A stretch of DNA of 64,000 nt from contig JAHEIW010000004.1 in NCBI GenBank assembly GCA_024639185.1, positions 29,999 to 93,998 of the forward strand. The letters are read 5' to 3'. Position numbers and translations under genes: made by a program. Below, piece after piece: positions 1-64,000 of the stretch. The stretch comes from Deltaproteobacteria bacterium (lineage in GTDB: Bacteria; Desulfobacterota; Desulfobacteria; Desulfobacterales; JAHEIW01). How positions within the stretch are numbered: position 1 is the stretch's first letter; each line of letters begins with the position of its first letter. The notes under the pieces were generated by a model. That model was not told the DNA's origin. It saw nothing but the letters and a program-made list of their open reading frames with translations, and did no database searches.

Positions 1-3
1 TGC

Positions 4-1011
4 ATGCCCCGTAAAGCTCGCATAGATGCTCCTGGTGCATTGCATCATATCATCGTTCGCGGAATCGAAAAGCGCAATATTTTTAAAGATAATACCGATC
101 GGAAACGCTTTGTAAAACGCCTGGGTGATATATTAAGCGAAAGCCAAACCCCCTGTTACGCCTGGGCCCTGATCCCCAATCATTTCCATCTGCTTTTAAA
201 AACCGGTCTCACCCCGATTGCCACCCTCATGAGAAGACTGCTGACCGGCCATGCCGTGAATTTTAACCGCCGGCACAATCGATCCGGGCACCTTTTTCAA
301 AACCGTTATAAGTCGATATTGTGCCAGGAAGATAGTTATTTGCTGGAGTTGGTGCGCTATATACATTTAAATCCCTTACGAGCAAATCAAGTATCTGGCG
401 TAAAAGAATTGGAGCGGTATCCTTTCAGCGGCCATTCTGTGCTAATGGGTCGCTCTCAAAATGACTGGCAGGCAGTGGGTGAAACATTAAAGCTATTTGG
501 TAAAAAGGTGGCGAAGGCCCGCAGGCGATATCGCAAGTTTGTAAAAAAAGGCGTACATCAGGGCCGGCGACCCGAGTTGGTAGGTGGTGGTCTGATCCGA
601 AGTGTTGGCGGGTGGCACGCGTTTAAGGCGCTTGATCGGACAGATGGGCACCAAAAAAGTGATGAGCGGATATTGGGTGATAGTGACTTTGTCGAAGAAG
701 TGCTAAAAAAGGCCGCGGAAAAGCGTGAACGCCACTACCAGCTGGAAGCTGAAGGCTTCACTGTTGATCAAGTAGCCAAAAGGGTGGCTTCAATACTGGA
801 CATCAAAAGGCAACACGTATGGAAAAAGGGAAAGCACCCGCAAATTGTAAAAGCGCGCAGCCTGTTATGTTACTGGGCGGTAAGTGAGCTCGGCATGACC
901 ACCACTGAGCTTGCCAGGCGAATCGGAATCACCCAATCGGCAATCAGCCAGAGCGTAAAAAGGGGTGAGATCATTGCCATGCATAATGGATTTAAATTAA
1001 AAGAATCATAG
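4..1011 (+). CDS. REP-associated tyrosine transposase (RAYT, Y1 family) with DnaA-like C-terminal domain
   Basis: Residues 1-150 form an IS200/Y1-type transposase domain. The metal-binding HUH motif reads NHFHLLL, and the candidate catalytic tyrosine lies in LVRYIHLNPLRA. Family knowledge: RAYTs cut and join single-stranded DNA at hairpin-bearing REP-like repeats. The last ~110 residues (VDQVAKRVASILDI, IVKARSLLCYWAVSELGM, then TELARRIGITQSAISQ) resemble the DnaA domain IV helix-turn-helix, which probably adds DNA binding. The ATG at base 4 gives a normal RAYT N-terminus (MPRKARIDAPGALHHIIVRG), so the gene is complete at 335 residues. A 28-bp repeat starts at its stop codon and recurs about 1.2 kb downstream. 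Confidence 0.9.
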   Translation: MPRKARIDAPGALHHIIVRGIEKRNIFKDNTDRKRFVKRLGDILSESQTPCYAWALIPNHFHLLLKTGLTPIATLMRRLLTGHAVNFNRRHNRSGHLFQNRYKSILCQEDSYLLELVRYIHLNPLRANQVSGVKELERYPFSGHSVLMGRSQNDWQAVGETLKLFGKKVAKARRRYRKFVKKGVHQGRRPELVGGGLIRSVGGWHAFKALDRTDGHQKSDERILGDSDFVEEVLKKAAEKRERHYQLEAEGFTVDQVAKRVASILDIKRQHVWKKGKHPQIVKARSLLCYWAVSELGMTTTELARRIGITQSAISQSVKRGEIIAMHNGFKLKES

Positions 1012-1037
1012 AAATTTATAATTTAATGGGCGTCCCT
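1010..1037. repeat. RAYT-linked repeat, copy 1
   Basis: Runs from the last bases of the transposase gene. The core is AATGGGCGTCCCT, with a small GGG/CCC hairpin. A second copy at 2226-2253 matches 26 of 28 bases. It may be the 3' end recognised by the transposase (inference). Confidence 0.65.
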
Positions 1038-1073
1038 TTAAAATCGAATAAAAATTTTGTGATGCATCGGATA

Positions 1074-1457
1074 TTAGGTTCTTTGAGGGGTTGGGCTATC
1101 ATGATTTAAGCTGAATCTGCGCTCTGCCCATCTTTTTCTTGCTGTTTTGCGTCTGCGGTCTATGCCTTTCCTGCGGTCCTTGCCCGATCTGTTTTCCGGA
1201 AAATATGTTCTAAATGTATACTTGCGCCGATCTGCTCCCGAGCGAGTTCCGCCATTGTCTTTCAGCGTGCTTCTTTTTTTGCCCAGAGTTATGGATTCTC
1301 TGTCAAAAGTGGCCAAAATGCCCTTCAACCTGTTTCGGAATGTTTTGATATACTTTTTTTCATGTTTTGCGAAAACGTAACCACAATATTGGCAGCTATA
1401 TAATTCTTTCTGAGGCAAATTGCATCGCGGGCATTTTTTTAATTTTGTAGGTTTCAT
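1074..1457 (-). CDS. Zinc-ribbon protein with RSGxDRR repeats
   Basis: 127 residues. The N-terminus has two CxxC pairs (CPRC at about residue 9, CQYC at about 23), a zinc-ribbon arrangement. The basic C-terminal half holds RSGADRR, RSGKDRR and KGIDRRR. Such RSGxDRR motifs occur in small uncharacterised deltaproteobacterial proteins; their role is unknown to me. No strong ribosome binding site is visible before the ATG at 1457. It converges with the transposase and has no obvious operon partner. Binding of a nucleic acid is possible from its charge but is not shown. Confidence 0.6.
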   Translation of the reverse strand: MKPTKLKKCPRCNLPQKELYSCQYCGYVFAKHEKKYIKTFRNRLKGILATFDRESITLGKKRSTLKDNGGTRSGADRRKYTFRTYFPENRSGKDRRKGIDRRRKTARKRWAERRFSLNHDSPTPQRT

Positions 1458-1688
1458 TTTAAAGAAGCTGTAAGAATTTTTCTTATCAAGGCCATTACCG
1501 TGCTAATGGAACACAGGGCTTTATGATTTTTTCGCTCTATCGCTGGTGTGCTGGTATGTTGGGCAGGCGTTATTCAGAAGAAGATAGACTGCCCAGGGCA
1601 GCTTAAACAAGACTTTTTTGCTTGCGCACTCAGATTAGAAGCACCTGCGAAAGCATTCTGCGCCACTGGGGTATCTGTCACTCCTCTA

Positions 1689-1832
1689 TCAGCGCGATAA
1701 TAGAACGACAGCAGTTATTACAAAAGACAACATGATCAGAATAAAAACTTTTTTTAGAGCCTCAAGTATCCCTTTATCATCCTGAGCTGCTTCTTTTGGC
1801 AATGCGTAGCGGTAATATCTGAAGCTTTTCAT
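1689..1832 (-). CDS. Small single-span membrane protein (47 aa)
   Basis: A 47-codon frame with a strong Shine-Dalgarno (GGAGGGG, about 4 nt before ATG at 1832). The protein starts MKSFRYYRYALPKEAAQDD, continues with a charged helix (KGILEALKK), then one hydrophobic segment (VFILIMLSFVITAVVLL), and ends in SR. The soluble N-terminus and C-terminal span suggest a tail-anchored small inner-membrane protein. I do not recognise the family. The stretches on both sides are empty, so it is probably monocistronic. Confidence 0.55.
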   Translation of the reverse strand: MKSFRYYRYALPKEAAQDDKGILEALKKVFILIMLSFVITAVVLLSR

Positions 1833-2225
1833 GTCCCCTCCATGCTCAAAAGGGTTAATGTTATATACTCCAAATTCACCTCAAAAACTGTGAGAACATC
1901 CTCGTGCGTTCATTTTACAACAAAATTGAACGATAATATAAGAATTAAATAGAAGAAAATAAAATAATTGTCAAACAAAAAACTAAAAAAATATATAATA
2001 AAAATATATAGTTATAAAGTCATGAGGTTTTGTTTCTTTCCACAGATAAAGAAATTCAATTGAAAATACTTAATCCTGAGTTCAGGTGATATTATAGCGC
2101 AGCCAAACGCAGCCTTATGTCTGTCCGAAAGTTTCCTTTCAATTGCATTTTTACCATCCCTCATTCGCCAAAGGTAATACGGTTAAGCCACTTCCAAAGA
2201 AAAGGGTTTGTACCCAGATAAAACT
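1833..2225. other. AT-rich intergenic stretch without a recognised gene
   Basis: Very AT-rich around 1920-2040. It should contain the promoter of the 47-codon gene at its low-coordinate end. No coding frame, RNA gene or clear terminator was seen. A 17-codon frame on the minus strand near 2150 was judged too short to call. Confidence 0.4.
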
Positions 2226-2253
2226 AGAAACTTATAATATAATGGGCGTCCCT
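2226..2253. repeat. RAYT-linked repeat, copy 2
   Basis: Same orientation as copy 1 at 1010-1037, differing at two positions and keeping AATGGGCGTCCCT. It lies about 95 bp upstream of the internally deleted M28 gene, with no transposase beside this copy. It could be a non-autonomous trace of the same element. Confidence 0.6.
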
Positions 2254-2347
2254 CTAATTGAAGGCATTTTTTTTGCGGTAAGCCGATAGATATGCGATCA
2301 TAACTGTAGGATGTTTTAATGGGGTGCAGAAAAAACGGTGAAGAAAT

Positions 2348-3097
2348 ATGAAAAAACCCAGTTTCAAAAGAATTGTTTTGATCATCTGGCTGATGCTTAT
2401 TTTACCGGTTTTTGCCACCTGGATTCTGATTGCCCAACCCGGCATTACAAAAAACAGCCCTTCCAAACTGACCCTGGATAGCGCCCGATTGAAAGCGCAT
2501 GTGGTCAAATTATCAGAAGGTTATGTCCCGAGGAGTTATAAAAACACCGCTAATCTTGACCGCTGTGCCGAATATATCCGGGCGCATTTCCAGAAGGCCG
2601 GCGCCGATACCGCCACGCAGGAATTTACAGTTCGGGGAAAAAGGTATCAAAATGTTAAAGTAAAATGCATGATTGCACTGGAAATGATCGGGTATTTTAG
2701 CAGCGAACCCGGCAGCCAGTTGTACCCCATTCCGGTGCTGAAGATATTCTATCCGGGCAAAGGGAACTCCATTGCCGTTATCGGGCGCCTGGATCAAAGA
2801 AAAATCGTCAGAAAAATCAAGCGACTCATGCAAGGCGCCACCGACCTGCCGGTCTATTCGGTTAATGCACCTTTACTTGTTACCGGCATCGATTATTCCG
2901 ACCACAGAAGCTATTGGCAGCACGGTAATGATGCGGTGATGATCACAGACACGGCTTTTTACCGAAACCTGGAATACCACACCCCCAATGATACGGCCGA
3001 AAGACTGAACTACGAATTGATGGCCAAAACAGTCATTCAGGTCTTTGAAGCCGTCAAGGGGTTGGCCGAAGAAGAATTACCAGATGCCCGGAATTAA
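2348..3097 (+). pseudogene. M28-family aminopeptidase lacking its catalytic centre (in-frame internal deletion)
   Basis: 249 residues with an N-terminal membrane/signal segment. The start matches M28 peptidases (LDRCAEYIRAHFQKAGA...RGKRYQNV). The end also matches (MIALEMIGYFSSEPGSQ, then GIDYSDHRSYW and FYRNLEYHTPNDTAERL). Between YQNV and KVKCMIALEMIGY the usual 80-90 residues are missing. That block normally carries the GAHYD zinc ligand, the bridging Asp (GADDNASG) and the catalytic Glu pair. The frame stays open across the junction, so this is an in-frame loss. Peptidase activity is not expected. It could be a decaying gene or a non-enzymatic derivative. Its 3' end overlaps the convergent methyltransferase by 21 bp. 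Confidence 0.75.
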
Positions 3098-3766
3098 GCG
3101 GTATTCAACCTGTTGCATGTATTCCCGGTAACCGTCTAAATCCCTTTCCAGTACTTTTTCCTCATTGAATATTCTGGGCACCAAAACAAAGATCATCAGC
3201 ACCGCAGGAATTAAGGCCCAATAGGAGCCCAGTGCCAGGGGGGTAACGAGAAACATCAATGCGACGCCCAGATACATTGGGTGTCGAACGACTGCGTACG
3301 GACCGCTGCTGATGACTTTCTGATCCTTTTCCACCTCGATGACGCGCGAGGCATAGCTGTTTTCTTTTAAGACCAGAAAAACAAAACCATAACCCAGCAA
3401 CACCATCACATCGGCCATGATAACCAAGATGACAGGCACACGCGACCATCCAAATCGCTGGTCAAAGCCCGGCAGCAAAAAGGTGAAAATAAAGCACACC
3501 GACATGATACCGATAATCCATTTTTGCTCCGTTTCCTTTTCTTTCGACCGCATTCGCCGTTCCAGAAGTTCGGGATCGTTTTTGAGAAAGTAAATTAGAA
3601 AAGCAAGCATGGAAACAAGGATGAGGGCCAGATATACCCATGCTTGCCAGAAAGCGAAACTTCTGGCCGGCAGGAAGAAAATCGCTAACATAACAATCAT
3701 AAATAGGAGCATCCGTATGAAAACCATTATAATCAATTTGCCCCGCGGCAGGTGATTGTCGCTCAT
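3077..3766 (-). CDS. Isoprenylcysteine carboxyl methyltransferase-like membrane protein
   Basis: 229 residues from the chosen ATG at 3766, preceded by AAGGGGAC at good spacing. A longer frame to 3802 lacks such a site. Several membrane segments precede the conserved C-terminus GPYAVVRHPMYLG...NEEKVLERDLDGYREY...RLIPGIW. This is the signature of the ICMT/PEMT-type membrane methyltransferase superfamily, whose members use S-adenosylmethionine at the membrane. Bacterial members often have unknown acceptors (lipids, small molecules), and nothing nearby identifies the substrate. Confidence 0.8.
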   Translation of the reverse strand: MSDNHLPRGKLIIMVFIRMLLFMIVMLAIFFLPARSFAFWQAWVYLALILVSMLAFLIYFLKNDPELLERRMRSKEKETEQKWIIGIMSVCFIFTFLLPGFDQRFGWSRVPVILVIMADVMVLLGYGFVFLVLKENSYASRVIEVEKDQKVISSGPYAVVRHPMYLGVALMFLVTPLALGSYWALIPAVLMIFVLVPRIFNEEKVLERDLDGYREYMQQVEYRLIPGIW

Positions 3767-4031
3767 TGCGTCCCCTTTACATTGAGAATATTCAATTGTC
3801 ATGCAGCAGCGTGACAGCGAAGAATATCACAGCCTCTCCAAATTTTAAAACAAAAAGCAGCAGGTCTTAAAATGCTGCCAGCAGATTGGCTGACGAGCTT
3901 CTTTTTTTTCTTAATTTTTTTAAGAATGTCTTTCATAAAACCGATAATATCTTTGGGCACTTTTCTAAAGAGATCTCGATAAGGAAAAATCGGATTTTGC
4001 CTTAAGAGCCCAACCCAGAAAAGTAAATGTT

Positions 4032-4433
4032 ATGGAAGATAAAGAAAAACCAAAATCAAAAGCCGGTACCATTATCGGAATCGGGTTCATGGCATTCGTC
4101 CTGTTCTTTCTGGCGTCTATGTGGATACCGGGCCTAACTGGATACCGGTCCAAACAATTCTGTCAAAATGCCAGATCGGATGCCAACAACATTATGGCAG
4201 CCATAGCCGACTATTTTTCTGTTGCAGAACACACTGATATTGCACGAAGCGATATCGAGAAGCTGGTGGCCATCGACAATCCCTGGACGTTTATTCGCAA
4301 AGGCGATGAAATTTATATTAGTGTAACTGACGCCAAGAAGAACTGCCCGGTTGAGTATCAACATAGCCTTCCGGAATGGGACAGATGGGTGTATACAAAG
4401 GTTATGCCATATACCGACCCGGCCGATAGGTGA
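4032..4433 (+). CDS. Pilin-like membrane-anchored protein of unknown function
   Basis: 133 residues. A short charged N-terminus (MEDKEKPKSK) is followed by one hydrophobic span (about residues 12-34). An amphipathic stretch (FCQNARSDANNIMAAIADYFSV) resembles the alpha-helix to pseudopilin transition. The soluble part has a second Cys (KKNCPVEY) that could pair with the first. No prepilin peptidase site is obvious before the helix, so assembly into a pilus is uncertain. The ribosome binding site is weak. The next gene is convergent, so it appears to stand alone. Confidence 0.55.
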   Translation: MEDKEKPKSKAGTIIGIGFMAFVLFFLASMWIPGLTGYRSKQFCQNARSDANNIMAAIADYFSVAEHTDIARSDIEKLVAIDNPWTFIRKGDEIYISVTDAKKNCPVEYQHSLPEWDRWVYTKVMPYTDPADR

Positions 4434-4522
4434 TGTGGCACAACGGACAGGCGATACACAAGGATAAAATTAAATTTAAAACCGATTTTCTTGCGAGATG
4501 AATTTCCCAATAAAAGCAGGAT

Positions 4523-5005
4523 TTACCGGCCCTGATTCCCTCTTGTTACCGCTCCTATGGGCGCTAGATTAACGATGCGGCCGTTTTCAGCCACATCCAC
4601 TGCCGCGGCCCGAATGGCTGAATACCAGACGCCGACTTCGCGGCCTGTGCTGTCGATAATCGTGAATCCCCAGGGTTGTACGCTATTGCCCATGCCCTGA
4701 AGTGACACGCGATCAATCAAGGTTCGGAAATCCTTTGATTGCGTATCAATTTCAACCCACAGCGGTGAATCCAGCACAAAATCTTTATGTATACCAGCGA
4801 CCACAAGAGGTCGGCTATGGGAGCCTCTGTAATAATAGGTGTGGTTCGGCAGGACCCGGTGGTTTTGAAAAGCCCGGGCAACGTCAGGATTTGAGGTCAG
4901 TCTGCCATAATTTGAAGCGACACATCCTAAAAGGGCTGCCAGAAGTAACACCCATAAACTGAGCGTCTGCCACAATTTGCCTCGACTCGTTTTTAATACG
5001 GTCAT
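4523..5005 (-). CDS. Lipoprotein of unknown function
   Basis: 160 residues from ATG at 5005. The frame stays open further upstream, but only this start places a signal peptide and lipobox correctly (LWVLLLAALLGC). The mature part begins CVASNYGRLTSNPDV and includes HTYYYRGSHSRPLVVAGI and a WGFTIIDSTGREVGVWYS strand region. The Cys should be lipidated and anchor the protein in the envelope. I do not recognise a Pfam family. Confidence 0.65.
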   Translation of the reverse strand: MTVLKTSRGKLWQTLSLWVLLLAALLGCVASNYGRLTSNPDVARAFQNHRVLPNHTYYYRGSHSRPLVVAGIHKDFVLDSPLWVEIDTQSKDFRTLIDRVSLQGMGNSVQPWGFTIIDSTGREVGVWYSAIRAAAVDVAENGRIVNLAPIGAVTRGNQGR

Positions 5006-5110
5006 AACCAATACTTTTCTTGATACAGGGTTGATATTTGTAATTGAAGGATATGAAAACATCATCATGGTAAATGATTTCGTCAAGTCAATCTTAAGAG
5101 CTACTAATAA

Positions 5111-5158
5111 AAAAGGGTCCTGCCTGACATCCATCGGAATTTCAAGCAAGACCCTTTT
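5111..5158 (-). terminator. Intrinsic terminator downstream of the 5202-5486 gene
   Basis: Stem AAAAGGGTC / GACCCTTTT with a long loop that can extend the stem through TGC/GCA and TGA/TCA pairs. On the minus strand it is followed by TTTTATTAG. It would end the transcript of the small gene at 5202-5486 before the lipoprotein gene. Confidence 0.55.
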
Positions 5159-5201
5159 ACGTTTTTACAGATAAGAACAGCCAAGTCATTCAGGCTTTTT
5201 A

Positions 5202-5486
5202 TTAATTCATCAATCCTTTTTCAGCTGCTAAATGTGCAATTTCCTCAACAGACATGCAATTGAGTTTTTCAACCGGTACACCCAGTTCGGCGGCGGCAGC
5301 CTGCTTTAATTCATCGGCTTCCGGTGTGTTTAAAAAATCGACCGCATCGCTCTTTGAAGCATTCGATTTGTTTTCAGTATCTGGTGATTTAGCCTTCGCT
5401 GCGGCGCCGCTGTGTTTTTTCGAATACCAAAGCAATACGTTTAACGCCACCACCACAATGCCCAGTATGAGTAAAAAAAGTTTCAT
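5202..5486 (-). CDS. Small membrane-anchored protein, Ala/Lys-rich
   Basis: 94 residues from ATG at 5486, preceded by GAGGA about 9 nt upstream; a longer frame to 5516 lacks this. The N-terminal span (MKLFLLILGIVVVALNVLLW) is followed by a basic, Ala-rich linker (KKHSGAAAKAKSPDTENKSN). A small helical C-terminal module follows (TPEADELKQAAAAELGVP, then LNCMSVEEIAHLAAEKGLM). The membrane anchor plus cytoplasmic helical tail suggests a scaffold or adaptor. The family was not recognised. Confidence 0.6.
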   Translation of the reverse strand: MKLFLLILGIVVVALNVLLWYSKKHSGAAAKAKSPDTENKSNASKSDAVDFLNTPEADELKQAAAAELGVPVEKLNCMSVEEIAHLAAEKGLMN

Positions 5487-5632
5487 TTTATGATTCCTCA
5501 AGTAACTTATTGGCATTTACCGAGAATACTTTAGAATTGCAAAAAGCGACCAAACAACAGTGCCAGGCGAGAGAATGCGCATACGTTGTTTTTTTTCACA
5601 CTGGAGCTCAGCGAAGGAATCCGGTAAGGGAC

Positions 5633-5661
5633 TTTATTTAATCGCTTATTTATGTTATAAT
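5633..5661 (+). promoter_or_regulatory. Sigma70-type promoter with extended -10
   Basis: A perfect TATAAT at 5656-5661 is preceded by TG plus one base, an extended -10. The -35 region 17 bp upstream is weak (TTTATT), as is usual when the extended -10 compensates. Predicted start is near 5668, and no gene begins within the following 75 nt before a strong terminator. Confidence 0.55.
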
Positions 5662-5667
5662 ATTGGT

Positions 5668-5742
5668 TAGTTTGTGAGAGTCTTGATTAGATGTACATCC
5701 TTAAAAAAGGGGGGCAGTTTACAGTCGGTGCCCCCTTTTTTT
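5668..5742 (+). ncRNA. Candidate small RNA or attenuated leader
   Basis: A promoter at 5633-5661 and a strong intrinsic terminator at 5703-5742 frame a transcript of about 75 nt with no convincing reading frame. It could be a stand-alone sRNA. It could instead be a terminated leader of the small membrane protein starting at 5785. No known RNA family was recognised. Confidence 0.4.
5703..5742 (+). terminator. Strong intrinsic terminator
   Basis: GGGGGCA / TGCCCCC stem with a 12-nt loop, flanked by an A-run and a seven-T tract. It lies inside a longer open frame (from 5674), which argues that the real small gene starts after it. Confidence 0.75.
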
Positions 5743-5784
5743 CAGGCCGTCGCAAACCGATATGCTTTCAGAAGGGTTGACACC

Positions 5785-5958
5785 TTGAACAATTTGGCTT
5801 TCATCGGCTTCAGCTTAATCGGATTTGTGATCATTTTTCTTTTGTTCCGGGTTCTGCCCCGGCTAAGAGCAAAAAAAAGTGATCGTTCAAGTGCGCAACA
5901 TACCTCCCGTTCGACCCACCAACAGACGACCGGCCCGAAAAAAGTCTACAAGATATAG
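5785..5958 (+). CDS. Small single-span membrane protein with basic tail (57 aa)
   Basis: The TTG start at 5785 has GAAGGG about 9 nt upstream and lies just after the terminator at 5703-5742. The protein has a hydrophobic span (LAFIGFSLIGFVIIFLLF), then a basic, Ser/Thr/Gln-rich tail (LPRLRAKKSDRSSAQHTSRS) ending in KKVYKI. An upstream ATG at 5674 would run through the terminator hairpin and is unlikely. No family recognised. Confidence 0.4.
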   Translation: MNNLAFIGFSLIGFVIIFLLFRVLPRLRAKKSDRSSAQHTSRSTHQQTTGPKKVYKI

Positions 5959-6073
5959 TGCGGATTACTTCAGGCTAAAATGTCGTCGAGGTCATCGGCG
6001 CGCTGTTTGTATTGCAACGGTCAGCCGATCTTCTCGTAAAATATGCCGGCTGAAAAAAAGCCCGCCGATTCAG

Positions 6074-6448
6074 CTAAACTAGCGCTCCAAGCATTATCAG
6101 CACAGCCGATATAAGGAAAATCACCGGGCAGAGTTTGTATGGAAGAAAACCGATTTTAAATCCTGTGCGAAATGAAATCAGGGCCAGCGCAATGAGAACC
6201 ACAGCTGAACTAACATGCACTGCCAATGAAACTGCGCTGGTAGGTTCAATGGCAGCCACTATTGCATTGATGGAACCCATGAAGATAAGTGCGACACCCT
6301 CAACAAGCCATTCCATGGTAATGATTCGCTTATTATCAACGGATATATCCCCAAATCCCGCGACTACCGATTTCGTTGGAAACAGATGGGCGATTCCCCA
6401 AAAGGCAATAAATGCCGAACCTGCGTAAAGCATCACCTGGTCAAGCAT
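6074..6448 (-). CDS. Four-helix integral membrane protein of unknown function
   Basis: 124 residues from ATG at 6448, chosen because GGGGAGG lies 7 nt upstream. An ATG at 6463 overlaps that site. Four hydrophobic segments are visible, with conserved-looking polar residues between them (AHLFPTKSVVAGFGDIS, MEWLVEGVALIFMG). The pattern suggests a small DoxX-like or otherwise uncharacterised inner-membrane protein, but I cannot assign a family. It stands alone between a convergent small gene and pyrB. Confidence 0.6.
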   Translation of the reverse strand: MLDQVMLYAGSAFIAFWGIAHLFPTKSVVAGFGDISVDNKRIITMEWLVEGVALIFMGSINAIVAAIEPTSAVSLAVHVSSAVVLIALALISFRTGFKIGFLPYKLCPVIFLISAVLIMLGALV

Positions 6449-6554
6449 AGATGACCTCCCCATGTTGCATTAATTTGAAAAAATGAGAACAGCTGAAATC
6501 AAATACTAGCGGATAGAATCATCTGTTGCCACCGCCTTTTGCGTGAAGTCAATT

Positions 6555-7637
6555 TTAACGGTATTCTGTCGCTATTTCATCATCGACGCCGAAAAGGTAC
6601 GAAATGAGTGCAGCCCGCATCCACATCCCATTGCGCTCCTGTTTCCAGTAAACAGCGCGCGGGTCTTTATCAACCTCGACGTCTATTTCATAGCGGCGCG
6701 GCAGCGGGTGCATGATGATGCAGTGGGATTGGATGACTGAGAGATGCTCTTTGGTGAAATGAAATTGCGGGTAAACATCGGTTTCTTCCGCCGGGGCTTC
6801 AGCATATTCTTTTTGAATGCGGGTCATGTAGATGGCATCCACATGCTGCATGACACTGGCAAAATCATCCGTTTCGTGAAATTCGATGTTATGTTTATTG
6901 AGAAAGCTTTTTATATCGTCTTTCATGCGAAAGACCTCCGGGGCAACAAAATACAGCGTGACATCTTTATAATTTCGCATCAGATAGCTAAGCGAGCGCA
7001 CCGTGCGGCCGCGTTTTAAATCTCCGACCATGGCAATTTTTTTGCCGTCCATCCCGCCGATATTGCGAAACGAGCGCTCCAGGGTATAGATATCCAGCAG
7101 GGCCTGGGTGGGGTGTTGATCGGGTCCTGAACCCCCGTTGATAATGGCTACCGGCAGTTTGTTTTGATTCAGCAGCCAGGCGGTTTTTTCGGCAAATCCG
7201 GCCTCAGGATGCCGGATAATAATCAAGTTTACGTAACTGGCAAAGGTGCGGATGGTGTCCTCCTGGGATTCGCCTTTAACCTCCGAGCTGGTGGAAGTGC
7301 CGCGAATTTCAGAAATTTTCATCCCCAGGATGTGGCAGGCATTCAGAAAGGATATAAAGGTGCGGGTGGAGGGCTGCACAAAATAAAGCATGGCGCGCTT
7401 GTGTGAAAGCAGGCCGCTTAACTTGCGAGCGCCCATTTTGGTCAAGGCCATGCGACGGATCTGGGTAGCCAGCTGGCACATATTATTCAGGAAATCCCTG
7501 TCAAACTGCTGTGAAAATAATATATCCAGCATGCGCCCTTTACGAATAAAGAAATCGAGCTTTTCACTTTTTTTGATTTTATAAAAGTCTTCCCAGCCTT
7601 TGTAATTTTGGATCGTGACTTCTTTTGGCTCGTCCAT
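6555..7637 (-). CDS. pyrB: Aspartate carbamoyltransferase
   Basis: 360 residues. Catalyses carbamoyl phosphate plus aspartate to carbamoyl aspartate, the committed step of pyrimidine synthesis. Visible hallmarks are PSTRT (carbamoyl phosphate loop), SSEVKGES with the active-site Lys, IIRHP, GSGPDQHPTQALLDIYT, VGDLKRGRTVRSLS, TRIQKE, and HPLPRR near the C-terminus. The loop reads STRTF where most enzymes have STRTR, a mild deviation. About 50 extra N-terminal residues make it longer than the roughly 310-residue E. coli chain. No regulatory chain (pyrI) or other pyr gene is adjacent. Ornithine carbamoyltransferase is excluded by the GSGPDQHPTQALLD loop. Confidence 0.9.
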   Translation of the reverse strand: MDEPKEVTIQNYKGWEDFYKIKKSEKLDFFIRKGRMLDILFSQQFDRDFLNNMCQLATQIRRMALTKMGARKLSGLLSHKRAMLYFVQPSTRTFISFLNACHILGMKISEIRGTSTSSEVKGESQEDTIRTFASYVNLIIIRHPEAGFAEKTAWLLNQNKLPVAIINGGSGPDQHPTQALLDIYTLERSFRNIGGMDGKKIAMVGDLKRGRTVRSLSYLMRNYKDVTLYFVAPEVFRMKDDIKSFLNKHNIEFHETDDFASVMQHVDAIYMTRIQKEYAEAPAEETDVYPQFHFTKEHLSVIQSHCIIMHPLPRRYEIDVEVDKDPRAVYWKQERNGMWMRAALISYLFGVDDEIATEYR

Positions 7638-7909
7638 CGAGCTTGCCCTTTCAGCCCATTAAGTTAACTTTAACTAAAAGAATAAAAGGTTAAATTAAAT
7701 CCGTTTATCATAATGTTGCGCTTAACAATAACAGACCTGGCCCGGACTTTACAACCCCTGGATTTATTATTTAAACGGCAAAATGAATTTATTTTATTGC
7801 TCCTGGAAGCAATTTTATCTATCACTGAAAACTTGCAACGGATCAAAAGCAACGAACACGGATTATGCAGGTACTGTAACCCCTTTAACCCTATCTGCCG
7901 GATCACAGC

Positions 7910-9265
7910 GTGAAGATCGCAGACAACCAGCAAAATGATCATCCTTTTGTAAAGTCACCCCATAAGACCCTGCTATCCATGTCTTTGCCGGTGCTGTTGT
8001 CGCTGGTGGCAGAGCCTATAACGGGTCTGGTGGATACCGCTTTTGTCGCACGCCTGGGCGCTGAATCCCTGGCGGCCCTGGGCGCGGGTACAGTCGCGCT
8101 TTCAAGCATTTTCTGGGCCTTTAATTTCTTAGGTATCGGGACGCAGACCGAAGTGGCCCAGGCTTATGGCCGCAAGGAAATCAAAAGGACCGCTGAAATC
8201 GGCGGTCTGGCAATTGCCCTGAGCGCTGCCATTGGCGCCCTGATGATACTCGGCGGCCTGCCGCTGGTATCTTATATATCCTCTCTCATGGGCGCCGAGT
8301 CCGCAGTCCATGATCTTGCTTCTCAATACATTCAGGTGCGCTTGTTTGGCGCGCCGGCAGTCCTGGTCACCCTGGCGGTCTTTGGTATCCTCAGGGGCTT
8401 GCAGGACATGCGCACACCGCTCTGGGTGGCGGTTAGCATCAATCTGTTAAATATTATTTTAGATCCGTTGCTCATCTTTGGTTACGGACCCTTTCCGCGA
8501 CTGGGCATTTTCGGTGCCGGTCTGGCCAGCGTCTTCAGCCAGTGGCTGGGCGCCGTGTGGGCCACAACGGTGGTTTTGCGCCGACTGGGAATGCCTAAAC
8601 GCTTTCAGATGAGAGATATTTTAAAACTGTTTCAAATCGGACGCGACCTGTTTATCCGCACGGGTTTGCTGACGGCATTTTTTATATTTAGCACCCGGGC
8701 TGCTACCCGCAGCGGTGCGGATGCCGGTGCCGCCCACCAGGCCATACGGCAGGTCTGGGTGTTTACCGCGCTTTTCCTGGATGCCTATGCCATCACCGGG
8801 CAAAGCCTGATTGGTTTTTTTATGGGCCCCGGTCGACTGGAGCAGGCGCGCCGTATCGCCCGGCTGGTTTGCGGTTGGAGCGCTGCCACCGGTGCTGTAT
8901 TAAGTGCGGCCATGTGGCTGGGTCAGGATTTAGTGGTCCGGCTGTTGCTCCCACCGTCGGCGATACCTATTTTCTTTTCGGCCTGGTGGTTGGCAGTGAT
9001 TACACAACCGATCAATGCCCTGGCCTTTGCCACCGACGGCATTCACTGGGGCACCGGTGATTTTGGCTTCCTGCGCAATATTATGATTTCAGCCACTGCC
9101 TTTGGCGGCATTGCGATTTATTTGCTCGATGAAACCGCACCCGGAGCCCTGACCTGGATTTGGTACATCACGGCTGCCTGGATCACCATACGGGCGGTAT
9201 TTGGGGTGGTGCGGATATGGCCGGGAATCGGTCACACGCCGCTCAAAGAGCGGAATGAAGTTTAA
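7910..9265 (+). CDS. MATE-family efflux transporter (DinF-like)
   Basis: 451 residues with twelve predicted membrane segments. The N-terminus carries the MATE signature (LLSMSLPVLLSLVAEPITGLVDTAFVARLG, positions about 22-51). The second half repeats the fold. Family knowledge: exports drugs or metabolites in exchange for Na+ or H+. The start is a GTG at 7910 with no clear ribosome binding site; the ATG near 7979 would cut into the first helix and is less likely. No neighbour suggests the substrate. Confidence 0.85.
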   Translation: MKIADNQQNDHPFVKSPHKTLLSMSLPVLLSLVAEPITGLVDTAFVARLGAESLAALGAGTVALSSIFWAFNFLGIGTQTEVAQAYGRKEIKRTAEIGGLAIALSAAIGALMILGGLPLVSYISSLMGAESAVHDLASQYIQVRLFGAPAVLVTLAVFGILRGLQDMRTPLWVAVSINLLNIILDPLLIFGYGPFPRLGIFGAGLASVFSQWLGAVWATTVVLRRLGMPKRFQMRDILKLFQIGRDLFIRTGLLTAFFIFSTRAATRSGADAGAAHQAIRQVWVFTALFLDAYAITGQSLIGFFMGPGRLEQARRIARLVCGWSAATGAVLSAAMWLGQDLVVRLLLPPSAIPIFFSAWWLAVITQPINALAFATDGIHWGTGDFGFLRNIMISATAFGGIAIYLLDETAPGALTWIWYITAAWITIRAVFGVVRIWPGIGHTPLKERNEV

Positions 9266-9270
9266 ATCTT

Positions 9271-9333
9271 CTCGCAAAGTCGCCAGGGGTTTTTAATGTA
9301 TGATTCTTTGCGACTTAGCGGCTTTGCGTGAGT
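9271..9333. repeat. GCAAAG-type inverted repeat
   Basis: CTCGCAAAGTCGCC on the left pairs with GCGGCTTTGCGTGAG on the right, enclosing another TTTGCGACTTAGC block. The same GCAAAG/CGC vocabulary recurs at 16357-16468. It fills the gap between the MATE and alkyltransferase genes. Confidence 0.5.
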
Positions 9334-9378
9334 CATATCATAAAAATCAACTGGTTCCGAAATTCCAAGGAGGAATTT

Positions 9379-9843
9379 GTGCAAAAATATACGGCCTGTT
9401 ACTGGTCTGAAATTGGTCCTTTTGAAATCGTTGGGACACATAAAGGCCTGTTTACGATCACCTTTAATAAAAACCCATTAGTGACGGATCACAACTTGCC
9501 GGCCAGCATGACCGAATGTCTGCGGCAACTGGAAGAATACTTCAAAGGCCAGCGTCAAAAATTCGATGTGCCGCTCGTGCTGGAAGGAACCGATTTTCAA
9601 AAAGCCGTCTGGCGACAGCTGCAAAAGATTCCCTTTGGCCAGACCGCCTCCTATGGCGATGTGGCCCGCGCCATTGACCGTCCCAGGGCCTATCGAGCCG
9701 TGGGAAATGCCAACAACAAAAACCCGGTGCCCCTGATTATTCCCTGTCATCGCGTGATCGGCAGCGACGGCAAACTGGCCGGATTCGGCGGCGGTATCTG
9801 GCGCAAGCAGTGGTTGCTGGATCATGAAAAAAGTCTGCTTTAA
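9379..9843 (+). CDS. ogt: Methylated-DNA--[protein]-cysteine S-methyltransferase
   Basis: 154 residues from the GTG at 9379, fixed by a perfect AAGGAGG five bases upstream; the open frame from 9328 has no such site and runs through a repeat. Removes alkyl groups from O6-alkylguanine by irreversible transfer to its own cysteine. The active-site motif is PCHRVIGSDGKLAGFGGG. The preceding block (FQKAVWRQLQKIPFGQTASY) and the Arg finger region (RAYRAVGNANNKNP) are intact. It is the single-domain Ogt/MGMT type without an Ada N-terminal domain. The symbol is by similarity. Confidence 0.9.
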   Translation: MQKYTACYWSEIGPFEIVGTHKGLFTITFNKNPLVTDHNLPASMTECLRQLEEYFKGQRQKFDVPLVLEGTDFQKAVWRQLQKIPFGQTASYGDVARAIDRPRAYRAVGNANNKNPVPLIIPCHRVIGSDGKLAGFGGGIWRKQWLLDHEKSLL

Positions 9844-10057
9844 GAGCGTGTATTCGAAAATATTCTATTGCCTGGATCAGGGCAGAGTGTTAAACCCAAA
9901 AGCAGGAGGGCTCCTGGATTCTGTTTGCGTCACCCGATAAATACTGAATTATTCCAAGCCGAATGATGCTTTGGCTGTACCCGTCCTGCGTCTGATATTT
10001 TTGAAAATTATCGGCGGCTCCCGGTCGCAAACCATAAACGCAATTTGCGGGTTACCC

Positions 10058-10732
10058 ATGATTCGACTCACAAATTTGCATAAATCCTACACCATGGGCC
10101 GTAATCAGCTGCATGTATTAAAGGGCATTGATTTGCACGTTGCCGAAGGCGAGCTGGTATCGGTGATGGGATCCTCCGGATCCGGAAAATCCACCTTGCT
10201 AAATGTCATCGGACTGCTCGACACTTACGATTCAGGTCAATACCAGCTGAACAATCAACCCATTCAAAACATGACCGAATCCCGGGCCGCGCAATTGCGC
10301 AACCGATTTTTCGGTTTTGTTTTTCAATCCTTTAATTTAATTCCGTTTAAAAATGCGCAGGAAAACGTGGCGCTGCCGCTTTACTACCAGAAAATGGGCC
10401 GCAAAAAGCGCCTGCGGATGGCCATGGAGTATCTGGATAAAATGGGCATACGCGAGTGGGCCGATCATTTGCCGGGAGAATTATCCGGCGGCCAGCAGCA
10501 GCGATGTGCCATCGCCCGTGCCATGGTCACCAATCCTAAAGTCATTTTAGCCGACGAGCCCACCGGTGCGCTGGACACCGATACATCTTACGAAATGATG
10601 GCATTGATGAAAAACATCAATCAAGAAGGCGTTACCATTATTATTGTTACCCACGAGCATGATATTTCAGACCGCACCGATCGGGTGATCCGGTTAAAAG
10701 ACGGTGTGATTGAAAATCATCAAAAACCCTGA
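10058..10732 (+). CDS. MacB-type ABC transporter ATP-binding protein
   Basis: 224 residues from ATG at 10058 ([14 protein letters not shown]); the open frame extends to 9971 but the extra residues do not fit the family. Walker [14 protein letters not shown]-loop VFQSFNLIP, signature [15 protein letters not shown], Walker [13 protein letters not shown] and switch THEHD are all present. Family knowledge: MacB/LolD-type ATPases power type VII ABC systems, which transmit force rather than move substrates through the membrane. First gene of a four-gene operon, with 11 nt to the next. Confidence 0.9.
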
Positions 10733-10743
10733 GTGCTAAAACG

Positions 10744-11979
10744 ATGCTGCATTTTATTGACCGACTCCAGGAGATTTACAGCACCATTCAGAAAAACAAG
10801 CTGCGAACGGTGTTAACCGGATTCAGCGTCGCCTGGGGCATTTTCATGCTCGTTTTGCTGCTGGGGTCCGGCACCGGTATCGAAAACGGAGTTAAAAACG
10901 AGTTTCGCAATGTGGCCACCAACAGTATCTGGGTTCATCCCGGGCAAACCAGCAAACCGTATAAAGGTCTTCAGCCAGGGCGGCAGATTGAATTTACCAA
11001 TGCGGACTATGATGAGATCAAAGCCAACCTGGATGGGATTGAGCACCTTACGGCACGCTATTATCTGTGGAATACAAACCAGATCACCTACAAACAAGAA
11101 TACGGCGCCTTCAATATCATCGCTTTTCATCCGGATCACAAATTTCTGGAAAATACGATTTTAAGACAAGGCCGGCTGATTAATGAATTGGATATCAGGC
11201 GGACCCGCAAAGTCGCCACCATCGGAACCCTGGTCAAAGAGCAACTGTTTAAGGATGAGCCCGCCGTTGGCAAATTTATCACCATCAATGGTGTGCCCTT
11301 TAAGGTCGTCGGGATTCATTTCGATGACGGCCGTGAAATGCATTTGCGGCTGATTTATCTGCCGGTGTCTACGGCCCAGAAGGTATTTGGCGGCGGCAAT
11401 AAAATCCATGCGTACATGTTTACGGTCGGCACTGCCAGCGTCGAACAGGGCCAGACCATGGAAAAAGCGGTGCGCACCAAAATGGCCCAGCGGCACAACT
11501 TCTCTGCGGATGATCCCAAAGCACTCCGAGTATTTAATACCGTCGAACGTTTTCAGAAATTTGTGAATCTGTTTGGCGGCATTCGTATTTTTATCTGGAT
11601 AATCGGCATCGGGACGATTGTTGCCGGAATCGTCGGCATCAGCAACATCATGCTCATATCCGTTAAAGAACGAACAAGGGAGATTGGCATTCGCAAAGCG
11701 CTGGGTGCGACGCCGGGCTCCATTCTGGGAATGATTTTAACCGAATCGGTGCTGATCACGGCGGTGGCCGGATATATCGGCCTGGTGGCCGGGGTGGCGG
11801 TTGTCGAGCTGGCTGCCGCCTATCTTCCCAAGCTGGATTTGTTTCAGCATCCGGAAGTTGACTTCCGGGTTGCCATAGGAGCGCTGGTGTTGCTGGTGAT
11901 GTCGGGAACGATCGCCGGATTCGTTCCGGCTCGCAGGGCTGCGTCTATACTACCAGTCGAAGCCCTAAGAGATGAGTAA
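10744..11979 (+). CDS. MacB-family ABC transporter permease (first of two)
   Basis: 411 residues: an N-terminal membrane span (LRTVLTGFSVAWGIFMLVLLLG), a periplasmic MacB_PCD domain (about residues 45-260) and three C-terminal FtsX-type spans. The FtsX core reads ISNIMLISVKERTREIGIRKALGATPGSILGMI. It pairs with the upstream ATPase and with a related permease at 12292, so the complex is probably a heterodimer. A long palindromic repeat starts at its stop codon. Confidence 0.9.
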   Translation: MLHFIDRLQEIYSTIQKNKLRTVLTGFSVAWGIFMLVLLLGSGTGIENGVKNEFRNVATNSIWVHPGQTSKPYKGLQPGRQIEFTNADYDEIKANLDGIEHLTARYYLWNTNQITYKQEYGAFNIIAFHPDHKFLENTILRQGRLINELDIRRTRKVATIGTLVKEQLFKDEPAVGKFITINGVPFKVVGIHFDDGREMHLRLIYLPVSTAQKVFGGGNKIHAYMFTVGTASVEQGQTMEKAVRTKMAQRHNFSADDPKALRVFNTVERFQKFVNLFGGIRIFIWIIGIGTIVAGIVGISNIMLISVKERTREIGIRKALGATPGSILGMILTESVLITAVAGYIGLVAGVAVVELAAAYLPKLDLFQHPEVDFRVAIGALVLLVMSGTIAGFVPARRAASILPVEALRDE

Positions 11980-12125
11980 AAACTGGTTTAAAACAGTCAT
12001 GTCTTGCCCGATAGCATTGTTAAAATCCGCTTCAAAATACTCGCGTACTAGCGTGTACGCTCCACTTTTAAAGCGAATTTCGCCTCGCTCTCGAACAAGA
12101 TCTAACAATTTTAATCCAGTTTTAC
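11976..12125. repeat. Long palindromic repeat, member A1
   Basis: About 150 bp with arms of roughly 64 bp (outer ends GTAAAAACTGG / CCAGTTTTAC, inner arms around CGCTTCAAAA / TTTTAAAGCG). They meet at a core of CTCG, GTACTAGC, GTGTAC and GCTCC. The same core occurs at 52073-52096 and 54357-54380. It overlaps the permease stop codon and sits inside the operon. The rest of the gap to 12292 holds a weaker GGCCAAC/GGCTCAAC inverted repeat and no gene. Confidence 0.7.
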
Positions 12126-12291
12126 CCATTTAACAATTAAGGTTTGGCCGATTCTAAAACGATAAAAAGTTGCGCTCGTTGGGCCAGTTGAGCCGGTATA
12201 AAGAGTAATACTAAATGATATTTAGCTACACGGGCCAACGGGCTCAACCGGCAAACGGGCACAAAACATTTTACGTACAGCGGAAAATGAG

Positions 12292-13560
12292 ATGATATTT
12301 GATCGCGATAGCTGGCATGAAATATTCAGCACCCTGAAGAAAAACAAACTGCGATCGTTTATGACGGCATTCGGGGTCTTCTGGGGCATTTTCATGCTGA
12401 TCGTCATGCTGGGCGCCGGAAATGGGCTCCACAACGGCGCCATGAATGAGTTTAACCGCTTGGCCAGCAACAGCGTTTTTGTCTGGACCCGGACAACGAC
12501 TATTCCTTACAAAGGCTTTCCCCGCGGGCGCAAATTCTATTTTAACAATGACGACATCAAAGCCCTGCGGCAGCAAATCCCTATGATCGAACACATCGCG
12601 CCGCGCAATCAACTGGGCGGGCACCGCGGAGTCGCCAATGTAACCCGGGAGCTGAAAGACGGTGCTTTTGCCATTAACGGTGATTACCCGGAAATCATTC
12701 ACATCAAACTGATGGATATTGCAGCCGGACGATTTCTCAATCACCTGGACTTAAATGAAAAACGCAAAGTTGCGGTCATCGGTTCGCGGGTCGTTGAAGT
12801 TTTGTTTGAGCCCGCCGAGGACCCCATCGGGCAGAATATCGAGGTCAAAGGCGTTTATTTTAAGGTCATCGGTGTTTTTAAATCCAAAGGGGAAGGCGAT
12901 GAGGCTGATGAAGACATGCAGACCGTTTTCATACCGTTTACAACCTTCCAGCAGGTATTTAATTACGGCAACCGTGTCAGCTGGTTTTCGCTGACCTCGA
13001 CAAAGGGTGTGGCGGCATCTGAGGTCGAGCGCCGGGCCGTGGCCCTGCTGGCCGAACGGCACCAGGTATCGCCTGACGATGCCCCGGCATTTGGCCGCTA
13101 CAATACCGAAAGAGAATTCAATCAAATGCTAGACCTGTTTAGTGGGATTAATTTTTTAACTTGGTTTGTGGGCATTTTCACCTTAATCGCCGGTGTGATC
13201 GGCGTCAGCAATATTATGCTGATTGTGGTTAAAGAACGCACCAAAGAAATCGGTATTAGGCGGGCCATCGGTGCCACCCCCATTGGGATCGTGGGGCAAA
13301 TCGTGCTCGAATCCATTTTACTGACCACCGTTGCCGGGTATTTTGGCCTGGTAGCGGCGGTGGGTGCGGTTGAATTTGTTGCCAAAGCTTTACAGAAAAG
13401 CGGATCGCGGGCTGAATTTTTTAAAAATCCGGAAGTCGACTTGACCATTGCCGTGATCGCACTGGGTATTCTCATCTTATCCGGGGCGCTGGCAGGCTTG
13501 ATTCCCGGTAAGCGTGCGATTGGGATTAGACCGGTTGAAGCGATTAGAGTAGAACAATAA
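12292..13560 (+). CDS. MacB-family ABC transporter permease (second of two)
   Basis: 422 residues with the same layout as the upstream permease: N-terminal span (LRSFMTAFGVFWGIFMLIVMLG), periplasmic MacB_PCD domain, and an FtsX C-terminus with VSNIMLIVVKERTKEIGIRRAIGATP. It is clearly a diverged duplicate of the first permease. The 312-bp gap before it contains a long palindrome and no alternative gene. Eighteen bases separate it from the adaptor gene. Confidence 0.9.
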   Translation: MIFDRDSWHEIFSTLKKNKLRSFMTAFGVFWGIFMLIVMLGAGNGLHNGAMNEFNRLASNSVFVWTRTTTIPYKGFPRGRKFYFNNDDIKALRQQIPMIEHIAPRNQLGGHRGVANVTRELKDGAFAINGDYPEIIHIKLMDIAAGRFLNHLDLNEKRKVAVIGSRVVEVLFEPAEDPIGQNIEVKGVYFKVIGVFKSKGEGDEADEDMQTVFIPFTTFQQVFNYGNRVSWFSLTSTKGVAASEVERRAVALLAERHQVSPDDAPAFGRYNTEREFNQMLDLFSGINFLTWFVGIFTLIAGVIGVSNIMLIVVKERTKEIGIRRAIGATPIGIVGQIVLESILLTTVAGYFGLVAAVGAVEFVAKALQKSGSRAEFFKNPEVDLTIAVIALGILILSGALAGLIPGKRAIGIRPVEAIRVEQ

Positions 13561-13578
13561 ACGGCGGAAAACAGGACC

Positions 13579-14673
13579 ATGAAAACACTGCTTAAGATTA
13601 TAGTCGGATTGGTTATTCTGGCGGTTTTTGCCGGAACACTGGCATTTTTGTACAACAAGTCCCGCAAAAAGACCGTTTTTTTTAAAACGGCAACGCCGCT
13701 GATGACCACTATCATCAAAAAGGCGGTGGCCACCGGCTCGATTGTGCCCCGCAAGGAAATCGAGATCAAACCCCAGGTCTCCGGAGTGGTTAAAAAAATC
13801 CACGTTGAGGCCGGCGACCGGGTCAAAGAGGGTGATTTGCTCGCCAAAGTTGAGATTATTCCCAACCTGGTGAATTTAAATAAAGCCGAATCGCGCCTCA
13901 AGATCGCCCGAATCCAACTGGCGGATACCCAAAGATCATGCGACCGCCGCCGCAAACTGTTTAAAAAAGGAATTATTGCCGAGTCTGAATTGCAGCAATA
14001 TGAAGTGGCCTACGACAGCGCCCGAGAAGAACTGGTCGCCGCCGAAACCAATCTGGAGTTGGTCAAGGAAGGCATTGCCAAAACCATGGGAACGACCACC
14101 AATACCCTCATTCGATCCACCATTGATGGCATGGTGCTGGATGTACCGGTGGAAGTCGGCAAATTTGTCATCGAAACCAACAATTTTAATGCGGGCACCA
14201 CCATTGCCTCGGTGGCTGACATGGGTGAGATGATTTTCGAGGGTCAGGTCGATGAATCCGAAGTGGGCAAAATCAAGCCGGGCATGGATTTGATCCTGAC
14301 AGTCGGCGCCATTGAACAAGAAGCCTTTGATGCAACACTGGAATATATCTCACCCAAGGGGGTGGAGGAAAAAGGTGCTATTCAATTTGAAGTCAGGGCC
14401 AATGTAAAGCTCAAAAAATCACATTTTTTAAGAGCGGGCTACAGCGCCAATGCCGATATTGTGCTGGATCGCAGGGATAATGTACTGGCCATCAATGAAA
14501 GCCTGTTGCAGTTTGACGGCGACAGGCCCTTTGTGGAAGTGGCCAGCGGGCGGCAGCAGTTTGAAAAACGCCGCATTCAAACCGGGCTGTCTGACGGCAT
14601 CAACATCGAGATTATCTCCGGATTAGAAAAAGCCGATAAAATCAAGATCTGGGATAAACCCATAAAAAAATAA
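13579..14673 (+). CDS. Periplasmic adaptor (MacA/HlyD-type membrane fusion protein)
   Basis: 364 residues. An N-terminal anchor (LLKIIVGLVILAVFAGTLAFLY) is followed by a lipoyl half-motif (EIKPQVSGVVKKIHVEAGDRVKEGDLLAKVE), an alpha-helical hairpin (about residues 95-170), then beta-barrel and membrane-proximal domains (FEGQVDESEVGKIKPGMDL...VEVASGRQQFEKRRIQTGLSDG). Adaptors of this type connect MacB-like permeases to an outer-membrane channel. No TolC gene is present here, so a channel encoded elsewhere would be needed. AGGA precedes the ATG. Confidence 0.9.
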   Translation: MKTLLKIIVGLVILAVFAGTLAFLYNKSRKKTVFFKTATPLMTTIIKKAVATGSIVPRKEIEIKPQVSGVVKKIHVEAGDRVKEGDLLAKVEIIPNLVNLNKAESRLKIARIQLADTQRSCDRRRKLFKKGIIAESELQQYEVAYDSAREELVAAETNLELVKEGIAKTMGTTTNTLIRSTIDGMVLDVPVEVGKFVIETNNFNAGTTIASVADMGEMIFEGQVDESEVGKIKPGMDLILTVGAIEQEAFDATLEYISPKGVEEKGAIQFEVRANVKLKKSHFLRAGYSANADIVLDRRDNVLAINESLLQFDGDRPFVEVASGRQQFEKRRIQTGLSDGINIEIISGLEKADKIKIWDKPIKK

Positions 14674-14879
14674 ACCCACTCCGCAGACATTTATCGTCTT
14701 TTCTGCGAGCGTATTATTGGCATTTATTGCCGATTGAAATGACAATATTTGTAATTTTCCCGCCTTTTGATTTTTCTGAAGATCTTTATCCTTTCGTAAT
14801 CACACAATAAAATTAAAGTTTAGCTTGATGGTATAATTTTTGCTCCTAATTCATGTCAGCTTTGTTTTCGAGGTGAATT

Positions 14880-15113
14880 ATGAATAAAAATAGATTGCTG
14901 GGTATCGGTCTGACATTTCTGATAATTGCGTTTATTTTTATTCAACCCGCCTATGTCGGTCCGGGCAGTAAAATTGCCAAGGCCGTCCTGTCCTCATTCT
15001 GGGGCCTGCTTTTTTCAATCGTATTTACCTTCACGTGCTTGCCTCTGTCCATATACCAGTATATTATCGGCACACGGCAAGAGCAGCAGCTGCTGAAAAA
15101 CCTGCGCAATTAA
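14880..15113 (+). CDS. Small two-span membrane protein (77 aa)
   Basis: GAGGTG precedes the ATG at good spacing. Two hydrophobic segments (LLGIGLTFLIIAFIFI and FWGLLFSIVFTFTCLPLSIYQ) are joined by AYVGPGSKIAKAVLSS. The tail is charged (GTRQEQQLLKNLRN). Family not recognised. It lies directly upstream of the arsR promoter but is not obviously part of the arsenic operon. Confidence 0.6.
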   Translation: MNKNRLLGIGLTFLIIAFIFIQPAYVGPGSKIAKAVLSSFWGLLFSIVFTFTCLPLSIYQYIIGTRQEQQLLKNLRN

Positions 15114-15130
15114 ATAAAACAAAAAAATTG

Positions 15131-15158
15131 TTGACAAAAGATTTATTTGTTTTATAAT
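15131..15158 (+). promoter_or_regulatory. Sigma70 promoter of arsR
   Basis: Perfect -35 TTGACA (15131-15136) and perfect -10 TATAAT (15153-15158), spaced 16 bp. The expected transcription start is about 15165, one base before the arsR ATG, implying a leaderless mRNA. Confidence 0.75.
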
Positions 15159-15174
15159 TCGAAATATGTCGAAT
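15157..15174. promoter_or_regulatory. Candidate ArsR operator 1
   Basis: Perfect inverted repeat ATTCGA-N6-TCGAAT covering the end of the -10 box, the start point and the arsR start codon. Repressor binding here would block RNA polymerase. A near copy lies at 15509-15526. Confidence 0.7.
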
Positions 15175-15480
15175 AATGAAAAAAAGTTCAAGCGCTACGC
15201 CGCCATTTTCAAGGCGCTGTCCAATCCCAACCGCCTGAAAATTTTCTTTAGTCTGGCCACCTGCTGTAAACCGGGCACCATCGGTATATTTGAACCTGAC
15301 AACACCGCCTGCGTGGGTGATATCGGTAAGGACCTGGATATCGTTCCATCTACGGTTTCGCATCATATCAAAGAGTTACGACTGGCTGGATTAATTAAAA
15401 CCCAGCGCAAGGGGCAGAACATAGAGTGCTGGGTAGATCCAGAAATACTGGAGGAGCTGAAATATTTTTTTTCGTTTTAG
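15166..15480 (+). CDS. arsR: ArsR/SmtB-family transcriptional repressor
   Basis: 104 residues, winged helix-turn-helix. The recognition region reads VGDIGKDLDIVPSTVSHHIKELRLAGLI. Cysteines 33, 34 (ATCCKPG) and 49 (NTACVGD) could form the three-coordinate arsenite site. This differs from the classical CxCxxC of E. coli ArsR but resembles ArsRs with displaced Cys ligands. The protein should repress arsR and the arsM operon until As(III) binds. It has no Shine-Dalgarno and lies about one base after the predicted transcription start. The metal is inferred from the adjacent arsM. Confidence 0.88.
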   Translation: MSNNEKKFKRYAAIFKALSNPNRLKIFFSLATCCKPGTIGIFEPDNTACVGDIGKDLDIVPSTVSHHIKELRLAGLIKTQRKGQNIECWVDPEILEELKYFFSF

Positions 15481-15508
15481 CCGCGAGTGCTATTTTTTTG
15501 GGACAAAT

Positions 15509-15526
15509 ATTCGATAGTTGTCGAAA
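15509..15526. promoter_or_regulatory. Candidate ArsR operator 2
   Basis: ATTCGA-N6-TCGAAA in the arsR-arsM gap, matching operator 1 at 11 of 12 arm bases. It may let ArsR control arsM separately or strengthen looping. Confidence 0.6.
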
Positions 15527-15551
15527 TACAAAAACATGGAGGGTAATGTAA

Positions 15552-16355
15552 ATGGAAACAAAAAATTCAGACCAAATTCGCCAGGCAGTCAGAAGCCGAT
15601 ACGGTGAAATTGCCAAACAAAAAGGGTCCGGTTGCGGCTGCAGCACTCAATCATCCTGCTGCGGATCGGCCCCGGTATCCATTGAAACCATGTCGCAGGC
15701 TTTCGGGTATACCAAAGAGCAGCTGGACAGTGTTCCCGAAGGCGCCAACATGGGACTGGGCTGCGGCAATCCCCAGGCAATAGCTTCATTGAAGGAAGGC
15801 GAGACGGTATTGGACCTGGGCAGCGGCGGTGGCTTCGATTGTTTTTTGGCGGCCAAATCGGTGGGGAAATCCGGCCGTATTATTGGTGTGGACATGACGG
15901 CCGACATGGTCAGCAAGGCGCGCCAAAATGCCGAAAAACTGGGCGCTGATAATGTTGAGTTCCGGCTGGGTGAGATTGAGCACCTGCCGGTATCCGATGC
16001 CAGTGTAGATGTGATTATCTCCAACTGCGTCATCAATCTTTCTCCTGATAAAATGAATGTCTTCCGGGAAGCCTTGCGGGTGCTCAAACCCGGTGGGCGC
16101 CTGGCGGTTCTGGATGTGGTGGCCCTGCAAACCCTGCCGCTTGAAATCAAAAACGATATAGCGCTGATATCCGGTTGCGTCGGGGGCACCGCAGAAATCG
16201 AAGTTATCAAAACGTTGCTCACCGAAGCCGGCTTTGAAGATATCAAGATACAACCCAAGGCTGAGAGCCGTGACAGTATCCGGGAGTGGTTTCCGGGAAA
16301 GAATCTGGAAGAATATGTGGCCTCGGCCACGATTGAGGCAAAAAGACCGCTATAA
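15552..16355 (+). CDS. arsM: Arsenite S-adenosylmethionine methyltransferase
   Basis: 267 residues. Methylates As(III) using S-adenosylmethionine. Visible ArsM features: N-terminal cysteine-rich stretch (SGCGCSTQSSCCGSAP), NMGLGCGNPQAIASL, SAM-binding VLDLGSGGGFDCFLAA, and the As-binding Cys regions SNCVINLSPDK and SGCVGGT. GGAGG lies upstream of the ATG. It follows arsR by 71 bp, with a second operator-like repeat in between. The N-terminal CGC and CC motifs match the bacterial type with extra substrate cysteines. Confidence 0.93.
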   Translation: METKNSDQIRQAVRSRYGEIAKQKGSGCGCSTQSSCCGSAPVSIETMSQAFGYTKEQLDSVPEGANMGLGCGNPQAIASLKEGETVLDLGSGGGFDCFLAAKSVGKSGRIIGVDMTADMVSKARQNAEKLGADNVEFRLGEIEHLPVSDASVDVIISNCVINLSPDKMNVFREALRVLKPGGRLAVLDVVALQTLPLEIKNDIALISGCVGGTAEIEVIKTLLTEAGFEDIKIQPKAESRDSIREWFPGKNLEEYVASATIEAKRPL

Positions 16356-16356
16356 G

Positions 16357-16468
16357 TCTCACGCAAACCCGCCCGCCTCGCCTGCCCTCGGCCATGAGCT
16401 CAGGGTCGAATGACTCGGGCCGAATGGAGCGGCTCGCGATGGCGGGCGTGGGACGCAAAGTCGCAAAG
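16357..16468. repeat. GC-rich inverted repeat in the arsenic operon
   Basis: Arms around CTCACGCAAACCCGCCCGCC and GGCGGGCGTGGGACGCAAAG enclose a second GC-rich block (GGCCATGAGCTC...GACTCGGGCC). It shares the ACGCAAAG vocabulary with 9271-9333. It separates arsM from the next gene. Confidence 0.5.
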
Positions 16469-16502
16469 AAAAGCTAAATAAAAAGGTTTAGGAGAATAGA
16501 AA

Positions 16503-17045
16503 TTGAATACAATAAAAGTGTCTCCGGAAATTATGTTGCCGGAAGGAGATGAGTGGATAGCGCGTGTCAGGGAAAAAGCCTTTGAAAATATGAAACGCTA
16601 TGACGGCTGTGCGCAGGTGATTGTAGATGCCTTCATGCAGGAATGGGGCATACACGATCCCCTGGTAACGCGATCCGCCACCGCCTTTTTAGGCGGCATG
16701 CTGTCCTCCTATACCTGTGGTGTGCACGTGGCGGGTTTGATGGTCCTGGGGATGATAATCGGTCGCGAAAACATCGAAGAAGGCCTGGACGGGGTTTTTC
16801 CCATCGCCATTCCAGGGCAGGAACTCGTCGGGCGGCTGAATGCTAAAATCGGCAGCCATTCCTGTAAAGAGTTGACCGGTGTAGATTTTACAGATCTTGA
16901 CGCTGCGCTGGCGTTTCATGCATCAAAGGAGCATGAACGCTGCTTTACCCGCGTGGCCGACGGCGCAGAACAAATCGCGCTGTTTATCAAAGAGCTCGAC
17001 CAAAAAGGTGAGTTGTTCAGTTCGAATAATTTTTCATTGGAGTAA
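16503..17045 (+). CDS. C_GCAxxG_C_C family redox-type protein
   Basis: 180 residues with the scattered cysteine signature of this family: YDGCAQVIVDAF (Cys36), YTCGVHVAGLMVLG (Cys72, the GCAxxG region), SHSCKELTG, and ERCFTRVADGAE. Members are small, often beside redox or metal genes, and their biochemistry is poorly defined. The start is the TTG at 16503, supported by AGGAG about 8 nt upstream. Its position between arsM and a CxxC protein suggests a part in arsenic or thiol handling (inference). Confidence 0.8.
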   Translation: MNTIKVSPEIMLPEGDEWIARVREKAFENMKRYDGCAQVIVDAFMQEWGIHDPLVTRSATAFLGGMLSSYTCGVHVAGLMVLGMIIGRENIEEGLDGVFPIAIPGQELVGRLNAKIGSHSCKELTGVDFTDLDAALAFHASKEHERCFTRVADGAEQIALFIKELDQKGELFSSNNFSLE

Positions 17046-17163
17046 TGGAGTAATTGGATAAGCGATTGCGGATTGCAGATTGTAATATCAGACGTAATGC
17101 ATTTTTAAAACCCGAAATCTTGTTAGCTCAAGCACTATAACCATTTTAAGGAGGTACCAGCAA

Positions 17164-17499
17164 ATGAAATCCTTTACCAAAGGTTTGGAAACAGAAACCC
17201 AATTACTCGTTGCTATAGGCGCGGCGGTGGCTTCGGGCTGCATTCCCTGTCTGGAAAGCATTACCGGAATGGCTCGTGCTGAAAATATCGATGAAAAAAA
17301 GATGCGGGCGGCTGCCATTATCGGCCAGTTCGTCAAAGACCAGCCGGCGGGTCATATGAAGGCCAAATCAGATGAGCTTTTGGGAACTCATCTCCAGTCG
17401 GCGTCAAATCAAGTCGAGTGCCCGGCGGAATCAAAGAAGACACCAGCGGCACCTAATGAAGACAGCAATGATGCCGGAAGGGCATGCAATTGCTCATAA
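17164..17499 (+). CDS. AhpD/carboxymuconolactone decarboxylase-like CxxC protein
   Basis: 111 residues. Residues 1-80 show an AhpD-like helical core with a CxxC pair (GCIPCLESI, Cys26 and Cys29). The tail is Cys-containing and low-complexity, ending ACNCS. AhpD-like proteins are thiol-disulfide or peroxidase partners. Close homologues of this short form occur in arsenic gene clusters (from memory). AAGGAGG precedes the ATG. Last gene of the arsenic run. Confidence 0.7.
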   Translation: MKSFTKGLETETQLLVAIGAAVASGCIPCLESITGMARAENIDEKKMRAAAIIGQFVKDQPAGHMKAKSDELLGTHLQSASNQVECPAESKKTPAAPNEDSNDAGRACNCS

Positions 17500-17565
17500 C
17501 CATGCCCCATAGGCTATACGGATAAAGCTGAGTGGACCTCTGCTTTTAAAAATTCTGCGTTTGAA

Positions 17566-17808
17566 TTAACCCACAATGCGCAAAGCCAGATAGGGCACCA
17601 GGTTGAGCATGACAACCGCTGTTTTAAAAATGGCCATGCCGCTGTAATGAATGGCATCAAACTTTTCAACAGAGATCTTAAACCATTTACTGTGAAGACC
17701 ATACATCCAATCGTGGGCACCGATAAAAAAGAAAAGCCACAAAAGCAATAACCCCCAGTTTATAACGGTACACCAAGCCAGCATGCCACGCACTACTTCT
17801 AGTGTCAT
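17566..17808 (-). CDS. DUF6868-like two-helix membrane protein
   Basis: 80 residues from ATG at 17808, which has AAAGGAGA at 7 nt; the longer frame to 17850 has none. Two hydrophobic helices flank GAHDWMYGLHSKWFKISVEKFDAIHYSGMA, a motif typical of the DUF6868 family. Function unknown. It faces the arsenic cluster convergently. Confidence 0.65.
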   Translation of the reverse strand: MTLEVVRGMLAWCTVINWGLLLLWLFFFIGAHDWMYGLHSKWFKISVEKFDAIHYSGMAIFKTAVVMLNLVPYLALRIVG

Positions 17809-18090
17809 TTTTCTTCTCCTTTGGTTCAGAAATTTCAGCCTTAAAGACATTTATGTTGTTTTAAACCCAAAACGCAAATGATTATTTCTGATCAAGCAAC
17901 AAGATGGCCATCATACCTGCTAAATGCCCCAGATAGGGGTTATTTCCCGCATTAATCGCAGCCTTAATTTTTTTGCCTATAATCAATAAACCATTTAATA
18001 TCAATATATTATAGAATTCATTCATCCAATTTCCCACGCTGGCAGGAAACTTGCGTCGGTTATAACCGAAACTTAAACAGGAAAAAACAA

Positions 18091-18705
18091 ATGTCGCGTT
18101 ATATTGAAAGAAGAGCTGGAGCGCGCGTTGCGTTTAAGTCTCCGCTTAAATTAAAAAATTTAAAAAGCGGCACATTTAGCAATGCCCGTATGGTGAACTA
18201 TTGCGATAATGGTTTGTATTTTGAGTCCAACAGTATCCTGGCAGAGGACACCGAGATCATCCTGGGGATCGAAAATTCACCCTATTCAAATGGTTCGGAT
18301 GTCATTGACGTGTATCGGGCGAGAATCCTGTGGCGGAAACGTGTTCAATCCAATTTTTACAATTACGGCTATGGCGCCCAATTATTAGCGGATTCGAGTG
18401 AAAATATGGACGTCAACGGTGGCCGGAATATGAGAAAACACCCCAGATGGACCTGTAACCAAGCGGTCTGTTTTCTTTCGCACAATCAACAGCATCAGGG
18501 TGTCGTGAAAAATGTTTGCCCCAACGGCCTTTTTATTGAAACCCCTGAGGCCCTGTCTGTGGGTCAAACCATAGAATTGAAGCTACCAGACCACAAAACG
18601 GATTCGATGAAGTTGCTGATCGGTGAAATCGTGCGGACAGGCCCGGGTGGTGTTGGCATCCGAGTAAGCAAAATTTGTGATGCAAATGGGCAAAAGTCCA
18701 CTTGA
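18091..18705 (+). CDS. Tandem PilZ-domain protein
   Basis: 204 residues with two PilZ-like units. Unit 1 has RRAGAR and NYCDNGLYFES. Unit 2 has RKHPRW and NVCPNGLFIET. PilZ domains bind cyclic di-GMP through an RxxxR arginine pair and a (D/N)xSxxG motif. Here both second motifs are degenerate (Cys/Asn in place of the Ser), so ligand binding is uncertain. No membrane span. It converges with the SpoIIE phosphatase gene. Confidence 0.7.
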   Translation: MSRYIERRAGARVAFKSPLKLKNLKSGTFSNARMVNYCDNGLYFESNSILAEDTEIILGIENSPYSNGSDVIDVYRARILWRKRVQSNFYNYGYGAQLLADSSENMDVNGGRNMRKHPRWTCNQAVCFLSHNQQHQGVVKNVCPNGLFIETPEALSVGQTIELKLPDHKTDSMKLLIGEIVRTGPGGVGIRVSKICDANGQKST

Positions 18706-18748
18706 GCGCCTCAGCAAGTTAATCTGCTGCTATTGCCCGGCTGGAATT

Positions 18749-20356
18749 TTAGGGTTTCTTAATTTTTATGATAACCAGGGTAATATCGTCCTCTGTTTTT
18801 TGACCTTCGGTGAATTGATTGATTTCATTGAAAACGGCATTGAGGATATCATCGGCTCCTGCTGTAGCGGTTTGGCGAATGATCTCTTTAAAGCGCTGTT
18901 TACCGAACATTGCGCCCTTTTTATTAAACGCTTCCCAGATGCCGTCGGTACCGATGGCGATGATCTGTCCGTTTGTGAGGCCCTCGTGGCGGTTTTCAAT
19001 GTATTTAAAAGCGTCATTGACCCCCAGCGCCACACCCGTGCCTTTTAATTCCTCGAATGTGTCCTGCCGCGGATCGTATAAAAGGGCCGGATCATGACCG
19101 GCGCGCACCCAAACGATGCGGTCTTTTTGCGGATCTACAGTTAAATAAAAAAGGGTCATAAAGCGACCGGACTCCAGCACATCATGGGTCAGGTGACTGT
19201 TCATAGCGCTGACGATTTCTGATATAGTGCCGGGCTGAGAGGCACGCATGCGCAAAAACGCCCGGGCTGAAGTCATCAGCAGGGCGGAGTCCACACCATG
19301 GCCGGTGATGTCACCCACCACGACACTGAAGGGGCCGTCAGGGTTTTCGCGCCGCCACAGAAAATCAAAATAATCCCCGCCGATTTCATCACAGGATACA
19401 TTGCGGCCGGCCACATCCAGGCCATGCACATCCGGTTTGCTCTGGGGCAACAGGCTTTTTTGAACCTCGCCGGCCAGTGCCAGAGCTTTTTTATGCTCGG
19501 TCATATCCGTGACAAACGCCATGTTGCCGATGACTTCTCCCTGATCGCCTCGCAGGGTGCTTCCATGAACTAACATTGGCACATGGCGGCCGTCTTTGGC
19601 CACCACAGTCCCCTCGAATTGCCGATATTCCTTGGCCAGAATTTCCTCCCGGTTGGCCTGCATAAATTGCCTGAACTCTTCGGAGGCTAAATCCATAGGG
19701 GTTTTACCCAGGATTTCTTCCCGCGAGAAACCGAGCATGCGACAATAGGCCTCGTTGACGTCGATAATGGTCAAATCCTCGTCCATGAGGATAAAGCCCT
19801 CCCCGGCGGTTTCCACAATGCGGCGAAACTTTTCTTCACTTTTGCGCACTTCGTCTTCGGCCAGCTTGCGGCTGGTGATATCCACCAGCAGGCCCTGGTT
19901 AAATATTTTGTTGCCTTCTTCATCACGTACCACCGAGGTCTGGTCTTCTACCCAGCGGATCTGGCCGTCTTTGGTCATTGTCCGGTAAAACTGAGTATAT
20001 TCTTCCGCATCTTCTTCTGCGTACTGCTGAATTTCTTCAGCGACGCGATCCATGTCGTCGGGATGGACGATTTCTCGGAAAAGAATTTTTTCCTCGACAA
20101 AGTCACTGGGGGTATATCCCATCTGCCGGATGTTATCGGAAACATATACCAGACGGGGTTTTTCGCCGGCCATCCGGCGAAACAGGACGACCGGGCTGTT
20201 ATCGATGATCACCTTTGCCAGCCGAAGTTCTTCTTCGGCGCTGTTATGCAATTTGCATTCTTTTTCATACGAATTCGTTTGCTCCTCTATATTCTTTTTA
20301 AGAGCCTTTAATTCCCTGATGAGTTCGTCTTTGGTTTTGTCTTGGTCGGATGTCAT
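18749..20356 (-). CDS. PAS-PAS-SpoIIE (PP2C) serine phosphatase
   Basis: 535 residues from ATG at 20356 (AAGGG upstream). Order: coiled coil (1-50), PAS domain of PAS_3 type (about 50-175), second PAS (about 175-295), and an RsbU/SpoIIE phosphatase domain from about 305. The phosphatase shows IGGDYFDFLW, VVGDITGHGVDSALLM and IGTDGIWEA, the acidic metal-binding motifs of PP2C enzymes. Such proteins dephosphorylate anti-anti-sigma (STAS) proteins in response to a signal. No STAS or HPK gene lies nearby, so the partner is elsewhere. Confidence 0.9.
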   Translation of the reverse strand: MTSDQDKTKDELIRELKALKKNIEEQTNSYEKECKLHNSAEEELRLAKVIIDNSPVVLFRRMAGEKPRLVYVSDNIRQMGYTPSDFVEEKILFREIVHPDDMDRVAEEIQQYAEEDAEEYTQFYRTMTKDGQIRWVEDQTSVVRDEEGNKIFNQGLLVDITSRKLAEDEVRKSEEKFRRIVETAGEGFILMDEDLTIIDVNEAYCRMLGFSREEILGKTPMDLASEEFRQFMQANREEILAKEYRQFEGTVVAKDGRHVPMLVHGSTLRGDQGEVIGNMAFVTDMTEHKKALALAGEVQKSLLPQSKPDVHGLDVAGRNVSCDEIGGDYFDFLWRRENPDGPFSVVVGDITGHGVDSALLMTSARAFLRMRASQPGTISEIVSAMNSHLTHDVLESGRFMTLFYLTVDPQKDRIVWVRAGHDPALLYDPRQDTFEELKGTGVALGVNDAFKYIENRHEGLTNGQIIAIGTDGIWEAFNKKGAMFGKQRFKEIIRQTATAGADDILNAVFNEINQFTEGQKTEDDITLVIIKIKKP

Positions 20357-20522
20357 GTTTCTCAACCCTTCGATTTATAAGATATAAGTGCTTTAAAACT
20401 ATGACCTGCACCTAAGAGCGTCAAGCGTCAAAAAGAAAGTGAAGATGATTACATGTGGATTAAAACACTAAGGATAAAAGACCGAAAAAATATTAGTTCA
20501 GTACTGCTTTAATATCCTCTTT

Positions 20523-20834
20523 TCAATAATACTTCCGCCATACCGTCAAAGCCGCCATGCCACATCTTAGCCTTGCGATGCCGGTACTCAGAGCGGCACT
20601 AATGGTCAGCTTAAAAATACTGTCCTCTGAAAAGCCGTCAGCGCGCAAAGCATCAACATCCGTATCGGTGACTTTGTATGCATGCAGGGCAATTTTGTCC
20701 ACATAGGTCTCAAGCACCTCAAGCAATCGCAGGTCATTTGCCGAAAACCGTCCGAAATGACCAGCAACCTTTTGCTTCACCGCCTGGCGAAGCTGGCTAT
20801 CGCTGTGACCAGGGCTGTTGTAAACGTTATCCAA
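20523..20834 (-). CDS. AhpD-like/peroxidase-related protein (C-terminal-type fragment of the fold)
   Basis: 103 residues from a TTG at 20834 with AAGGAG six bases upstream. The C-terminus, VTDTDVDALRADGFSED, then FKLTISAALSTGIARL, matches the last helices of carboxymuconolactone decarboxylase-like peroxidase-related proteins. The CxxC active site typical of AhpD is absent, so it may be a non-catalytic relative. A TetR-type operator sits about 140 bp upstream, between this gene and tetR, suggesting co-regulation. Confidence 0.55.
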   Translation of the reverse strand: MDNVYNSPGHSDSQLRQAVKQKVAGHFGRFSANDLRLLEVLETYVDKIALHAYKVTDTDVDALRADGFSEDSIFKLTISAALSTGIARLRCGMAALTVWRKYY

Positions 20835-20974
20835 TAGATACTCCTTAAAATTGAGTGGTTTTGGGTTCTCTCACTCACATATAATTTTAAAACGCTTCAG
20901 CAATGGTTCCTGATTTTCATTTTAGTATGGATATGCGGGGGCACTTTTACAATCCCTGCAAAGTAAATTTTAAA

Positions 20975-20987
20975 GACGACCGGTCTA
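20975..20987. promoter_or_regulatory. TetR-type operator, site 1
   Basis: GACGACCGGTCTA, the exact reverse complement of the site at 21678-21690. The palindromic core is GACCGGTC. It lies between the tetR gene and the gene at 20523. Confidence 0.6.
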
Positions 20988-21044
20988 ATTGTCGACATCA
21001 TCGGCGAAACTCAATATTATGGATTTTAGGTTCAAATTACAGGT

Positions 21045-21626
21045 TCATTTTTTTAAAATATGATCAAAGATAAAGTTGCGATGATTTTTCAGGGGTGTCA
21101 GGCTTTTGGATAGTTTCATCTGGATAATGGCACCGTGCCAGCCGGCGACAATAAAGCTGGCAGTGTCTTTTATATTTAAACTTTTGGGTATTTTACCGTC
21201 TTGCTGAGCTGCTGCCAGAACCTGAGTATGCGCATCGATCATCATATCGATTGATTCTTTGAGTTTTGTGCGAAATTCAGGGCTTAAATCGCCCATTTCC
21301 TGGGCCAAATTGCCTATCGGGCAGCCACCGGAATAGTTTTGGGATTCAAAATGTTCCATGAAAACCGTTAAAAATTGATAAATCCGGTTCAACGGCGATA
21401 TGGCGGTGTCAGCGAGTGTTTTGCTGGCAATTTGTGTGAAGTGGTCTGAAAAATAAGCTACAATTGCCAGCCCAAAATCGCTTTTATTCTTGAAATAATT
21501 ATAAAAAGATCCCTTGGGCACACCGGCGGAGGTCAGTATTTCCTGAATACCAGTGTGGTTGAATCCTTTACGATGGATAATGCCAGCGCCGGTCTCTATG
21601 ATCCGGTCTCTGGTATTTAAAGACAT
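21045..21626 (-). CDS. TetR/AcrR-family transcriptional regulator
   Basis: 193 residues. The N-terminal helix-turn-helix reads ITSAGVPKGSFYNYFKNKSDFGLAI-like (ILTSAGVPKGSFYNYFKNKS), with a helical ligand domain behind it (SGGCPIGNLAQEMGDLSPEF). The SGGCxxGNxxxE segment recalls the NemR/AcuR group, in which a cysteine senses electrophiles. Identical operator-like sites occur before its start (21678-21690) and after its end (20975-20987), consistent with autoregulation and control of the AhpD-like gene downstream. Confidence 0.88.
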   Translation of the reverse strand: MSLNTRDRIIETGAGIIHRKGFNHTGIQEILTSAGVPKGSFYNYFKNKSDFGLAIVAYFSDHFTQIASKTLADTAISPLNRIYQFLTVFMEHFESQNYSGGCPIGNLAQEMGDLSPEFRTKLKESIDMMIDAHTQVLAAAQQDGKIPKSLNIKDTASFIVAGWHGAIIQMKLSKSLTPLKNHRNFIFDHILKK

Positions 21627-21677
21627 TTAGTCATCTCCCTTAACAAATAGCTCAAAATATATTTGTTGCTTATAAAA

Positions 21678-21690
21678 TAGACCGGTCGTC
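21678..21690. promoter_or_regulatory. TetR-type operator, site 2
   Basis: TAGACCGGTCGTC, 52 bp upstream of the tetR start, overlapping a TATAAAAT stretch. Same 13 bp as site 1 in inverse orientation. The rest of the 21627-21927 gap has no gene. Confidence 0.65.
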
Positions 21691-21927
21691 TTGTGATGTC
21701 AAGCATTTTATCCGATTGTAAATATGATTGGTCAGCTGAATCGGGTTCAGACGGAACGGAAATTTGGGGAAAATATACCTAAATCTAAACTGCGATTTGG
21801 GATCAATGATGCCGTGAGTGTGGGATAAATCGACATATTAGAAACGGCGATTTTCCTAAAAAGACTGACATCATACGTTTTACATACCACTGGCAGACTT
21901 ATTTGCCCACGAATGGTAAACGATCGG

Positions 21928-22332
21928 CTACTTACCTGTCCAGCGCAGCCAGATGGCTGCTGCCCAGCCCCAGATGGCGTTAAAAATTACAACAAAAATT
22001 GGTGTGAGCATGCCCAGCTCAAGACCCATCGCGCCTTTTTTGGCTTTCAGCGGAAAAACCACAAATAGCTGAACCAGGGTTGGGCCCAGACTGTAAATAA
22101 ACCCCCGGGACCAGATGCTTGCCTGCATCATCGGCAGCAAAAAAAGGACCCCCCAGATTCCGCCCCATACCAGTCGCGGATACAGCCAAGCAGCCGTTAG
22201 CTTGGGCGCTATTTTAACACCCGCTGCCGCAGTGATGCCCAACTCTCCGAAAGCCCAAACCGCCAGACTGTTGAGCAGACCCCCCAGTACACCCGCGGCA
22301 AACACCAGACTTATTTTTCGAGCCATATTCAT
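21928..22332 (-). CDS. Integral membrane protein of unknown function
   Basis: 134 residues from ATG at 22332 (AGGGGG upstream). Four hydrophobic segments with a Gly-rich first helix (GVLGGLLNSLAVWAFGELG) and a WLYPRLVWGGIWGVLFLLP core. The C-terminus ends in IWGWAAAIWLRWTGK. Resembles small uncharacterised inner-membrane proteins of Proteobacteria; I cannot name a family. Monocistronic as far as visible. Confidence 0.6.
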   Translation of the reverse strand: MNMARKISLVFAAGVLGGLLNSLAVWAFGELGITAAAGVKIAPKLTAAWLYPRLVWGGIWGVLFLLPMMQASIWSRGFIYSLGPTLVQLFVVFPLKAKKGAMGLELGMLTPIFVVIFNAIWGWAAAIWLRWTGK

Positions 22333-22496
22333 TTCGATATCCCCCTCTCCCAAACTCTGTTTCATTCAAATTAATCATCTTTGCAGAAAAGTCCAAAATG
22401 GGTGGCTTTAAATGGGTTTCGATGAATACAAAATTGAAATAAAGAAGGAAGGCAAATGAGGCGTCATGTTTGGTTTGCCGATATGAAGCCTACCTG

Positions 22497-23546
22497 TCAG
22501 TCACTGGCGTTCAGGATTTGCTCCAGTTCGTCAACATCCAGATAACCTGGATCGATGGCTTCATCCTGCCCGACGCGATAAAGATCATATAAGCTTTCAG
22601 ACAGCTCCCGGTTAAAATAATCCAATTCACCAAATGCGGAAGGGCCTAAAGTGATGGCAGATTGCCGGGCCAGGCTATCCGAATAATCCATCAGCTTTTT
22701 ACTGAAAAGGGCATAAAAATTGTAATTATATTTGCTGAGAAGTGAGGTTTCGGTGTTATCTTCTGGTAGTTCATAGAGTTGCTGAATGGGCCTGGTAAAC
22801 TCATAACCAATTCGATCCAGCACTTCCACTGCCTCCTGTTCATAAATTCCGGCACTCAGAGCGCTCATGGCCTGTTGCAGTGCATCGACCAGGGCTGATT
22901 CGCGGGTAAAAGGGGCAAGCTTAAATTTTAGGTCATACAGCTCATACGGCTGTCGGGCGTGTACTTGTTTTTTTTGAAATTTGATTTCATCGTGGAACAC
23001 GCGCACATCCCGGATGAGCCGTTTATGCAGCTTTAAAGCGCTTTCCAATTCCAGAAAATATTTCAGATTCTCTTCATCTTCTAAGTTCAGATTCTGACTG
23101 CCAAAGACTTCTGGTTCGACCGTACTCTCCAAAATATTTTCGTATTTATTTTGCTGATATTGATCCCAGCGATTCTTTTCGCCGCGCATTTGACGATACA
23201 GCTGGCGGATTTCGATGCGCTCCTTTGCCAGGTCTGCGGGAAGATCAAAAGATGGCATGGATTGCATCCGGTCACAGTTGCCGGATGCATCTTTAAGCGC
23301 TATAAAATTATCCTCATAGACATCTAAAGCCGTCTTCATGCGCCTATTCTGATTTTTGAGATGCACAATTTTACGCTTTAAGCGTTGATTCTCGGTTTTG
23401 AGTTCTGTATTTTGCGCAATTAATTCCGGTTTGATGAGATGCCAGGCCTTATCTCTTATTCCCCAGACGTTGAAAAGAAACATAAATATTGCGATCAGGG
23501 CTGCAATTAAAGTAGATAAACCCCATAATTTCGATTTTTTTGACAT
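22497..23546 (-). CDS. Membrane-anchored coiled-coil protein
   Basis: 349 residues. One N-terminal span (LSTLIAALIAIFMFLFNVWG) is followed by a heptad-rich coiled coil (about residues 38-75, LIAQNTELKTENQRLKRKI). A long charged, mostly helical domain rich in Leu, Glu and aromatic residues follows. No enzyme motif seen. The topology suggests a structural or scaffold role in the envelope, but the family was not recognised. Confidence 0.55.
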   Translation of the reverse strand: MSKKSKLWGLSTLIAALIAIFMFLFNVWGIRDKAWHLIKPELIAQNTELKTENQRLKRKIVHLKNQNRRMKTALDVYEDNFIALKDASGNCDRMQSMPSFDLPADLAKERIEIRQLYRQMRGEKNRWDQYQQNKYENILESTVEPEVFGSQNLNLEDEENLKYFLELESALKLHKRLIRDVRVFHDEIKFQKKQVHARQPYELYDLKFKLAPFTRESALVDALQQAMSALSAGIYEQEAVEVLDRIGYEFTRPIQQLYELPEDNTETSLLSKYNYNFYALFSKKLMDYSDSLARQSAITLGPSAFGELDYFNRELSESLYDLYRVGQDEAIDPGYLDVDELEQILNASD

Positions 23547-23703
23547 GTTGACACCTCTTTTATTTATTCAACATATCAGAGGACGTCGTCGGGAGCGTGT
23601 GAGGAAAATGAACTGCGATTATGAATTGAGATCCGGTTGAGATTGAAGCTGATTTTATATAGCATAAAACGCTGTTAAATGTAAAATCAATCCTTACTTG
23701 CAT

Positions 23704-24618
23704 ATGATTATTCCAAAACGATTCCAATCTGAAAAACAATTCGTCAATCCGGTTGCCGGCGCCTATCTGGGCTTGATCATCACGATGATTGTTTGGGGAT
23801 TTGTCCCGGTTTTTCTGAAAAAATTGCTGGTCGTGCTGACGCCCATCGAGCTTTCCTTTACCCGATTTTTGCTTTCGGGTTTGGTTTTGTTGCTGTGGGT
23901 GCTGCTGCGGCAACGCCCTGCGCTGAGGCGGATTCTGCAGCAGGATTTCAAACTGCTTTTGTTGTGCACCATCTTCGGCCCGCTGGCGGCCATGGTTTGC
24001 TTCAACTTCGGTATTTTGCATGTCACCATCGGCACCGCTGCCATGTTTGCGGCCATCGAACCGCTGTTTACCTATCTTCTGGCAGTGCTCGTCGGGCAGG
24101 AGACCTGGCGGGCCAACCGTCTGCTAAGTATCGTGCTGGCCCTGCTCGGCATTGTCCTGGTGATCCTGGCGCGCGAAACATTCGGCGTGGCCTACTGGGT
24201 GAGCCTGCTGCTGGTGATGCTGACGCCCATTATATGGGCGGTCAACAACATTATTACCAAAGACATCGTCAAGCGCCATTCTCCGATCGCGATGACAGCC
24301 GTTTCTTTTGTGCTCAGCTCCCTGTTTTTGGCGCCCACACTTTCTGCAAATTACATCCAAACCCTACTTTACATGGGCCTTCACATGTGGCTGGCCCTGA
24401 TTTACTGCATTCTGAGCACCATTTTTGGTTTCAGCATCTGGTATTGGAGCCTGTGCCACCTGCCGCCATCAACGGTGGCCGTGTCCATGTACCTGATACC
24501 GGTTATTTCCGTTGGCGCCGGCAGGGTCTTCTTAAATGAACCCCTATCCCTATTGAAGATTTCAGGCATCGCAACCGTGATGCTGGGTCTTTACCTGGTA
24601 AATGTGCGTTATAAATAG
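23704..24618 (+). CDS. DMT-superfamily transporter (EamA family)
   Basis: 304 residues from ATG at 23704 (a TTG two codons earlier is possible; neither has a clear ribosome binding site). Ten membrane segments in two EamA repeats. The first contains LTPIELSFTRFLLSGLVLLLWVLL. The second ends PPSTVAVSMYLIPVISVGAGRVFLNEPLS. Such proteins export amino acids or metabolites. No substrate clue, although an amino-acid uptake cluster follows. Confidence 0.85.
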   Translation: MIIPKRFQSEKQFVNPVAGAYLGLIITMIVWGFVPVFLKKLLVVLTPIELSFTRFLLSGLVLLLWVLLRQRPALRRILQQDFKLLLLCTIFGPLAAMVCFNFGILHVTIGTAAMFAAIEPLFTYLLAVLVGQETWRANRLLSIVLALLGIVLVILARETFGVAYWVSLLLVMLTPIIWAVNNIITKDIVKRHSPIAMTAVSFVLSSLFLAPTLSANYIQTLLYMGLHMWLALIYCILSTIFGFSIWYWSLCHLPPSTVAVSMYLIPVISVGAGRVFLNEPLSLLKISGIATVMLGLYLVNVRYK

Positions 24619-24825
24619 CCGCGGGCCCAAATTGTGCGCAGATCCTCTTTTTCGTTTGACAGAACCCTTCATTTTTTCTATTTTCTTAAAGTTACGAATC
24701 CGATGTTGTTCTTTAATTGATAACGGTTCAAGGACGGTTAAACTGCCGCACGAGAAACACGGTCACGCAAAGCGGGTTTCAATGCAAGCTGCAGTAAGTT
24801 TAGCCCACATCAAAAAGGAGGAAAT

Positions 24826-25617
24826 ATGAAAAAACTTCTTGTTGTATTTGCCCTGATTGCACTGGTATTTGCAGCCGGCACCATCCAGGCCAAAGACTGG
24901 AAGATGGTGCGCATCGGCGTGGAAGGGGCTTACCCGCCGTTCAGCTACACGACGGCCGACGGCAAATTGGAAGGATTTGACATTGACATCGCTATGGCGC
25001 TGTGTAAAGCCATGGGCGCCGAATGCAAACTGGTGGCCCAGGACTGGGACGGGATCATTCCCGCGTTGATGGCGCGCAAATACGATGCTATCATCGCCTC
25101 CATGTCCATCACCGAGGAGCGCAAGAAAAAAGTCGCTTTCACCAACAAATATTATCAGACCCCTGCCAAGTTTATTGCCAAAAAAGGCAGCATTAAAGGA
25201 TTTACGCGCGAACAAGTGGCGGAGGCAACCACCGGCAAGACAATCGGCGTCCAGCGCGCCACCATCCATGATAATTTCATCAGCGAACAAGGTGCACCGG
25301 ATGCGAAGATCAAACGGTATGCCACCCAGGACGAGGCCTATATGGACCTGGCGGCCGGGCGCATCGACATGTTGCTGGCCGACAGCGTCGCGATTGACGA
25401 GGGCTTTCTCAAAAAGCCCGAGGGCAAGGCTTTTGGATTTGTCGGGCCCGATCTGACGGAAGTGAAATATTTTGGTGTGGGCGCTGGGATTGCCTGTCGC
25501 AAGAAAGACAAGGATCTGGTGGAACTGTTTAATAAAGCCATCGATCAGATCCGGGCCGATGGCACCTATAAGAAGATTCAGGATAAATACTTTGATTTTA
25601 ATGTCTACGGCGAGTAA
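24826..25617 (+). CDS. Polar amino-acid ABC transporter substrate-binding protein (1)
   Basis: 263 residues with a Sec signal peptide (MKKLLVVFALIALVFAAG...QAKD) and an SBP_bac_3 fold: VRIGVEGAYPPFSYTTADGK, GFDIDIAMALCKAMGAEC, DGIIPALMARKYDAIIASMSITEERKKKV. This matches the HisJ/ArgT/OccT group that captures basic amino acids or opines. AAGGAGG precedes the ATG and a strong terminator follows, so it is a single-gene unit beside, but opposite to, the transporter operon at 27575-30985. Confidence 0.9.
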   Translation: MKKLLVVFALIALVFAAGTIQAKDWKMVRIGVEGAYPPFSYTTADGKLEGFDIDIAMALCKAMGAECKLVAQDWDGIIPALMARKYDAIIASMSITEERKKKVAFTNKYYQTPAKFIAKKGSIKGFTREQVAEATTGKTIGVQRATIHDNFISEQGAPDAKIKRYATQDEAYMDLAAGRIDMLLADSVAIDEGFLKKPEGKAFGFVGPDLTEVKYFGVGAGIACRKKDKDLVELFNKAIDQIRADGTYKKIQDKYFDFNVYGE

Positions 25618-25645
25618 GCTGAGCTACTCATCTGGCATTTTTTAT

Positions 25646-25676
25646 AATGGGGGAGTTTTACTCCCCCATTATTTTT
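25646..25676 (+). terminator. Intrinsic terminator after binding-protein gene
   Basis: Perfect 10-bp stem AATGGGGGAG / CTCCCCCATT, 5-nt loop, then ATTTTTT. Confidence 0.85.
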
Positions 25677-25817
25677 TACCTGAATCTTGTATGAAAATTA
25701 AAGAGAAGTCGATATTGTCATAAATGACAGCGATTTAGGCAAATTATAGAAGTACAACAAAATACCGATCAGTTAAAATGGATGATAATCATTTTATCTC
25801 ATTTTATCTCATTAATT

Positions 25818-25928
25818 TTCACCCGATGGGCGAGCCGGAGGCTTTCATCTGCTGCGTTATTAAGGACGAAGCATAGTTCACTATAGCCTCGCCCTTAAAT
25901 GCCTTGCACATGAAAGCCTCCAACCCGT
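25818..25928. repeat. 110-bp palindromic repeat, copy C1
   Basis: Itself an imperfect palindrome (GGAGGCTTTCAT ... ATGAAAGCCTCC, with an inner GCATAGTTCACTATAGC region). It is about 91% identical in inverse orientation to 28291-28400. Together they bracket 2.36 kb holding the deacylase and one permease. Confidence 0.8.
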
Positions 25929-25975
25929 GCAAAATTCAGGCAATAAAACGAACACAGCGCCGGAGCACAATAGCC

Positions 25976-27118
25976 ATGATAACCAAAACCATCAAACAGT
26001 ACACCCTGCCGAATGCCAGTCTGGGAAATGCGCGCTCACTAAAGATCATCCATTACGGCGATCAAAGCGCCGACCGCAAGGCCTATGTGCAGGCCGGCCT
26101 GCATGCCGATGAAGCGCCCGGCTTTGTCGTCATGCATCATCTGATCGATTTGTTGGATCAGGCCGATGCTGAAAACAAGATCGAGGGTCACGTTGTGCTC
26201 GTTCCGGTGGCCAATCCCATCGGGGTCAGCCAATGGCGCGATGAAGCCCTGCAGGGCCGCTTTGATTTTTTCAATAACACCAATTTTAACCGCCAGTATC
26301 CTGACATGACAGACCAGATTGCCGAGCAGGTCAAAGACCGGCTGGGAAGCTCAGCGAAGGAGAATGTGGCCCTGATCCGCAAGGCCACCGGCGAGATCCT
26401 GGGGTCCATTTCCCCGCCGGATGAGGCGGCTGCGCTGAAACACCAGCTGCTGTTGCTGTCATTTGATGCCGATGTCGTGCTGGACCTGCATTGCGACTAC
26501 CAGGCCCTCATGCACGTTTATTTAGGCACGCCGCTGTGGCCCGATGCCAAGGATCTATGCGCTCAGCTGGGCGCCGAAGTGACATTGCTGGCCGCAGATT
26601 CCGGCGTGACGCCTTATGACGAGGCCTGCAGCCGCATCTGGTGGCAGCTGGCCAAAAAATTCCCCGATCACCCGATTCCATCGGCCTGCCTGGCAGCCAC
26701 GGTCGAGCTGCGCGGCATGGCCGATGTCTCCCATGCGCAGGCGCAGCAGGATGCCCAAAATATCCTCTGGTTTTTGCAAAGAAGAGGGTTTGTCAAAGGA
26801 GCGGCGCCCGAGGTGCCGCCACTGAAAAATGAAGCAACGCCGTTGAGAGCCGTTGAGCATCTGAAGGCCACGGCCCCGGGTGTGGTGGTTTTTTTAAAAG
26901 CCCCGGGGGACCGGGTTGACAAGGGTGAAGTGATTGCCGAGATCGTCAATCCACTGGCAGACGGGCCGCAAGACCGCATCACGCCGGTGAAAAGCGCTGT
27001 CAGCGGCATCGTTTTTTCCATCAATACCGACCGCTATGCCCGGCCCGGGCGCATCCTAGCCAAGATCGCCGGTAAGGATCCGATCAAAGAGAAAGGTGAG
27101 GATTTGCTTTCTCCTTAG
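25976..27118 (+). CDS. Succinylglutamate desuccinylase/aspartoacylase-family (M14-like) deacylase
   Basis: 380 residues from ATG at 25976; the open frame extends to 25904 but starts inside a repeat. GGAG lies upstream. Zinc-site motifs are AGLHADEAPG (His and Glu) and VLDLHCDY (His). The substrate Arg/Asn region reads NNTNFNRQYPD. The C-terminus (HLKATAPGVVVFLKAPGDRVDKGEVIAEIV) is a lipoyl-like barrel common in this subgroup. The enzyme should remove an acyl group from an N-acylated amino acid. Such genes are often linked to opine/polar amino-acid ABC importers, as here. Confidence 0.8.
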   Translation: MITKTIKQYTLPNASLGNARSLKIIHYGDQSADRKAYVQAGLHADEAPGFVVMHHLIDLLDQADAENKIEGHVVLVPVANPIGVSQWRDEALQGRFDFFNNTNFNRQYPDMTDQIAEQVKDRLGSSAKENVALIRKATGEILGSISPPDEAAALKHQLLLLSFDADVVLDLHCDYQALMHVYLGTPLWPDAKDLCAQLGAEVTLLAADSGVTPYDEACSRIWWQLAKKFPDHPIPSACLAATVELRGMADVSHAQAQQDAQNILWFLQRRGFVKGAAPEVPPLKNEATPLRAVEHLKATAPGVVVFLKAPGDRVDKGEVIAEIVNPLADGPQDRITPVKSAVSGIVFSINTDRYARPGRILAKIAGKDPIKEKGEDLLSP

Positions 27119-27574
27119 ATGCATCTTTTGAAAAGCATCGGCTGATTGATATTTGAAGAGACAAGGCGTTTTCACAATTCGGAAAGCTACATAAATCATC
27201 AGTCCCGCTCAGGGCGGAATGCAAACTCATGCACAAGGGGGCGTATCGATAGAACAGAGCCCGTTTATCATATAATGAGTTACCTCTAAATTCAGTTTCA
27301 CTCCGCTAAAAAGCGCTGTGACGATCTGCTGTTCTTTCGCAACGCTCCCTAATGCATTCGAACAGTGCATCCCGCTATAAGCGGAACTGATAATTCATTC
27401 CGCTCAGCTCTGATACATCTGGTGGGAGCGGCATCTTGCCGCGAAAAATGAGCATTACAATGCGCGGAATAACGCAGCCATTGGAGCCTTTTGAGCCCCT
27501 TAATCGTCTTTCAATTAGATGCGAAATCCCGCTTCATCCTCATCGAGCGGGGAGATGAGGTTTTGAAACCACTG
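27119..27574. other. Intergenic region with degraded hairpins
   Basis: 456 bp between convergent genes, no coding frame. Contains CCGCT-ATA-AGCGG at about 27371-27384 and several CCGCT/GCGG half-sites, ending in the REP-like hairpin at 27421. Probably a decayed repeat field that also holds transcript ends. Confidence 0.4.
27421..27445. repeat. REP-like hairpin
   Basis: GGTGGGAGCGGCATCTTGCC followed by GCGA. The stem GCGGCA/TGCCGC has a 3-nt loop. The GTGGGAGCGGC...GCCGCGA form resembles classical REP sequences that RAYT transposases spread. Only one clear copy was seen here. Confidence 0.45.
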
Positions 27575-28267
27575 CTAGCTTTCGCGCGGGCGAAGATAAG
27601 CATGCCAGTGGTGTTCGGCCTTTTTGAATCCCCAGACGATCATAAAGGTGATGGCCAGGTAAAAAATACCGGCGGCGATAAAGGATTCAAAGGGCACAAA
27701 ATTGCGGGCGTTGACAATTTTGGCCGCACCGAACAGGTCGACAATGGTGATCAGCCCCGCCAAGGAGCTGCCGTGCAGCATGAAGATGACCTCGTTGCCG
27801 TAGGCGGGCAGAGCCCTTCTGAAGGTGCTGGGCAATATAATGCGGCGGTAAATTTGGGCATTGGACATACCACACGACTTGGCCGCTTCGACTTCTCCAT
27901 AAGGGGTCTGCTCGATGGTGCCCCGCAGGATCTCGCCCGTATAGGCGGCGGTGTTGAGCGCAAAGGCTACCAGGGCGCAGGTCCAGGCCTGCTGGAAGAT
28001 GACCCATAAAAAACTCTCGCGCACCGCTTCAAACTGCCCCATGCCGTGGTAAATCATAAACATCTGCACCAGCAGCGGCGTGCCCCGGAAAAAATAAATA
28101 TAGGCTTTGGGCAGTGCGCTGATCCATTTACTTTTTGATGACGCCAGCAAGGCAATCGGTATCGCCAGGAGCAGCCCCACCACCAGCGAGGCAAAAACCA
28201 GAACAATGGTAGTTCGCAGCCCCTGCAGATACAGCGGCAAATTATCTATGATGACCTGAACATCCAT
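27575..28267 (-). CDS. Polar amino-acid ABC transporter permease (HisM-like)
   Basis: 230 residues from ATG at 28267 (MDVQVIIDNLPLYLQGL); the open frame to 28291 ends at a repeat. About five membrane segments and the ATPase-contact EAA loop (EVEAAKSCGMSNAQIYRRIILPSTFRRALP). Pairs with the permease at 28525. Normally two such permeases are tightly packed, but here a 110-bp palindrome separates them by about 260 bp. Confidence 0.88.
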   Translation of the reverse strand: MDVQVIIDNLPLYLQGLRTTIVLVFASLVVGLLLAIPIALLASSKSKWISALPKAYIYFFRGTPLLVQMFMIYHGMGQFEAVRESFLWVIFQQAWTCALVAFALNTAAYTGEILRGTIEQTPYGEVEAAKSCGMSNAQIYRRIILPSTFRRALPAYGNEVIFMLHGSSLAGLITIVDLFGAAKIVNARNFVPFESFIAAGIFYLAITFMIVWGFKKAEHHWHAYLRPRES

Positions 28268-28290
28268 AAAACGTTGACCCGCACTTTTCA

Positions 28291-28400
28291 CGAGTCTGAG
28301 GCTTTCATATGCAAGGCATTTAAGGGCGAGGCTATAGTGAACTATGCCTCGACCTTAGTAACGCAGCAGATGAAAGCCTCCGGCTCGCCCGAAGGGTGAA
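28291..28400. repeat. 110-bp palindromic repeat, copy C2
   Basis: Inverse partner of C1 (25818-25928), with about 10 mismatches over 110 bp. It lies between the two permease genes of the importer operon. Confidence 0.8.
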
Positions 28401-28471
28401 TATTTTTGGGCCCTTGGTTTTTAAATTATAGGTGCCACTACTATCGGTGCTTGACTACCACGATTTTGTAC

Positions 28472-28526
28472 AACCCGCACATATTATAATTTTCTTGAAA
28501 AAAAATATTCATGAAATGTGCGGGTT
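28472..28526 (-). promoter_or_regulatory. Perfect 11-bp inverted repeat at the permease gene end
   Basis: AACCCGCACAT / ATGTGCGGGTT with an AT-rich 33-nt loop, overlapping the stop codon of the gene at 28525. On the minus-strand mRNA it would fold right after that gene and could attenuate or stabilise the transcript before the second permease. Confidence 0.5.
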
Positions 28527-29211
28527 AAGCTTTGCGCACCCCAACACTGTACTTTTTATCCAGCCATCGCATACCGACATCGGAAAAGCCCGTAATAACC
28601 AGAAACAAAAAAGCCACCACGCAATAAAAGGTAAACGGTTTACGGGTGGAGCCGCCGGCCAGACCGGCGTTGTAAACCATATCCTGCAGGCCGATCACCG
28701 AAACCAGTGCGGTGGTCTTGACCATCACCAGCCAGTTATTGCCGATTCCCGGCAGGGCATGCCGCACCATGGCCGGCATGGTAATCCGGAAAAAAACCTG
28801 TATTGGCGTCATGCCGAAGGCATAGCCGGCCTCGATTTCTCCGCGGGCGACGGCCAATATCCCGCCCCGAAAGGACTCCGCGAAATAGGCACCGAAAATA
28901 AAACCGATGGTGAGGACACCCGCAATAAAAGGATCTACATCGATATAATCCCAGCCCAGTTTTTCACCGATATTGTTGACCAGAATCTGGCCGCCAAAAA
29001 AGATGAGGGTCATCAAGACCAGATCGGGTATGCCCCTGATGACGGTGGTATAGGCGCCCGCGATGGTCTTGGCAATGCGGGATTTGGAAAGCTTGGCCAC
29101 CGCGCCGATCAATCCGAGCAAAATCGCAATCAGAAGGGACGCCAAGGCCACTTCGACGGTCAGCAGCATTCCTTTCAGAATCAGCGGAAAATAGGCAACG
29201 ACCTGAGACAT
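28525..29211 (-). CDS. Polar amino-acid ABC transporter permease (HisQ-like)
   Basis: 228 residues, about five membrane segments. The EAA loop reads ARGEIEAGYAFGMTPIQVFF, and RGIPDLVLMTLIFFGGQ is typical of HisQ/OccQ-type subunits. It lies 61 bp after the binding-protein gene at 29273 in the same operon. It should form a heterodimer with the permease at 27575. Confidence 0.88.
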   Translation of the reverse strand: MSQVVAYFPLILKGMLLTVEVALASLLIAILLGLIGAVAKLSKSRIAKTIAGAYTTVIRGIPDLVLMTLIFFGGQILVNNIGEKLGWDYIDVDPFIAGVLTIGFIFGAYFAESFRGGILAVARGEIEAGYAFGMTPIQVFFRITMPAMVRHALPGIGNNWLVMVKTTALVSVIGLQDMVYNAGLAGGSTRKPFTFYCVVAFLFLVITGFSDVGMRWLDKKYSVGVRKA

Positions 29212-29272
29212 ACAGCTTTCCTGTAGTTAGAATGAATAAGCGAATTCAGTCAGAGTTCTATTGTCAAAACCG

Positions 29273-30121
29273 CTATTGCGGTGCTGAAGTATCGAAGGTA
29301 AACCACTCGATGGCCAGTTTTTTTATGGTTCCGTCACGCAGCGCTGCGTCAATGGCCTTTGAAAACTTATCGGCCAGCGCCTGATCCGTTTTGCGGACGG
29401 CCACGCCGATACCGCTGCCAAAAGGCCCGCCGGTCATCCGGGGGCCGGCGATCGTATACTCCTTGCCCTGTTCGGATTTAAGCACCGGCATCCAGTAGGC
29501 CATCCCCCCGACCAGCGCATCCAGACGGCCCTGGTATAGCTCGAGGTCAACGGTGTGCTGAAAGTCATAGATGCGAATTTCTGAATGCTCGCCCAGATAG
29601 GCATCGGCAAATTTTTGGAAGATCGTTGCGACCTGCACCCCGATGACTTTACCTCTAAAGGCGTTGAGAAGGGCATCCAGGGCATCCTGCTCGGCAGGGC
29701 TGAGATCGTCCAGGGTCAAATGCTCGACCTCTGATTTAAAGTTGGCCAGGGGGTTGTCTTTGCGCACCACAAAAATATTGGGCGTATCGGCATAGCTGCG
29801 TGAGAATGCGACCTTTTCTTTACGCGGTTCGGTGATCGACATGGCCGCTATGATGGCGTCATACTTGCCCTTATTGAGACCCTCGATGATGCCGCGCCAT
29901 TTCTGGGTAACGACTTCGCATTCGGCATTCATGCGCCCGCACAGATCTTTGATCAGCTCGATTTCAAACCCGACCAGTTTACCGGATTTATCAAAATAAT
30001 TCCAGGGCGGGTAGGCCCCCTCTGTTGCAATTTTAATTTGCTTCCAATCAGCGGCGACAGCCGGGGCCGTCAGTAGTACGGAGATCAGCACGGCCATCGA
30101 CAAAACGCTTAGTTTGCGCAT
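29273..30121 (-). CDS. Polar amino-acid ABC transporter substrate-binding protein (2)
   Basis: 282 residues from the ATG at 30121, where a normal signal peptide begins (MRKLSVLSMAVLISVLLTAP then AVAADW). The open frame reaches 30172 and neither start has a good ribosome binding site. The core is SBP_bac_3: IKIATEGAYPPWNYFDKSGK, GFEIELIKDLCGRMNAEC, GIIEGLNKGKYDAIIAAMSI. Compared with the protein at 24826 it has an insertion (SEVEHLTLDDLSPAEQDALD). Two binding proteins imply two ligands, or one broad importer. Confidence 0.9.
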   Translation of the reverse strand: MRKLSVLSMAVLISVLLTAPAVAADWKQIKIATEGAYPPWNYFDKSGKLVGFEIELIKDLCGRMNAECEVVTQKWRGIIEGLNKGKYDAIIAAMSITEPRKEKVAFSRSYADTPNIFVVRKDNPLANFKSEVEHLTLDDLSPAEQDALDALLNAFRGKVIGVQVATIFQKFADAYLGEHSEIRIYDFQHTVDLELYQGRLDALVGGMAYWMPVLKSEQGKEYTIAGPRMTGGPFGSGIGVAVRKTDQALADKFSKAIDAALRDGTIKKLAIEWFTFDTSAPQ

Positions 30122-30217
30122 CTGTTTTATTAACTTGGCGTTGCGATATGGGGTTATTTTTACAGGGTCCATTTTTCCACAGAAATGGTTTCTAAAATTG
30201 GTAAAATTGGCGCAGCA

Positions 30218-30985
30218 TTAAAAAGCGCCGACCAAAAATTCTCGGAAGCGATCCGACTTCGGATGTTCGAATACCTGCTTCGGGGGTCCATTTTCCACTA
30301 CCAGCCCCTCGTCTAAAAAGATGACCCGACTGGACACGTCACGCGCAAATCCCATTTCATGGGTAACCACCAGCATGGTGCGACCTTCTTCGGCTAAATC
30401 TCGCATGACTTTCAACACTTCACCCACCAGCTCCGGATCCAGGGCGGAGGTCGGCTCATCAAAGAGCAGCATATCCGGCTCCATGGCCAGGGCCCGTGCA
30501 ATGGCCGCGCGTTGCATCTGGCCGCCCGACATATGCGCCGGGTAGTAGTTGCGATGTTCATACAGACCGACGCGCTGCAATAATTTTTCAGCCCGTTCTT
30601 TTGCATCGGCTTTGGAAATTTTTAATACATTGACGGGTGCTTCCATCACATTTTGGATAACCGTCATGTGGGCCCAGAGATTAAACTGCTGGAAAACCAT
30701 CGCCAGTTTGGAGCGGATGCGTTCAACCTGTTTGCGGTCGGCAGCCTTGCGCTCACCCGAGCGCATCTCCTGCATCTTAATGAGTTCGCCCTTGACGAAA
30801 ACTTTTCCCGCGGTGGGGGTTTCCAGAAGATTAATGCAGCGCAGCAACGTGCTTTTGCCGGAACCGCTGCTGCCCAGTATGGATATGACGTCTTGCTCGT
30901 AGGCTTCTATGGATATGCCTCTCAGCACTTTGATGGTGCCGAAGCTTTTATGGATGTCTTCGACTTTTAGCGCGGGTGCGGCCAT
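30218..30985 (-). CDS. Polar amino-acid ABC transporter ATP-binding protein (HisP/OccP-like)
   Basis: 255 residues from the ATG at 30985, about 10 nt after AAGGA; the ATG three codons earlier overlaps that site. Walker [14 protein letters not shown]-loop [13 protein letters not shown], signature [15 protein letters not shown], Walker [13 protein letters not shown], switch VTHEMGFA. The [18 protein letters not shown] stretch and the [20 protein letters not shown] tail are typical of histidine/opine importers. First gene of the operon running to 27575. Confidence 0.92.
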
Positions 30986-31440
30986 TCTGTTCATATCCTT
31001 TCCGCCGGCTTCATGTTCGCCTGTTGCAGCCGACCGGCTTCTTTCGGACGTGGTCCTTTGAATTTAACATCCGCCTTCTATTGGTGGGTCGGGAAGAAAG
31101 ATCCGGGGTAAGCTTGCCCATAATGCCCCTCGAAGCAATTTCCCGATAGGATCGTGCAGTTTTCTTATAAAAATGTTTATAAAAATAAAAATTTAAATGC
31201 AAGTCATATTATGACTTTTATTTAATTTAATACACGGATGGGTGAAATTTGAAACATAATACGTCGGTCACGGGCATAACCGATTATGGTAAGCCAAAAA
31301 AAACATCCCACCTGATCCTGGTGGAATGCCTTCATTGTTATGCCAATCAGAAGTCTTATTTGACGATTATAAACTGAGCCGCCTCACCGACAAGGAAATC
31401 CTCTATGTTCCCTGGCACAGCACTAGTGGATCAGAGGTGA
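30986..31440. other. Intergenic region upstream of the importer operon
   Basis: 455 bp. Presumably holds the importer promoter. A CCACC-N7-GGTGG hairpin lies at about 31308-31325. Two short plus-strand frames (42 and 45 codons) overlap here but have no convincing start signals, so no gene is called. Confidence 0.35.
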
Positions 31441-31671
31441 TCATTCTAAAATTTCTAAAATGACGCGTTTTTTGGCTTTACCGGAAGCAGCATTCAGTAC
31501 CGTTCGAATCGCCTGGGCAGTCCTGCCATGCTTGCCGATAATCTTGCCCATGTCTTCTTTTGCGACTTTAAGCTCCAATATCAACGCCTGCCCACCTTCG
31601 ACTTCAGTGACCACTACCTGTTCCGGGTTGTCAACAAGTGCGCGCGCAATTTCGCTTATCAATTCTTTCAT
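31441..31671 (-). CDS. khpA: KH-domain RNA-binding protein (RNA chaperone KhpA)
   Basis: 76 residues, full length for the family. Single KH domain with the RNA-binding GxxG loop in [16 protein letters not shown], and N-terminal [19 protein letters not shown]. Family knowledge: KhpA binds RNA, often with KhpB, and influences cell division and small-RNA function. The gene is usually found between rpsP and rimM; here it stands alone, which is unusual. GGAG precedes the ATG closely. Confidence 0.88.
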
Positions 31672-32121
31672 GGCTCCGGGTCCTTTGTTAGCGGTTTCAT
31701 ATGAGCTATCCTGAGCATTGCTGACATTATTTCAGGTTCCATCGTTTATTGAAGACTAACCCACCATACCGAAAGTCCGGAGAGAAGTCAAAACCCTAAT
31801 AAAAAAATGAATGATTATTTTTTTTTGAGCGCAGCGCATTAAATTGGCCCTTTTGCAAAACGATGCCGCTGCATTTAGTGGGTGTTTTCGTAATCGGAAG
31901 TAACATTTGATACGGGTGTTCAGATAAAATCGTTTTCAGACGACAGGGAGTTGTCATACATTTTGTCTGAACAAAATCAAAAGGGCGGCTCGTTAGAGTC
32001 GCCCGTTAAGGAGGAGAACAGATGAAGGTCTGTAGGCTGCAGAGGCGTCACCTGCTCCAGTATTAATAAAATAAGATCGGCAGAAGGGTTGTCAAATTCA
32101 TTGGCTTTTGTTGGTTCAGGG
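31672..32121. other. Intergenic region between khpA and the RND operon end
   Basis: 450 bp holding the upstream region of khpA and the terminator of the RND operon. A 14-codon plus-strand frame at 32022-32066 has a perfect AAGGAGG but nothing behind it to regulate, so it is not called. Confidence 0.35.
31983..32004 (-). terminator. Intrinsic terminator of the RND efflux operon
   Basis: Stem GGGCGACTC / GAGCCGCCC (minus strand, one G-T wobble), 4-nt loop, then TTTTGATTTTG. It lies 118 bp after the RND stop codon. Confidence 0.65.
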
Positions 32122-35100
32122 TCAGCCGGAAATCAACTTATCCGGTTGCCGACTTCGGTCGTCAACCGTAAGGTCCCGTCTGCCGGATATTTGACGCAAA
32201 TCTTCCACCACCGTATAAAAACAGGGCACCAGAAGCAGCGTAATAACCGTAGCGAAGACAATTCCAAATCCAAGGGAGACGGCCATGGGAATCAAAAAGC
32301 GGGCCTGGCGGGATGTTTCGAAAATCATGGGCGTCAAGCCGCCGAAAGTGGTTAAGGTGGTTAGCATAATGGGCCTAAAACGCTGGATGGCGGATGCGTG
32401 CACGGCTTCCGGCCCATTCATCCCAGCTTGCCGGTTGCGATTGGCATAATTGATGAGCACCAGCGAGTCGTTGATCACCACACCGGATAGGGCCACAACA
32501 CCAAACATGCTCATTATGCTCAGGCTGTAACCCATGATCAAATGCCCGATTACAGCACCCACAATGCCAAAAGGAATGCACAGCATGATGATAATCGGCT
32601 GGATAAAGCTGTTGAACGGCAACGCCAGCATGGCATAAATGACCACCAGGGCCATCATCAGACCGATCATGAGACTGCCCATGCTTTCACGCCGGTCGGC
32701 CTGCCTTCCTTCAAAACTGTATGTCAGACCGGAATATTTTTTTTGCAGGGCCGGCAGGGTGTCGGCTAGCAAGGATTGCAACACCTGATCGGCTTGACTC
32801 CGAGGTCTGACATCTGCTGCTGCGGTCACCACCCGTCGGCCATTGCGGCGATCGATGGTGGTATAAGCCCGGCCGCGCGCCAGGGTTACCGCCTCTTTCA
32901 AGGGCACCTCTGTGCCGGATGGCGTTCGTAAGATCATTTGTTCGAGGTTGTATTCAAATACGCGCTCTTCTTTGGGCAACCGCACCATGACCTTTACTTC
33001 GTTACGACCCCGTTGCTGACGCAGCGCCTCGGCGCCATAAAAGGCGTGGCGAACCTGCCGGGCCACCTCCCGCGAGCGTAAGCCTAAACTGCGGCCCTCC
33101 GGCTTGATCTGAAAATCAATCTGCTGCTTGCCCGGTGAGAAGCCATCGTCAATGTCTGTGACGTTGGGGAAAAACCCCAAGGCAGCGGCCAGCTCCGCGC
33201 TGGCCTTCTCCAATACGCCGATGCGGCGATGACTCAATTCGACGGAAATGGCCGCGCCGCGGCCCGGTCCGCCGGCATCGGATTCGAATTTGAGAAATTC
33301 CAGGCCGGGAAGGTTGCCGACGCGTTGTCGCCACAACTCGGTCAGCTCGGCGGTTGAGATTGGCCGGTCATCCGGCGGGGTCAGGTATACCCGCACGGTG
33401 GATTGATTGCCGTTGATAACTGAAAAAATCCCGCGGACCAGCTGGTCACCGCCGTTGTCCTGGGCCACCTGCTGGGCAGCTTCCACCAGGATCTGCTGAA
33501 CGCGTTCGGTTTTTTGAACCGCGGTGCCGAAGGGCAGTTTGGCCGTTGCCAGCGCATAGTCGGATTCAACCTTGGGAAACAGTTCAAAGCCCATGCGGCC
33601 GCTCTTGACATAGGCGACGGTGATTACCAGCACCGCCACCCCGATGGACAGTGTCAGATAGCGGTTGCGCAAGGCCAGATCAAGAAAAGGCCCGTAGCGA
33701 GTGCGCACCAGACGACCGAAAAATTCGCTAAAGCGTGCCTGCTGTATCATCAGCCACCCGAAAAGCCCACCTGGATTGGGGCGCCGGCGATGGCCTATAT
33801 GGGCCGGCAGGATGAAAAGACTCTCGATGAGCGAGACGGCAAAGACACTGACCACCACGAATGGAATGTGAATAAAGATTTTACCCATAATGCCGGACAC
33901 AAAAAACATGGGTGTAAAGGCGACCATGTTGGTCAGCACGCTAAAGGTGATGGGCATTGCTATTTCACGGGTCCCGCGCACCGCTGCTTCAAACCAGGCC
34001 AGCCCGTTTTGACGGTAATAGTATATATTTTCACCGACCACAATGGCATCGTCAACCACAATTCCCAACGTAACGATAAAGGCAAACATGGAGATAAGGT
34101 TAATGGATGAGCCCACCAGCGGTAAAAATAGAAAAGATCCCAGAATCGAAATGGGTATGCCCAGGCTGACCCAAAAGGCCAGGCGGGTTTCTAAGAAAAT
34201 GGCCAGCAATATGAATACCAATCCCAGCCCCAGGTAGCCATTGCGCAACATCAAATGCATGCGTTGGCGATAAATTTCGGATCTATCATTGCGAGCCTCC
34301 AGGTTCAGGCCGGGGGGTAGAATTTGATCGATGGTCTCCATTTGACGCAGGGCGGCGTCTGAAACTGAAATCGGCGTCTGATCACCGACGCGAAAGACCT
34401 CAATATTAACCGCCGGTTGGCCGTTGTAGGTGGCAAAATTGTCTGTTTCTTCAAAGCCGTCTTTGATCGTCGCGATATCTTCCAGCAGCACCTGGGTGCC
34501 GTCGTTGGCGGTAATAATGGGAATTTTGCCGAATTCTCGACCGTAATCCCGCCGCTCTACGACGCGGACCAGAATGTCGCCGCTTTCGGTTTTAATGGCA
34601 CCGGCGGGCAATTCCACTGCTGCCCGGCGGATTCGGCCGGCCACCTCTTCAAGGGTCAAATTAAAGGCCCGCAGATTTGATTGGGAAATTTCAATGCTGA
34701 TTTCATATTTGCGTACCCCTTCCATCTCCACCTGAGTAATGTCAGGGTCTTGCAGAAGCCGGTCGCGGATATCTTCGGCCACCTCACGCAAAATCCATTC
34801 ATTCTGATTACCGTACAGCACTAATGAAACCACTGATCGGCGACGCTCTGCAATAACCACCTTGGCTTCTTCGGCTTCTTCCGGAAATGAAGTGATACGG
34901 TCCACTTCGTTTTTGATGTCCTGGGCCAGACGCTCGATGTTTTCGCCTTCTATAATTTCAACATTGACTGTACCCAGTCCTTCCTGTGCCTTGGCGGTAA
35001 ACTCTTCGACACCTTCCAGCCCGTTAACGGCTTCTTCTACGGCCAGGATAATACCACGTTCGACCTCTTCCGGACTGGCGCCCGGATAAGGGACGCTGAT

Positions 35101-35268
35101 CGTGACGATATCAAGTTCAAAGTCAGGAAATACTTCTTTTTTGATTTGAAGCGCCCAAAAAAGCCCGCCCACCAAGAATATGGCCATTAGCAGGTTGGCG
35201 GCCACCGAATGACCGGCCATCCAGGCAATGGGTCCGCGGGGCATCGTTTTTTTGGGATCAGTTTTCAT
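32122..35268 (-). CDS. RND efflux pump, HAE1 (AcrB/MdtB-like) inner-membrane component
   Basis: 1048 residues with twelve membrane helices and two large periplasmic loops. Typical stretches: ANLLMAIFLVGGLFWALQIKKEVFPDFELD, SVPYPGASPEEVE, the central helix GIVVDDAIVVGENI with the proton-relay Asp pair, and the C-terminal half GVVINDSLVLINYANRNR. Drives proton-coupled export of drugs or lipophilic compounds. Transcribed after its adaptor with a 45-bp gap. The operon also carries a Spy/CpxP-like gene, pointing to envelope-stress control. Confidence 0.93.
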   Translation of the reverse strand: MKTDPKKTMPRGPIAWMAGHSVAANLLMAIFLVGGLFWALQIKKEVFPDFELDIVTISVPYPGASPEEVERGIILAVEEAVNGLEGVEEFTAKAQEGLGTVNVEIIEGENIERLAQDIKNEVDRITSFPEEAEEAKVVIAERRRSVVSLVLYGNQNEWILREVAEDIRDRLLQDPDITQVEMEGVRKYEISIEISQSNLRAFNLTLEEVAGRIRRAAVELPAGAIKTESGDILVRVVERRDYGREFGKIPIITANDGTQVLLEDIATIKDGFEETDNFATYNGQPAVNIEVFRVGDQTPISVSDAALRQMETIDQILPPGLNLEARNDRSEIYRQRMHLMLRNGYLGLGLVFILLAIFLETRLAFWVSLGIPISILGSFLFLPLVGSSINLISMFAFIVTLGIVVDDAIVVGENIYYYRQNGLAWFEAAVRGTREIAMPITFSVLTNMVAFTPMFFVSGIMGKIFIHIPFVVVSVFAVSLIESLFILPAHIGHRRRPNPGGLFGWLMIQQARFSEFFGRLVRTRYGPFLDLALRNRYLTLSIGVAVLVITVAYVKSGRMGFELFPKVESDYALATAKLPFGTAVQKTERVQQILVEAAQQVAQDNGGDQLVRGIFSVINGNQSTVRVYLTPPDDRPISTAELTELWRQRVGNLPGLEFLKFESDAGGPGRGAAISVELSHRRIGVLEKASAELAAALGFFPNVTDIDDGFSPGKQQIDFQIKPEGRSLGLRSREVARQVRHAFYGAEALRQQRGRNEVKVMVRLPKEERVFEYNLEQMILRTPSGTEVPLKEAVTLARGRAYTTIDRRNGRRVVTAAADVRPRSQADQVLQSLLADTLPALQKKYSGLTYSFEGRQADRRESMGSLMIGLMMALVVIYAMLALPFNSFIQPIIIMLCIPFGIVGAVIGHLIMGYSLSIMSMFGVVALSGVVINDSLVLINYANRNRQAGMNGPEAVHASAIQRFRPIMLTTLTTFGGLTPMIFETSRQARFLIPMAVSLGFGIVFATVITLLLVPCFYTVVEDLRQISGRRDLTVDDRSRQPDKLISG

Positions 35269-35313
35269 TTCGATTATTCATGATCGATTTGCAGTGTTCT
35301 GTCGCAGCAGGGC

Positions 35314-36528
35314 TTATTGAGCAATCTGCACTGGCATACCGTCAACCGGCGTAGGCAGCTCTGAAACAATCAAGCGGTCACCGGGCTGGAGGCCGTCTCT
35401 AAACAAAACGGTTTGGGCATCACGCCAGAGGACATCAATATCGCGGATTTTAAGCATGTCTTTACCTGAGGCAACCCAGACGCGGCTGTTTTCGCGCAGC
35501 GCTGTACGGGGAATACGGTATACGTCATCCAATTGTCGCCCCTTGATCTCGAGGCGCACATACTCTCCGATTAAAAGGGGCAGCTGGGTTTTGCCCTTTT
35601 CGTTTAATCCCAAAGGGTCCCTGACTTCAATCAGAACGCGCGCCATACGGCCCTCTTGCTCAAGATCTCCGAGCAATTTAATGACCGTGCCGTCGTGTTC
35701 ATATGCGTTGCGGTGGTAAATACGGACCCTGGAGCCGGTTTCGACGGACTGACGTGGGATGGTGATCCAGTTGAGACGATCTACGGGTATCGAAGCCTGG
35801 ATCCAGTATATATCGATACCGATCAACTCGGCCAGCTGCTCCTGGCCGGACACCTGCGAGCCGAAATCAACAAATTTTTTGCGGACGATGGCGTTAAAAG
35901 GGGCCTTGATCCGGGTTCTGGCCAGATCGAGTTTGGCTTTTTGCAGATCGGCTTTCTCTGCAGCCAGTTTGGCGCGGGCAGCTTCCAGCTGCGGCTCTTT
36001 GGCCACCAATGTTGGAATCTCTGCGTTTTCAGGATTGTCATTGTTCAGTAGCCGCCATTCCTCTACGGCCGCTGCGGCTTCTTCTTCAGCGACTTTTAAA
36101 ACACTTTCCGAGTCCTTTACCCGGGCTTCAGCCAGCGTGACAGCCAGTTCATAATCGAGCGGATCGATGCGCAACACCTCTGATCCTTTTTCTAAAAAGC
36201 CGCCGACGGTAAATTGAGGGTGAAGCGCCACAATTTCGCCCGATACACGCGATTCGAGAACGATCTCTCTGGCCGGCACCACGGTTCCCATGGCCTGAAC
36301 GGCAACCGTATGAATGCCGGGCTGAATCCGGGCCACTTCAACCAGCGGTGCGATTTTGGCTGGTGGCCGCCGGCGCGCTTTGGGCGCTGTCTTGGTAATG
36401 TAAGCGGCACCGATGATGCCGGCTACAATGACCGCCAGCGACAGTCCTATATTTAAAAACAGGCGTCGCCGGCTGCGAGTCCGACGGGTCTGGCTCGTAT
36501 CGTCTGTTGTTTTACTATGTTCATCCAT
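35314..36528 (-). CDS. RND efflux periplasmic adaptor
   Basis: 404 residues. An N-terminal anchor (FLNIGLSLAVIVAGIIGAAYI) is followed by a lipoyl half (IVLESRVSGEIVALHPQFTVGGFLEKGSEVLRIDPLDYEL), an alpha-hairpin (about 120-200), a second lipoyl half (LARTRIKAPFNAIVRKKFVDFGSQV) and barrel domains. It couples the RND pump to an outer-membrane channel. No outer-membrane factor is encoded nearby. Confidence 0.92.
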   Translation of the reverse strand: MDEHSKTTDDTSQTRRTRSRRRLFLNIGLSLAVIVAGIIGAAYITKTAPKARRRPPAKIAPLVEVARIQPGIHTVAVQAMGTVVPAREIVLESRVSGEIVALHPQFTVGGFLEKGSEVLRIDPLDYELAVTLAEARVKDSESVLKVAEEEAAAAVEEWRLLNNDNPENAEIPTLVAKEPQLEAARAKLAAEKADLQKAKLDLARTRIKAPFNAIVRKKFVDFGSQVSGQEQLAELIGIDIYWIQASIPVDRLNWITIPRQSVETGSRVRIYHRNAYEHDGTVIKLLGDLEQEGRMARVLIEVRDPLGLNEKGKTQLPLLIGEYVRLEIKGRQLDDVYRIPRTALRENSRVWVASGKDMLKIRDIDVLWRDAQTVLFRDGLQPGDRLIVSELPTPVDGMPVQIAQ

Positions 36529-36739
36529 AATTACAATAAGTTAAGCCTTAAAACCCAAATGGCAATCTTTGCGATCGAACTCATTATAGGGATTGAAACG
36601 GTTGAAGTAAAGGAATTCGTCCTGTTGGCCTTCATTGGACGGCCTTTTCAACATCCGTTGCTCATTTGTGATACGCGCGGGTTGCGCTCCCGTCCGGCAT
36701 CATGTGAGAATGCGGTCCGGGTCGCCGGTCTGAAAAGTT

Positions 36740-36859
36740 TTAGGAAAAAAATCGGGACAAAACAGTGAGCAGCAGCAAACATATCCCGAATAACAGCAAA
36801 GAATGCAATGTTTTGTCCTTCGGCAGGGTCTTTCTTTGATCGTTGCTTCGGCTATTCAT
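36740..36859 (-). CDS. Small single-span membrane protein in RND operon (39 aa)
   Basis: A 39-codon frame with GAGGTGA 6 nt before the ATG at 36859. A basic N-terminus (MNSRSNDQRKTLPKDKTLHS) is followed by one hydrophobic segment (LLLFGICLLLLTVL) and SRFFS. It lies between the Spy-like gene and the adaptor gene on the same strand. Small membrane proteins such as AcrZ tune RND pumps, so a similar role is possible, but no sequence similarity was established. Confidence 0.5.
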   Translation of the reverse strand: MNSRSNDQRKTLPKDKTLHSLLLFGICLLLLTVLSRFFS

Positions 36860-36911
36860 GGCCTTCACCTCATCTATTTTTGTAGTCAGATCCACACCGG
36901 CTTGCGGAGTC

Positions 36912-36947
36912 ATCCGCCCGGAGCCCCTCAGCGGTCTCCGGGCGGAT
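36912..36947 (-). promoter_or_regulatory. Strong hairpin after the Spy-like gene
   Basis: Perfect 12-bp stem ATCCGCCCGGAG / CTCCGGGCGGAT with a 12-nt loop, 15 nt beyond the stop codon. No T-run follows on the minus strand, so it is more likely an mRNA-stabilising or attenuating element than a terminator. It may allow high Spy-like expression over the pump genes. Confidence 0.5.
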
Positions 36948-36961
36948 CTTTGAGGCGGCTG

Positions 36962-37462
36962 CTAGCGGGATTTCCGCATTAACATCCGAGCCTGCTCTTG
37001 GGTAATGGTTCCGTCGGTTACGCCTTTTTCTACCAGCCGGCTCATAATTTCACGGCGCTGGCTGTGTGTTTCCATTTTAGCGAGGATTTCTTTTTCCTGT
37101 TCTGCTGTTATGCTCCCATTGGCAGCCGCCGATTTGACAAGCCGGTTGACTTTGGCCTGCAGGGTCGTGCGAAACGCCTGGCGGTCGATATCCAAATCTT
37201 CCATGACGGTGCGCATTCGCCGGTCCTTGAATTGCGTTTCAATGGCTTCTGCCGATCGGCCCGTCATTTCTGAAAGGGTCTGAACCATCAGGTTTTTTTG
37301 TTGATATTTTGCCAGCAGTATCAGGCCTCCGCCTGAACGGTGACGTTTAAATCCAAAACCCTGGCGGGCACCTTTGGCCGGGTCATCGGCCAGTGACAGT
37401 CCTGAAAAAATGAGTCCCACCACCAGTACACAACTTAAAATGATCGTGTGTTTTGTTTTCAT
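36962..37462 (-). CDS. Periplasmic Spy/CpxP-like helical protein
   Basis: 166 residues with a signal peptide (IILSCVLVVGLIFSGLSLAD). The mature part is helical and basic (GRSAEAIETQFKDRRMRTVMEDLDID), ending in two repeats of a DUF2680-like unit: LVKSAAANGSITAEQEKEIL and LVEKGVTDGTITQEQARMLM. Such proteins act as periplasmic chaperones or stress sensors. AAGGAGG precedes the ATG. It is divergent from the histidine kinase gene (195-bp gap), consistent with a stress regulon. Confidence 0.65.
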   Translation of the reverse strand: MKTKHTIILSCVLVVGLIFSGLSLADDPAKGARQGFGFKRHRSGGGLILLAKYQQKNLMVQTLSEMTGRSAEAIETQFKDRRMRTVMEDLDIDRQAFRTTLQAKVNRLVKSAAANGSITAEQEKEILAKMETHSQRREIMSRLVEKGVTDGTITQEQARMLMRKSR

Positions 37463-37657
37463 GAGAACCTCCTTCAGTTTTGCTGTGTTAGATTGAAATG
37501 TTGCGTTTAACCTGCGCTCAATTTAACAACTAATTGTGAAGCAAATATGAAGAACTGATGAGAAGGTTATGAAGGGCAGGGATTGGGTTTGAAATATACG
37601 CTAAAGTGTATTAGTACCACTGGTGTGTATGATACCCTAAATCCAACTTAGTGCCCG

Positions 37658-39115
37658 ATGATGAAATTTAAACTTTCCTATAAAATTTTTTTCGCCTTTA
37701 CATTGATGTCGCTGCTGGTTGTGACTCTTATGGTCGGCATCATGCGCTTTTATGTTGCCCGCAACTTTGCAGATTATGTCCACAGATCTTTGTTGGAGCG
37801 CTACAGCGAATTTAACAATGCCCTGGTAGCTGAATATCAGGCGCACAACGGGTGGCAGACGCTCAAGGATAACCCGGACCGCTGGGAGGAAATATTACGC
37901 GCCAGTTTGCCCCGAAGAGATATTGCCTCCGGCCGGCGTCCTCCACGAGCGCCCGAAGTGGAAAGCCAAAAATCCGGTATCAATGCTCAGGAGCCGCCGC
38001 CGCCGAAACCTCGCGGGCGAACTGAGCGGTTGGCCCGCCGGCTGGTGCTGTTTGATGACGCCAAACAACATGTGGCCGGGGGCCGCGCCCTTACCACCAT
38101 TGACCGCTACGCCTTGCGCAAAATTACCATCGATGGCCGGGCCATTGGCTGGCTGGGTTTGCATAAACGAGAGCTTATGGCAAATCCACTGGCAGCGGGG
38201 TTTTTAAAGCAACAGTCGCAGATGTTTTACATTATCGGTGGAGCGATATTGGTGCTGGCGGCCATCGTGTCCTTCATTTTGTCCAGACACCTGCTGACGC
38301 CCGTCCACAAACTCACCGCCGGAACCCGGGCTCTGACATCGCGCAAATTCGATACCCGCATCGCAGTCCAGGCCAAAGATGAATTGGGTCAACTGGCCGC
38401 CGATTTTAATACAATGGCCGATACGCTGGAAACATACGAATGCATGCGCGAGCAATGGATTTCCGATATCGCCCATGAGCTCAGGACGCCCCTATCGATT
38501 CTGCTCGGCGAGATCGAAGCGTTGAAGGACGGCGTGCGGGAAGTCAACGATGGCACCCTTGAATCCCTGAATTCCGAAGCCCGGCATCTGAGTAAAATTG
38601 TAAACGATCTGCACGAGCTTTCTCAGGCCGATGCCGGTGCACTTGCCATCAAAAAAGAACGAATTAACCCCGTGGCGGTCTTAGAGGAGACCCTCGGCCA
38701 TTTTGAACAGGGCTTCGTTGAGAATCAAATTGCAATTGCCAAAGATCTGACCCATCAGCCCCCTGTTTCGGTCATTGGGGATGCCGATCGCTTGAAGCAG
38801 CTTTTTTCTAACCTGCTGGAAAACACCCTGCGTTATGCTGATGCGCCCGGCACATTGACCATCGGCCAGAAACTTAGTGCCAATCGATTGGTATTTTACT
38901 TCGAGGATTCCGGGCCGGGTGTGCCTGACGAATCTCTGGAACGCCTGTTTGATCGGCTGTATCGGGTGGATCGGTCGAGAAGCCGCAGCAGGGGCGGAAG
39001 CGGGCTGGGCTTGAGCATCTGTAAAAGTATAGTTTATGCTCTCGATGGCGAAATACGGGCCGTCAACGGGAAGTCAGGCGGGCTTCGAATCGAGGTTGAG
39101 CTACCTCTATCCTAA
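37658..39115 (+). CDS. Envelope-type sensor histidine kinase (BaeS-like)
   Basis: 485 residues: TM1 (about 10-32), periplasmic sensor (about 33-185), TM2 (about 187-210), HAMP, HisKA and HATPase domains. The phospho-acceptor is His273 in SDIAHELRTPLSILLGEIEAL-type sequence (DIAHELRTPLS). N box NLLENTLRYAD, G1 EDSGPGVPDE, G2 SGLGLSI. The sensor carries a proline-rich basic stretch (PPPPKPRGRTERLARR). Paired with the response regulator downstream and divergent from the Spy-like/RND operon. Confidence 0.92.
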   Translation: MMKFKLSYKIFFAFTLMSLLVVTLMVGIMRFYVARNFADYVHRSLLERYSEFNNALVAEYQAHNGWQTLKDNPDRWEEILRASLPRRDIASGRRPPRAPEVESQKSGINAQEPPPPKPRGRTERLARRLVLFDDAKQHVAGGRALTTIDRYALRKITIDGRAIGWLGLHKRELMANPLAAGFLKQQSQMFYIIGGAILVLAAIVSFILSRHLLTPVHKLTAGTRALTSRKFDTRIAVQAKDELGQLAADFNTMADTLETYECMREQWISDIAHELRTPLSILLGEIEALKDGVREVNDGTLESLNSEARHLSKIVNDLHELSQADAGALAIKKERINPVAVLEETLGHFEQGFVENQIAIAKDLTHQPPVSVIGDADRLKQLFSNLLENTLRYADAPGTLTIGQKLSANRLVFYFEDSGPGVPDESLERLFDRLYRVDRSRSRSRGGSGLGLSICKSIVYALDGEIRAVNGKSGGLRIEVELPLS

Positions 39116-39120
39116 AATAG

Positions 39121-39175
39121 GTCTCAGAAAACAGAGGTCAGAGGTCAGAAGACAGAAGTCAGAGGGCAGATGACC
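39121..39175. repeat. Low-complexity GAGGTCAG-type repeat
   Basis: Short imperfect copies of CAGAGGTCAGAAGACAGAAG between the kinase and regulator genes. Possibly slipped-strand in origin. No coding or regulatory role is visible. Confidence 0.5.
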
Positions 39176-39260
39176 GCTGATAAAAATGGAAGAAAAAGCA
39201 TTCACTCTGACACCTGCTTGTCCTCCGAAGCCTTTATGGCGAAGGAGGGAAACCATTTTG

Positions 39261-39959
39261 GTGATACCCATGACCCGTAAACACATCCTTGTTGTCGAAG
39301 ACGAAGATAAAATTGCCCGCCTGCTGTGCGATTACCTGAAGGAAGCCGGCTTTCGGACATCTTCCCAGGCCAATGGCAGACGTGTTATCGCCCAGGTTAA
39401 AAGAGAACTGCCGGATTTGATTCTACTGGATATTATGCTGCCGGGTAAAGACGGCATGGCATTATGCCGGGAGATCCGGCAATTTTCCGATGTTCCGATC
39501 ATCATGATCACCGCGCGGGTCGAAGAGATCGACCGACTGTTGGGCCTGGAATTGGGTGCTGACGATTACATCTGCAAACCATTCAGCCCGCGGGAAGTGG
39601 TGGCCCGGGTCAAAGCCATTTTCAGGCGGGTGGGTGCCGCACCCCGGGCAAAGCAGATGGTCGTCGGTGCGATTTCACTGGATGATGAAACCCATCGGGT
39701 AATTGTTGATAAAAAGGCCCTCAACCTGACGCCCAGTGAATTTGGTCTATTAAAAATTATGATGCGCCAGCCCAATCGTGTGTTTTCGCGAAGTGAACTT
39801 ATAAACCGGGTTCAGGGATATGATTTCGAGGGCTACGACCGTACCATCGACACGCATATCAAAAATCTGCGGAAAAAAATTGCGCAAATACTGCCCGACC
39901 AGGAAATTATCAGCACCGTTTACGGTGTGGGTTATAGGTTCAACGAAACCCCCGACTGA
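39261..39959 (+). CDS. OmpR-family response regulator (BaeR-like)
   Basis: 232 residues from the GTG at 39261; AAGGAGGG lies about 12 nt upstream, and a TTG at 39258 or ATG at 39270 are alternatives. The longer frame to 39186 adds unrelated residues. Receiver: acidic pair VVEDEDK, phospho-Asp in LILLDIMLPGKDG, Thr and Lys switch residues (IMITARVEE, YICKPFSP). C-terminal winged helix ends YDRTIDTHIKNLRKKI...STVYGVGYRF. Likely activates the divergent Spy-like/RND operon (inference from layout). Confidence 0.9.
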   Translation: MIPMTRKHILVVEDEDKIARLLCDYLKEAGFRTSSQANGRRVIAQVKRELPDLILLDIMLPGKDGMALCREIRQFSDVPIIMITARVEEIDRLLGLELGADDYICKPFSPREVVARVKAIFRRVGAAPRAKQMVVGAISLDDETHRVIVDKKALNLTPSEFGLLKIMMRQPNRVFSRSELINRVQGYDFEGYDRTIDTHIKNLRKKIAQILPDQEIISTVYGVGYRFNETPD

Positions 39960-40091
39960 TCTTGCACTCGCATGAAAAATATCATAATGAAATAAAAGTG
40001 GATGGTGAAAGGCTCATTTGAACTTTCCGGGCTGTAAAAATTGATTATATCTCATCGGGCCAGTGTTTTGTGCCCTTATAAAGGATCGCCG

Positions 40092-41063
40092 ATGCGAAAC
40101 CTGACGATAGCACTAACCTTTTTGGGCGCTCTTTTTTTCTCGTGTGCCGCCGCTGTTGCCGACGGCCCTGCCGAAAAATCTAACGGCTTCAGCGGCCGGG
40201 TTTCAGCGGGCGCGGGGTATATGACCAGCACCGATCAGCTTAAAACGACCGATGAGAATAGGCGTATCGATTCGCTGAGCGGCGATGCGCAGCGGTACGA
40301 TCGATTTATCCCAATGGCCCTGTTTAACCTGCGCTATACCTTTGCCGAATCCGGCCGGCGGGTCTATTTTGGGACCGCTCCGGAAGCCAGCGGCCGGCCG
40401 AGGCTTTCGCTGGGTTTTGTGCAACCCTTCTCGGATGGCAGTCGGCTGGACCTGTCTGTTTTTACACAGCTGTTCTCAGAAGTCTGGCGCGATCCTTACC
40501 TGACTGACGTCCGCCGCAAAGAAACCCGCCAATACAGATACGGCGCTCGTATCGCCTACCGGCAGATGCTCGGTAGCAAATTTAATCTTTCTTACGCCTT
40601 TTCCCGGGTGGATGTTAATGTAGATGATATCGGAGACCGATTCAGCGAGTTGAAGCGCGACGGCTATTTTCATAGAGCCATACTCGAATATGACTTGCGC
40701 CTGGGTCAGACCCTGTCGTTGAGACCGGATTTTGAGCTGTCTGTCGCTGACATTGACGGTCAGGCCAATGCCTACACCGGGTACCGTTTTGGGCTGGGCC
40801 TGCGCAAATTTTCAAAATCCTACCAGCTGATGCTTAAAGCCGCCGTTGGCCGAAATGATTACGATGATGAGCACCCGATTTTCAGCAAAACCCGCGATGA
40901 TACAAATTATTCTGTGTTCGGGACGTTCACTCGCCCCAATCTTTTCGGGATCGACTATCTTTCTGGCACGTTGATAGCCGGATATCGCTTCCGGGACTCC
41001 AACATCAACTTTTTGAATGCGCAAACGCTTTTCAGCGGCGCTATGATCGGAGTCGAATTTTAA
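40092..41063 (+). CDS. DUF2860-like outer-membrane beta-barrel protein
   Basis: 323 residues from ATG at 40092 (AAAGGA at 7 nt), which starts a clean signal peptide (MRNLTIALTFLGALFFSCAA). The mature protein is a run of amphipathic strands (FSGRVSAGAGYMTSTDQL, YDRFIPMALFNLRYTF, RLDLSVFTQLFSEVWRDPYL) ending in GAMIGVEF, whose C-terminal Phe is the usual outer-membrane barrel signature. DUF2860 proteins are uncharacterised outer-membrane proteins. It follows the two-component genes and may belong to the same envelope regulon. Confidence 0.75.
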   Translation: MRNLTIALTFLGALFFSCAAAVADGPAEKSNGFSGRVSAGAGYMTSTDQLKTTDENRRIDSLSGDAQRYDRFIPMALFNLRYTFAESGRRVYFGTAPEASGRPRLSLGFVQPFSDGSRLDLSVFTQLFSEVWRDPYLTDVRRKETRQYRYGARIAYRQMLGSKFNLSYAFSRVDVNVDDIGDRFSELKRDGYFHRAILEYDLRLGQTLSLRPDFELSVADIDGQANAYTGYRFGLGLRKFSKSYQLMLKAAVGRNDYDDEHPIFSKTRDDTNYSVFGTFTRPNLFGIDYLSGTLIAGYRFRDSNINFLNAQTLFSGAMIGVEF

Positions 41064-41112
41064 GGTACAGGCAACTTCCCATTCGGACTTAAAATTTTAT
41101 TGTCTTCCATCG

Positions 41113-41406
41113 TTTAAACTGAACCGCACCGGGTTGGGCATCCATGTGCTGATCGGCGACCGCAGCGGAGACTGTGCGAGCATCGAGTTTTTGGACAGTA
41201 AAATGGTGACCCATACCGGGTCGCAGCTGCCGGTCAGGGTCCTGACCAATGACACCTATGCGGCCTCGATGTACCACTAGCAAAACGGTAAGGCGCCGGT
41301 GCTTGATCCGGGCCAATCCATTGGGCGATTTATTCAGGCGGCCGGCATGCTTGATAAGTACGATCCCCTGGCGGACTTTCCAGACAGCATGACGTTCAAC
41401 CTCTGA
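41113..41406 (+). pseudogene. Choloylglycine hydrolase/penicillin V acylase family remnant
   Basis: Frame-by-frame reading gives HVLIGDRSGDCASIEFLD, KMVTHTGSQLPVRVLTNDTY, a TAG stop at 41278-41280, then QNGKAPVLDPGQSIGRFIQA and AGMLDKYDP. This is the middle of the linear-amide C-N hydrolase (Ntn) fold. The catalytic N-terminal Cys part and the C-terminus are missing, and the frame is interrupted. It cannot encode an active enzyme. The neighbouring complete genes are unrelated. Confidence 0.65.
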
Positions 41407-41448
41407 CCCTAGATATAGGATGCACCCAACAGCGCAACGGAGCAAATT

Positions 41449-41877
41449 ATGAAAGATTCCTTGAAAGCCGGCCTGACGTTTAATTTTCAATACCGGGTTC
41501 CGGAGAACAAAACCGTCCCGTATCTCTACCCTGAAGCACCGGAATTTCAGAAGATGCCTAAAGTTCTGGCGACCGGGTTTATGGTGGGTCTGTTTGAGTG
41601 GACCTGTATCCAGGCCATTAACCCGCATCTAGACTGGCCCGAGGAGCAAACCGTCGGCATCGGGTTGAACCTGAATCACCTGGCAGCCACGCCACCGGGT
41701 TTGACCGTTACGGTAGCGGTGAAACTCAAGGAAGTCGACGGCCGACGGCTGGTTTTTTCGATTGTTGCCGATGACGGTCTCGACAAGATCTCTGAAGGGA
41801 CCCACGAGCGCTTTGTCATCGATGCCGCAAAATTTAACAAGAAGGTCGCCGAAAAAGGTCAAAGGCCGGGCACCTGA
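41449..41877 (+). CDS. Hotdog-fold thioesterase (fluoroacetyl-CoA thioesterase-like)
   Basis: 142 residues, complete hotdog fold. YLYPEAPEFQKMPKVLATGFMVGLFEW carries the Thr and Glu, and GLNLNHLAATPPGLTVTV the His, that form the FlK-type active site (Thr/Glu/His). It hydrolyses an acyl-CoA; the natural substrate is unknown. It converges with the FadR-type regulator 14 bp away and may or may not belong to that locus. Confidence 0.78.
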   Translation: MKDSLKAGLTFNFQYRVPENKTVPYLYPEAPEFQKMPKVLATGFMVGLFEWTCIQAINPHLDWPEEQTVGIGLNLNHLAATPPGLTVTVAVKLKEVDGRRLVFSIVADDGLDKISEGTHERFVIDAAKFNKKVAEKGQRPGT

Positions 41878-41891
41878 GACCTGGCGCTTTT

Positions 41892-42665
41892 TTAGGACAG
41901 GGGTAGTGTTCTTTTGTAGGCAAAAGGAAACAGGCCTTCTTCACTCAATTTTTCTATTTTCTGAATCGAGTCTTCCAGGTGTTGAATCATTATGGCCTTG
42001 GCCTTAAGGGCATTTTTTTCTTCGATGGCCTGAACCAGCTGTTCGTGTTGTGAGACCACCAGGTCGAACCAGTCATCAATCGTCATGAAGACCTCGTTGC
42101 TCAGATTGGTGTTTCTTTCAATCAGCGACGCCAGACCTTCGTTGACACGCTCCATGATTTTGTTATGCGTGGCGGAAATATACAGATTGTGAAGCATGAT
42201 CTCCCAGTATGAACGCTCCTTTTTTTTATCTTCGGCTTCACCGTTGCCGGACTTCAGCTTTTCAATACAGGCTCTCATTTTCATCAAATCTTCATCCGTA
42301 CGACGGTGGGCTGCCAATTCCGCTGCTGATACGTTCAAAATCCAGCGCATTTCCATAACCTGCGGCAGGAGATCTTCGAGCCAGAAAGGCATAAACTGCA
42401 TGCTATCGGTGAAGTCGCTCAGAAATGGCGTTTGCACGAATATGCCCTGGCGTTCCACCGATTCAAGAACCCCCCAGGCTTCCAGGGTAATAATGGCTTC
42501 ACGCAGCAATGAGCGGCTGACGCCTAACATTTCCGCAAGATCCCGTTCGGCGGGAAGCTTGCTGCCTTTGGTGTACATCTTGGTTTTGATGAGCTCTTTA
42601 AGTTGGGCGATAACCTCGTCTCTTTTCTTTTTCAACGATTTTTCCTCGGCGCTTTTTTTGGTCAA
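41892..42665 (-). CDS. GntR-family (FadR subfamily) transcriptional regulator
   Basis: 257 residues. N-terminal winged helix (TKGSKLPAERDLAEMLGVSRSLLREAIITLEAWGVLESV) and C-terminal FCD helical domain (Asp/His metal or acid-binding positions in LHNLYISATHN and VVSQHEQLVQAIEE). FadR-type regulators bind TNGTNNNACNA. Exactly such a site, TGGTAGGACCA, lies in the divergent gap before the glycyl radical enzyme gene. Probably represses that operon until its inducer (a small acid) binds. Confidence 0.9.
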   Translation of the reverse strand: MTKKSAEEKSLKKKRDEVIAQLKELIKTKMYTKGSKLPAERDLAEMLGVSRSLLREAIITLEAWGVLESVERQGIFVQTPFLSDFTDSMQFMPFWLEDLLPQVMEMRWILNVSAAELAAHRRTDEDLMKMRACIEKLKSGNGEAEDKKKERSYWEIMLHNLYISATHNKIMERVNEGLASLIERNTNLSNEVFMTIDDWFDLVVSQHEQLVQAIEEKNALKAKAIMIQHLEDSIQKIEKLSEEGLFPFAYKRTLPLS

Positions 42666-42808
42666 CCAGTGGTTTGAAATAGCATCATTTTCGGGCTTGC
42701 CAATAGTATTGCTTTATTTACAGGTGAGAAATTGGATGATTTGACCGTTATTAGATAATAGGTCTTTATTTTAATATCTTAATAATATTTTCAATGTCAA
42801 GACAGGCG

Positions 42809-42871
42809 AAAATCTACCCATTTAATATTGACAAAACAGCGCAGATTGGGTAGATTTTTTTGGTAGGACCA
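42809..42871 (+). promoter_or_regulatory. Promoter and FadR-type operator of the glycyl radical enzyme operon
   Basis: TTGACA (42828-42833), 17-bp spacer, TAGATT (42851-42856). TGGTAGGACCA (42861-42871) matches TNGTNNNACNA over the start point. A perfect 12-bp inverted repeat, AAAATCTACCCA (42809-42820) and TGGGTAGATTTT (42847-42858), brackets the -35 and overlaps the -10. Confidence 0.72.
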
Positions 42872-42985
42872 CAGGTCAACCAAAGACGCCTTTTTTTAGC
42901 CCCAGAACCGCCATTGTTGCGCTTTAACGGTTGATCCGAAGATCAAAACAGGTTTTGATGATTTTCACCAGGGAGGGTTTAGCAT

Positions 42986-45382
42986 ATGTCGGACAACATA
43001 AAAGTGGCCCAAAACAATCCGCAATTGACCAGCGAGCGGGTCGCCCGTTTGCGCGCACGCCTGGTCGAAGCTCGCCCGCAGGTTTTTGCCGAAAGGGCGC
43101 TGCTGGTGACCGCAGCGTATCAAAATGCCGAAAACGACCCACCGACAATTTACCGCGCCAAAGCCCTGGATCGAATCCTGCGCAAAAGCGCGATCAGCAT
43201 AAAGGCCGATGAATTGATCGTGGGCTGCAAGGTTCCCGTGGCCAAAGGATCCCCGGTTTATCCTGAATTCAATGTGAAATGGCTTGAAGATGAGCTGGAC
43301 ACCCTGGCCGGCAGGGAAGAAACATCTTTTGACATTGACGCCGAAACGAAAATGGCCCTAAAAGAGCGGGTTATCCCCTATTGGAAAGGGCGAACCGTTT
43401 ATGACCGCATTTTAGAAAAGGCACCGGAGAAGGCATTGGCGGCCGAAGAAGAGGGTCTTTTATTTCATTATTACATCGATCGCAGCATCGGCCATATCTC
43501 GGTTAATTATGAAAAAGTACTCCAACTGGGGTTTTGCGGAATCAAGGCCGAAATTGCCGCCCGGCAGGCGCGGTTGGCTGAAACCCAGGCCGATTTTTCA
43601 CAAAAAAGCGCCTTTTATGATGCCCTCATAATAGTCGCCGACGCGGCGATCGCTTTTTCGCATCGATATGCAGAGTTGGCTTCCGATCTGGCGGCCGACT
43701 GCGCAGATCCGGTTCGCCGCGGGGAGCTGGAGAACATTGCTCTCATTTGCCGGCGTGTGCCGCAACACGGAGCTGAAACCTTGCACGAGGCGCTGCAGTC
43801 CTTCTGGTTTGTCCATCTCATCTTGAATCTTGAAAGCAATTCTTACGCCATTTCCCCCGGCCGCTTTTGCCAGTATGTCTACCCGTTTTATCAGGCCGAC
43901 CTCGAAAGCGGAAAAACCGATGAAGCCGGAGCGCAGGAATTGATCAATTGCCTGTGGATCAAATTTAACGAAATGACAGTGGCCAAAGCCGGTGCTTCCG
44001 CCAAAGCCAGCAACACCTATGTTGATTTTCAAAACCTGAATATCGGCGGCCTCGGGGCCGATGGCCGCGACGGCACCAATGACATCTCTTATTTTTGCCT
44101 TAACGCCCTTGATGCCCTGGCGCTCCCCCAGCCCCAGCTATCGTGTCTGGTCAGTTCCAAAACCGATAAGGATTTTATGATGCGGGCCTGTGAGGTTGTG
44201 CGCAACGGAACCGGCATGCCCGCCATGTTCAATGATGATGTCAAAGTCATCAGTTTGTTATCCAGCGGCAAAACACTGCTGGATGCCCGCAATGGCGGTG
44301 TTAACGGATGTGTCGAGGTCAATGCCCAGGGGTGCGACAACATGGCCTCCACCGGATATGTGAATTTACCCAAATGCCTCGAGCTGGCGCTCAACAACGG
44401 CGTCAGTATGACCAGTGGCAAACAGCTGGGACCGCGGACGGGTAATATCACCGGTTTCAACGCCTTTGAAGATGTGTGGCAGGCCTTTGGCCAACAGCTT
44501 AAAGCGGCGGTGGCCCTGAAGGTCTCCTATGATACGGCCGCCCTAAAAGCCTTTGCCAAACACTGCCCCGTCGTCTTTACATCCCTGGTGATGGACGATT
44601 GCATTGAAAAGGGAAAAGATTTTCATCAGGGCGGCGCGCGCTACAATGCGCCCATGATGTGCGGTGTGGGGCTGGGCACCTTGACGGACTCGCTGGCGGC
44701 CATCCGACAATTTTGTTTTTCGACCGGACAATACACTCTTGCGCAAATTCATGCAGCCCTGTCAGACGATTTTTCGTCCCAGCCACTTTTACAGAAGCAA
44801 CTCTGGAAAAATGGCCCGAAATTCGGCAACAACCATAAACACGTCGACCGGCTGGCAGCCAATAGCGTGAATCTGTTCAGTGACATCCTCGGCGGCCATC
44901 TGAATGCTCACGGCGAAGCGTATCGTGCCAACATGATCCCCACGACAACCCACATTCCCATGGGGCATGCCACGGCGGCGACTCCCGACGGTCGTTTTGC
45001 CGGTGCGCCCCTGTCTGAAGGCGTATCTCCCGTCCAGGGGCAGGATATGTCCGGGCCCACCGGCGTGATTCTATCACTGGTCAAGGTCGACCATGCCCGC
45101 ACGGCGGGCACCCTGCTGAACATGAAATTTACACCGCAAATTTTAGCCTGCCGGGAGCAATTGGAGAAATTTTCCGAACTGATACGGACCTATTTCGACC
45201 TCGGGGGCTACCACATGCAGTTCAACGTGGTTTCCAAAGAAACGCTGCTGGCCGCTCAGAAAGACCCCCGGTCGTATCGTTCTTTGATTGTAAGGGTCGC
45301 CGGCTACAGTGACTATTTTGTTTCGCTGAGCAAAGATTTGCAGGATGAAATCATCATGCGTACCGCCCACGGGGTCGAGTGA
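42986..45382 (+). CDS. Glycyl radical enzyme (dehydratase/HypD-like subgroup, substrate unknown)
   Basis: 798 residues. The PFL-like N-domain is followed by the active-site Cys442/Glu444 in NGGVNGCVEVNAQGCDNM and the radical Gly773 in IVRVAGYSDYF, 25 residues from the C-terminus. Regions such as DDCIEKGKDFHQGGARYN and GHATAATPDGRFAGAPLSEG place it among dehydratase/lyase GREs. By memory the closest look is 4-hydroxyproline dehydratase, but the loop after the Cys (VNAQGCDNMAST) differs. It performs radical chemistry without oxygen after activation by the next gene. The operon also encodes an SDR, suggesting a carbonyl intermediate. Confidence 0.93.
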   Translation: MSDNIKVAQNNPQLTSERVARLRARLVEARPQVFAERALLVTAAYQNAENDPPTIYRAKALDRILRKSAISIKADELIVGCKVPVAKGSPVYPEFNVKWLEDELDTLAGREETSFDIDAETKMALKERVIPYWKGRTVYDRILEKAPEKALAAEEEGLLFHYYIDRSIGHISVNYEKVLQLGFCGIKAEIAARQARLAETQADFSQKSAFYDALIIVADAAIAFSHRYAELASDLAADCADPVRRGELENIALICRRVPQHGAETLHEALQSFWFVHLILNLESNSYAISPGRFCQYVYPFYQADLESGKTDEAGAQELINCLWIKFNEMTVAKAGASAKASNTYVDFQNLNIGGLGADGRDGTNDISYFCLNALDALALPQPQLSCLVSSKTDKDFMMRACEVVRNGTGMPAMFNDDVKVISLLSSGKTLLDARNGGVNGCVEVNAQGCDNMASTGYVNLPKCLELALNNGVSMTSGKQLGPRTGNITGFNAFEDVWQAFGQQLKAAVALKVSYDTAALKAFAKHCPVVFTSLVMDDCIEKGKDFHQGGARYNAPMMCGVGLGTLTDSLAAIRQFCFSTGQYTLAQIHAALSDDFSSQPLLQKQLWKNGPKFGNNHKHVDRLAANSVNLFSDILGGHLNAHGEAYRANMIPTTTHIPMGHATAATPDGRFAGAPLSEGVSPVQGQDMSGPTGVILSLVKVDHARTAGTLLNMKFTPQILACREQLEKFSELIRTYFDLGGYHMQFNVVSKETLLAAQKDPRSYRSLIVRVAGYSDYFVSLSKDLQDEIIMRTAHGVE

Positions 45383-46320
45383 TGCTGCAAACCGATACAG
45401 CCCTGGTATTTGATATCAAGCATTATGCCATTCATGACGGACCGGGTATCCGGACCACCGTTTTCATGAAAGGTTGCCCCTTAAGATGCCGGTGGTGCGC
45501 CAATCCCGAATCACAAAATGCCCACCCGGAAGTGCTGTACAACCGGGATCATTGCACCCTGTGCCGCGAATGCGAGCAGGCCTGTCCGAATGCCGCCGTT
45601 GAATTTGAGTCCGGCCGGCGCCGGCACTATCCGGAGCGCTGCACCGGATGCGGCCTCTGTGCCCGGGTCTGCCTGTCCGATGCGGTCGTACTGTGCGGTT
45701 ATACGATTGATGTCAAAACGCTCTGGCAGCAGATCAAAGCGGATCGTGCCTTCTGGGACCGCTCCAGCGGCGGCGTCACCCTCTCCGGCGGTGAGCCCTT
45801 GCTCCAACGGGAGTTTGCCCGGGCGTTTCTTTCCCATTGCCAGAGCCGCCGGGTCCATACGGCGATTGAAACCTGCGGTCATGCGGCTGAAGCGCATTTC
45901 GATGCCATGCTTTCGCATGTGGACCTGGTCATCTTTGATTTTAAAATGGAAGACACCGCTGCCCATGCGCGGTACACGGCCGTATCGAACCATCGGATCA
46001 AAACCAATTTATTAAACCTGTTAAAAAGCAACAAAGATGTTCTGGTGCGCTGGCCGCTGATACCCGGTTACAATGATTCTCCGGGCATGATCAAAAAAAC
46101 CGGTGCGTTTCTGGCAAAAGCTCGTACGGGGCTCCCGGTTGAAGTTTTGCCCTATCATGGCCTGGGAGCGAATAAATACGCGCACCTGGGTCGGCCCTAT
46201 GCACTTTCAGAAGTTAAAACGCCCGACGACCTTCAACTGAAAGCGGTGGCCGATTCTCTGCGCGGATTTGATCTGGATCTCAAGCTGGCTTACAGCCAGC
46301 AAACCGAAAAACGGATCTAA
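45382..46320 (+). CDS. Glycyl radical enzyme activase (radical SAM, with ferredoxin domain)
   Basis: 312 residues; the ATG at 45382 overlaps the GRE stop by one base (a GTG lies one codon earlier). The radical-SAM cluster motif is CPLRCRWC (CxxxCxxC). An inserted ferredoxin domain holds CTLCRECEQACP and CTGCGLCARVC for two 4Fe-4S clusters. SAM-binding SSGGVTLSGGEPLLQ follows. The enzyme installs the Gly773 radical on its partner. Translational coupling fits the stoichiometric need for a matched activase. Confidence 0.95.
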   Translation: MLQTDTALVFDIKHYAIHDGPGIRTTVFMKGCPLRCRWCANPESQNAHPEVLYNRDHCTLCRECEQACPNAAVEFESGRRRHYPERCTGCGLCARVCLSDAVVLCGYTIDVKTLWQQIKADRAFWDRSSGGVTLSGGEPLLQREFARAFLSHCQSRRVHTAIETCGHAAEAHFDAMLSHVDLVIFDFKMEDTAAHARYTAVSNHRIKTNLLNLLKSNKDVLVRWPLIPGYNDSPGMIKKTGAFLAKARTGLPVEVLPYHGLGANKYAHLGRPYALSEVKTPDDLQLKAVADSLRGFDLDLKLAYSQQTEKRI

Positions 46321-46356
46321 CACAGCACCTTAATATTTTCATACCGGGGGGGACAA

Positions 46357-47097
46357 ATGCCTTTAAAAGATAAGACAGCCCTGGTAACCGGTGCCAGAGT
46401 CGGTATCGGCAGGGCCATTGCCGTGCATCTGGCCGATCAGGGTGCCAATATCATCGCCTGTTCACGAACACTTTCGCCGGATGACACCGTTATTGCAGAG
46501 TGCGCCTCCAAAGGATCAAAGGCCCTGGCGGTGGCAGCCGATGTCGCTGCGCTGCAGGATTGCGTGCAAGTCGTAAAAAAAGGGATAGATCGTTTCGGGC
46601 GAATTGATATCCTGGTCAATAATGCCGGCATATATCCTTCAGCACCTTTGCTGGAAATAGACGAGCAGACCTGGGACCGGGTTTTTGCCGTCAATCTTAA
46701 GGGGACCCTGTTTGCCGCCCAGAGCGTGGCCAAACTGGCAATGATTCCTCAAAAAAGCGGTAGAATTATCAATATCAGCTCCTGCGATGGCCGACGGCCG
46801 ACAGCCGGAATCGCCCATTATGCTGCATCCAAGGCCGGTGTTATCAGTCTGACCAAATCGATGGCCCTGGAGCTGGCGCCCCATAACATCACCGCCAATG
46901 CGGTTGCGCCGGGCTGGGTGGAAACCGAAGCCATACTGAAGTCCGATCGCTGGAAAACGGCTGTTGAGGAAATTCCGCTGGGCAGGCTTGCCCGGCCGGA
47001 AGAGATCGCCGGGATGGTCGCCTTTCTAGCAGACGGCAGTGCCGGGTATATTACCGGCGCGACGTTTGATATCAACGGCGGCCTCATTATGGATTAG
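46357..47097 (+). CDS. Short-chain dehydrogenase/reductase
   Basis: 246 residues. NAD(P) motif TGARVGIGRA, NNAGIYPS, catalytic Ser in INISSCDG, Tyr-Lys in YAASK, and a C-terminus GATFDINGGLIMD as in FabG-like enzymes. Reduces a ketone/aldehyde or oxidises an alcohol. In the GRE operon it most likely processes the product of the radical reaction or prepares the substrate (inference). GGGGGG-type site upstream of the ATG. Confidence 0.9.
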   Translation: MPLKDKTALVTGARVGIGRAIAVHLADQGANIIACSRTLSPDDTVIAECASKGSKALAVAADVAALQDCVQVVKKGIDRFGRIDILVNNAGIYPSAPLLEIDEQTWDRVFAVNLKGTLFAAQSVAKLAMIPQKSGRIINISSCDGRRPTAGIAHYAASKAGVISLTKSMALELAPHNITANAVAPGWVETEAILKSDRWKTAVEEIPLGRLARPEEIAGMVAFLADGSAGYITGATFDINGGLIMD

Positions 47098-47141
47098 AAA
47101 ACATCATACCTGTTGATTGATTTTACGGAAAGAAGGACAAC

Positions 47142-47657
47142 ATGAAGCACATCTCCTTTGCAGCGCTTGCCGATAAAGCGGCTGAATTAAATCAGGCCGG
47201 CGAAAAATGGCATTTTCACATGATCGGCCGCGCCTGCATATTCAGCCGGTTAAAGAACGAATATGAAATCATCATCGAAATCGAATCGACGGGTGAAGAA
47301 TTGGCGTGCCGTTTTTCCGAAAAACCCCTATCGGAAACGCGCCGGATGGCCGAACTGTGCTACGGGCCCGGCTTTTTAAACAATGAAGAGAACTCTGATG
47401 ACACGATTACGACTGATCAGAAGGCGGATCAAAACGAAGCATTCGGTACGATAATGGATCGCGCCCGGGCCAGTTGCGCAGCCGGCACAGCCTGGCACAA
47501 CCATCATCTTTTCCCCGGGTGCATTTTCAATCCTCAAAGAGGAAAACACAGCATTGTTTTTGAAGATGAAAGCAATGGAGAAGCGCTGTATGCATACTAT
47601 GACCATGATCCGGTAAAAGATCTGGCCAAACTGGAAGCGCTTTTTTTCGCTAAATGA
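47142..47657 (+). CDS. Unrecognised protein with duplicated WHxH-C-F unit
   Basis: 171 residues with two halves of the same pattern. Half 1: KWHFHMIGRACIFSRLKNEY with a following ESTGEELACRFS. Half 2: AWHNHHLFPGCIFNPQRGKH with EDESNGEALYAYY. Shared positions: WHxH, a Cys followed by IF about 5 residues later, and xESxGExLxxxY/F, then an acidic helix (EALFF / ELCYG). The His-x-His plus Cys set could bind a metal. No signal peptide. It is last in the GRE operon, 44 bp after the SDR. I do not recognise the family. Confidence 0.7.
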   Translation: MKHISFAALADKAAELNQAGEKWHFHMIGRACIFSRLKNEYEIIIEIESTGEELACRFSEKPLSETRRMAELCYGPGFLNNEENSDDTITTDQKADQNEAFGTIMDRARASCAAGTAWHNHHLFPGCIFNPQRGKHSIVFEDESNGEALYAYYDHDPVKDLAKLEALFFAK

Positions 47658-47695
47658 TGACCCCGTCAAAATAGATCCGGGGAGGAGAAATAACA

Positions 47696-48361
47696 TTATT
47701 GCTGCCGGCCGGGTGTCCCCATTGCACTGAATGCGCCAACCAATTCCGGTGGGTTTTTGAAGGCAGCGTGTGCCCCGGCGCGCTCTAATTCATCTTTGGT
47801 TCCGTATCCCCACAGAACGCCAAAACCACTGACGTCATTTTCTTTCGCACCGATCATATCGTGCTCGCGATCACCGATCATCGCCGCCTCAGAAGGCGCC
47901 ATCCTTTCTGTTTGCAGAATATGGGAAATGAGACTTGTCTTATCGCCCCGGGTCCCATCGAGCTCGCATCCATGGATACATTTAAAGTAGCGTAGCAAAT
48001 CAAAGTGAGCGATAATCCGCTTTGCAAATAGGGTGGGTTTTGACGTGGCCACATAGAGTGTATGGCCATCTTTCTGCAGGGCTTGCAGTGCATCAGGAAT
48101 GCCGTCATAGACCTGATTTTCAAATAGCCCGACGGTGCCAAAGCGTTGACGATAAAGCGTAACGGCCTTTTCAATAAGTGCCTGGTCGTCAGAAGCCAGC
48201 AGCTTCGCGAAACTGTCCCGTAATGGGGGGCCGATGCACCAGCGTAAATTCTCCCCGGGCGGCAATGGTTTGCCCAGCTTCTCCAGTGCATACAGGATGC
48301 ATCTGGTAATACCTGCCAGAGGGTCGGTCAGCGTACCATCCAGATCAAATAAGAGATTCAT
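47696..48361 (-). CDS. HAD-superfamily hydrolase, phosphoglycolate phosphatase-like
   Basis: 221 residues from ATG at 48361 (MNLLFDLDGTLTDP, AGGA upstream); the frame to 48400 adds nothing conserved. HAD motifs: FDLDGTLTD, VATSKPTLF, the Lys in GTRGDKTSLI, and MIGDREHDMIGA. The cap is the alpha-helical type of Gph/PpaX. Substrate unassigned. An integron attC site lies just upstream of its start, separating it from the AKR gene. Confidence 0.88.
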   Translation of the reverse strand: MNLLFDLDGTLTDPLAGITRCILYALEKLGKPLPPGENLRWCIGPPLRDSFAKLLASDDQALIEKAVTLYRQRFGTVGLFENQVYDGIPDALQALQKDGHTLYVATSKPTLFAKRIIAHFDLLRYFKCIHGCELDGTRGDKTSLISHILQTERMAPSEAAMIGDREHDMIGAKENDVSGFGVLWGYGTKDELERAGAHAAFKNPPELVGAFSAMGTPGRQQ

Positions 48362-48405
48362 TGTTTTTCCTGCGAAGTTTCTTTTTTCTGGACATAGCAC
48401 TGTAT

Positions 48406-48466
48406 GTCCAACGACAAAAGCTAAGCGGCGCCGCTTTTTGGCGTCCGCTTCAGCGACTTGTTAGGT
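48406..48466 (-). repeat. Integron attC recombination site
   Basis: 61 bp. Read on the minus strand: R'' ACCTAAC, then AAGTC, GCTGAAGCGG, a spacer ending GCGC, CCGCTTAGC, TTTTGTC, and R' GTTGGAC. R'' fits RYYYAAC and R' fits GTTRRRY. The inner arms GCTGAAGCGG and CCGCTTAGC pair with one extrahelical base in the R'' half, as in classical attC sites such as aadA1. That polarity puts the aldo/keto reductase gene in the cassette. Confidence 0.85.
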
Positions 48467-49563
48467 GAAAAGCTTTTGCCCCCAGGCTGGGAATCAGGGC
48501 CCGCAACTGTTACTGGTTGACCGCCGCCATTCCTTCGGGCGAGTATCGATCCCCGAGCACCTGATCAGCCAATTCATTGAGCGTAGCTCGATTCTCCTCT
48601 GTGAGGCGACAGTCAAGTGCTCCCAGGTTGGTCTGGAGATTGGCGAGCTTGGTCGTGCCTGGAATGGCTACAACATGATCCCCGTGGTCCAACACCCAAG
48701 CCAAAGCAACCTGCGCTGCCACGCATCCCTTTTGGGCAGCAATCTCCTTGATCGCCTCCACCAGTTTGAGGTTAGACTCGATGTTTCCCGGCTGAAACCG
48801 AGGCTGCATCTGGGTCCGGAAATCAGTCTCGCTGGTGGGCCGATCGCTGGTTGAGGTGTAGCGGCCGGTCAACATTCCCCTACCTAAGGGCGAGTAGGCT
48901 ACCAAGCTGATGCCAAGCTCCACACATGTGGGGAGTATGTCCTTCTCAATATCCCGGCTAAATATCGAGTACTCGGTCTGAAGGGCAGCAATGGGATGAA
49001 CAGCATGTGCCCGCTCAATCGTCTTGGCTGAAGCCTCTGACAAGCCAACAGCCCTGATCTTGCCCTCTTGAACTAACTTCGCCATCTCGCCGACTGTATC
49101 CTCGATCTGCGTGGCCGGATCAACACGGTGGAGATAATACAGGTCGATCTTCTCGATACCCAGACGCTTAAGACTCTTTTCGCAAGAGTTCCGGACATTG
49201 GCCGGAGAGCCGTCCACCCCCACGAAGGCGCCCGTGGCCGGGTCCCGTTGGGGACCAAACTTGGTCGCCAGAACAATTTGGTCCCAACGTCCGGCGAAAG
49301 CCTTACCCAGTAGTTGCTCGTTGCGTCCTTGGCCGTAGATTTCCGCGGTATCAAAATGAGTGATACCCAGATCTACGGCCCGGTGGAGTAGATTGATGGC
49401 CTCCGACTCTTGCGTCGGTTCCCCGTAAAACTCGGAAAGTCCCATACATCCAAGTCCAATGGCCGATACTGAAATCCCTGATTGCCCAAGATTACGCGAC
49501 AACATAACGCCTCCTTTACCCCTATACATAGACTTGATTCCTATTCCCTCAATTAGCACCTAA
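48412..49563 (-). mobile_element. Lone integron gene cassette (1152 bp)
   Basis: Bounded by an R'-type core site GTTAGGT on the minus strand at 49564-49558 and by the attC at 48406-48466. The 5' boundary (GTTAGGTG) is the exact reverse complement of this cassette's own R'' (CACCTAAC). That identity is expected if it closed into a circle. It contains one gene (AKR) with a 58-nt leader and 44 nt between stop and attC. No integrase, attI or second attC is present in the window. Confidence 0.8.
48510..49505 (-). CDS. Aldo/keto reductase carried on an integron cassette
   Basis: 331 residues from ATG at 49505, with AAAGGAGG at 6 nt; the frame to 49559 runs into the cassette border. AKR fold: SAIGLGCMGLSEFYG, catalytic FDTAEIYG (Asp, Tyr), LATKFG (Lys), YYLHRVD (His), and NADPH-binding IPGTTKLANLQTNL. 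Reduces aldehydes or ketones with NADPH; typical of the AKR13-like group with broad substrates. It is the sole gene of the cassette, its promoter presumably outside or in the 58-nt leader. Confidence 0.92.
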   Translation of the reverse strand: MLSRNLGQSGISVSAIGLGCMGLSEFYGEPTQESEAINLLHRAVDLGITHFDTAEIYGQGRNEQLLGKAFAGRWDQIVLATKFGPQRDPATGAFVGVDGSPANVRNSCEKSLKRLGIEKIDLYYLHRVDPATQIEDTVGEMAKLVQEGKIRAVGLSEASAKTIERAHAVHPIAALQTEYSIFSRDIEKDILPTCVELGISLVAYSPLGRGMLTGRYTSTSDRPTSETDFRTQMQPRFQPGNIESNLKLVEAIKEIAAQKGCVAAQVALAWVLDHGDHVVAIPGTTKLANLQTNLGALDCRLTEENRATLNELADQVLGDRYSPEGMAAVNQ

Positions 49564-49564
49564 C
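49557..49564 (-). other. Cassette 5' core site (R'-type)
   Basis: CACCTAAC on the plus strand, i.e. GTTAGGTG on the minus strand. It matches GTTRRRY and complements R'' of the attC at 48460-48467. The crossover would fall between 49564 and 49563. No complete attC or attI could be made out in the 300 bp beyond, which hold no gene. Confidence 0.65.
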
Positions 49565-49857
49565 GTCAGTGAGTTGCATTTTTGCATGCATACTGGTCAA
49601 ATGATGGAAAAATACGATGATATTATAAAAATGCGTTTTGTTTACTTTCCACACAGAATCCGCAATACAAAAAATTATACAATCGAACGCTGACTTACGC
49701 AACAAACTGTGAACGGTGTTTTTTAGTACGCTGATTTTTCTTCCCGTTCATCATTTGATAAACGCTAAAAAGAAAAATGAGTCTGCATATGATCAGAAAA
49801 TTCGAAGATATTTTAGACATTGCTCAGCATTTATTTTTTCACCTCTTTGCAATTAAC
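49565..49857. other. AT-rich intergenic stretch upstream of the cassette
   Basis: No gene. A TTTTTCTT / AAGAAAAA inverted repeat lies at about 49735-49790, possibly a transcript end for the cyclic-nucleotide domain gene. If an attI site exists it is not recognisable by eye. Confidence 0.3.
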
Positions 49858-50304
49858 TTAGACAAACGTTTCTCCGCTGAATAATTTTTCATAGCGGGCA
49901 TAGTTTTCCAGCAGGCGATCACCAAGCATTGCGGCCAGACGCTGAAAGAAGATCAGGCCATTGGCAGGATCTATTTCTAATAGCTTTCTCAGTTTGCGCC
50001 GGTGAAGTTTGCGGATCGTCGTCGCTGCAACGCATACTGCAGTTGCGGAATACGTCGCGCGGCCCACCAGACTGGACCATCCAAAGGTCTCGCCGGGGCG
50101 ACTGACGATATGGACCACATGACCGGTTTCACCCATCTTCAAATGGACACGGCCGATCAACAGAAGATATGCGTGATCCGCCGGGTCCCCTTTTTCAAAG
50201 AGAATATCGCCCTTCGCATATTCTTCTTTGGCCGAAGCAGCGGTGAGCCCATCCACAAAGTCCTGGCCCACTCCGCGTGTAAGATCTACCTGCTGAATAT
50301 ACAT
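49858..50304 (-). CDS. Cyclic nucleotide-binding domain protein (no DNA-binding domain)
   Basis: 148 residues. A single cNMP-binding beta roll (YAKGDILFEKGDPADHAYLLLIGRVHL, RPGETFGWSSLVGRATYSATAVC) followed by helices (LRKLLEIDPANGLIFFQRLAAML). The phosphate-binding cassette reads GWSSLVGRATYSA, with the Arg present. The Crp-type helix-turn-helix is absent, so it is a regulatory subunit-like protein, not a transcription factor. AAAGGAG precedes the ATG. Partner unknown. Confidence 0.82.
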   Translation of the reverse strand: MYIQQVDLTRGVGQDFVDGLTAASAKEEYAKGDILFEKGDPADHAYLLLIGRVHLKMGETGHVVHIVSRPGETFGWSSLVGRATYSATAVCVAATTIRKLHRRKLRKLLEIDPANGLIFFQRLAAMLGDRLLENYARYEKLFSGETFV

Positions 50305-50526
50305 GCGTTGTGCTCCTTTCTGCAGACGCTTTCACACCGGCATTCTGTATGAAAATTACATAGCAATCTAATCCGCTAGACCCATTAGCACGAACTACTT
50401 CCGAGCGTCAATAAAGGGCCTAAACTTTCAAATCCCAAATTTCCTGAAATTATTGAAAAAGAACAAAAGCTGCTTAATTTAACCTCACCGTAAACGATTT
50501 CGCAATGCTTATCGCCGCCAAAAGTA

Positions 50527-51297
50527 ATGATGATGCTGCATTACCTGACAGACAAAAATGTTTTTCAAGTCGTTTTGGCCGTAATCGGACTGTTGAGCTG
50601 TATCGGGTTGCTGAACGGTTGCACCGAGGTGGTTGTGCCCGGGGCGATGGCCGGGGGCGGCGAGTACTATCGCTATACGACCTCGAATATTGCCAAAGAA
50701 ACCCTAATGGGCGATGAGCCAGAGATTACAGCGGCTGCCCGAAAGGCCCTGACACGCATGGACGTGCGGGTGCATTCAGTAACGCCCTATACAGATGAGA
50801 CCGTTATTCTGGCCTCTACACCTGAATTGGCGATTAACATCAAAATTGTTCCGGTGACATCCAAATCCACCCAGGTTATTGTGGATGCCAAAGAAGATCA
50901 CATCATCAAAAAAGACAAAGCAACCGCCGATGCCATCTTAGCCCAGATTCGACAGGCGCTGGCCGATGAGGCTTCCGCTGATAATGTGTTTTCAAAGGTT
51001 TTTGTAAAAAACAATTGTCAACACCGCATTTATGTGGCCGTGCGTTTTTTGACGGCTAAAAGTGAGCCGGAACACTGGGCAACCCGGGGCTGGTTTTCGC
51101 TGAATGCGGGCCAAAAAAAACACATTGCCGATACCCGCAACCGCTTCATTTATTTTTATGCCGAAACACGCTTGAAGGATAAACGGTACTGGGGAGGCAA
51201 TGATTTTTACTGGTTCGAAGGCCAGCGCTTCGGATTTTTCAAAGCGGATTTTGGCCATGAAACCGGTGACATCACCCAATCCTTCGGTTGTGATTAA
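50527..51297 (+). CDS. DUF3568-like lipoprotein fused to a DUF1036 domain
   Basis: 256 residues. The signal peptide ends in a lipobox (LLSCIGLLNGC). Residues about 30-150 resemble the small DUF3568 lipoproteins (YRYTTSNIAKETLMGDEPEI, ALTRMDVRVHSVTP, IVPVTSKSTQVIVDAKED). Residues about 160-256 match DUF1036 (VFVKNNCQHRIYVAVRF, ATRGWFSLNAGQKKHIADT, FYWFEGQRFGFFKADFG). Neither domain has a known activity. The fusion suggests an envelope-surface protein. Confidence 0.65.
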   Translation: MMMLHYLTDKNVFQVVLAVIGLLSCIGLLNGCTEVVVPGAMAGGGEYYRYTTSNIAKETLMGDEPEITAAARKALTRMDVRVHSVTPYTDETVILASTPELAINIKIVPVTSKSTQVIVDAKEDHIIKKDKATADAILAQIRQALADEASADNVFSKVFVKNNCQHRIYVAVRFLTAKSEPEHWATRGWFSLNAGQKKHIADTRNRFIYFYAETRLKDKRYWGGNDFYWFEGQRFGFFKADFGHETGDITQSFGCD

Positions 51298-51513
51298 CGT
51301 CTGCTGACGTATTGCCAATGCACCTCCCCCCTTTTATTGCGCGGCAAAATTAAATCTTGACATATGCCACAATGTGGTATATCGCGATCTCAGTAGGTTG
51401 CACCAAGTTGCTAAACAGCTAATTCATCCCGTTTAATTGTACGCTGACCCTGAGCGGTAGTGCGATTAAGATCTTTGAACTCGAATGCGACAGCCGTTAA
51501 ATGGAGGTGAGGC

Positions 51514-51813
51514 ATGGAAGCTGCGACAGACTATCGAAAATGCAAACGGTTTTACCATAATTCCACTATTTTGCTGGAGGATGAGCACAAAGGCTCCTTT
51601 GCCTATGGTAAAATTTGTAATATGAGTGGTGCCGGTATGTTTTTTGTCACAGAATTTGCCTTCCGACCCGGAACGCAGGTTCGATTCAGACTTGGTAACC
51701 CACCTTTTAAATCCTGCCCCAATGAATTTTGCGGAATCGTTAAATGGTGCAAGGACACCGGCGATGAGGACGGCTCTGATTATGCGTTTGGTGTCGGTGT
51801 TGAATTCTGCTAA
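51514..51813 (+). CDS. Single PilZ-domain protein
   Basis: 99 residues, GGAGGTGAGG before the ATG. RKCKRFYHN supplies an RxxxR-like start, and NMSGAGMFFVTE is the (D/N)xSxxG motif, so cyclic di-GMP binding is plausible. The rest is a beta barrel (VRFRLGNPPFKSCPNEFCGIVKWC) with several Cys. It stands alone, ending exactly where a long palindromic repeat begins. Confidence 0.8.
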   Translation: MEAATDYRKCKRFYHNSTILLEDEHKGSFAYGKICNMSGAGMFFVTEFAFRPGTQVRFRLGNPPFKSCPNEFCGIVKWCKDTGDEDGSDYAFGVGVEFC

Positions 51814-52159
51814 AACCTGTCCAAAGAATGCATCTAACGCCCGAGAGCTGCGTTTTCCAGGATAAATGGATTACACATCTATTTTATAAACGCTAAGGTG
51901 TGCATCACAGGATAAATGGATTACACATCTATTTTATAAACGCTAAGGTGTGCATCACAGGATAAATGGATTACACGTCTATTTTATAAACGCTAAGGTG
52001 TGCATCACAGGATAAATGGATTACACACCTATTTTTATTGTAAATTAAGGTGTGCATCAAACCGATTCAAAATACTCGAATACTAACGTGTATACTCCGT
52101 TTTTGAAATGATTTTGCGCCTTGTCCTCGGACGCTAACTACTATTTTTAGGACAGGTTT
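51813..52159. repeat. Long palindromic repeat, member A2, split by a tandem array
   Basis: Outer arms AAACCTGTCC (51813) and GGACAGGTTT (52150-52159) enclose CATCTAACGCCCGAGAGCTGCG on the left and the family core plus GCGCCTTGTCCTCGGACGC on the right. A tandem array (51861-52059) sits between arm and core, so the palindrome is interrupted. Confidence 0.7.
51861..52059. repeat. 50-bp tandem repeat, four units
   Basis: Units start GATAAATGGATTACAC at 51861, 51911, 51961 and 52011. Each contains ACACxxCT / AGGTGTG, a small hairpin, perfect in unit 4. Units 1-3 are nearly identical and unit 4 is diverged. No spacers, so not a CRISPR array. Confidence 0.9.
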
Positions 52160-52478
52160 GTGTCATTTTTAAAAATTAAAGATTAAAACCCCATTTCCCC
52201 GGTTGGGAAAATGGGGTTTTTTAGTAAGTGTATTGGAAAGCTGGAAAGAGCTCAATTTGTTCCCGGATTGATTTAGGCGGCAACCTTACATTTTGCCAAA
52301 GCATCCGGGTCTTTCCAACAGATACTGATCGTTGAACCAATTTTCAGGTGCGATGGTTTCTGTATTTCGCACACCATTTTCGTGCACTGGCTGATGAACG
52401 AGCGTCCGGTAACGCGGCTGACCGCTGCAGCCAGCTAATCTTTTTTCCAGCTTGCGTCTTGGACCGGGCGCAGGATGA
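52160..52478. other. Intergenic region after the tandem repeat
   Basis: 320 bp with a strong terminator (52185-52222). A 34-codon minus-strand frame (52273-52377) lacks a ribosome binding site and is not called. Nothing else recognised. Confidence 0.3.
52185..52222 (+). terminator. Intrinsic terminator
   Basis: AAAACCCCATTT...AAAATGGGGTTTTTT hairpin with an inner CCC/GGG. The T-run on the plus strand and the A-run before it allow use in both directions. Confidence 0.75.
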
Positions 52479-53285
52479 TCATTTAAATTCGATTACCACG
52501 CGGCTGTTTGTTTGGCTGTTTGCCGAGTGTGCACCAGCGTCTACAGCTGAAATTTTTGAAGATTCAACCCCTTTTGCGATCAGATAGTTTTTGACGGTGT
52601 TGGCACGAACTTCCGACACCATCTGATCATAAGATGACGTGCCGGTTGCATCTGAAAACCCGATTACATTAATTTTGGTTTGCGGATTTTTTGCCAGAAA
52701 GAGCGCGACACGATCTAGCCTTTCATATGCTGTGGCGGTCAGATCATTTGAGTTGGCGCTAAAATAGACGATGAAAGGTTTATCGGGATTGATACCTAAA
52801 GCCGACTGGGAAGTCGAAGTCTGAGTCGGGGTACTGGGTTTAACCGCTGCCGGGGCACGAGACGTTCTGCCCGTCGCCTGTTTGTTTACAAAAGGAAATA
52901 CATCAGTATAGCCGGTGATGTCTGTTACTAAAAGAATAACAAAAACCAATAAAACAACGATAAGAAACGTTTCAAAAAAGCCGCTGCCAGCCGGTAGCTG
53001 ATCCATCTGATCTGCGATCTGTTCGAGCTCGGCGTCTGTCAGGCTATTCACCTGGGCTTGAACCGCTGCAGGATCGATTCCCCGGGATTCCAGAACCGCC
53101 TTGATATCCTCTCTGATCAGGTAAATGCTCAATCGATCCCGTATACGCTCTCCACGGTCTAAATGAATTGTTTCCTCGGTGCTGATGATTGCCGCCCATA
53201 CCGATTGATAGGGTCCGGATATCATCAGTATGTGGAACGCCAGCATCCAGACAGCGGGTTTTAATATCTTGCGAATGATGTCCAA
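52479..53285 (-). CDS. PA2779/DUF6627-like protein fused to an OmpA peptidoglycan-binding domain
   Basis: 268 residues. The signal segment ends near VWAA. Residues about 40-140 match PA2779-type proteins (VLESRGIDPAAVQAQVNSLT, AELEQIADQMDQLPAGSG, then a span VVLLVFVILLVTDITGYTDVFPF). After a Thr/Ser/Pro linker comes an OmpA-like domain (VYFSANSNDLTATAYERLD, GFSDATGTSSYDQMVSEVRA, IAKGVESSKISAVDAG). The OmpA domain should bind peptidoglycan and tether this membrane protein. The expected Asp/Arg contact residues are partly present. Confidence 0.75.
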   Translation of the reverse strand: MDIIRKILKPAVWMLAFHILMISGPYQSVWAAIISTEETIHLDRGERIRDRLSIYLIREDIKAVLESRGIDPAAVQAQVNSLTDAELEQIADQMDQLPAGSGFFETFLIVVLLVFVILLVTDITGYTDVFPFVNKQATGRTSRAPAAVKPSTPTQTSTSQSALGINPDKPFIVYFSANSNDLTATAYERLDRVALFLAKNPQTKINVIGFSDATGTSSYDQMVSEVRANTVKNYLIAKGVESSKISAVDAGAHSANSQTNSRVVIEFK

Positions 53286-53443
53286 ATGAGATCTCCTTTA
53301 GCGCGGGTTGAATTCCAAATATCGAGGCGGCACAACTCTGTAATTCATAGCGCCTCTTTGAAAATGGCATGGCGAGTCAACACGCTTTTATGTTGTCAAT
53401 TTTTTCTGGGGCGGCACCCGATTAGCTGTTTTAAAACCGCCTC

Positions 53444-53566
53444 TTAATGCCGCCGGCCACCGGAAATCGAGGGGCTCAAAAAGTACAGGCTATCCCAGTC
53501 GCCCAAAATGGAACAACCGAGATAGCCTAGCCATAACACCAAACCGCGAAAAAAGAGGGCAAGCAT
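53444..53566 (-). CDS. Possible small protein (40 aa)
   Basis: A 40-codon frame starting MLALFFRGLVLWLGYLGC, with a LxxC-like site, ending SPSISGGRRH. No clear ribosome binding site before the ATG at 53566. It lies upstream of the OmpA-domain gene on the same strand. The remaining gap (53286-53689) shows no other gene. Confidence 0.3.
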   Translation of the reverse strand: MLALFFRGLVLWLGYLGCSILGDWDSLYFLSPSISGGRRH

Positions 53567-53689
53567 TATGGATCTAGTATATGGTAGCACTAGTGGTTAA
53601 TGGAAAACAATATATATTATTGCAGGGGTTACATTTTTTTTAAAACCAAAGCCGAAATCAGAACGCCAATTACCTCAGGGCCCCTGCGC

Positions 53690-54259
53690 TTATGCCAGCC
53701 CCGCATCCTCAAACAGCTTTTTCATGCCAGATTTATTCGTAAATATCTCTTCACGGGTCAGGCCTTCCAGTTCATGGGGAAACACCAGCCACTGATCGGT
53801 CTCATGAATATAGTAATCCGGAACGATGTCTGTTAGATTAAATTTGGGCTTAAACCAGGCCGTCGCAACCCGGATGTCCTTTGGCAGATTGCGTCGCATT
53901 TTCGCCGTCAGGGTCTCGATAACAGCCTTGATGCTGTTGCCGGTATCAAAGACATCATCGACGATCAGCAGGCCGTCTTCCCAGTTGGCCTGCCGGATAA
54001 CATACTCGAGTCCATGGACGCGGACTTTTTTGTCTCTTTTTTTGATGCCGTAATAAGAAGAGGTGCGGATAGCGATATGATCGGTTTTAACACCCAGATG
54101 GTCCATTATTTCCTGGACTGCAATCCCTACGGGCGTACCGCCCCGCCAAACGCCGATAATAAAACTGGGTCTGAACCCGCTTTTAAAAATGCGCAGACCC
54201 AGCTCAAATGAATCATTTAACAATTCCTGGGCGGTCAGGTATCGTTTTTCATCAACCAT
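53690..54259 (-). CDS. Phosphoribosyltransferase (hypoxanthine/xanthine type)
   Basis: 189 residues with the PRPP-binding loop LLIVDDVFDTGNSIKAVIE (about residues 97-115) and an N-terminal substrate loop (FIIGVWRGGTPVGIAVQE). The C-terminus is long and ends KKLFEDAGLA. Class I PRTases of this shape salvage purine bases; the base specificity cannot be fixed by eye. Monocistronic between repeats and the OmpA-domain gene. Confidence 0.85.
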   Translation of the reverse strand: MVDEKRYLTAQELLNDSFELGLRIFKSGFRPSFIIGVWRGGTPVGIAVQEIMDHLGVKTDHIAIRTSSYYGIKKRDKKVRVHGLEYVIRQANWEDGLLIVDDVFDTGNSIKAVIETLTAKMRRNLPKDIRVATAWFKPKFNLTDIVPDYYIHETDQWLVFPHELEGLTREEIFTNKSGMKKLFEDAGLA

Positions 54260-54296
54260 AATCAGCTAACGGGGTTCCCTGTCATGAGATCAATTC

Positions 54297-54440
54297 GAAG
54301 CTATCTCAAAAATGCATCTTACGCCCAAGGGCTGCGTTAAAAACCGATTCAAAATGCTCGAATACTGTCGTGTATGCTCCACTTTTGAATCGGTTTTCGC
54401 CTTGCCCTTAGACGTAATCTACTATTTTTGAGACAGCTTC
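54297..54440. repeat. Long palindromic repeat, member A3
   Basis: 144 bp. Arms GAAGCTATCTCAAAAAT / ATTTTTGAGACAGCTTC on the outside, CGCCCAAGGGCTGCG / CGCCTTGCCCTTAGACG within, and AACCGATTCAAAA / TTTTGAATCGGTT next to the core (CTCGAATACTGTC then GTGTATGCTCC). The most complete copy of the family here. Confidence 0.8.
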
Positions 54441-54529
54441 TCGTTATCCTCATTATATTTTTCAATGCCGCTCTTAGTCAAACGAAAAATCGACTTCATC
54501 TGATGATAGCCTTAATTATTAGACGGACC

Positions 54530-55075
54530 TCAAGTGAGTCTTGTAAACGGCTTGCCATGAGTGTTAAGCGACACCTTATCATAGGGCAGCGATTCTCTGG
54601 GATGCCCCGGCTTGACTTCATCCGGGTGGCCGATAGCAATAATGGATACCACCTTCATCCGCGCCGGCAGATTGAGGTGTTCGGCGATATAGCCTTCGGC
54701 CGTCTGGCGGTCATCGTGTTTCCTTTCTCTGATCTGAATCCAGCAACTGCCCAACTCAAGGGATGTAGCCGCCAGATGGATAAAAGCTGACGCAATCGAT
54801 GCGTCCTCGATCCATACATCGGCTATTTGTGGGTCGCCGCAGACGACAATTCCCAGGGTCGCATTTTTTAAAAACGTGGCGCCATGTGGCTTTGCACGGG
54901 ACAGTTTTTGCAGCAGATCGGGTTCGGTCACAACCACAAATTCCCATGAATTTTTACCCATTGATGTCGGGGCGCGCAGCGCCGCCTCTATCAATTGATC
55001 AATCGTTGCCGAATCCACCGGTTTGTCCAGGTATTTTCGAATACTTCTGCGCTTTTTTAAAAGTTCTAAAAACAT
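54530..55075 (-). CDS. Nitroreductase-family flavoprotein
   Basis: 181 residues from ATG at 55075, six bases after AAGGAGG (another ATG precedes it by one codon). FMN-binding RRSIRKYLDKPVD, ALRAPTSMGKNSWEF, and the C-terminal IGHPDEVKPGHPRES. A 4-helix insertion is absent, giving a short NfnB-like form. Reduces nitro compounds, quinones or similar with NAD(P)H. Its ribosome binding site abuts a perfect-armed repeat at 55089-55175. Confidence 0.88.
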   Translation of the reverse strand: MFLELLKKRRSIRKYLDKPVDSATIDQLIEAALRAPTSMGKNSWEFVVVTEPDLLQKLSRAKPHGATFLKNATLGIVVCGDPQIADVWIEDASIASAFIHLAATSLELGSCWIQIRERKHDDRQTAEGYIAEHLNLPARMKVVSIIAIGHPDEVKPGHPRESLPYDKVSLNTHGKPFTRLT

Positions 55076-55088
55076 CATCACCCTCCTT

Positions 55089-55175
55089 AAAAACGATCTC
55101 AAAAATGCATCTAACGCCCAAGGGCTGTGTTCTCCAGGATAAATGGATTACACATCTATTTTTGAGATCGTTTTT
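55089..55175. repeat. Palindromic repeat with perfect 18-bp arms (member B)
   Basis: AAAAACGATCTCAAAAAT (55089-55106) and its exact reverse complement (55158-55175). Between them lie CATCTAACGCCCAAGGGCTG and CCAGGATAAATGGATTACAC, the second being the unit sequence of the tandem array at 51861-52059. Links the two repeat families. Confidence 0.85.
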
Positions 55176-55330
55176 ACAATTTTGTTTTACTCCGGGTATG
55201 CGAACGAATTTAATTGGTCACCAAAAATTAAGTTAATCACTTGCAGCTACCTCTAAGACTTTGAGGATTTGAATTTGAGCGAAGGCCATGATAAAATTTT
55301 TTTATGGTACAGTCAAAGAAAATAAGACCG

Positions 55331-56179
55331 ATGAAAATTTTAAAAGAAAAAATAAGTTATAGGGTGATATGCGCTTTAGGCGCGATGCTGGTTATTTTGG
55401 TGCTGGCAAGTAGTGCTGCAGCACAGGAAGTGGCGGTTATCAAAGTCCAATACCGGCGCGCAGCTGAGCTGGTGCCAGTTGTTCAAAGCCTGCTTTCAGA
55501 TGACGGCAGCGTTACCGTCAGTCAGCGGGTCAATTCACTGGTCATCGTGGATAGCGCCGAGGCGATCCAACGCGTGTACGACTATGTTGAACGATTTGAC
55601 ACTCGGGTTGAACAGGTCCGCATACGCGTGCGATTTCATAGCGGCCACACCGGAGATCAGGAAGCGCACGCCGTTGGCGGCCGGTATTCCAGCAACGACC
55701 GCCGGGTTGATGCCGGGGGCCGAAAAAAAGAAGGAACGAGCATTAATTTTAGAAGTCGCGCCTACCGGCAAAGCGGCAGCGCCGAGGCTTTTGTGGTTGC
55801 CATGTCCGGCAGCCCGGCTTTTGTTCGCACAGGAAAAGAAATCCCTTATTTGAGCAGTTCGCCTTTTATCAGGCGCCATGCTCCGGGCGGCGCAACGGTC
55901 GAATGGCATAGCGTTGAAAGCGGATTTGAAGTCACACCGACACTCGCTGGCGACAATGTCATCTTAAAAATTGTTCCGCGCATCGCCTATGACGACCGTG
56001 ACGATACGGTTATCCGTTTTTTCGGGGCTCAGACGGAATTGACAGTGCCATTCGGGCAATGGGTGGAGATCGGCGGGGCGGACAACCGGCAAAACGAAAT
56101 TATTCAAGAGATTCTTTCCCAGCGCACCGGCAGGGGGCAGACCACTCATTCGATGTCAATATTGGTAGAACGACCCTAG
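55331..56179 (+). CDS. Secretin-like protein (N-domain plus short secretin C-domain)
   Basis: 282 residues from ATG at 55331 with a signal peptide (VICALGAMLVILVLASSAAAQ). Residues about 32-100 are a secretin N-type domain (VIKVQYRRAAELVPVVQSLL, NSLVIVDSAEAIQRVYDYVERFD). The rest, with AFVVAMSGSPAFVRTGKEIPYL and VEWHSVESGFEVTPTLAGDNVILKI, matches the start of the secretin pore domain. Real GspD/PilQ secretins are 600+ residues and multidomain, so this is a truncated or minimal relative, possibly a periplasmic accessory protein. Confidence 0.65.
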   Translation: MKILKEKISYRVICALGAMLVILVLASSAAAQEVAVIKVQYRRAAELVPVVQSLLSDDGSVTVSQRVNSLVIVDSAEAIQRVYDYVERFDTRVEQVRIRVRFHSGHTGDQEAHAVGGRYSSNDRRVDAGGRKKEGTSINFRSRAYRQSGSAEAFVVAMSGSPAFVRTGKEIPYLSSSPFIRRHAPGGATVEWHSVESGFEVTPTLAGDNVILKIVPRIAYDDRDDTVIRFFGAQTELTVPFGQWVEIGGADNRQNEIIQEILSQRTGRGQTTHSMSILVERP

Positions 56180-56479
56180 CAATTTCTGGCCATAAATGGC
56201 TCATTTCTATACGGAAATTCTATCTTTCAATTTCTAACACTTGAACACCGGCACCTGTTTACACACCATTTTCTCCCATCGAAGTTTTACTGAAGTCCAA
56301 AGCCTTGAAGACCAAGGAGAGGCTAATCTGATTTTACCTTGCACACTGATCCCTGAGGCCTTATAACAAATAACGGTGCTTATTTTATACACTATAAGAT
56401 TTGATCGTCAGGTTAATGTTCTATTGAGCATTTAATCAACACCCTTCCAAGGCATTAAAGGGGGAAAGGAGGGGATTGT
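56180..56479. other. Intergenic stretch
   Basis: 300 bp with no gene or repeat recognised. Presumably contains the promoter of the Rap1a-like gene. Confidence 0.3.
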
Positions 56480-56833
56480 ATGAAGTCGCTTTTAATATTG
56501 ATAATCGCGGCCGTTTTTCTGGCGCCGGCTACCGCCGGTTCTGCTGATTGTGGCCCGATGACCAGCGGCCATAATCTTCTGGCTTGCATCGAAAGCAGCG
56601 ATCCACAGCTTTACGGCTATGGTCTGGGATTTATCTCAGGTGTCACATTTGCCTACCGTGCAATACATGATGGTGCAGTGAAGCCGGAAAAGATTTGCAT
56701 CCCAAAAGGCGTTAAAATAAAAGAGGTGAAGCTGGTTGTCGAAGACTACCTGTCCAATCATCCCGACAAGCTGGACCAAACACCCTGGGTGCTGGTATCC
56801 GAAGCCATTAGAGAGGCCTTCCGGTGTTACTGA
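56480..56833 (+). CDS. Rap1a/Tai-like secreted protein
   Basis: 117 residues, GGAGG before the ATG. Signal peptide (LLILIIAAVFLAPATAGSA). The mature part has DCGPM...LLACIESSD, YGYGLGFISGVTFAYRAI, KICIPKGVKIKEVKLVVEDYLSNHP and EAIREAFRC. These are features of the Rap1a/Tai family, whose founding members are immunity proteins for type VI secretion toxins in Serratia. No toxin or secretion gene lies nearby, so immunity is not implied here. Confidence 0.75.
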   Translation: MKSLLILIIAAVFLAPATAGSADCGPMTSGHNLLACIESSDPQLYGYGLGFISGVTFAYRAIHDGAVKPEKICIPKGVKIKEVKLVVEDYLSNHPDKLDQTPWVLVSEAIREAFRCY

Positions 56834-57015
56834 AACCCTTGGGTTGTGCCTGAAATCGGTTCGTCAGTTGACACGTTATCTTTTAAAAAGCGGGTAAGCG
56901 ACAAGGCCAGAAGCCGGCGAGTCCGGATAATTGAAAGTCAAAAGGCACAAAGGATTAAGGCTTCGAGCCTTCTGGGATCCCGGCCTCCCGGCAAAAAATA
57001 AAGGGTAAGCGCATT

Positions 57016-57354
57016 ATGGCCAAAATTATTCCCCTCGAAAATGAAGATCAGGACCGCTGGAAACAACACAATACCCATGTGCTCGAGGCGGTTCAAGATA
57101 AGGCACTGAAAGAAATGATCAAGCAGGTCCTGCATTTACATGAAATGGAGCATAGCGGTGAATGGCGCCAGGCACATCATCGGCTTGATTTTTCAAAATC
57201 CACATTCCGGGATTATCTGCAACTTTACGCGCGCTGGTCGATTCCCGAATTTCGAATTCTCGAAGAAGCCGTATTTGAAAACCTCGATGAGCTCAAGCGC
57301 AAGGGGTTATACAGCGTTTTGATTCGGCTTAGAAAAGAGAAAGATGCAAAGTAA
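57016..57354 (+). CDS. Hypothetical helical protein (112 aa)
   Basis: No signal peptide. Predominantly helical and charged, with KALKEMIKQVLHLHEMEHSG, WRQAHHRLDFSKSTFRDYLQL and WSIPEFRILEEAVFENLDEL. Several His residues (HLHEMEH, AHH) could bind a metal, but this is speculative. No family recognised. Followed 76 bp later by another small unknown gene on the same strand. Confidence 0.5.
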   Translation: MAKIIPLENEDQDRWKQHNTHVLEAVQDKALKEMIKQVLHLHEMEHSGEWRQAHHRLDFSKSTFRDYLQLYARWSIPEFRILEEAVFENLDELKRKGLYSVLIRLRKEKDAK

Positions 57355-57430
57355 TTAGCCGGGTCTCTGGTTTGTCAATGGTTTAATGCGGCGCAAGAAT
57401 TACCCGTTTGCGCCGGACCGGGAGTAACAA

Positions 57431-57730
57431 ATGATAAAAAAACCTCGTACCGAACTCACCAAGAGGGCTTCCGGCCTGGGTTTTAGACAGGGCTATGAAA
57501 TCGCCAATCGAACCCGGATTGATGAAAGCATCGACCAGGGGGCCTTCGTCGATATGGTTTTAGAAGCGGTGCTGAATTCTCTTGAAACGACGGTTTTTCA
57601 GTCATTATCTGACGAGCTTGATGCGATGAATGATCAATATCCGGCCTTTGACAGCTGGAAAGTCTTCGCCGATGGTGTTGTCAAAGGCGCCGGTGAAAAC
57701 TTTTTGGATCGCACCGCCGATCAGGAATAA
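57431..57730 (+). CDS. Hypothetical small protein (99 aa)
   Basis: GGGAG lies 7 nt before the ATG. A basic start (MIKKPRTELTKRASGLGFRQ) precedes an acidic helical body (RTRIDESIDQGAFVDMVLEAV, ETTVFQSLSDELDAMNDQ). Soluble. No family recognised. It may form a unit with the 57016 gene, but there is no direct evidence. Confidence 0.5.
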   Translation: MIKKPRTELTKRASGLGFRQGYEIANRTRIDESIDQGAFVDMVLEAVLNSLETTVFQSLSDELDAMNDQYPAFDSWKVFADGVVKGAGENFLDRTADQE

Positions 57731-57847
57731 TGCACCTGCGGAAAAAATGTCTCTCGCGATTCATATCCTACCCCCGGTATCTGAGATGCCGGTCAAAAAG
57801 CCTTACCTTTGAAAGCCGCCTTTCACCGTACAGGAGGCTTTCCGGAT

Positions 57848-60550
57848 TCACCCATGCGTCTTTTCCGAATCACTGCTTGCGCTGCCCCCTGATTGCTGAA
57901 TGAGCTTGGCCACCAGCCCCGTCCAGCCGGTTTGATGGCTGGCACCCAGACCGGCACCATTGTCACCGTGGAAGTATTCGTTGAACAGAATCAAATTTTG
58001 CCAGTGCGGGTCTTTGTCAAAGATGTCCAGACCACCGTATATTGGTCGCTTGCCGTTGCGCTTGCGTAAAAATAACCGAATCAATCGTCGCGAAAGTTCA
58101 GTGGCAACCTGGCCCAGATTCATCATGTTGCCCGACCCGGTGGGGCACTCAACTTTGAGATCATCGCCAAAATAGTGATTAAATTTCTGCAGGGCTTCAA
58201 TCAGCAAATAATTAATCGGAAACCAGATCGGCCCGCGCCAGTTGGAATTGCCACCAAACAGACCACTTTGCGATTCAGCCGGCTGGTAATTAATCGTGTG
58301 GGCGGTGCCATTGACATGGAACGTATACGGATGGTCTTTATGGTATTTGGAAACGGACCGAATGCCAAATTCTGAAAGAAATTCATTTTCATCGAGCAGG
58401 GGCTGAAGAACTTGAATCAGGTGATCGCGATTGACAATTGACAACAGCCGGCGCGAGTGCCTGCCCGGGGCTCTGACGCAGGCGACATGACCGCCGTCTC
58501 TGAGGTAGATGCGGTTCTGGAAAAACCAGTTCATGCGGCGTTTAAATTCCGGTAGCATGTCAACCACATCGAGCTCAAGCGTCTCTACGGCCAGCAGCGG
58601 CATCAGGCCCACCAGCGAGCGCACCTTAAGCGGGACAATGCCACCATCCGGCAGATGCAGGGCGTCATAAAAGAATCCATCTTCTTCATTCCACAGGCTG
58701 ACACCCCGGCGATATTCACCGGTCATGGCGCGCGCAATGCGCAAAAAGTGCTCGAAGAATTTACTGGCACTGTCCTGATAAACGGGGTTATACTGCGCCA
58801 GTTCCAACGCCATCTTGAGCATAACCAGACTGTAAAAACCCATCCAGGCGGTCCCATCGGATTGATCAATACGCCCGCCGGTGGGCAACGGTGCGCTGCG
58901 ATCAAAAACACTGATGTTATCCAATCCCAGAAAACCGCCCTGGAACACATTGTGGCCTTCTACATCTTTTTTGTTGACCCACCAGGTAAAATTGAGCAGC
59001 AACTTGTGATAAATGCTCTCAAGGAAATCTATATCGGCCGTGCCCTCTTGCTTGGCGTCAATTTGATAAACACGCCAGGCCGCCCAGGCATGCACAGGCG
59101 GATTGACGTCGCCAAACTTCCACTCATAGGCCGGTAGCTGCCCGTTGGGATGCATGTACCATTCACGGGCCATCAATGCCAGCTGGCGTTTGGCAAAATC
59201 GGCATCGACCAGGGCCAATGGAAGACAATGAAAGGCCAGATCCCATGCCGCATACCAGGGGTATTCCCATTTATCGGGCATGGAGATGATATCGAAATTG
59301 TAAAGATGCTGCCACTCATGATTGCGCGCGGTATGCCGGGTCGCCGGGACCGACCGAAAACTGGGATCGCCCCTTAGCCATTGCTCCACATTATAATAGT
59401 AGAATTGTTTGGTCCAGAGCATGCCGGCCAGCGCCTGCCGCTGTACTTTTTTTTCGTCTTCGCTCAGTTGCGGCTTTTGAATTGCGGCATAATACTCATC
59501 GGCTTCCAACCGACGCTTTTCAACGATGGCGTCAAAATCATCGAATGCCGACCGCAAGGCTTTATTGCTGAGGCGCAATCGGATGATGTGGTCCTGGCCG
59601 GAAGCCGGCTCTGCACGGTACACGGCTGCCATCTTGGTGCCTTCACGCTCAGGATTGACGGCTCCTTTTTCGCTGTGCACCAGGTAGCGGTGAAATGCAT
59701 CTTTGTTAAATCGATGATTGCCGGGCACATCGGGTAAGCGCTCTGAATTGGTTTCATTTTCGGTAAAAATGAATTCCCGGGCGTCTTCGGCGTAAAAGTA
59801 ATACGCACCGGTGGCTGAATGATCGGCGGCTACCGCCGCTGCACCCGTCGATTTTTTAATGTGCTTGAGTTGCGGCTTTTTTGTGACCTCACCCATGGGG
59901 CCATTTTCATATCCCCAGCTCCAGGTATTGCGAAACCAGAGTGTGGGCAGTACATGGCAGGCGGCTTTTTGCGGTCCCCGATTGGCAACCGTAATCTGGA
60001 TTAAGATATCCTGCTCATCGGCCTTGGCGTATTCAACCAATACATCAAAATAGCGGTTGTCACGAAAGACACCGGTATCCAGCAGCTCATATTCAAAATC
60101 CAGAAAATTACGCCGCCTGTTTTCAGCGACCAGATCGGTATAGGGGTATTTTCCCTGAGGGTACTTATACAGTGCTTTCATGTAGCTGTGGGTCGGCGTG
60201 CTGTCCAGGTAAAAGTAATATTCTTTTACATCTTCGCCGTGGTTGCCCTCGGCGCCGGTCAGGCCGAACAAGCGCTCTTTCAAAATCGAATCTTTGCCGT
60301 TCCACAAGGCAACCGCAAAGCACAGGTATTGGAAACGATCCGATATGCCGGCAATGCCGTCCTCCCCCCAGCGATAGGCCCTGCTGCGGGCATGATCGTG
60401 GGGAAAATATTCCCAGGCGCTGCCGTCGGTGCTGTAGTCTTCGCGCACCGTGCCCCACGAGCGCTCACTCAGGTATGGGCCCCATTTTTTCCAGTTGGCT
60501 TTGCGCTGGCGGTATTCGATCAGGCGCCGGTGTTCTGCAGTGGATTTCAT
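57848..60550 (-). CDS. GH63/MGH1-type glucosidase
   Basis: 900 residues, GAGGA before the ATG. N-terminal beta-rich domain ([35 protein letters not shown]) and a C-terminal (alpha/alpha)6 barrel (about residues 420-860). Motifs include [25 protein letters not shown] with the Asp of the catalytic region, [20 protein letters not shown] and [20 protein letters not shown]. The family hydrolyses alpha-glucosides or related glycosides such as glucosyl/mannosylglycerate. The exact substrate is unknown. It lies next to glucokinase, consistent with intracellular glucose release. Confidence 0.8.
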
Positions 60551-60793
60551 GAAATGTCCTCTACGGGCTGTATGCCAATTTAGTTAACCACTAAGCGGCG
60601 CTTGTCAACCTTTACGAAACAGTCACAATCGTAAGGTTTTAATCGGGCAGACGACAGTGTTGCAAAATCGACCGCCTTCTTTTTTTGACAGCGGTGTTTT
60701 GTCTTCTTATTTTTCAATTACTTATAAATATTGTTTTGCTTTTTTTATCTATCCGCAAGATTGCGGTGACCGGTTTTTCAGAGAGGAACTCCG

Positions 60794-62320
60794 ATGTTAA
60801 ATCCAAGTGAATTTCCCCAGGCGCAGCCTTATGATGAACACAACCAGCGACTCATCGGAAATGTTCACCCCTCTGACTGGGTCAACCCGGAGCCTGACGG
60901 CCGTTACAACATGGTGGTCATCGGGGCCGGTACCGCCGGTCTGATCACCGCCGCCGGCACCGCCGGTCTGGGCGGCAAGGTGGCCTTGATTGAGCGCGGC
61001 CTGATGGGCGGTGATTGTCTGAATGTTGGCTGCGTGCCCTCCAAGGCCCTGATCCGGGCCGCGCGCGCCGCAGCTGATGTGCGGACTGCCGGTCAGTTTG
61101 GCGTGCAGGTGCCCGATGGGGTTAGCGTTGATTTTGCAGCGATCATGGAGCGTTTGCGGCGTCTGCGCGCCGATATTAGTAAGCATGACTCGGCCAGGCG
61201 CTTCAGCGGGCTTGGCATGGATGTCTTTCTGGGATCTGCCAAATTAGTATCACCCGATACGGTTGAAGTCGACGGCAAAGCGCTAAAATTTGCCAGGGCC
61301 TGTATAGCGACCGGCTCGCGTGCGCTGGAGCTGCCGATTCCCGGGCTGAACGATGTTGATGTTCTGACCAATGAAACCGTGTTTTCCCTGACTGAATTGC
61401 CGCAGCGGTTGGGCGTGGTCGGCGCCGGCCCGATCGGCTGCGAGTTAGCGCAATCGTTCGCCCGTTTTGGCAGTCAGGTGATTTTAATCGAAGCCATGCA
61501 TGGTATTATGCCCAATGACGAGCCCCGTGCGGCTGAAGTTGTAAAAAAGGTTATGGAAGCGGATGGCGTCCAGCTGCGATGTTGCGGTAAAAACCTTGAA
61601 GTCCGCAAACAGGCCGACGGCATTCACCTGGTCGTCGATTCCCACGGCACCCATTACGATGAGGTCGTCGACCGGCTCCTGCTGGCCGTTGGGCGCACGC
61701 CAAATGTGGAAGGGTTGAACCTGGAAGCAGCCGGGGTGGCATATGACAAAAAGGGCATTCAGGTCAACGAGCGCCTGCAGACGACAAACCGCCGAATCTA
61801 TGCCGCCGGCGATATATGCTTTCCGTACAAATTTACGCACACCGCCGATGCCACTGCGCGCATTGTCATTCAGAATGCACTGTTTTTCGGCCGCACCAAA
61901 TCAAGCGCCCTGACGGTTCCCTGGTGCACGTATACCGATCCGGAAGTGGCCCATGTGGGTCTTTACCCCCGTGAAGCCGAAGAAAAAGGCATTGCGGTCG
62001 ATACCATCACCATTGAAATGAATACGGTCGATCGCGCCATTCTTGAAGGCGATGATGACGGGTTCCTGGATGTTTATGTGAAAAAAAGCACCGATGAAAT
62101 TCTGGGCGCCACCATGGTCTGTCGGCACGCCGGAGATATGATATCTGAAATTACGGTGGCCATGGCAGCCGGTGCCGGGCTGGGCACCATTGCGCGTGCG
62201 ATCCATCCGTATCCAACTCAGGCCGAAGCCATTAAAAAAGCGGGTGACGCTTACAACCGCACGCGGCTGACGCCCCGGGTGCAAAAGATCTTCAATACAC
62301 TGTTAAAATGGCGACGGTAA
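60794..62320 (+). CDS. MerA-like FAD-dependent pyridine nucleotide-disulfide oxidoreductase
   Basis: 508 residues, AGAGGA before the ATG. FAD motif VVIGAGTAGLITAAGTAGLGG, redox-active GGDCLNVGCVPSKALIRAA (CxxxxC), NAD domain VGAGPIGCELAQSFARFG, and a dimerisation domain with the conserved HPYPTQAEA. It resembles mercuric reductase-like proteins, but there is no N-terminal HMA domain and no vicinal C-terminal Cys pair. Hg(II) reduction is therefore not expected. Likely a thiol-disulfide or quinone-type oxidoreductase. Confidence 0.85.
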   Translation: MLNPSEFPQAQPYDEHNQRLIGNVHPSDWVNPEPDGRYNMVVIGAGTAGLITAAGTAGLGGKVALIERGLMGGDCLNVGCVPSKALIRAARAAADVRTAGQFGVQVPDGVSVDFAAIMERLRRLRADISKHDSARRFSGLGMDVFLGSAKLVSPDTVEVDGKALKFARACIATGSRALELPIPGLNDVDVLTNETVFSLTELPQRLGVVGAGPIGCELAQSFARFGSQVILIEAMHGIMPNDEPRAAEVVKKVMEADGVQLRCCGKNLEVRKQADGIHLVVDSHGTHYDEVVDRLLLAVGRTPNVEGLNLEAAGVAYDKKGIQVNERLQTTNRRIYAAGDICFPYKFTHTADATARIVIQNALFFGRTKSSALTVPWCTYTDPEVAHVGLYPREAEEKGIAVDTITIEMNTVDRAILEGDDDGFLDVYVKKSTDEILGATMVCRHAGDMISEITVAMAAGAGLGTIARAIHPYPTQAEAIKKAGDAYNRTRLTPRVQKIFNTLLKWRR

Positions 62321-62399
62321 TTTCCAAAAGCGGCGGCGGCACTGACCCCGTGCGCATGCGTTTAAACTAAAGCGCCTAAACCACCAAACGTTATGACTG

Positions 62400-63413
62400 A
62401 TGCCCGTATCTAAATCAAAAGCGATAAAAGGACAGCCCTGTGTATTGGCCGGTGATATCGGCGGCACCAAAACCCGGCTGGGTCTGTTTGTTGCCGGTAA
62501 ACAACGCCCTGTGGCCCGGGCGACTGCGAAATTTTCCAGTCGTCAGTCAGGCAGCCTCGAGGCGATCGTTGATCAAATGTTTGCCCGCTATCCGGCCAGG
62601 ATAAATAAAGCCTGCTTCGGTATTGCCGGACCGGTGATCAACGGTGTATGCCGCACCACCAACCTGCCCTGGGTCGTATCGGAGAAAAAACTGCAAAAGC
62701 GATTTGGCTGGCAGCAGGTGCGGCTGATCAACGATCTGGGCAGCACGGCCATGGCCATTCCGCTGCTCACGCACCGGGAGGTCAAAGCGCTCAACAGCAT
62801 TAAAGTGCACAAAAACCGGAACATCGGTCTGATGGCGCCGGGTACCGGCCTGGGCCTGGCCCTGCTGGTTTTTGTGGATGGCCGCTACCGGCCGGTGGCC
62901 TCCGAGGGCGGGCATGCCGGCTTTGCCCCCGCCGATGAATCTGAAATGGATCTATGGCAATATCTGCAGGCCCGCTTCGGCCACGTCAGTGCCGAACGCG
63001 TGCTGTCGGGCCAGGGGCTGGTCAATATTTATGACTGGCTCAAATCCGGCGAGGACATTACCGAATCGCCTAAAATCCACCAGGCCATGCGTGCGGCCGA
63101 TCCCGCGCGTGTCATTTCCGAAAATGCCATCAACGGCCGCGACCCGCTTTGCCGGGCTGCGCTGCAGCGGTTTTGTCGTATCTTCGGATCTATTGCCGGC
63201 AATCTGGCCCTCACGGGTATGACGACCGGAGGCCTGTACCTGGGCGGCGGGATTCCTCCCAAAATCTTACCCGCACTGGAAGCTGCGGACTTCATGGACG
63301 CATTCATCGCCAAAGGCCGCTTTAAGGCGTTTATGGAAAAAATTGCGGTGCGGGTGGTCCTCAACGACAGGGCCTCTTTGCTGGGTGCCGCCCATTGCGC
63401 GCTGAATCTGTAA
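62400..63413 (+). CDS. glk: Glucokinase
   Basis: 337 residues, full length for the proteobacterial Glk family. Phosphate-1 loop VLAGDIGGTKTRLGLF, glucose-contact stretches FGIAGPVINGVCRTTNLPW and LINDLGSTAMAIP, phosphate-2 APGTGLGLALL, and EGGHAGFAPAD. Phosphorylates glucose with ATP. It lies 79 bp after the flavoprotein gene and near the glucosidase, giving a small sugar-use neighbourhood. The ATG at 62400 has no strong ribosome binding site. Confidence 0.93.
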   Translation: MPVSKSKAIKGQPCVLAGDIGGTKTRLGLFVAGKQRPVARATAKFSSRQSGSLEAIVDQMFARYPARINKACFGIAGPVINGVCRTTNLPWVVSEKKLQKRFGWQQVRLINDLGSTAMAIPLLTHREVKALNSIKVHKNRNIGLMAPGTGLGLALLVFVDGRYRPVASEGGHAGFAPADESEMDLWQYLQARFGHVSAERVLSGQGLVNIYDWLKSGEDITESPKIHQAMRAADPARVISENAINGRDPLCRAALQRFCRIFGSIAGNLALTGMTTGGLYLGGGIPPKILPALEAADFMDAFIAKGRFKAFMEKIAVRVVLNDRASLLGAAHCALNL

Positions 63414-63649
63414 TTCTTCAGCCCATCCCCTTTACATCATTTCTCCATCAGACAACCTGATTCTTGTCTTTAAATTTGTAATAAATGATACATGCCTGTC
63501 TACTATTATTTACCTCATCGGGTCAGCAAATCTTTCGACAAACATAACTACCTGGAAACATATTGTTTGTTAAAAACGGTCCTCAGCACAATATTTGCAT
63601 ACTCAGAATGTGTTATTAACCCAATGGCCATTTTAGACAAGGAGGTAAA

Positions 63650-64000
63650 ATGAAAAAATTCGGGCTGCTTACTTTTTTATTACTCGGTCTGCCATGCATT
63701 CTGCTGGCACAGGAAAAACCCTTACCCGCGGAAGCCAAAAAGGTAATCGATTACTACTATCAGGGCAAAGGCCTGGGTGCTGTCCTGGTGGAGCACAAAT
63801 TGTGTTCCCAGATTTATGAAGACGGGCCTTATAAATACGAGTGCCAGGAAGGGGTCAGCGGGGGGCAAATCGAAATGGGCCGGGAGGTCTTTTTATGGAT
63901 GAATTTTCTGGTGCCTGCCGGAGATCAACCCGATATCATCATTCATTTCAAACGCAACAACAAAGTTCGCAGCGTCAGCAACCTCGAGCTTCCCGGCTCC
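63650..64000 (+). CDS. Secreted protein, cut by window end
   Basis: 117 codons are visible with no stop. AAGGAGG precedes the ATG at 63650. Signal peptide (MKKFGLLTFLLLGLPCILLA), then a mature part with QEKPLPAEAKKVIDYYYQGK, two Cys (HKLCSQIY, KYECQEG) and strands (IEMGREVFLWMNFLVPAG, DIIIHFKRNNKVRSV). Family not recognised. Confidence 0.6.
   Translation, partial: MKKFGLLTFLLLGLPCILLAQEKPLPAEAKKVIDYYYQGKGLGAVLVEHKLCSQIYEDGPYKYECQEGVSGGQIEMGREVFLWMNFLVPAGDQPDIIIHFKRNNKVRSVSNLELPGS

Follow-up and report, generated by a model that had tools for sequence, protein, structure and literature searches.

Predicted operators of a FadR-subfamily regulator, with two half-site spacings, at the promoter of a glycyl radical enzyme gene

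Which of two repeats at the promoter of a glycyl radical enzyme gene is its operator, and which protein would read it? The original prediction had described three elements in this intergenic region, a TTGACA-17-TAGATT promoter, a match to TNGTNNNACNA at its start point and a perfect 12-bp inverted repeat overlapping the -10 box, and had suggested that the operator might be one repeat or the other, or that two factors act, for example a FadR-type regulator and a redox regulator. All three elements are present where it had placed them in the window (the whole 64,000-nt stretch analysed here); it had missed an abutting second site (operator B), a regulator-side site and an opposed minus-strand -35 box. 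Our comparison covered five orthologous loci, of which three are close: the window (G000); the congener G002, with the regulator 94% and the enzyme 92% identical; G154 (80% and 71%; the intergenic sequence is taken from contig L032); G184 (contig L082, 416-1960 and 2367-3119), where a 67% identical regulator lies opposite an aldehyde dehydrogenase gene; and G365 (contig L083), with a 38% identical regulator and a divergent enzyme at 54%. G184 appears to be a case of target exchange under one regulator with the operator retained. The features of the window are as follows.

41892-42635, minus strand: gene of a FadR-subfamily regulator with GntR and FCD domains (PF00392, 71.8 bits; PF07729, 63.5 bits)
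42657-42673: predicted regulator-side operator TTTGGTCAACCAGTGGT, core TGGTCAACCA at 42659-42668, 2-nt spacing
42778-42773, minus strand: candidate -10 box of the regulator promoter, GATATT
42795-42800, minus strand: -35 box of the divergent regulator promoter, TTGACA (a minus-strand TTGACA also in G002 and G154)
42809-42820: left arm of the inverted repeat, AAAATCTACCCA, unconserved
42828-42833, plus strand: -35 box of the enzyme promoter, TTGACA (in G002, G154 and G184 the box likewise precedes the operator by 32-33 nt)
42847-42858: right arm of the inverted repeat, TGGGTAGATTTT, containing the -10 box; G002 retains it only as -10 sequence
42851-42856, plus strand: -10 box of the enzyme promoter, TAGATT, after a 17-nt spacer (6/6 identical in G002)
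42861-42871, plus strand: predicted operator A, TGGTAGGACCA, with 3-nt spacing, spanning the expected start of transcription and 4 nt past the -10 box
42873-42882, plus strand: predicted operator B, AGGTCAACCA, 2-nt spacing, abutting operator A
42986-45382, plus strand: glycyl radical enzyme, 798 aa, PFL2/glycerol dehydratase type (PF02901, PF01228)
45379-46320, plus strand: activase of the glycyl radical enzyme, a radical SAM protein carrying 4Fe-4S domains (TIGR02494 at 331 bits, exceeding the cut-off; PF04055, PF00037)
46357-47097, plus strand: short-chain dehydrogenase (PF00106, PF13561), gene order the same in G002

The enzyme combines PFL-like and glycine radical domains with a cysteine in GCVE, a glycine in RVAGYSDYF and a dedicated activase, as expected of the PFL2/glycerol dehydratase type, and it scores 702.8 bits against the TIGR01774 cut-off of 678.2; the specific NCBIfam equivalogs all fall below their cut-offs. 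Its best-scoring model is HypD (trans-4-hydroxy-L-proline dehydratase), an assignment that we rejected because the enzyme reaches 776.6 bits against a cut-off of 1100 (NF043068) and the activase 310.1 against 425. The group to which the enzyme belongs carries NGCVE(V/I)(N/T)xQG around the catalytic cysteine, with relatives at 71% identity in L032, 58% in L033 and 54% in L083. The short-chain dehydrogenase is probably in one operon with the enzyme and activase; such a gene lies near the enzyme gene in the window, in G002 and in L033. On L083, positions 7308-13036 hold a tandem of two distinct genes for glycyl radical enzymes, with an activase gene after the second only. L033 was set aside for the operator comparison, being uninformative without a divergent regulator. 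Enzyme and regulator queries of phylum-wide genome samples gave no further orthologs, a plasmid search returned distant FCD regulators only, and a search of the literature for Desulfo- species in which a GntR regulator controls glycyl radical enzymes found nothing.

The divergently encoded regulator has the domain arrangement that defines the FadR subfamily, an N-terminal GntR winged helix and a C-terminal FCD domain, both above the Pfam gathering scores. Its nearest NCBIfam models are LldR and PdhR, whose operators belong to the 3-nt class (GT and AC separated by 3 nt, like those of operator A); it is neither, since it scores 120.5 bits against a cut-off of 311 and 89.4 against 330, and the target genes differ too. 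The arginines of its helix-turn-helix, in PxER, (V/I)SR and LLR, are invariant in all five orthologs and are the counterparts of arginines that contact the operator in FadR (PMC4494728). Translation probably starts at the TTG at 42635, which is preceded by GAGG, the listed TTG at 42665 lying 30 nt too far upstream: in G002 two in-frame TAA codons precede the matching GAGG-preceded TTG. This start would place the regulator-side operator in the leader, outside the coding sequence. A gene for a small FlK-family (fluoroacetyl-CoA thioesterase) protein adjoins the regulator gene (41449-41877), in G002 as well.

The sequence TGGTAGGACCA at 42861-42871 is a predicted FadR-subfamily (GntR/FCD) operator. 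It is a palindrome with GT and AC 3 nt apart, the TNGTNNNACNA pattern of the subfamily, and the transcription start of the enzyme promoter, expected at about 42863 given that the -10 box ends at 42856, falls inside it. Aligning the window with G002 and G154 shows all 11 positions of operator A to be identical in both, in a leader that otherwise matches the window at 48/78 positions in G002 and 19/78 in G154. Its position is kept as well: from TTGACA to the first base of TGGTNNNACCA there are 33 nt in the window, 33 in G002, 32 in G154 and 32 in G184, the exception among the five loci being G365 with 51 nt. In G184, TGGTATTACCA stands 32 nt downstream of TTGACA and faces the aldehyde dehydrogenase gene rather than a radical enzyme gene, and in G365 a perfect CTTGGTAAGACCAAG occurs in two copies upstream of the divergent enzyme. 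A TGGTNNNACCA-type site thus recurs with the 67% identical regulator, which has another target, and with the 38% identical one, so that the motif follows the regulator. We regard G184 as the most telling locus, the target gene there being different and the predicted operator unchanged in sequence and place. The FadR-type motif of the original prediction is therefore kept in all the orthologous loci found.

The sites with 2-nt spacing tie the two genes together. A repeat search matched TTTGGTCAACCAGTGGT at 42657-42673 with the approximate reverse complement of ACCACAGGTCAACCAAA at 42868-42884, a 17-nt pair that connects the enzyme promoter with the 5' end of the regulator gene. The regulator-side member is identical at 17/17 positions in G002 and at 12/17 in G154, which has TGGTCGACCA there, and the TGGTCRACCA core is kept; operator B, which in the window has no leading T, is identical at 9/10 positions in G154 and 7/10 in G002 in the three-locus alignment. 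Pattern searches of the whole 5.1-Mb genome found zero-mismatch matches to the consensus of the 17-nt pair at only these two places, and one other match to TTGGTANGACCA, which sits inside a 536-aa ORF and thus does not point to a further target. Across 390 genomes of the order the exact A+B pattern has three matches, all at the orthologous divergons, a count that speaks to specificity and not to independence because the pattern was derived from those same three loci; weak matches were checked by tblastn, and only the three exact ones lie at regulator orthologs. Relative to the predicted transcription start of the regulator gene, the regulator-side site lies some 100 nt downstream, a position in which it could work only as a road-block.

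We infer from this layout that the regulator would bind these sites, repress by binding, limit its own expression and respond to a ligand. A divergent promoter pair blocked by an autoregulated FadR-type repressor, the product of 41892-42635, and released by a ligand is in our judgement the likely form of control. When inducer is absent, a dimer would occupy operator A, perhaps together with the abutting operator B, across the enzyme start point and exclude RNA polymerase; the regulator would also sit on TGGTCAACCA in its own leader and restrict its own synthesis. A small molecule bound by the FCD domain, probably the substrate or product of the glycyl radical enzyme pathway, would release it, and the enzyme, activase and dehydrogenase would then be switched on together. 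As a rule, a site at +1 obstructs polymerase. Operator A covers the transcription start of a promoter that has a consensus -35 box and a 17-nt spacer, which makes it unlikely that the FadR-type regulator is an activator rather than a repressor of the enzyme promoter, even though some GntR-family regulators do activate certain targets (GntR1/2 on ptsG, PMC2230225). The layout also resembles the double-site divergons described for the subfamily (Suvorova et al., 2015, PMC4494728), where, as here, a GntR/FCD regulator gene is divergent from its target operon and palindromic TKGT/ACMA sites lie one near each gene, with additional half-sites next to the main one. Among such divergons a separate site near each gene is the commoner arrangement (71/100; PMC4494728).

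The 12-bp inverted repeat is statistically striking yet devoid of conservation. Its arms, 26 nt apart, are complementary at 12/12 positions, and only 1 of 3000 shuffles of the intergenic region produced a perfect repeat of 12 bp or more whose arms were no further than 40 nt apart. The right arm covers the -10 box and the left arm lies between both -35 boxes, as might befit a second operator through which another factor, such as a redox regulator, clamps the -10/-35 region. Shuffling overstates the rarity, since six repeats of this kind occur in the 64-kb window against 0.1 in shuffled sequence; real DNA is rich in such repeats for unrelated reasons. Conservation also fails in every orthologous locus examined, the congener included: in G002, whose enzyme is 92% identical, pairing drops to 7/12 with one right-arm change uncompensated, in G154 and G184 the repeat is absent, and in the three-locus alignment the left arm is kept no better than the surrounding sequence. 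An operator for a redox regulator should recur in orthologous promoters or elsewhere in the genome, and this repeat does neither; a search of the 5.1-Mb genome found its arm at no other place, which argues against a regulon. A second operator is accordingly very unlikely, and we consider the repeat most likely not part of the predicted control switch; nothing supports a role confined to the lineage, judged on the one congener. Conservation upstream of orthologous genes, the check proposed with the original prediction, thus upholds the FadR-type motif and turns against the inverted repeat, leaving the FadR-type regulator standing and the redox factor unsupported. A role as an RNA hairpin was dropped because no transcript would carry both arms: the left one precedes the enzyme -35 box, and the entire repeat lies upstream of the regulator promoter. 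An Rfam scan of 42500-43050 gave no RNA element. Shortly upstream of the enzyme RBS there is a perfect 8-bp inverted repeat, ATCAAAAC-AG-GTTTTGAT (42942-42959), unconserved in G002, where the stretch is partly missing; such repeats come and go.

That TGGTAGGACCA is itself a chance match to a loose consensus is hardly credible: shuffling the intergenic region yields TNGTNNNACNA alone in about 6% of cases (the stricter TGGTNNNACCA in 0.4%), but three genomes share an identical TGGTAGGACCA, two others have related sites, and in four of the five loci the distance from TTGACA is fixed.

Repression by a FadR-type regulator, as proposed above, would be ordinary in kind; the sole unusual feature is the mixed spacing, 3 nt in operator A and 2 nt in operator B and the regulator-side site, within one intergenic region, and it is worth a specialist's look. 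In the FadR subfamily the GT-AC distance is assigned by orthologous group, 3 nt in most groups and 2 nt in several others (PMC4494728), whereas here both occur in the intergenic region of one regulator. As a control, we took 28 further FCD regulators from the order and searched upstream of them, finding TGGTN3ACCA at nine and TGGTN2ACCA at none, indicating that the 3-nt site is what such regulators use and that the 2-nt sites are a feature of the small group formed by the window, G002 and G154. It is possible, though we advance it tentatively, that a single FadR-subfamily regulator reads TGGTNNNACCA with 3-nt spacing at the enzyme promoter and TGGTCRACCA with 2-nt spacing beside it and at its own gene, the spacing setting a different affinity at the two promoters. 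Two half-site spacings under one regulator would, if real, usefully illustrate how dimers of the FadR type adapt. For this group of glycyl radical enzymes, which has no curated specific family, a conserved predicted operator makes the inducer, and hence the substrate, testable.
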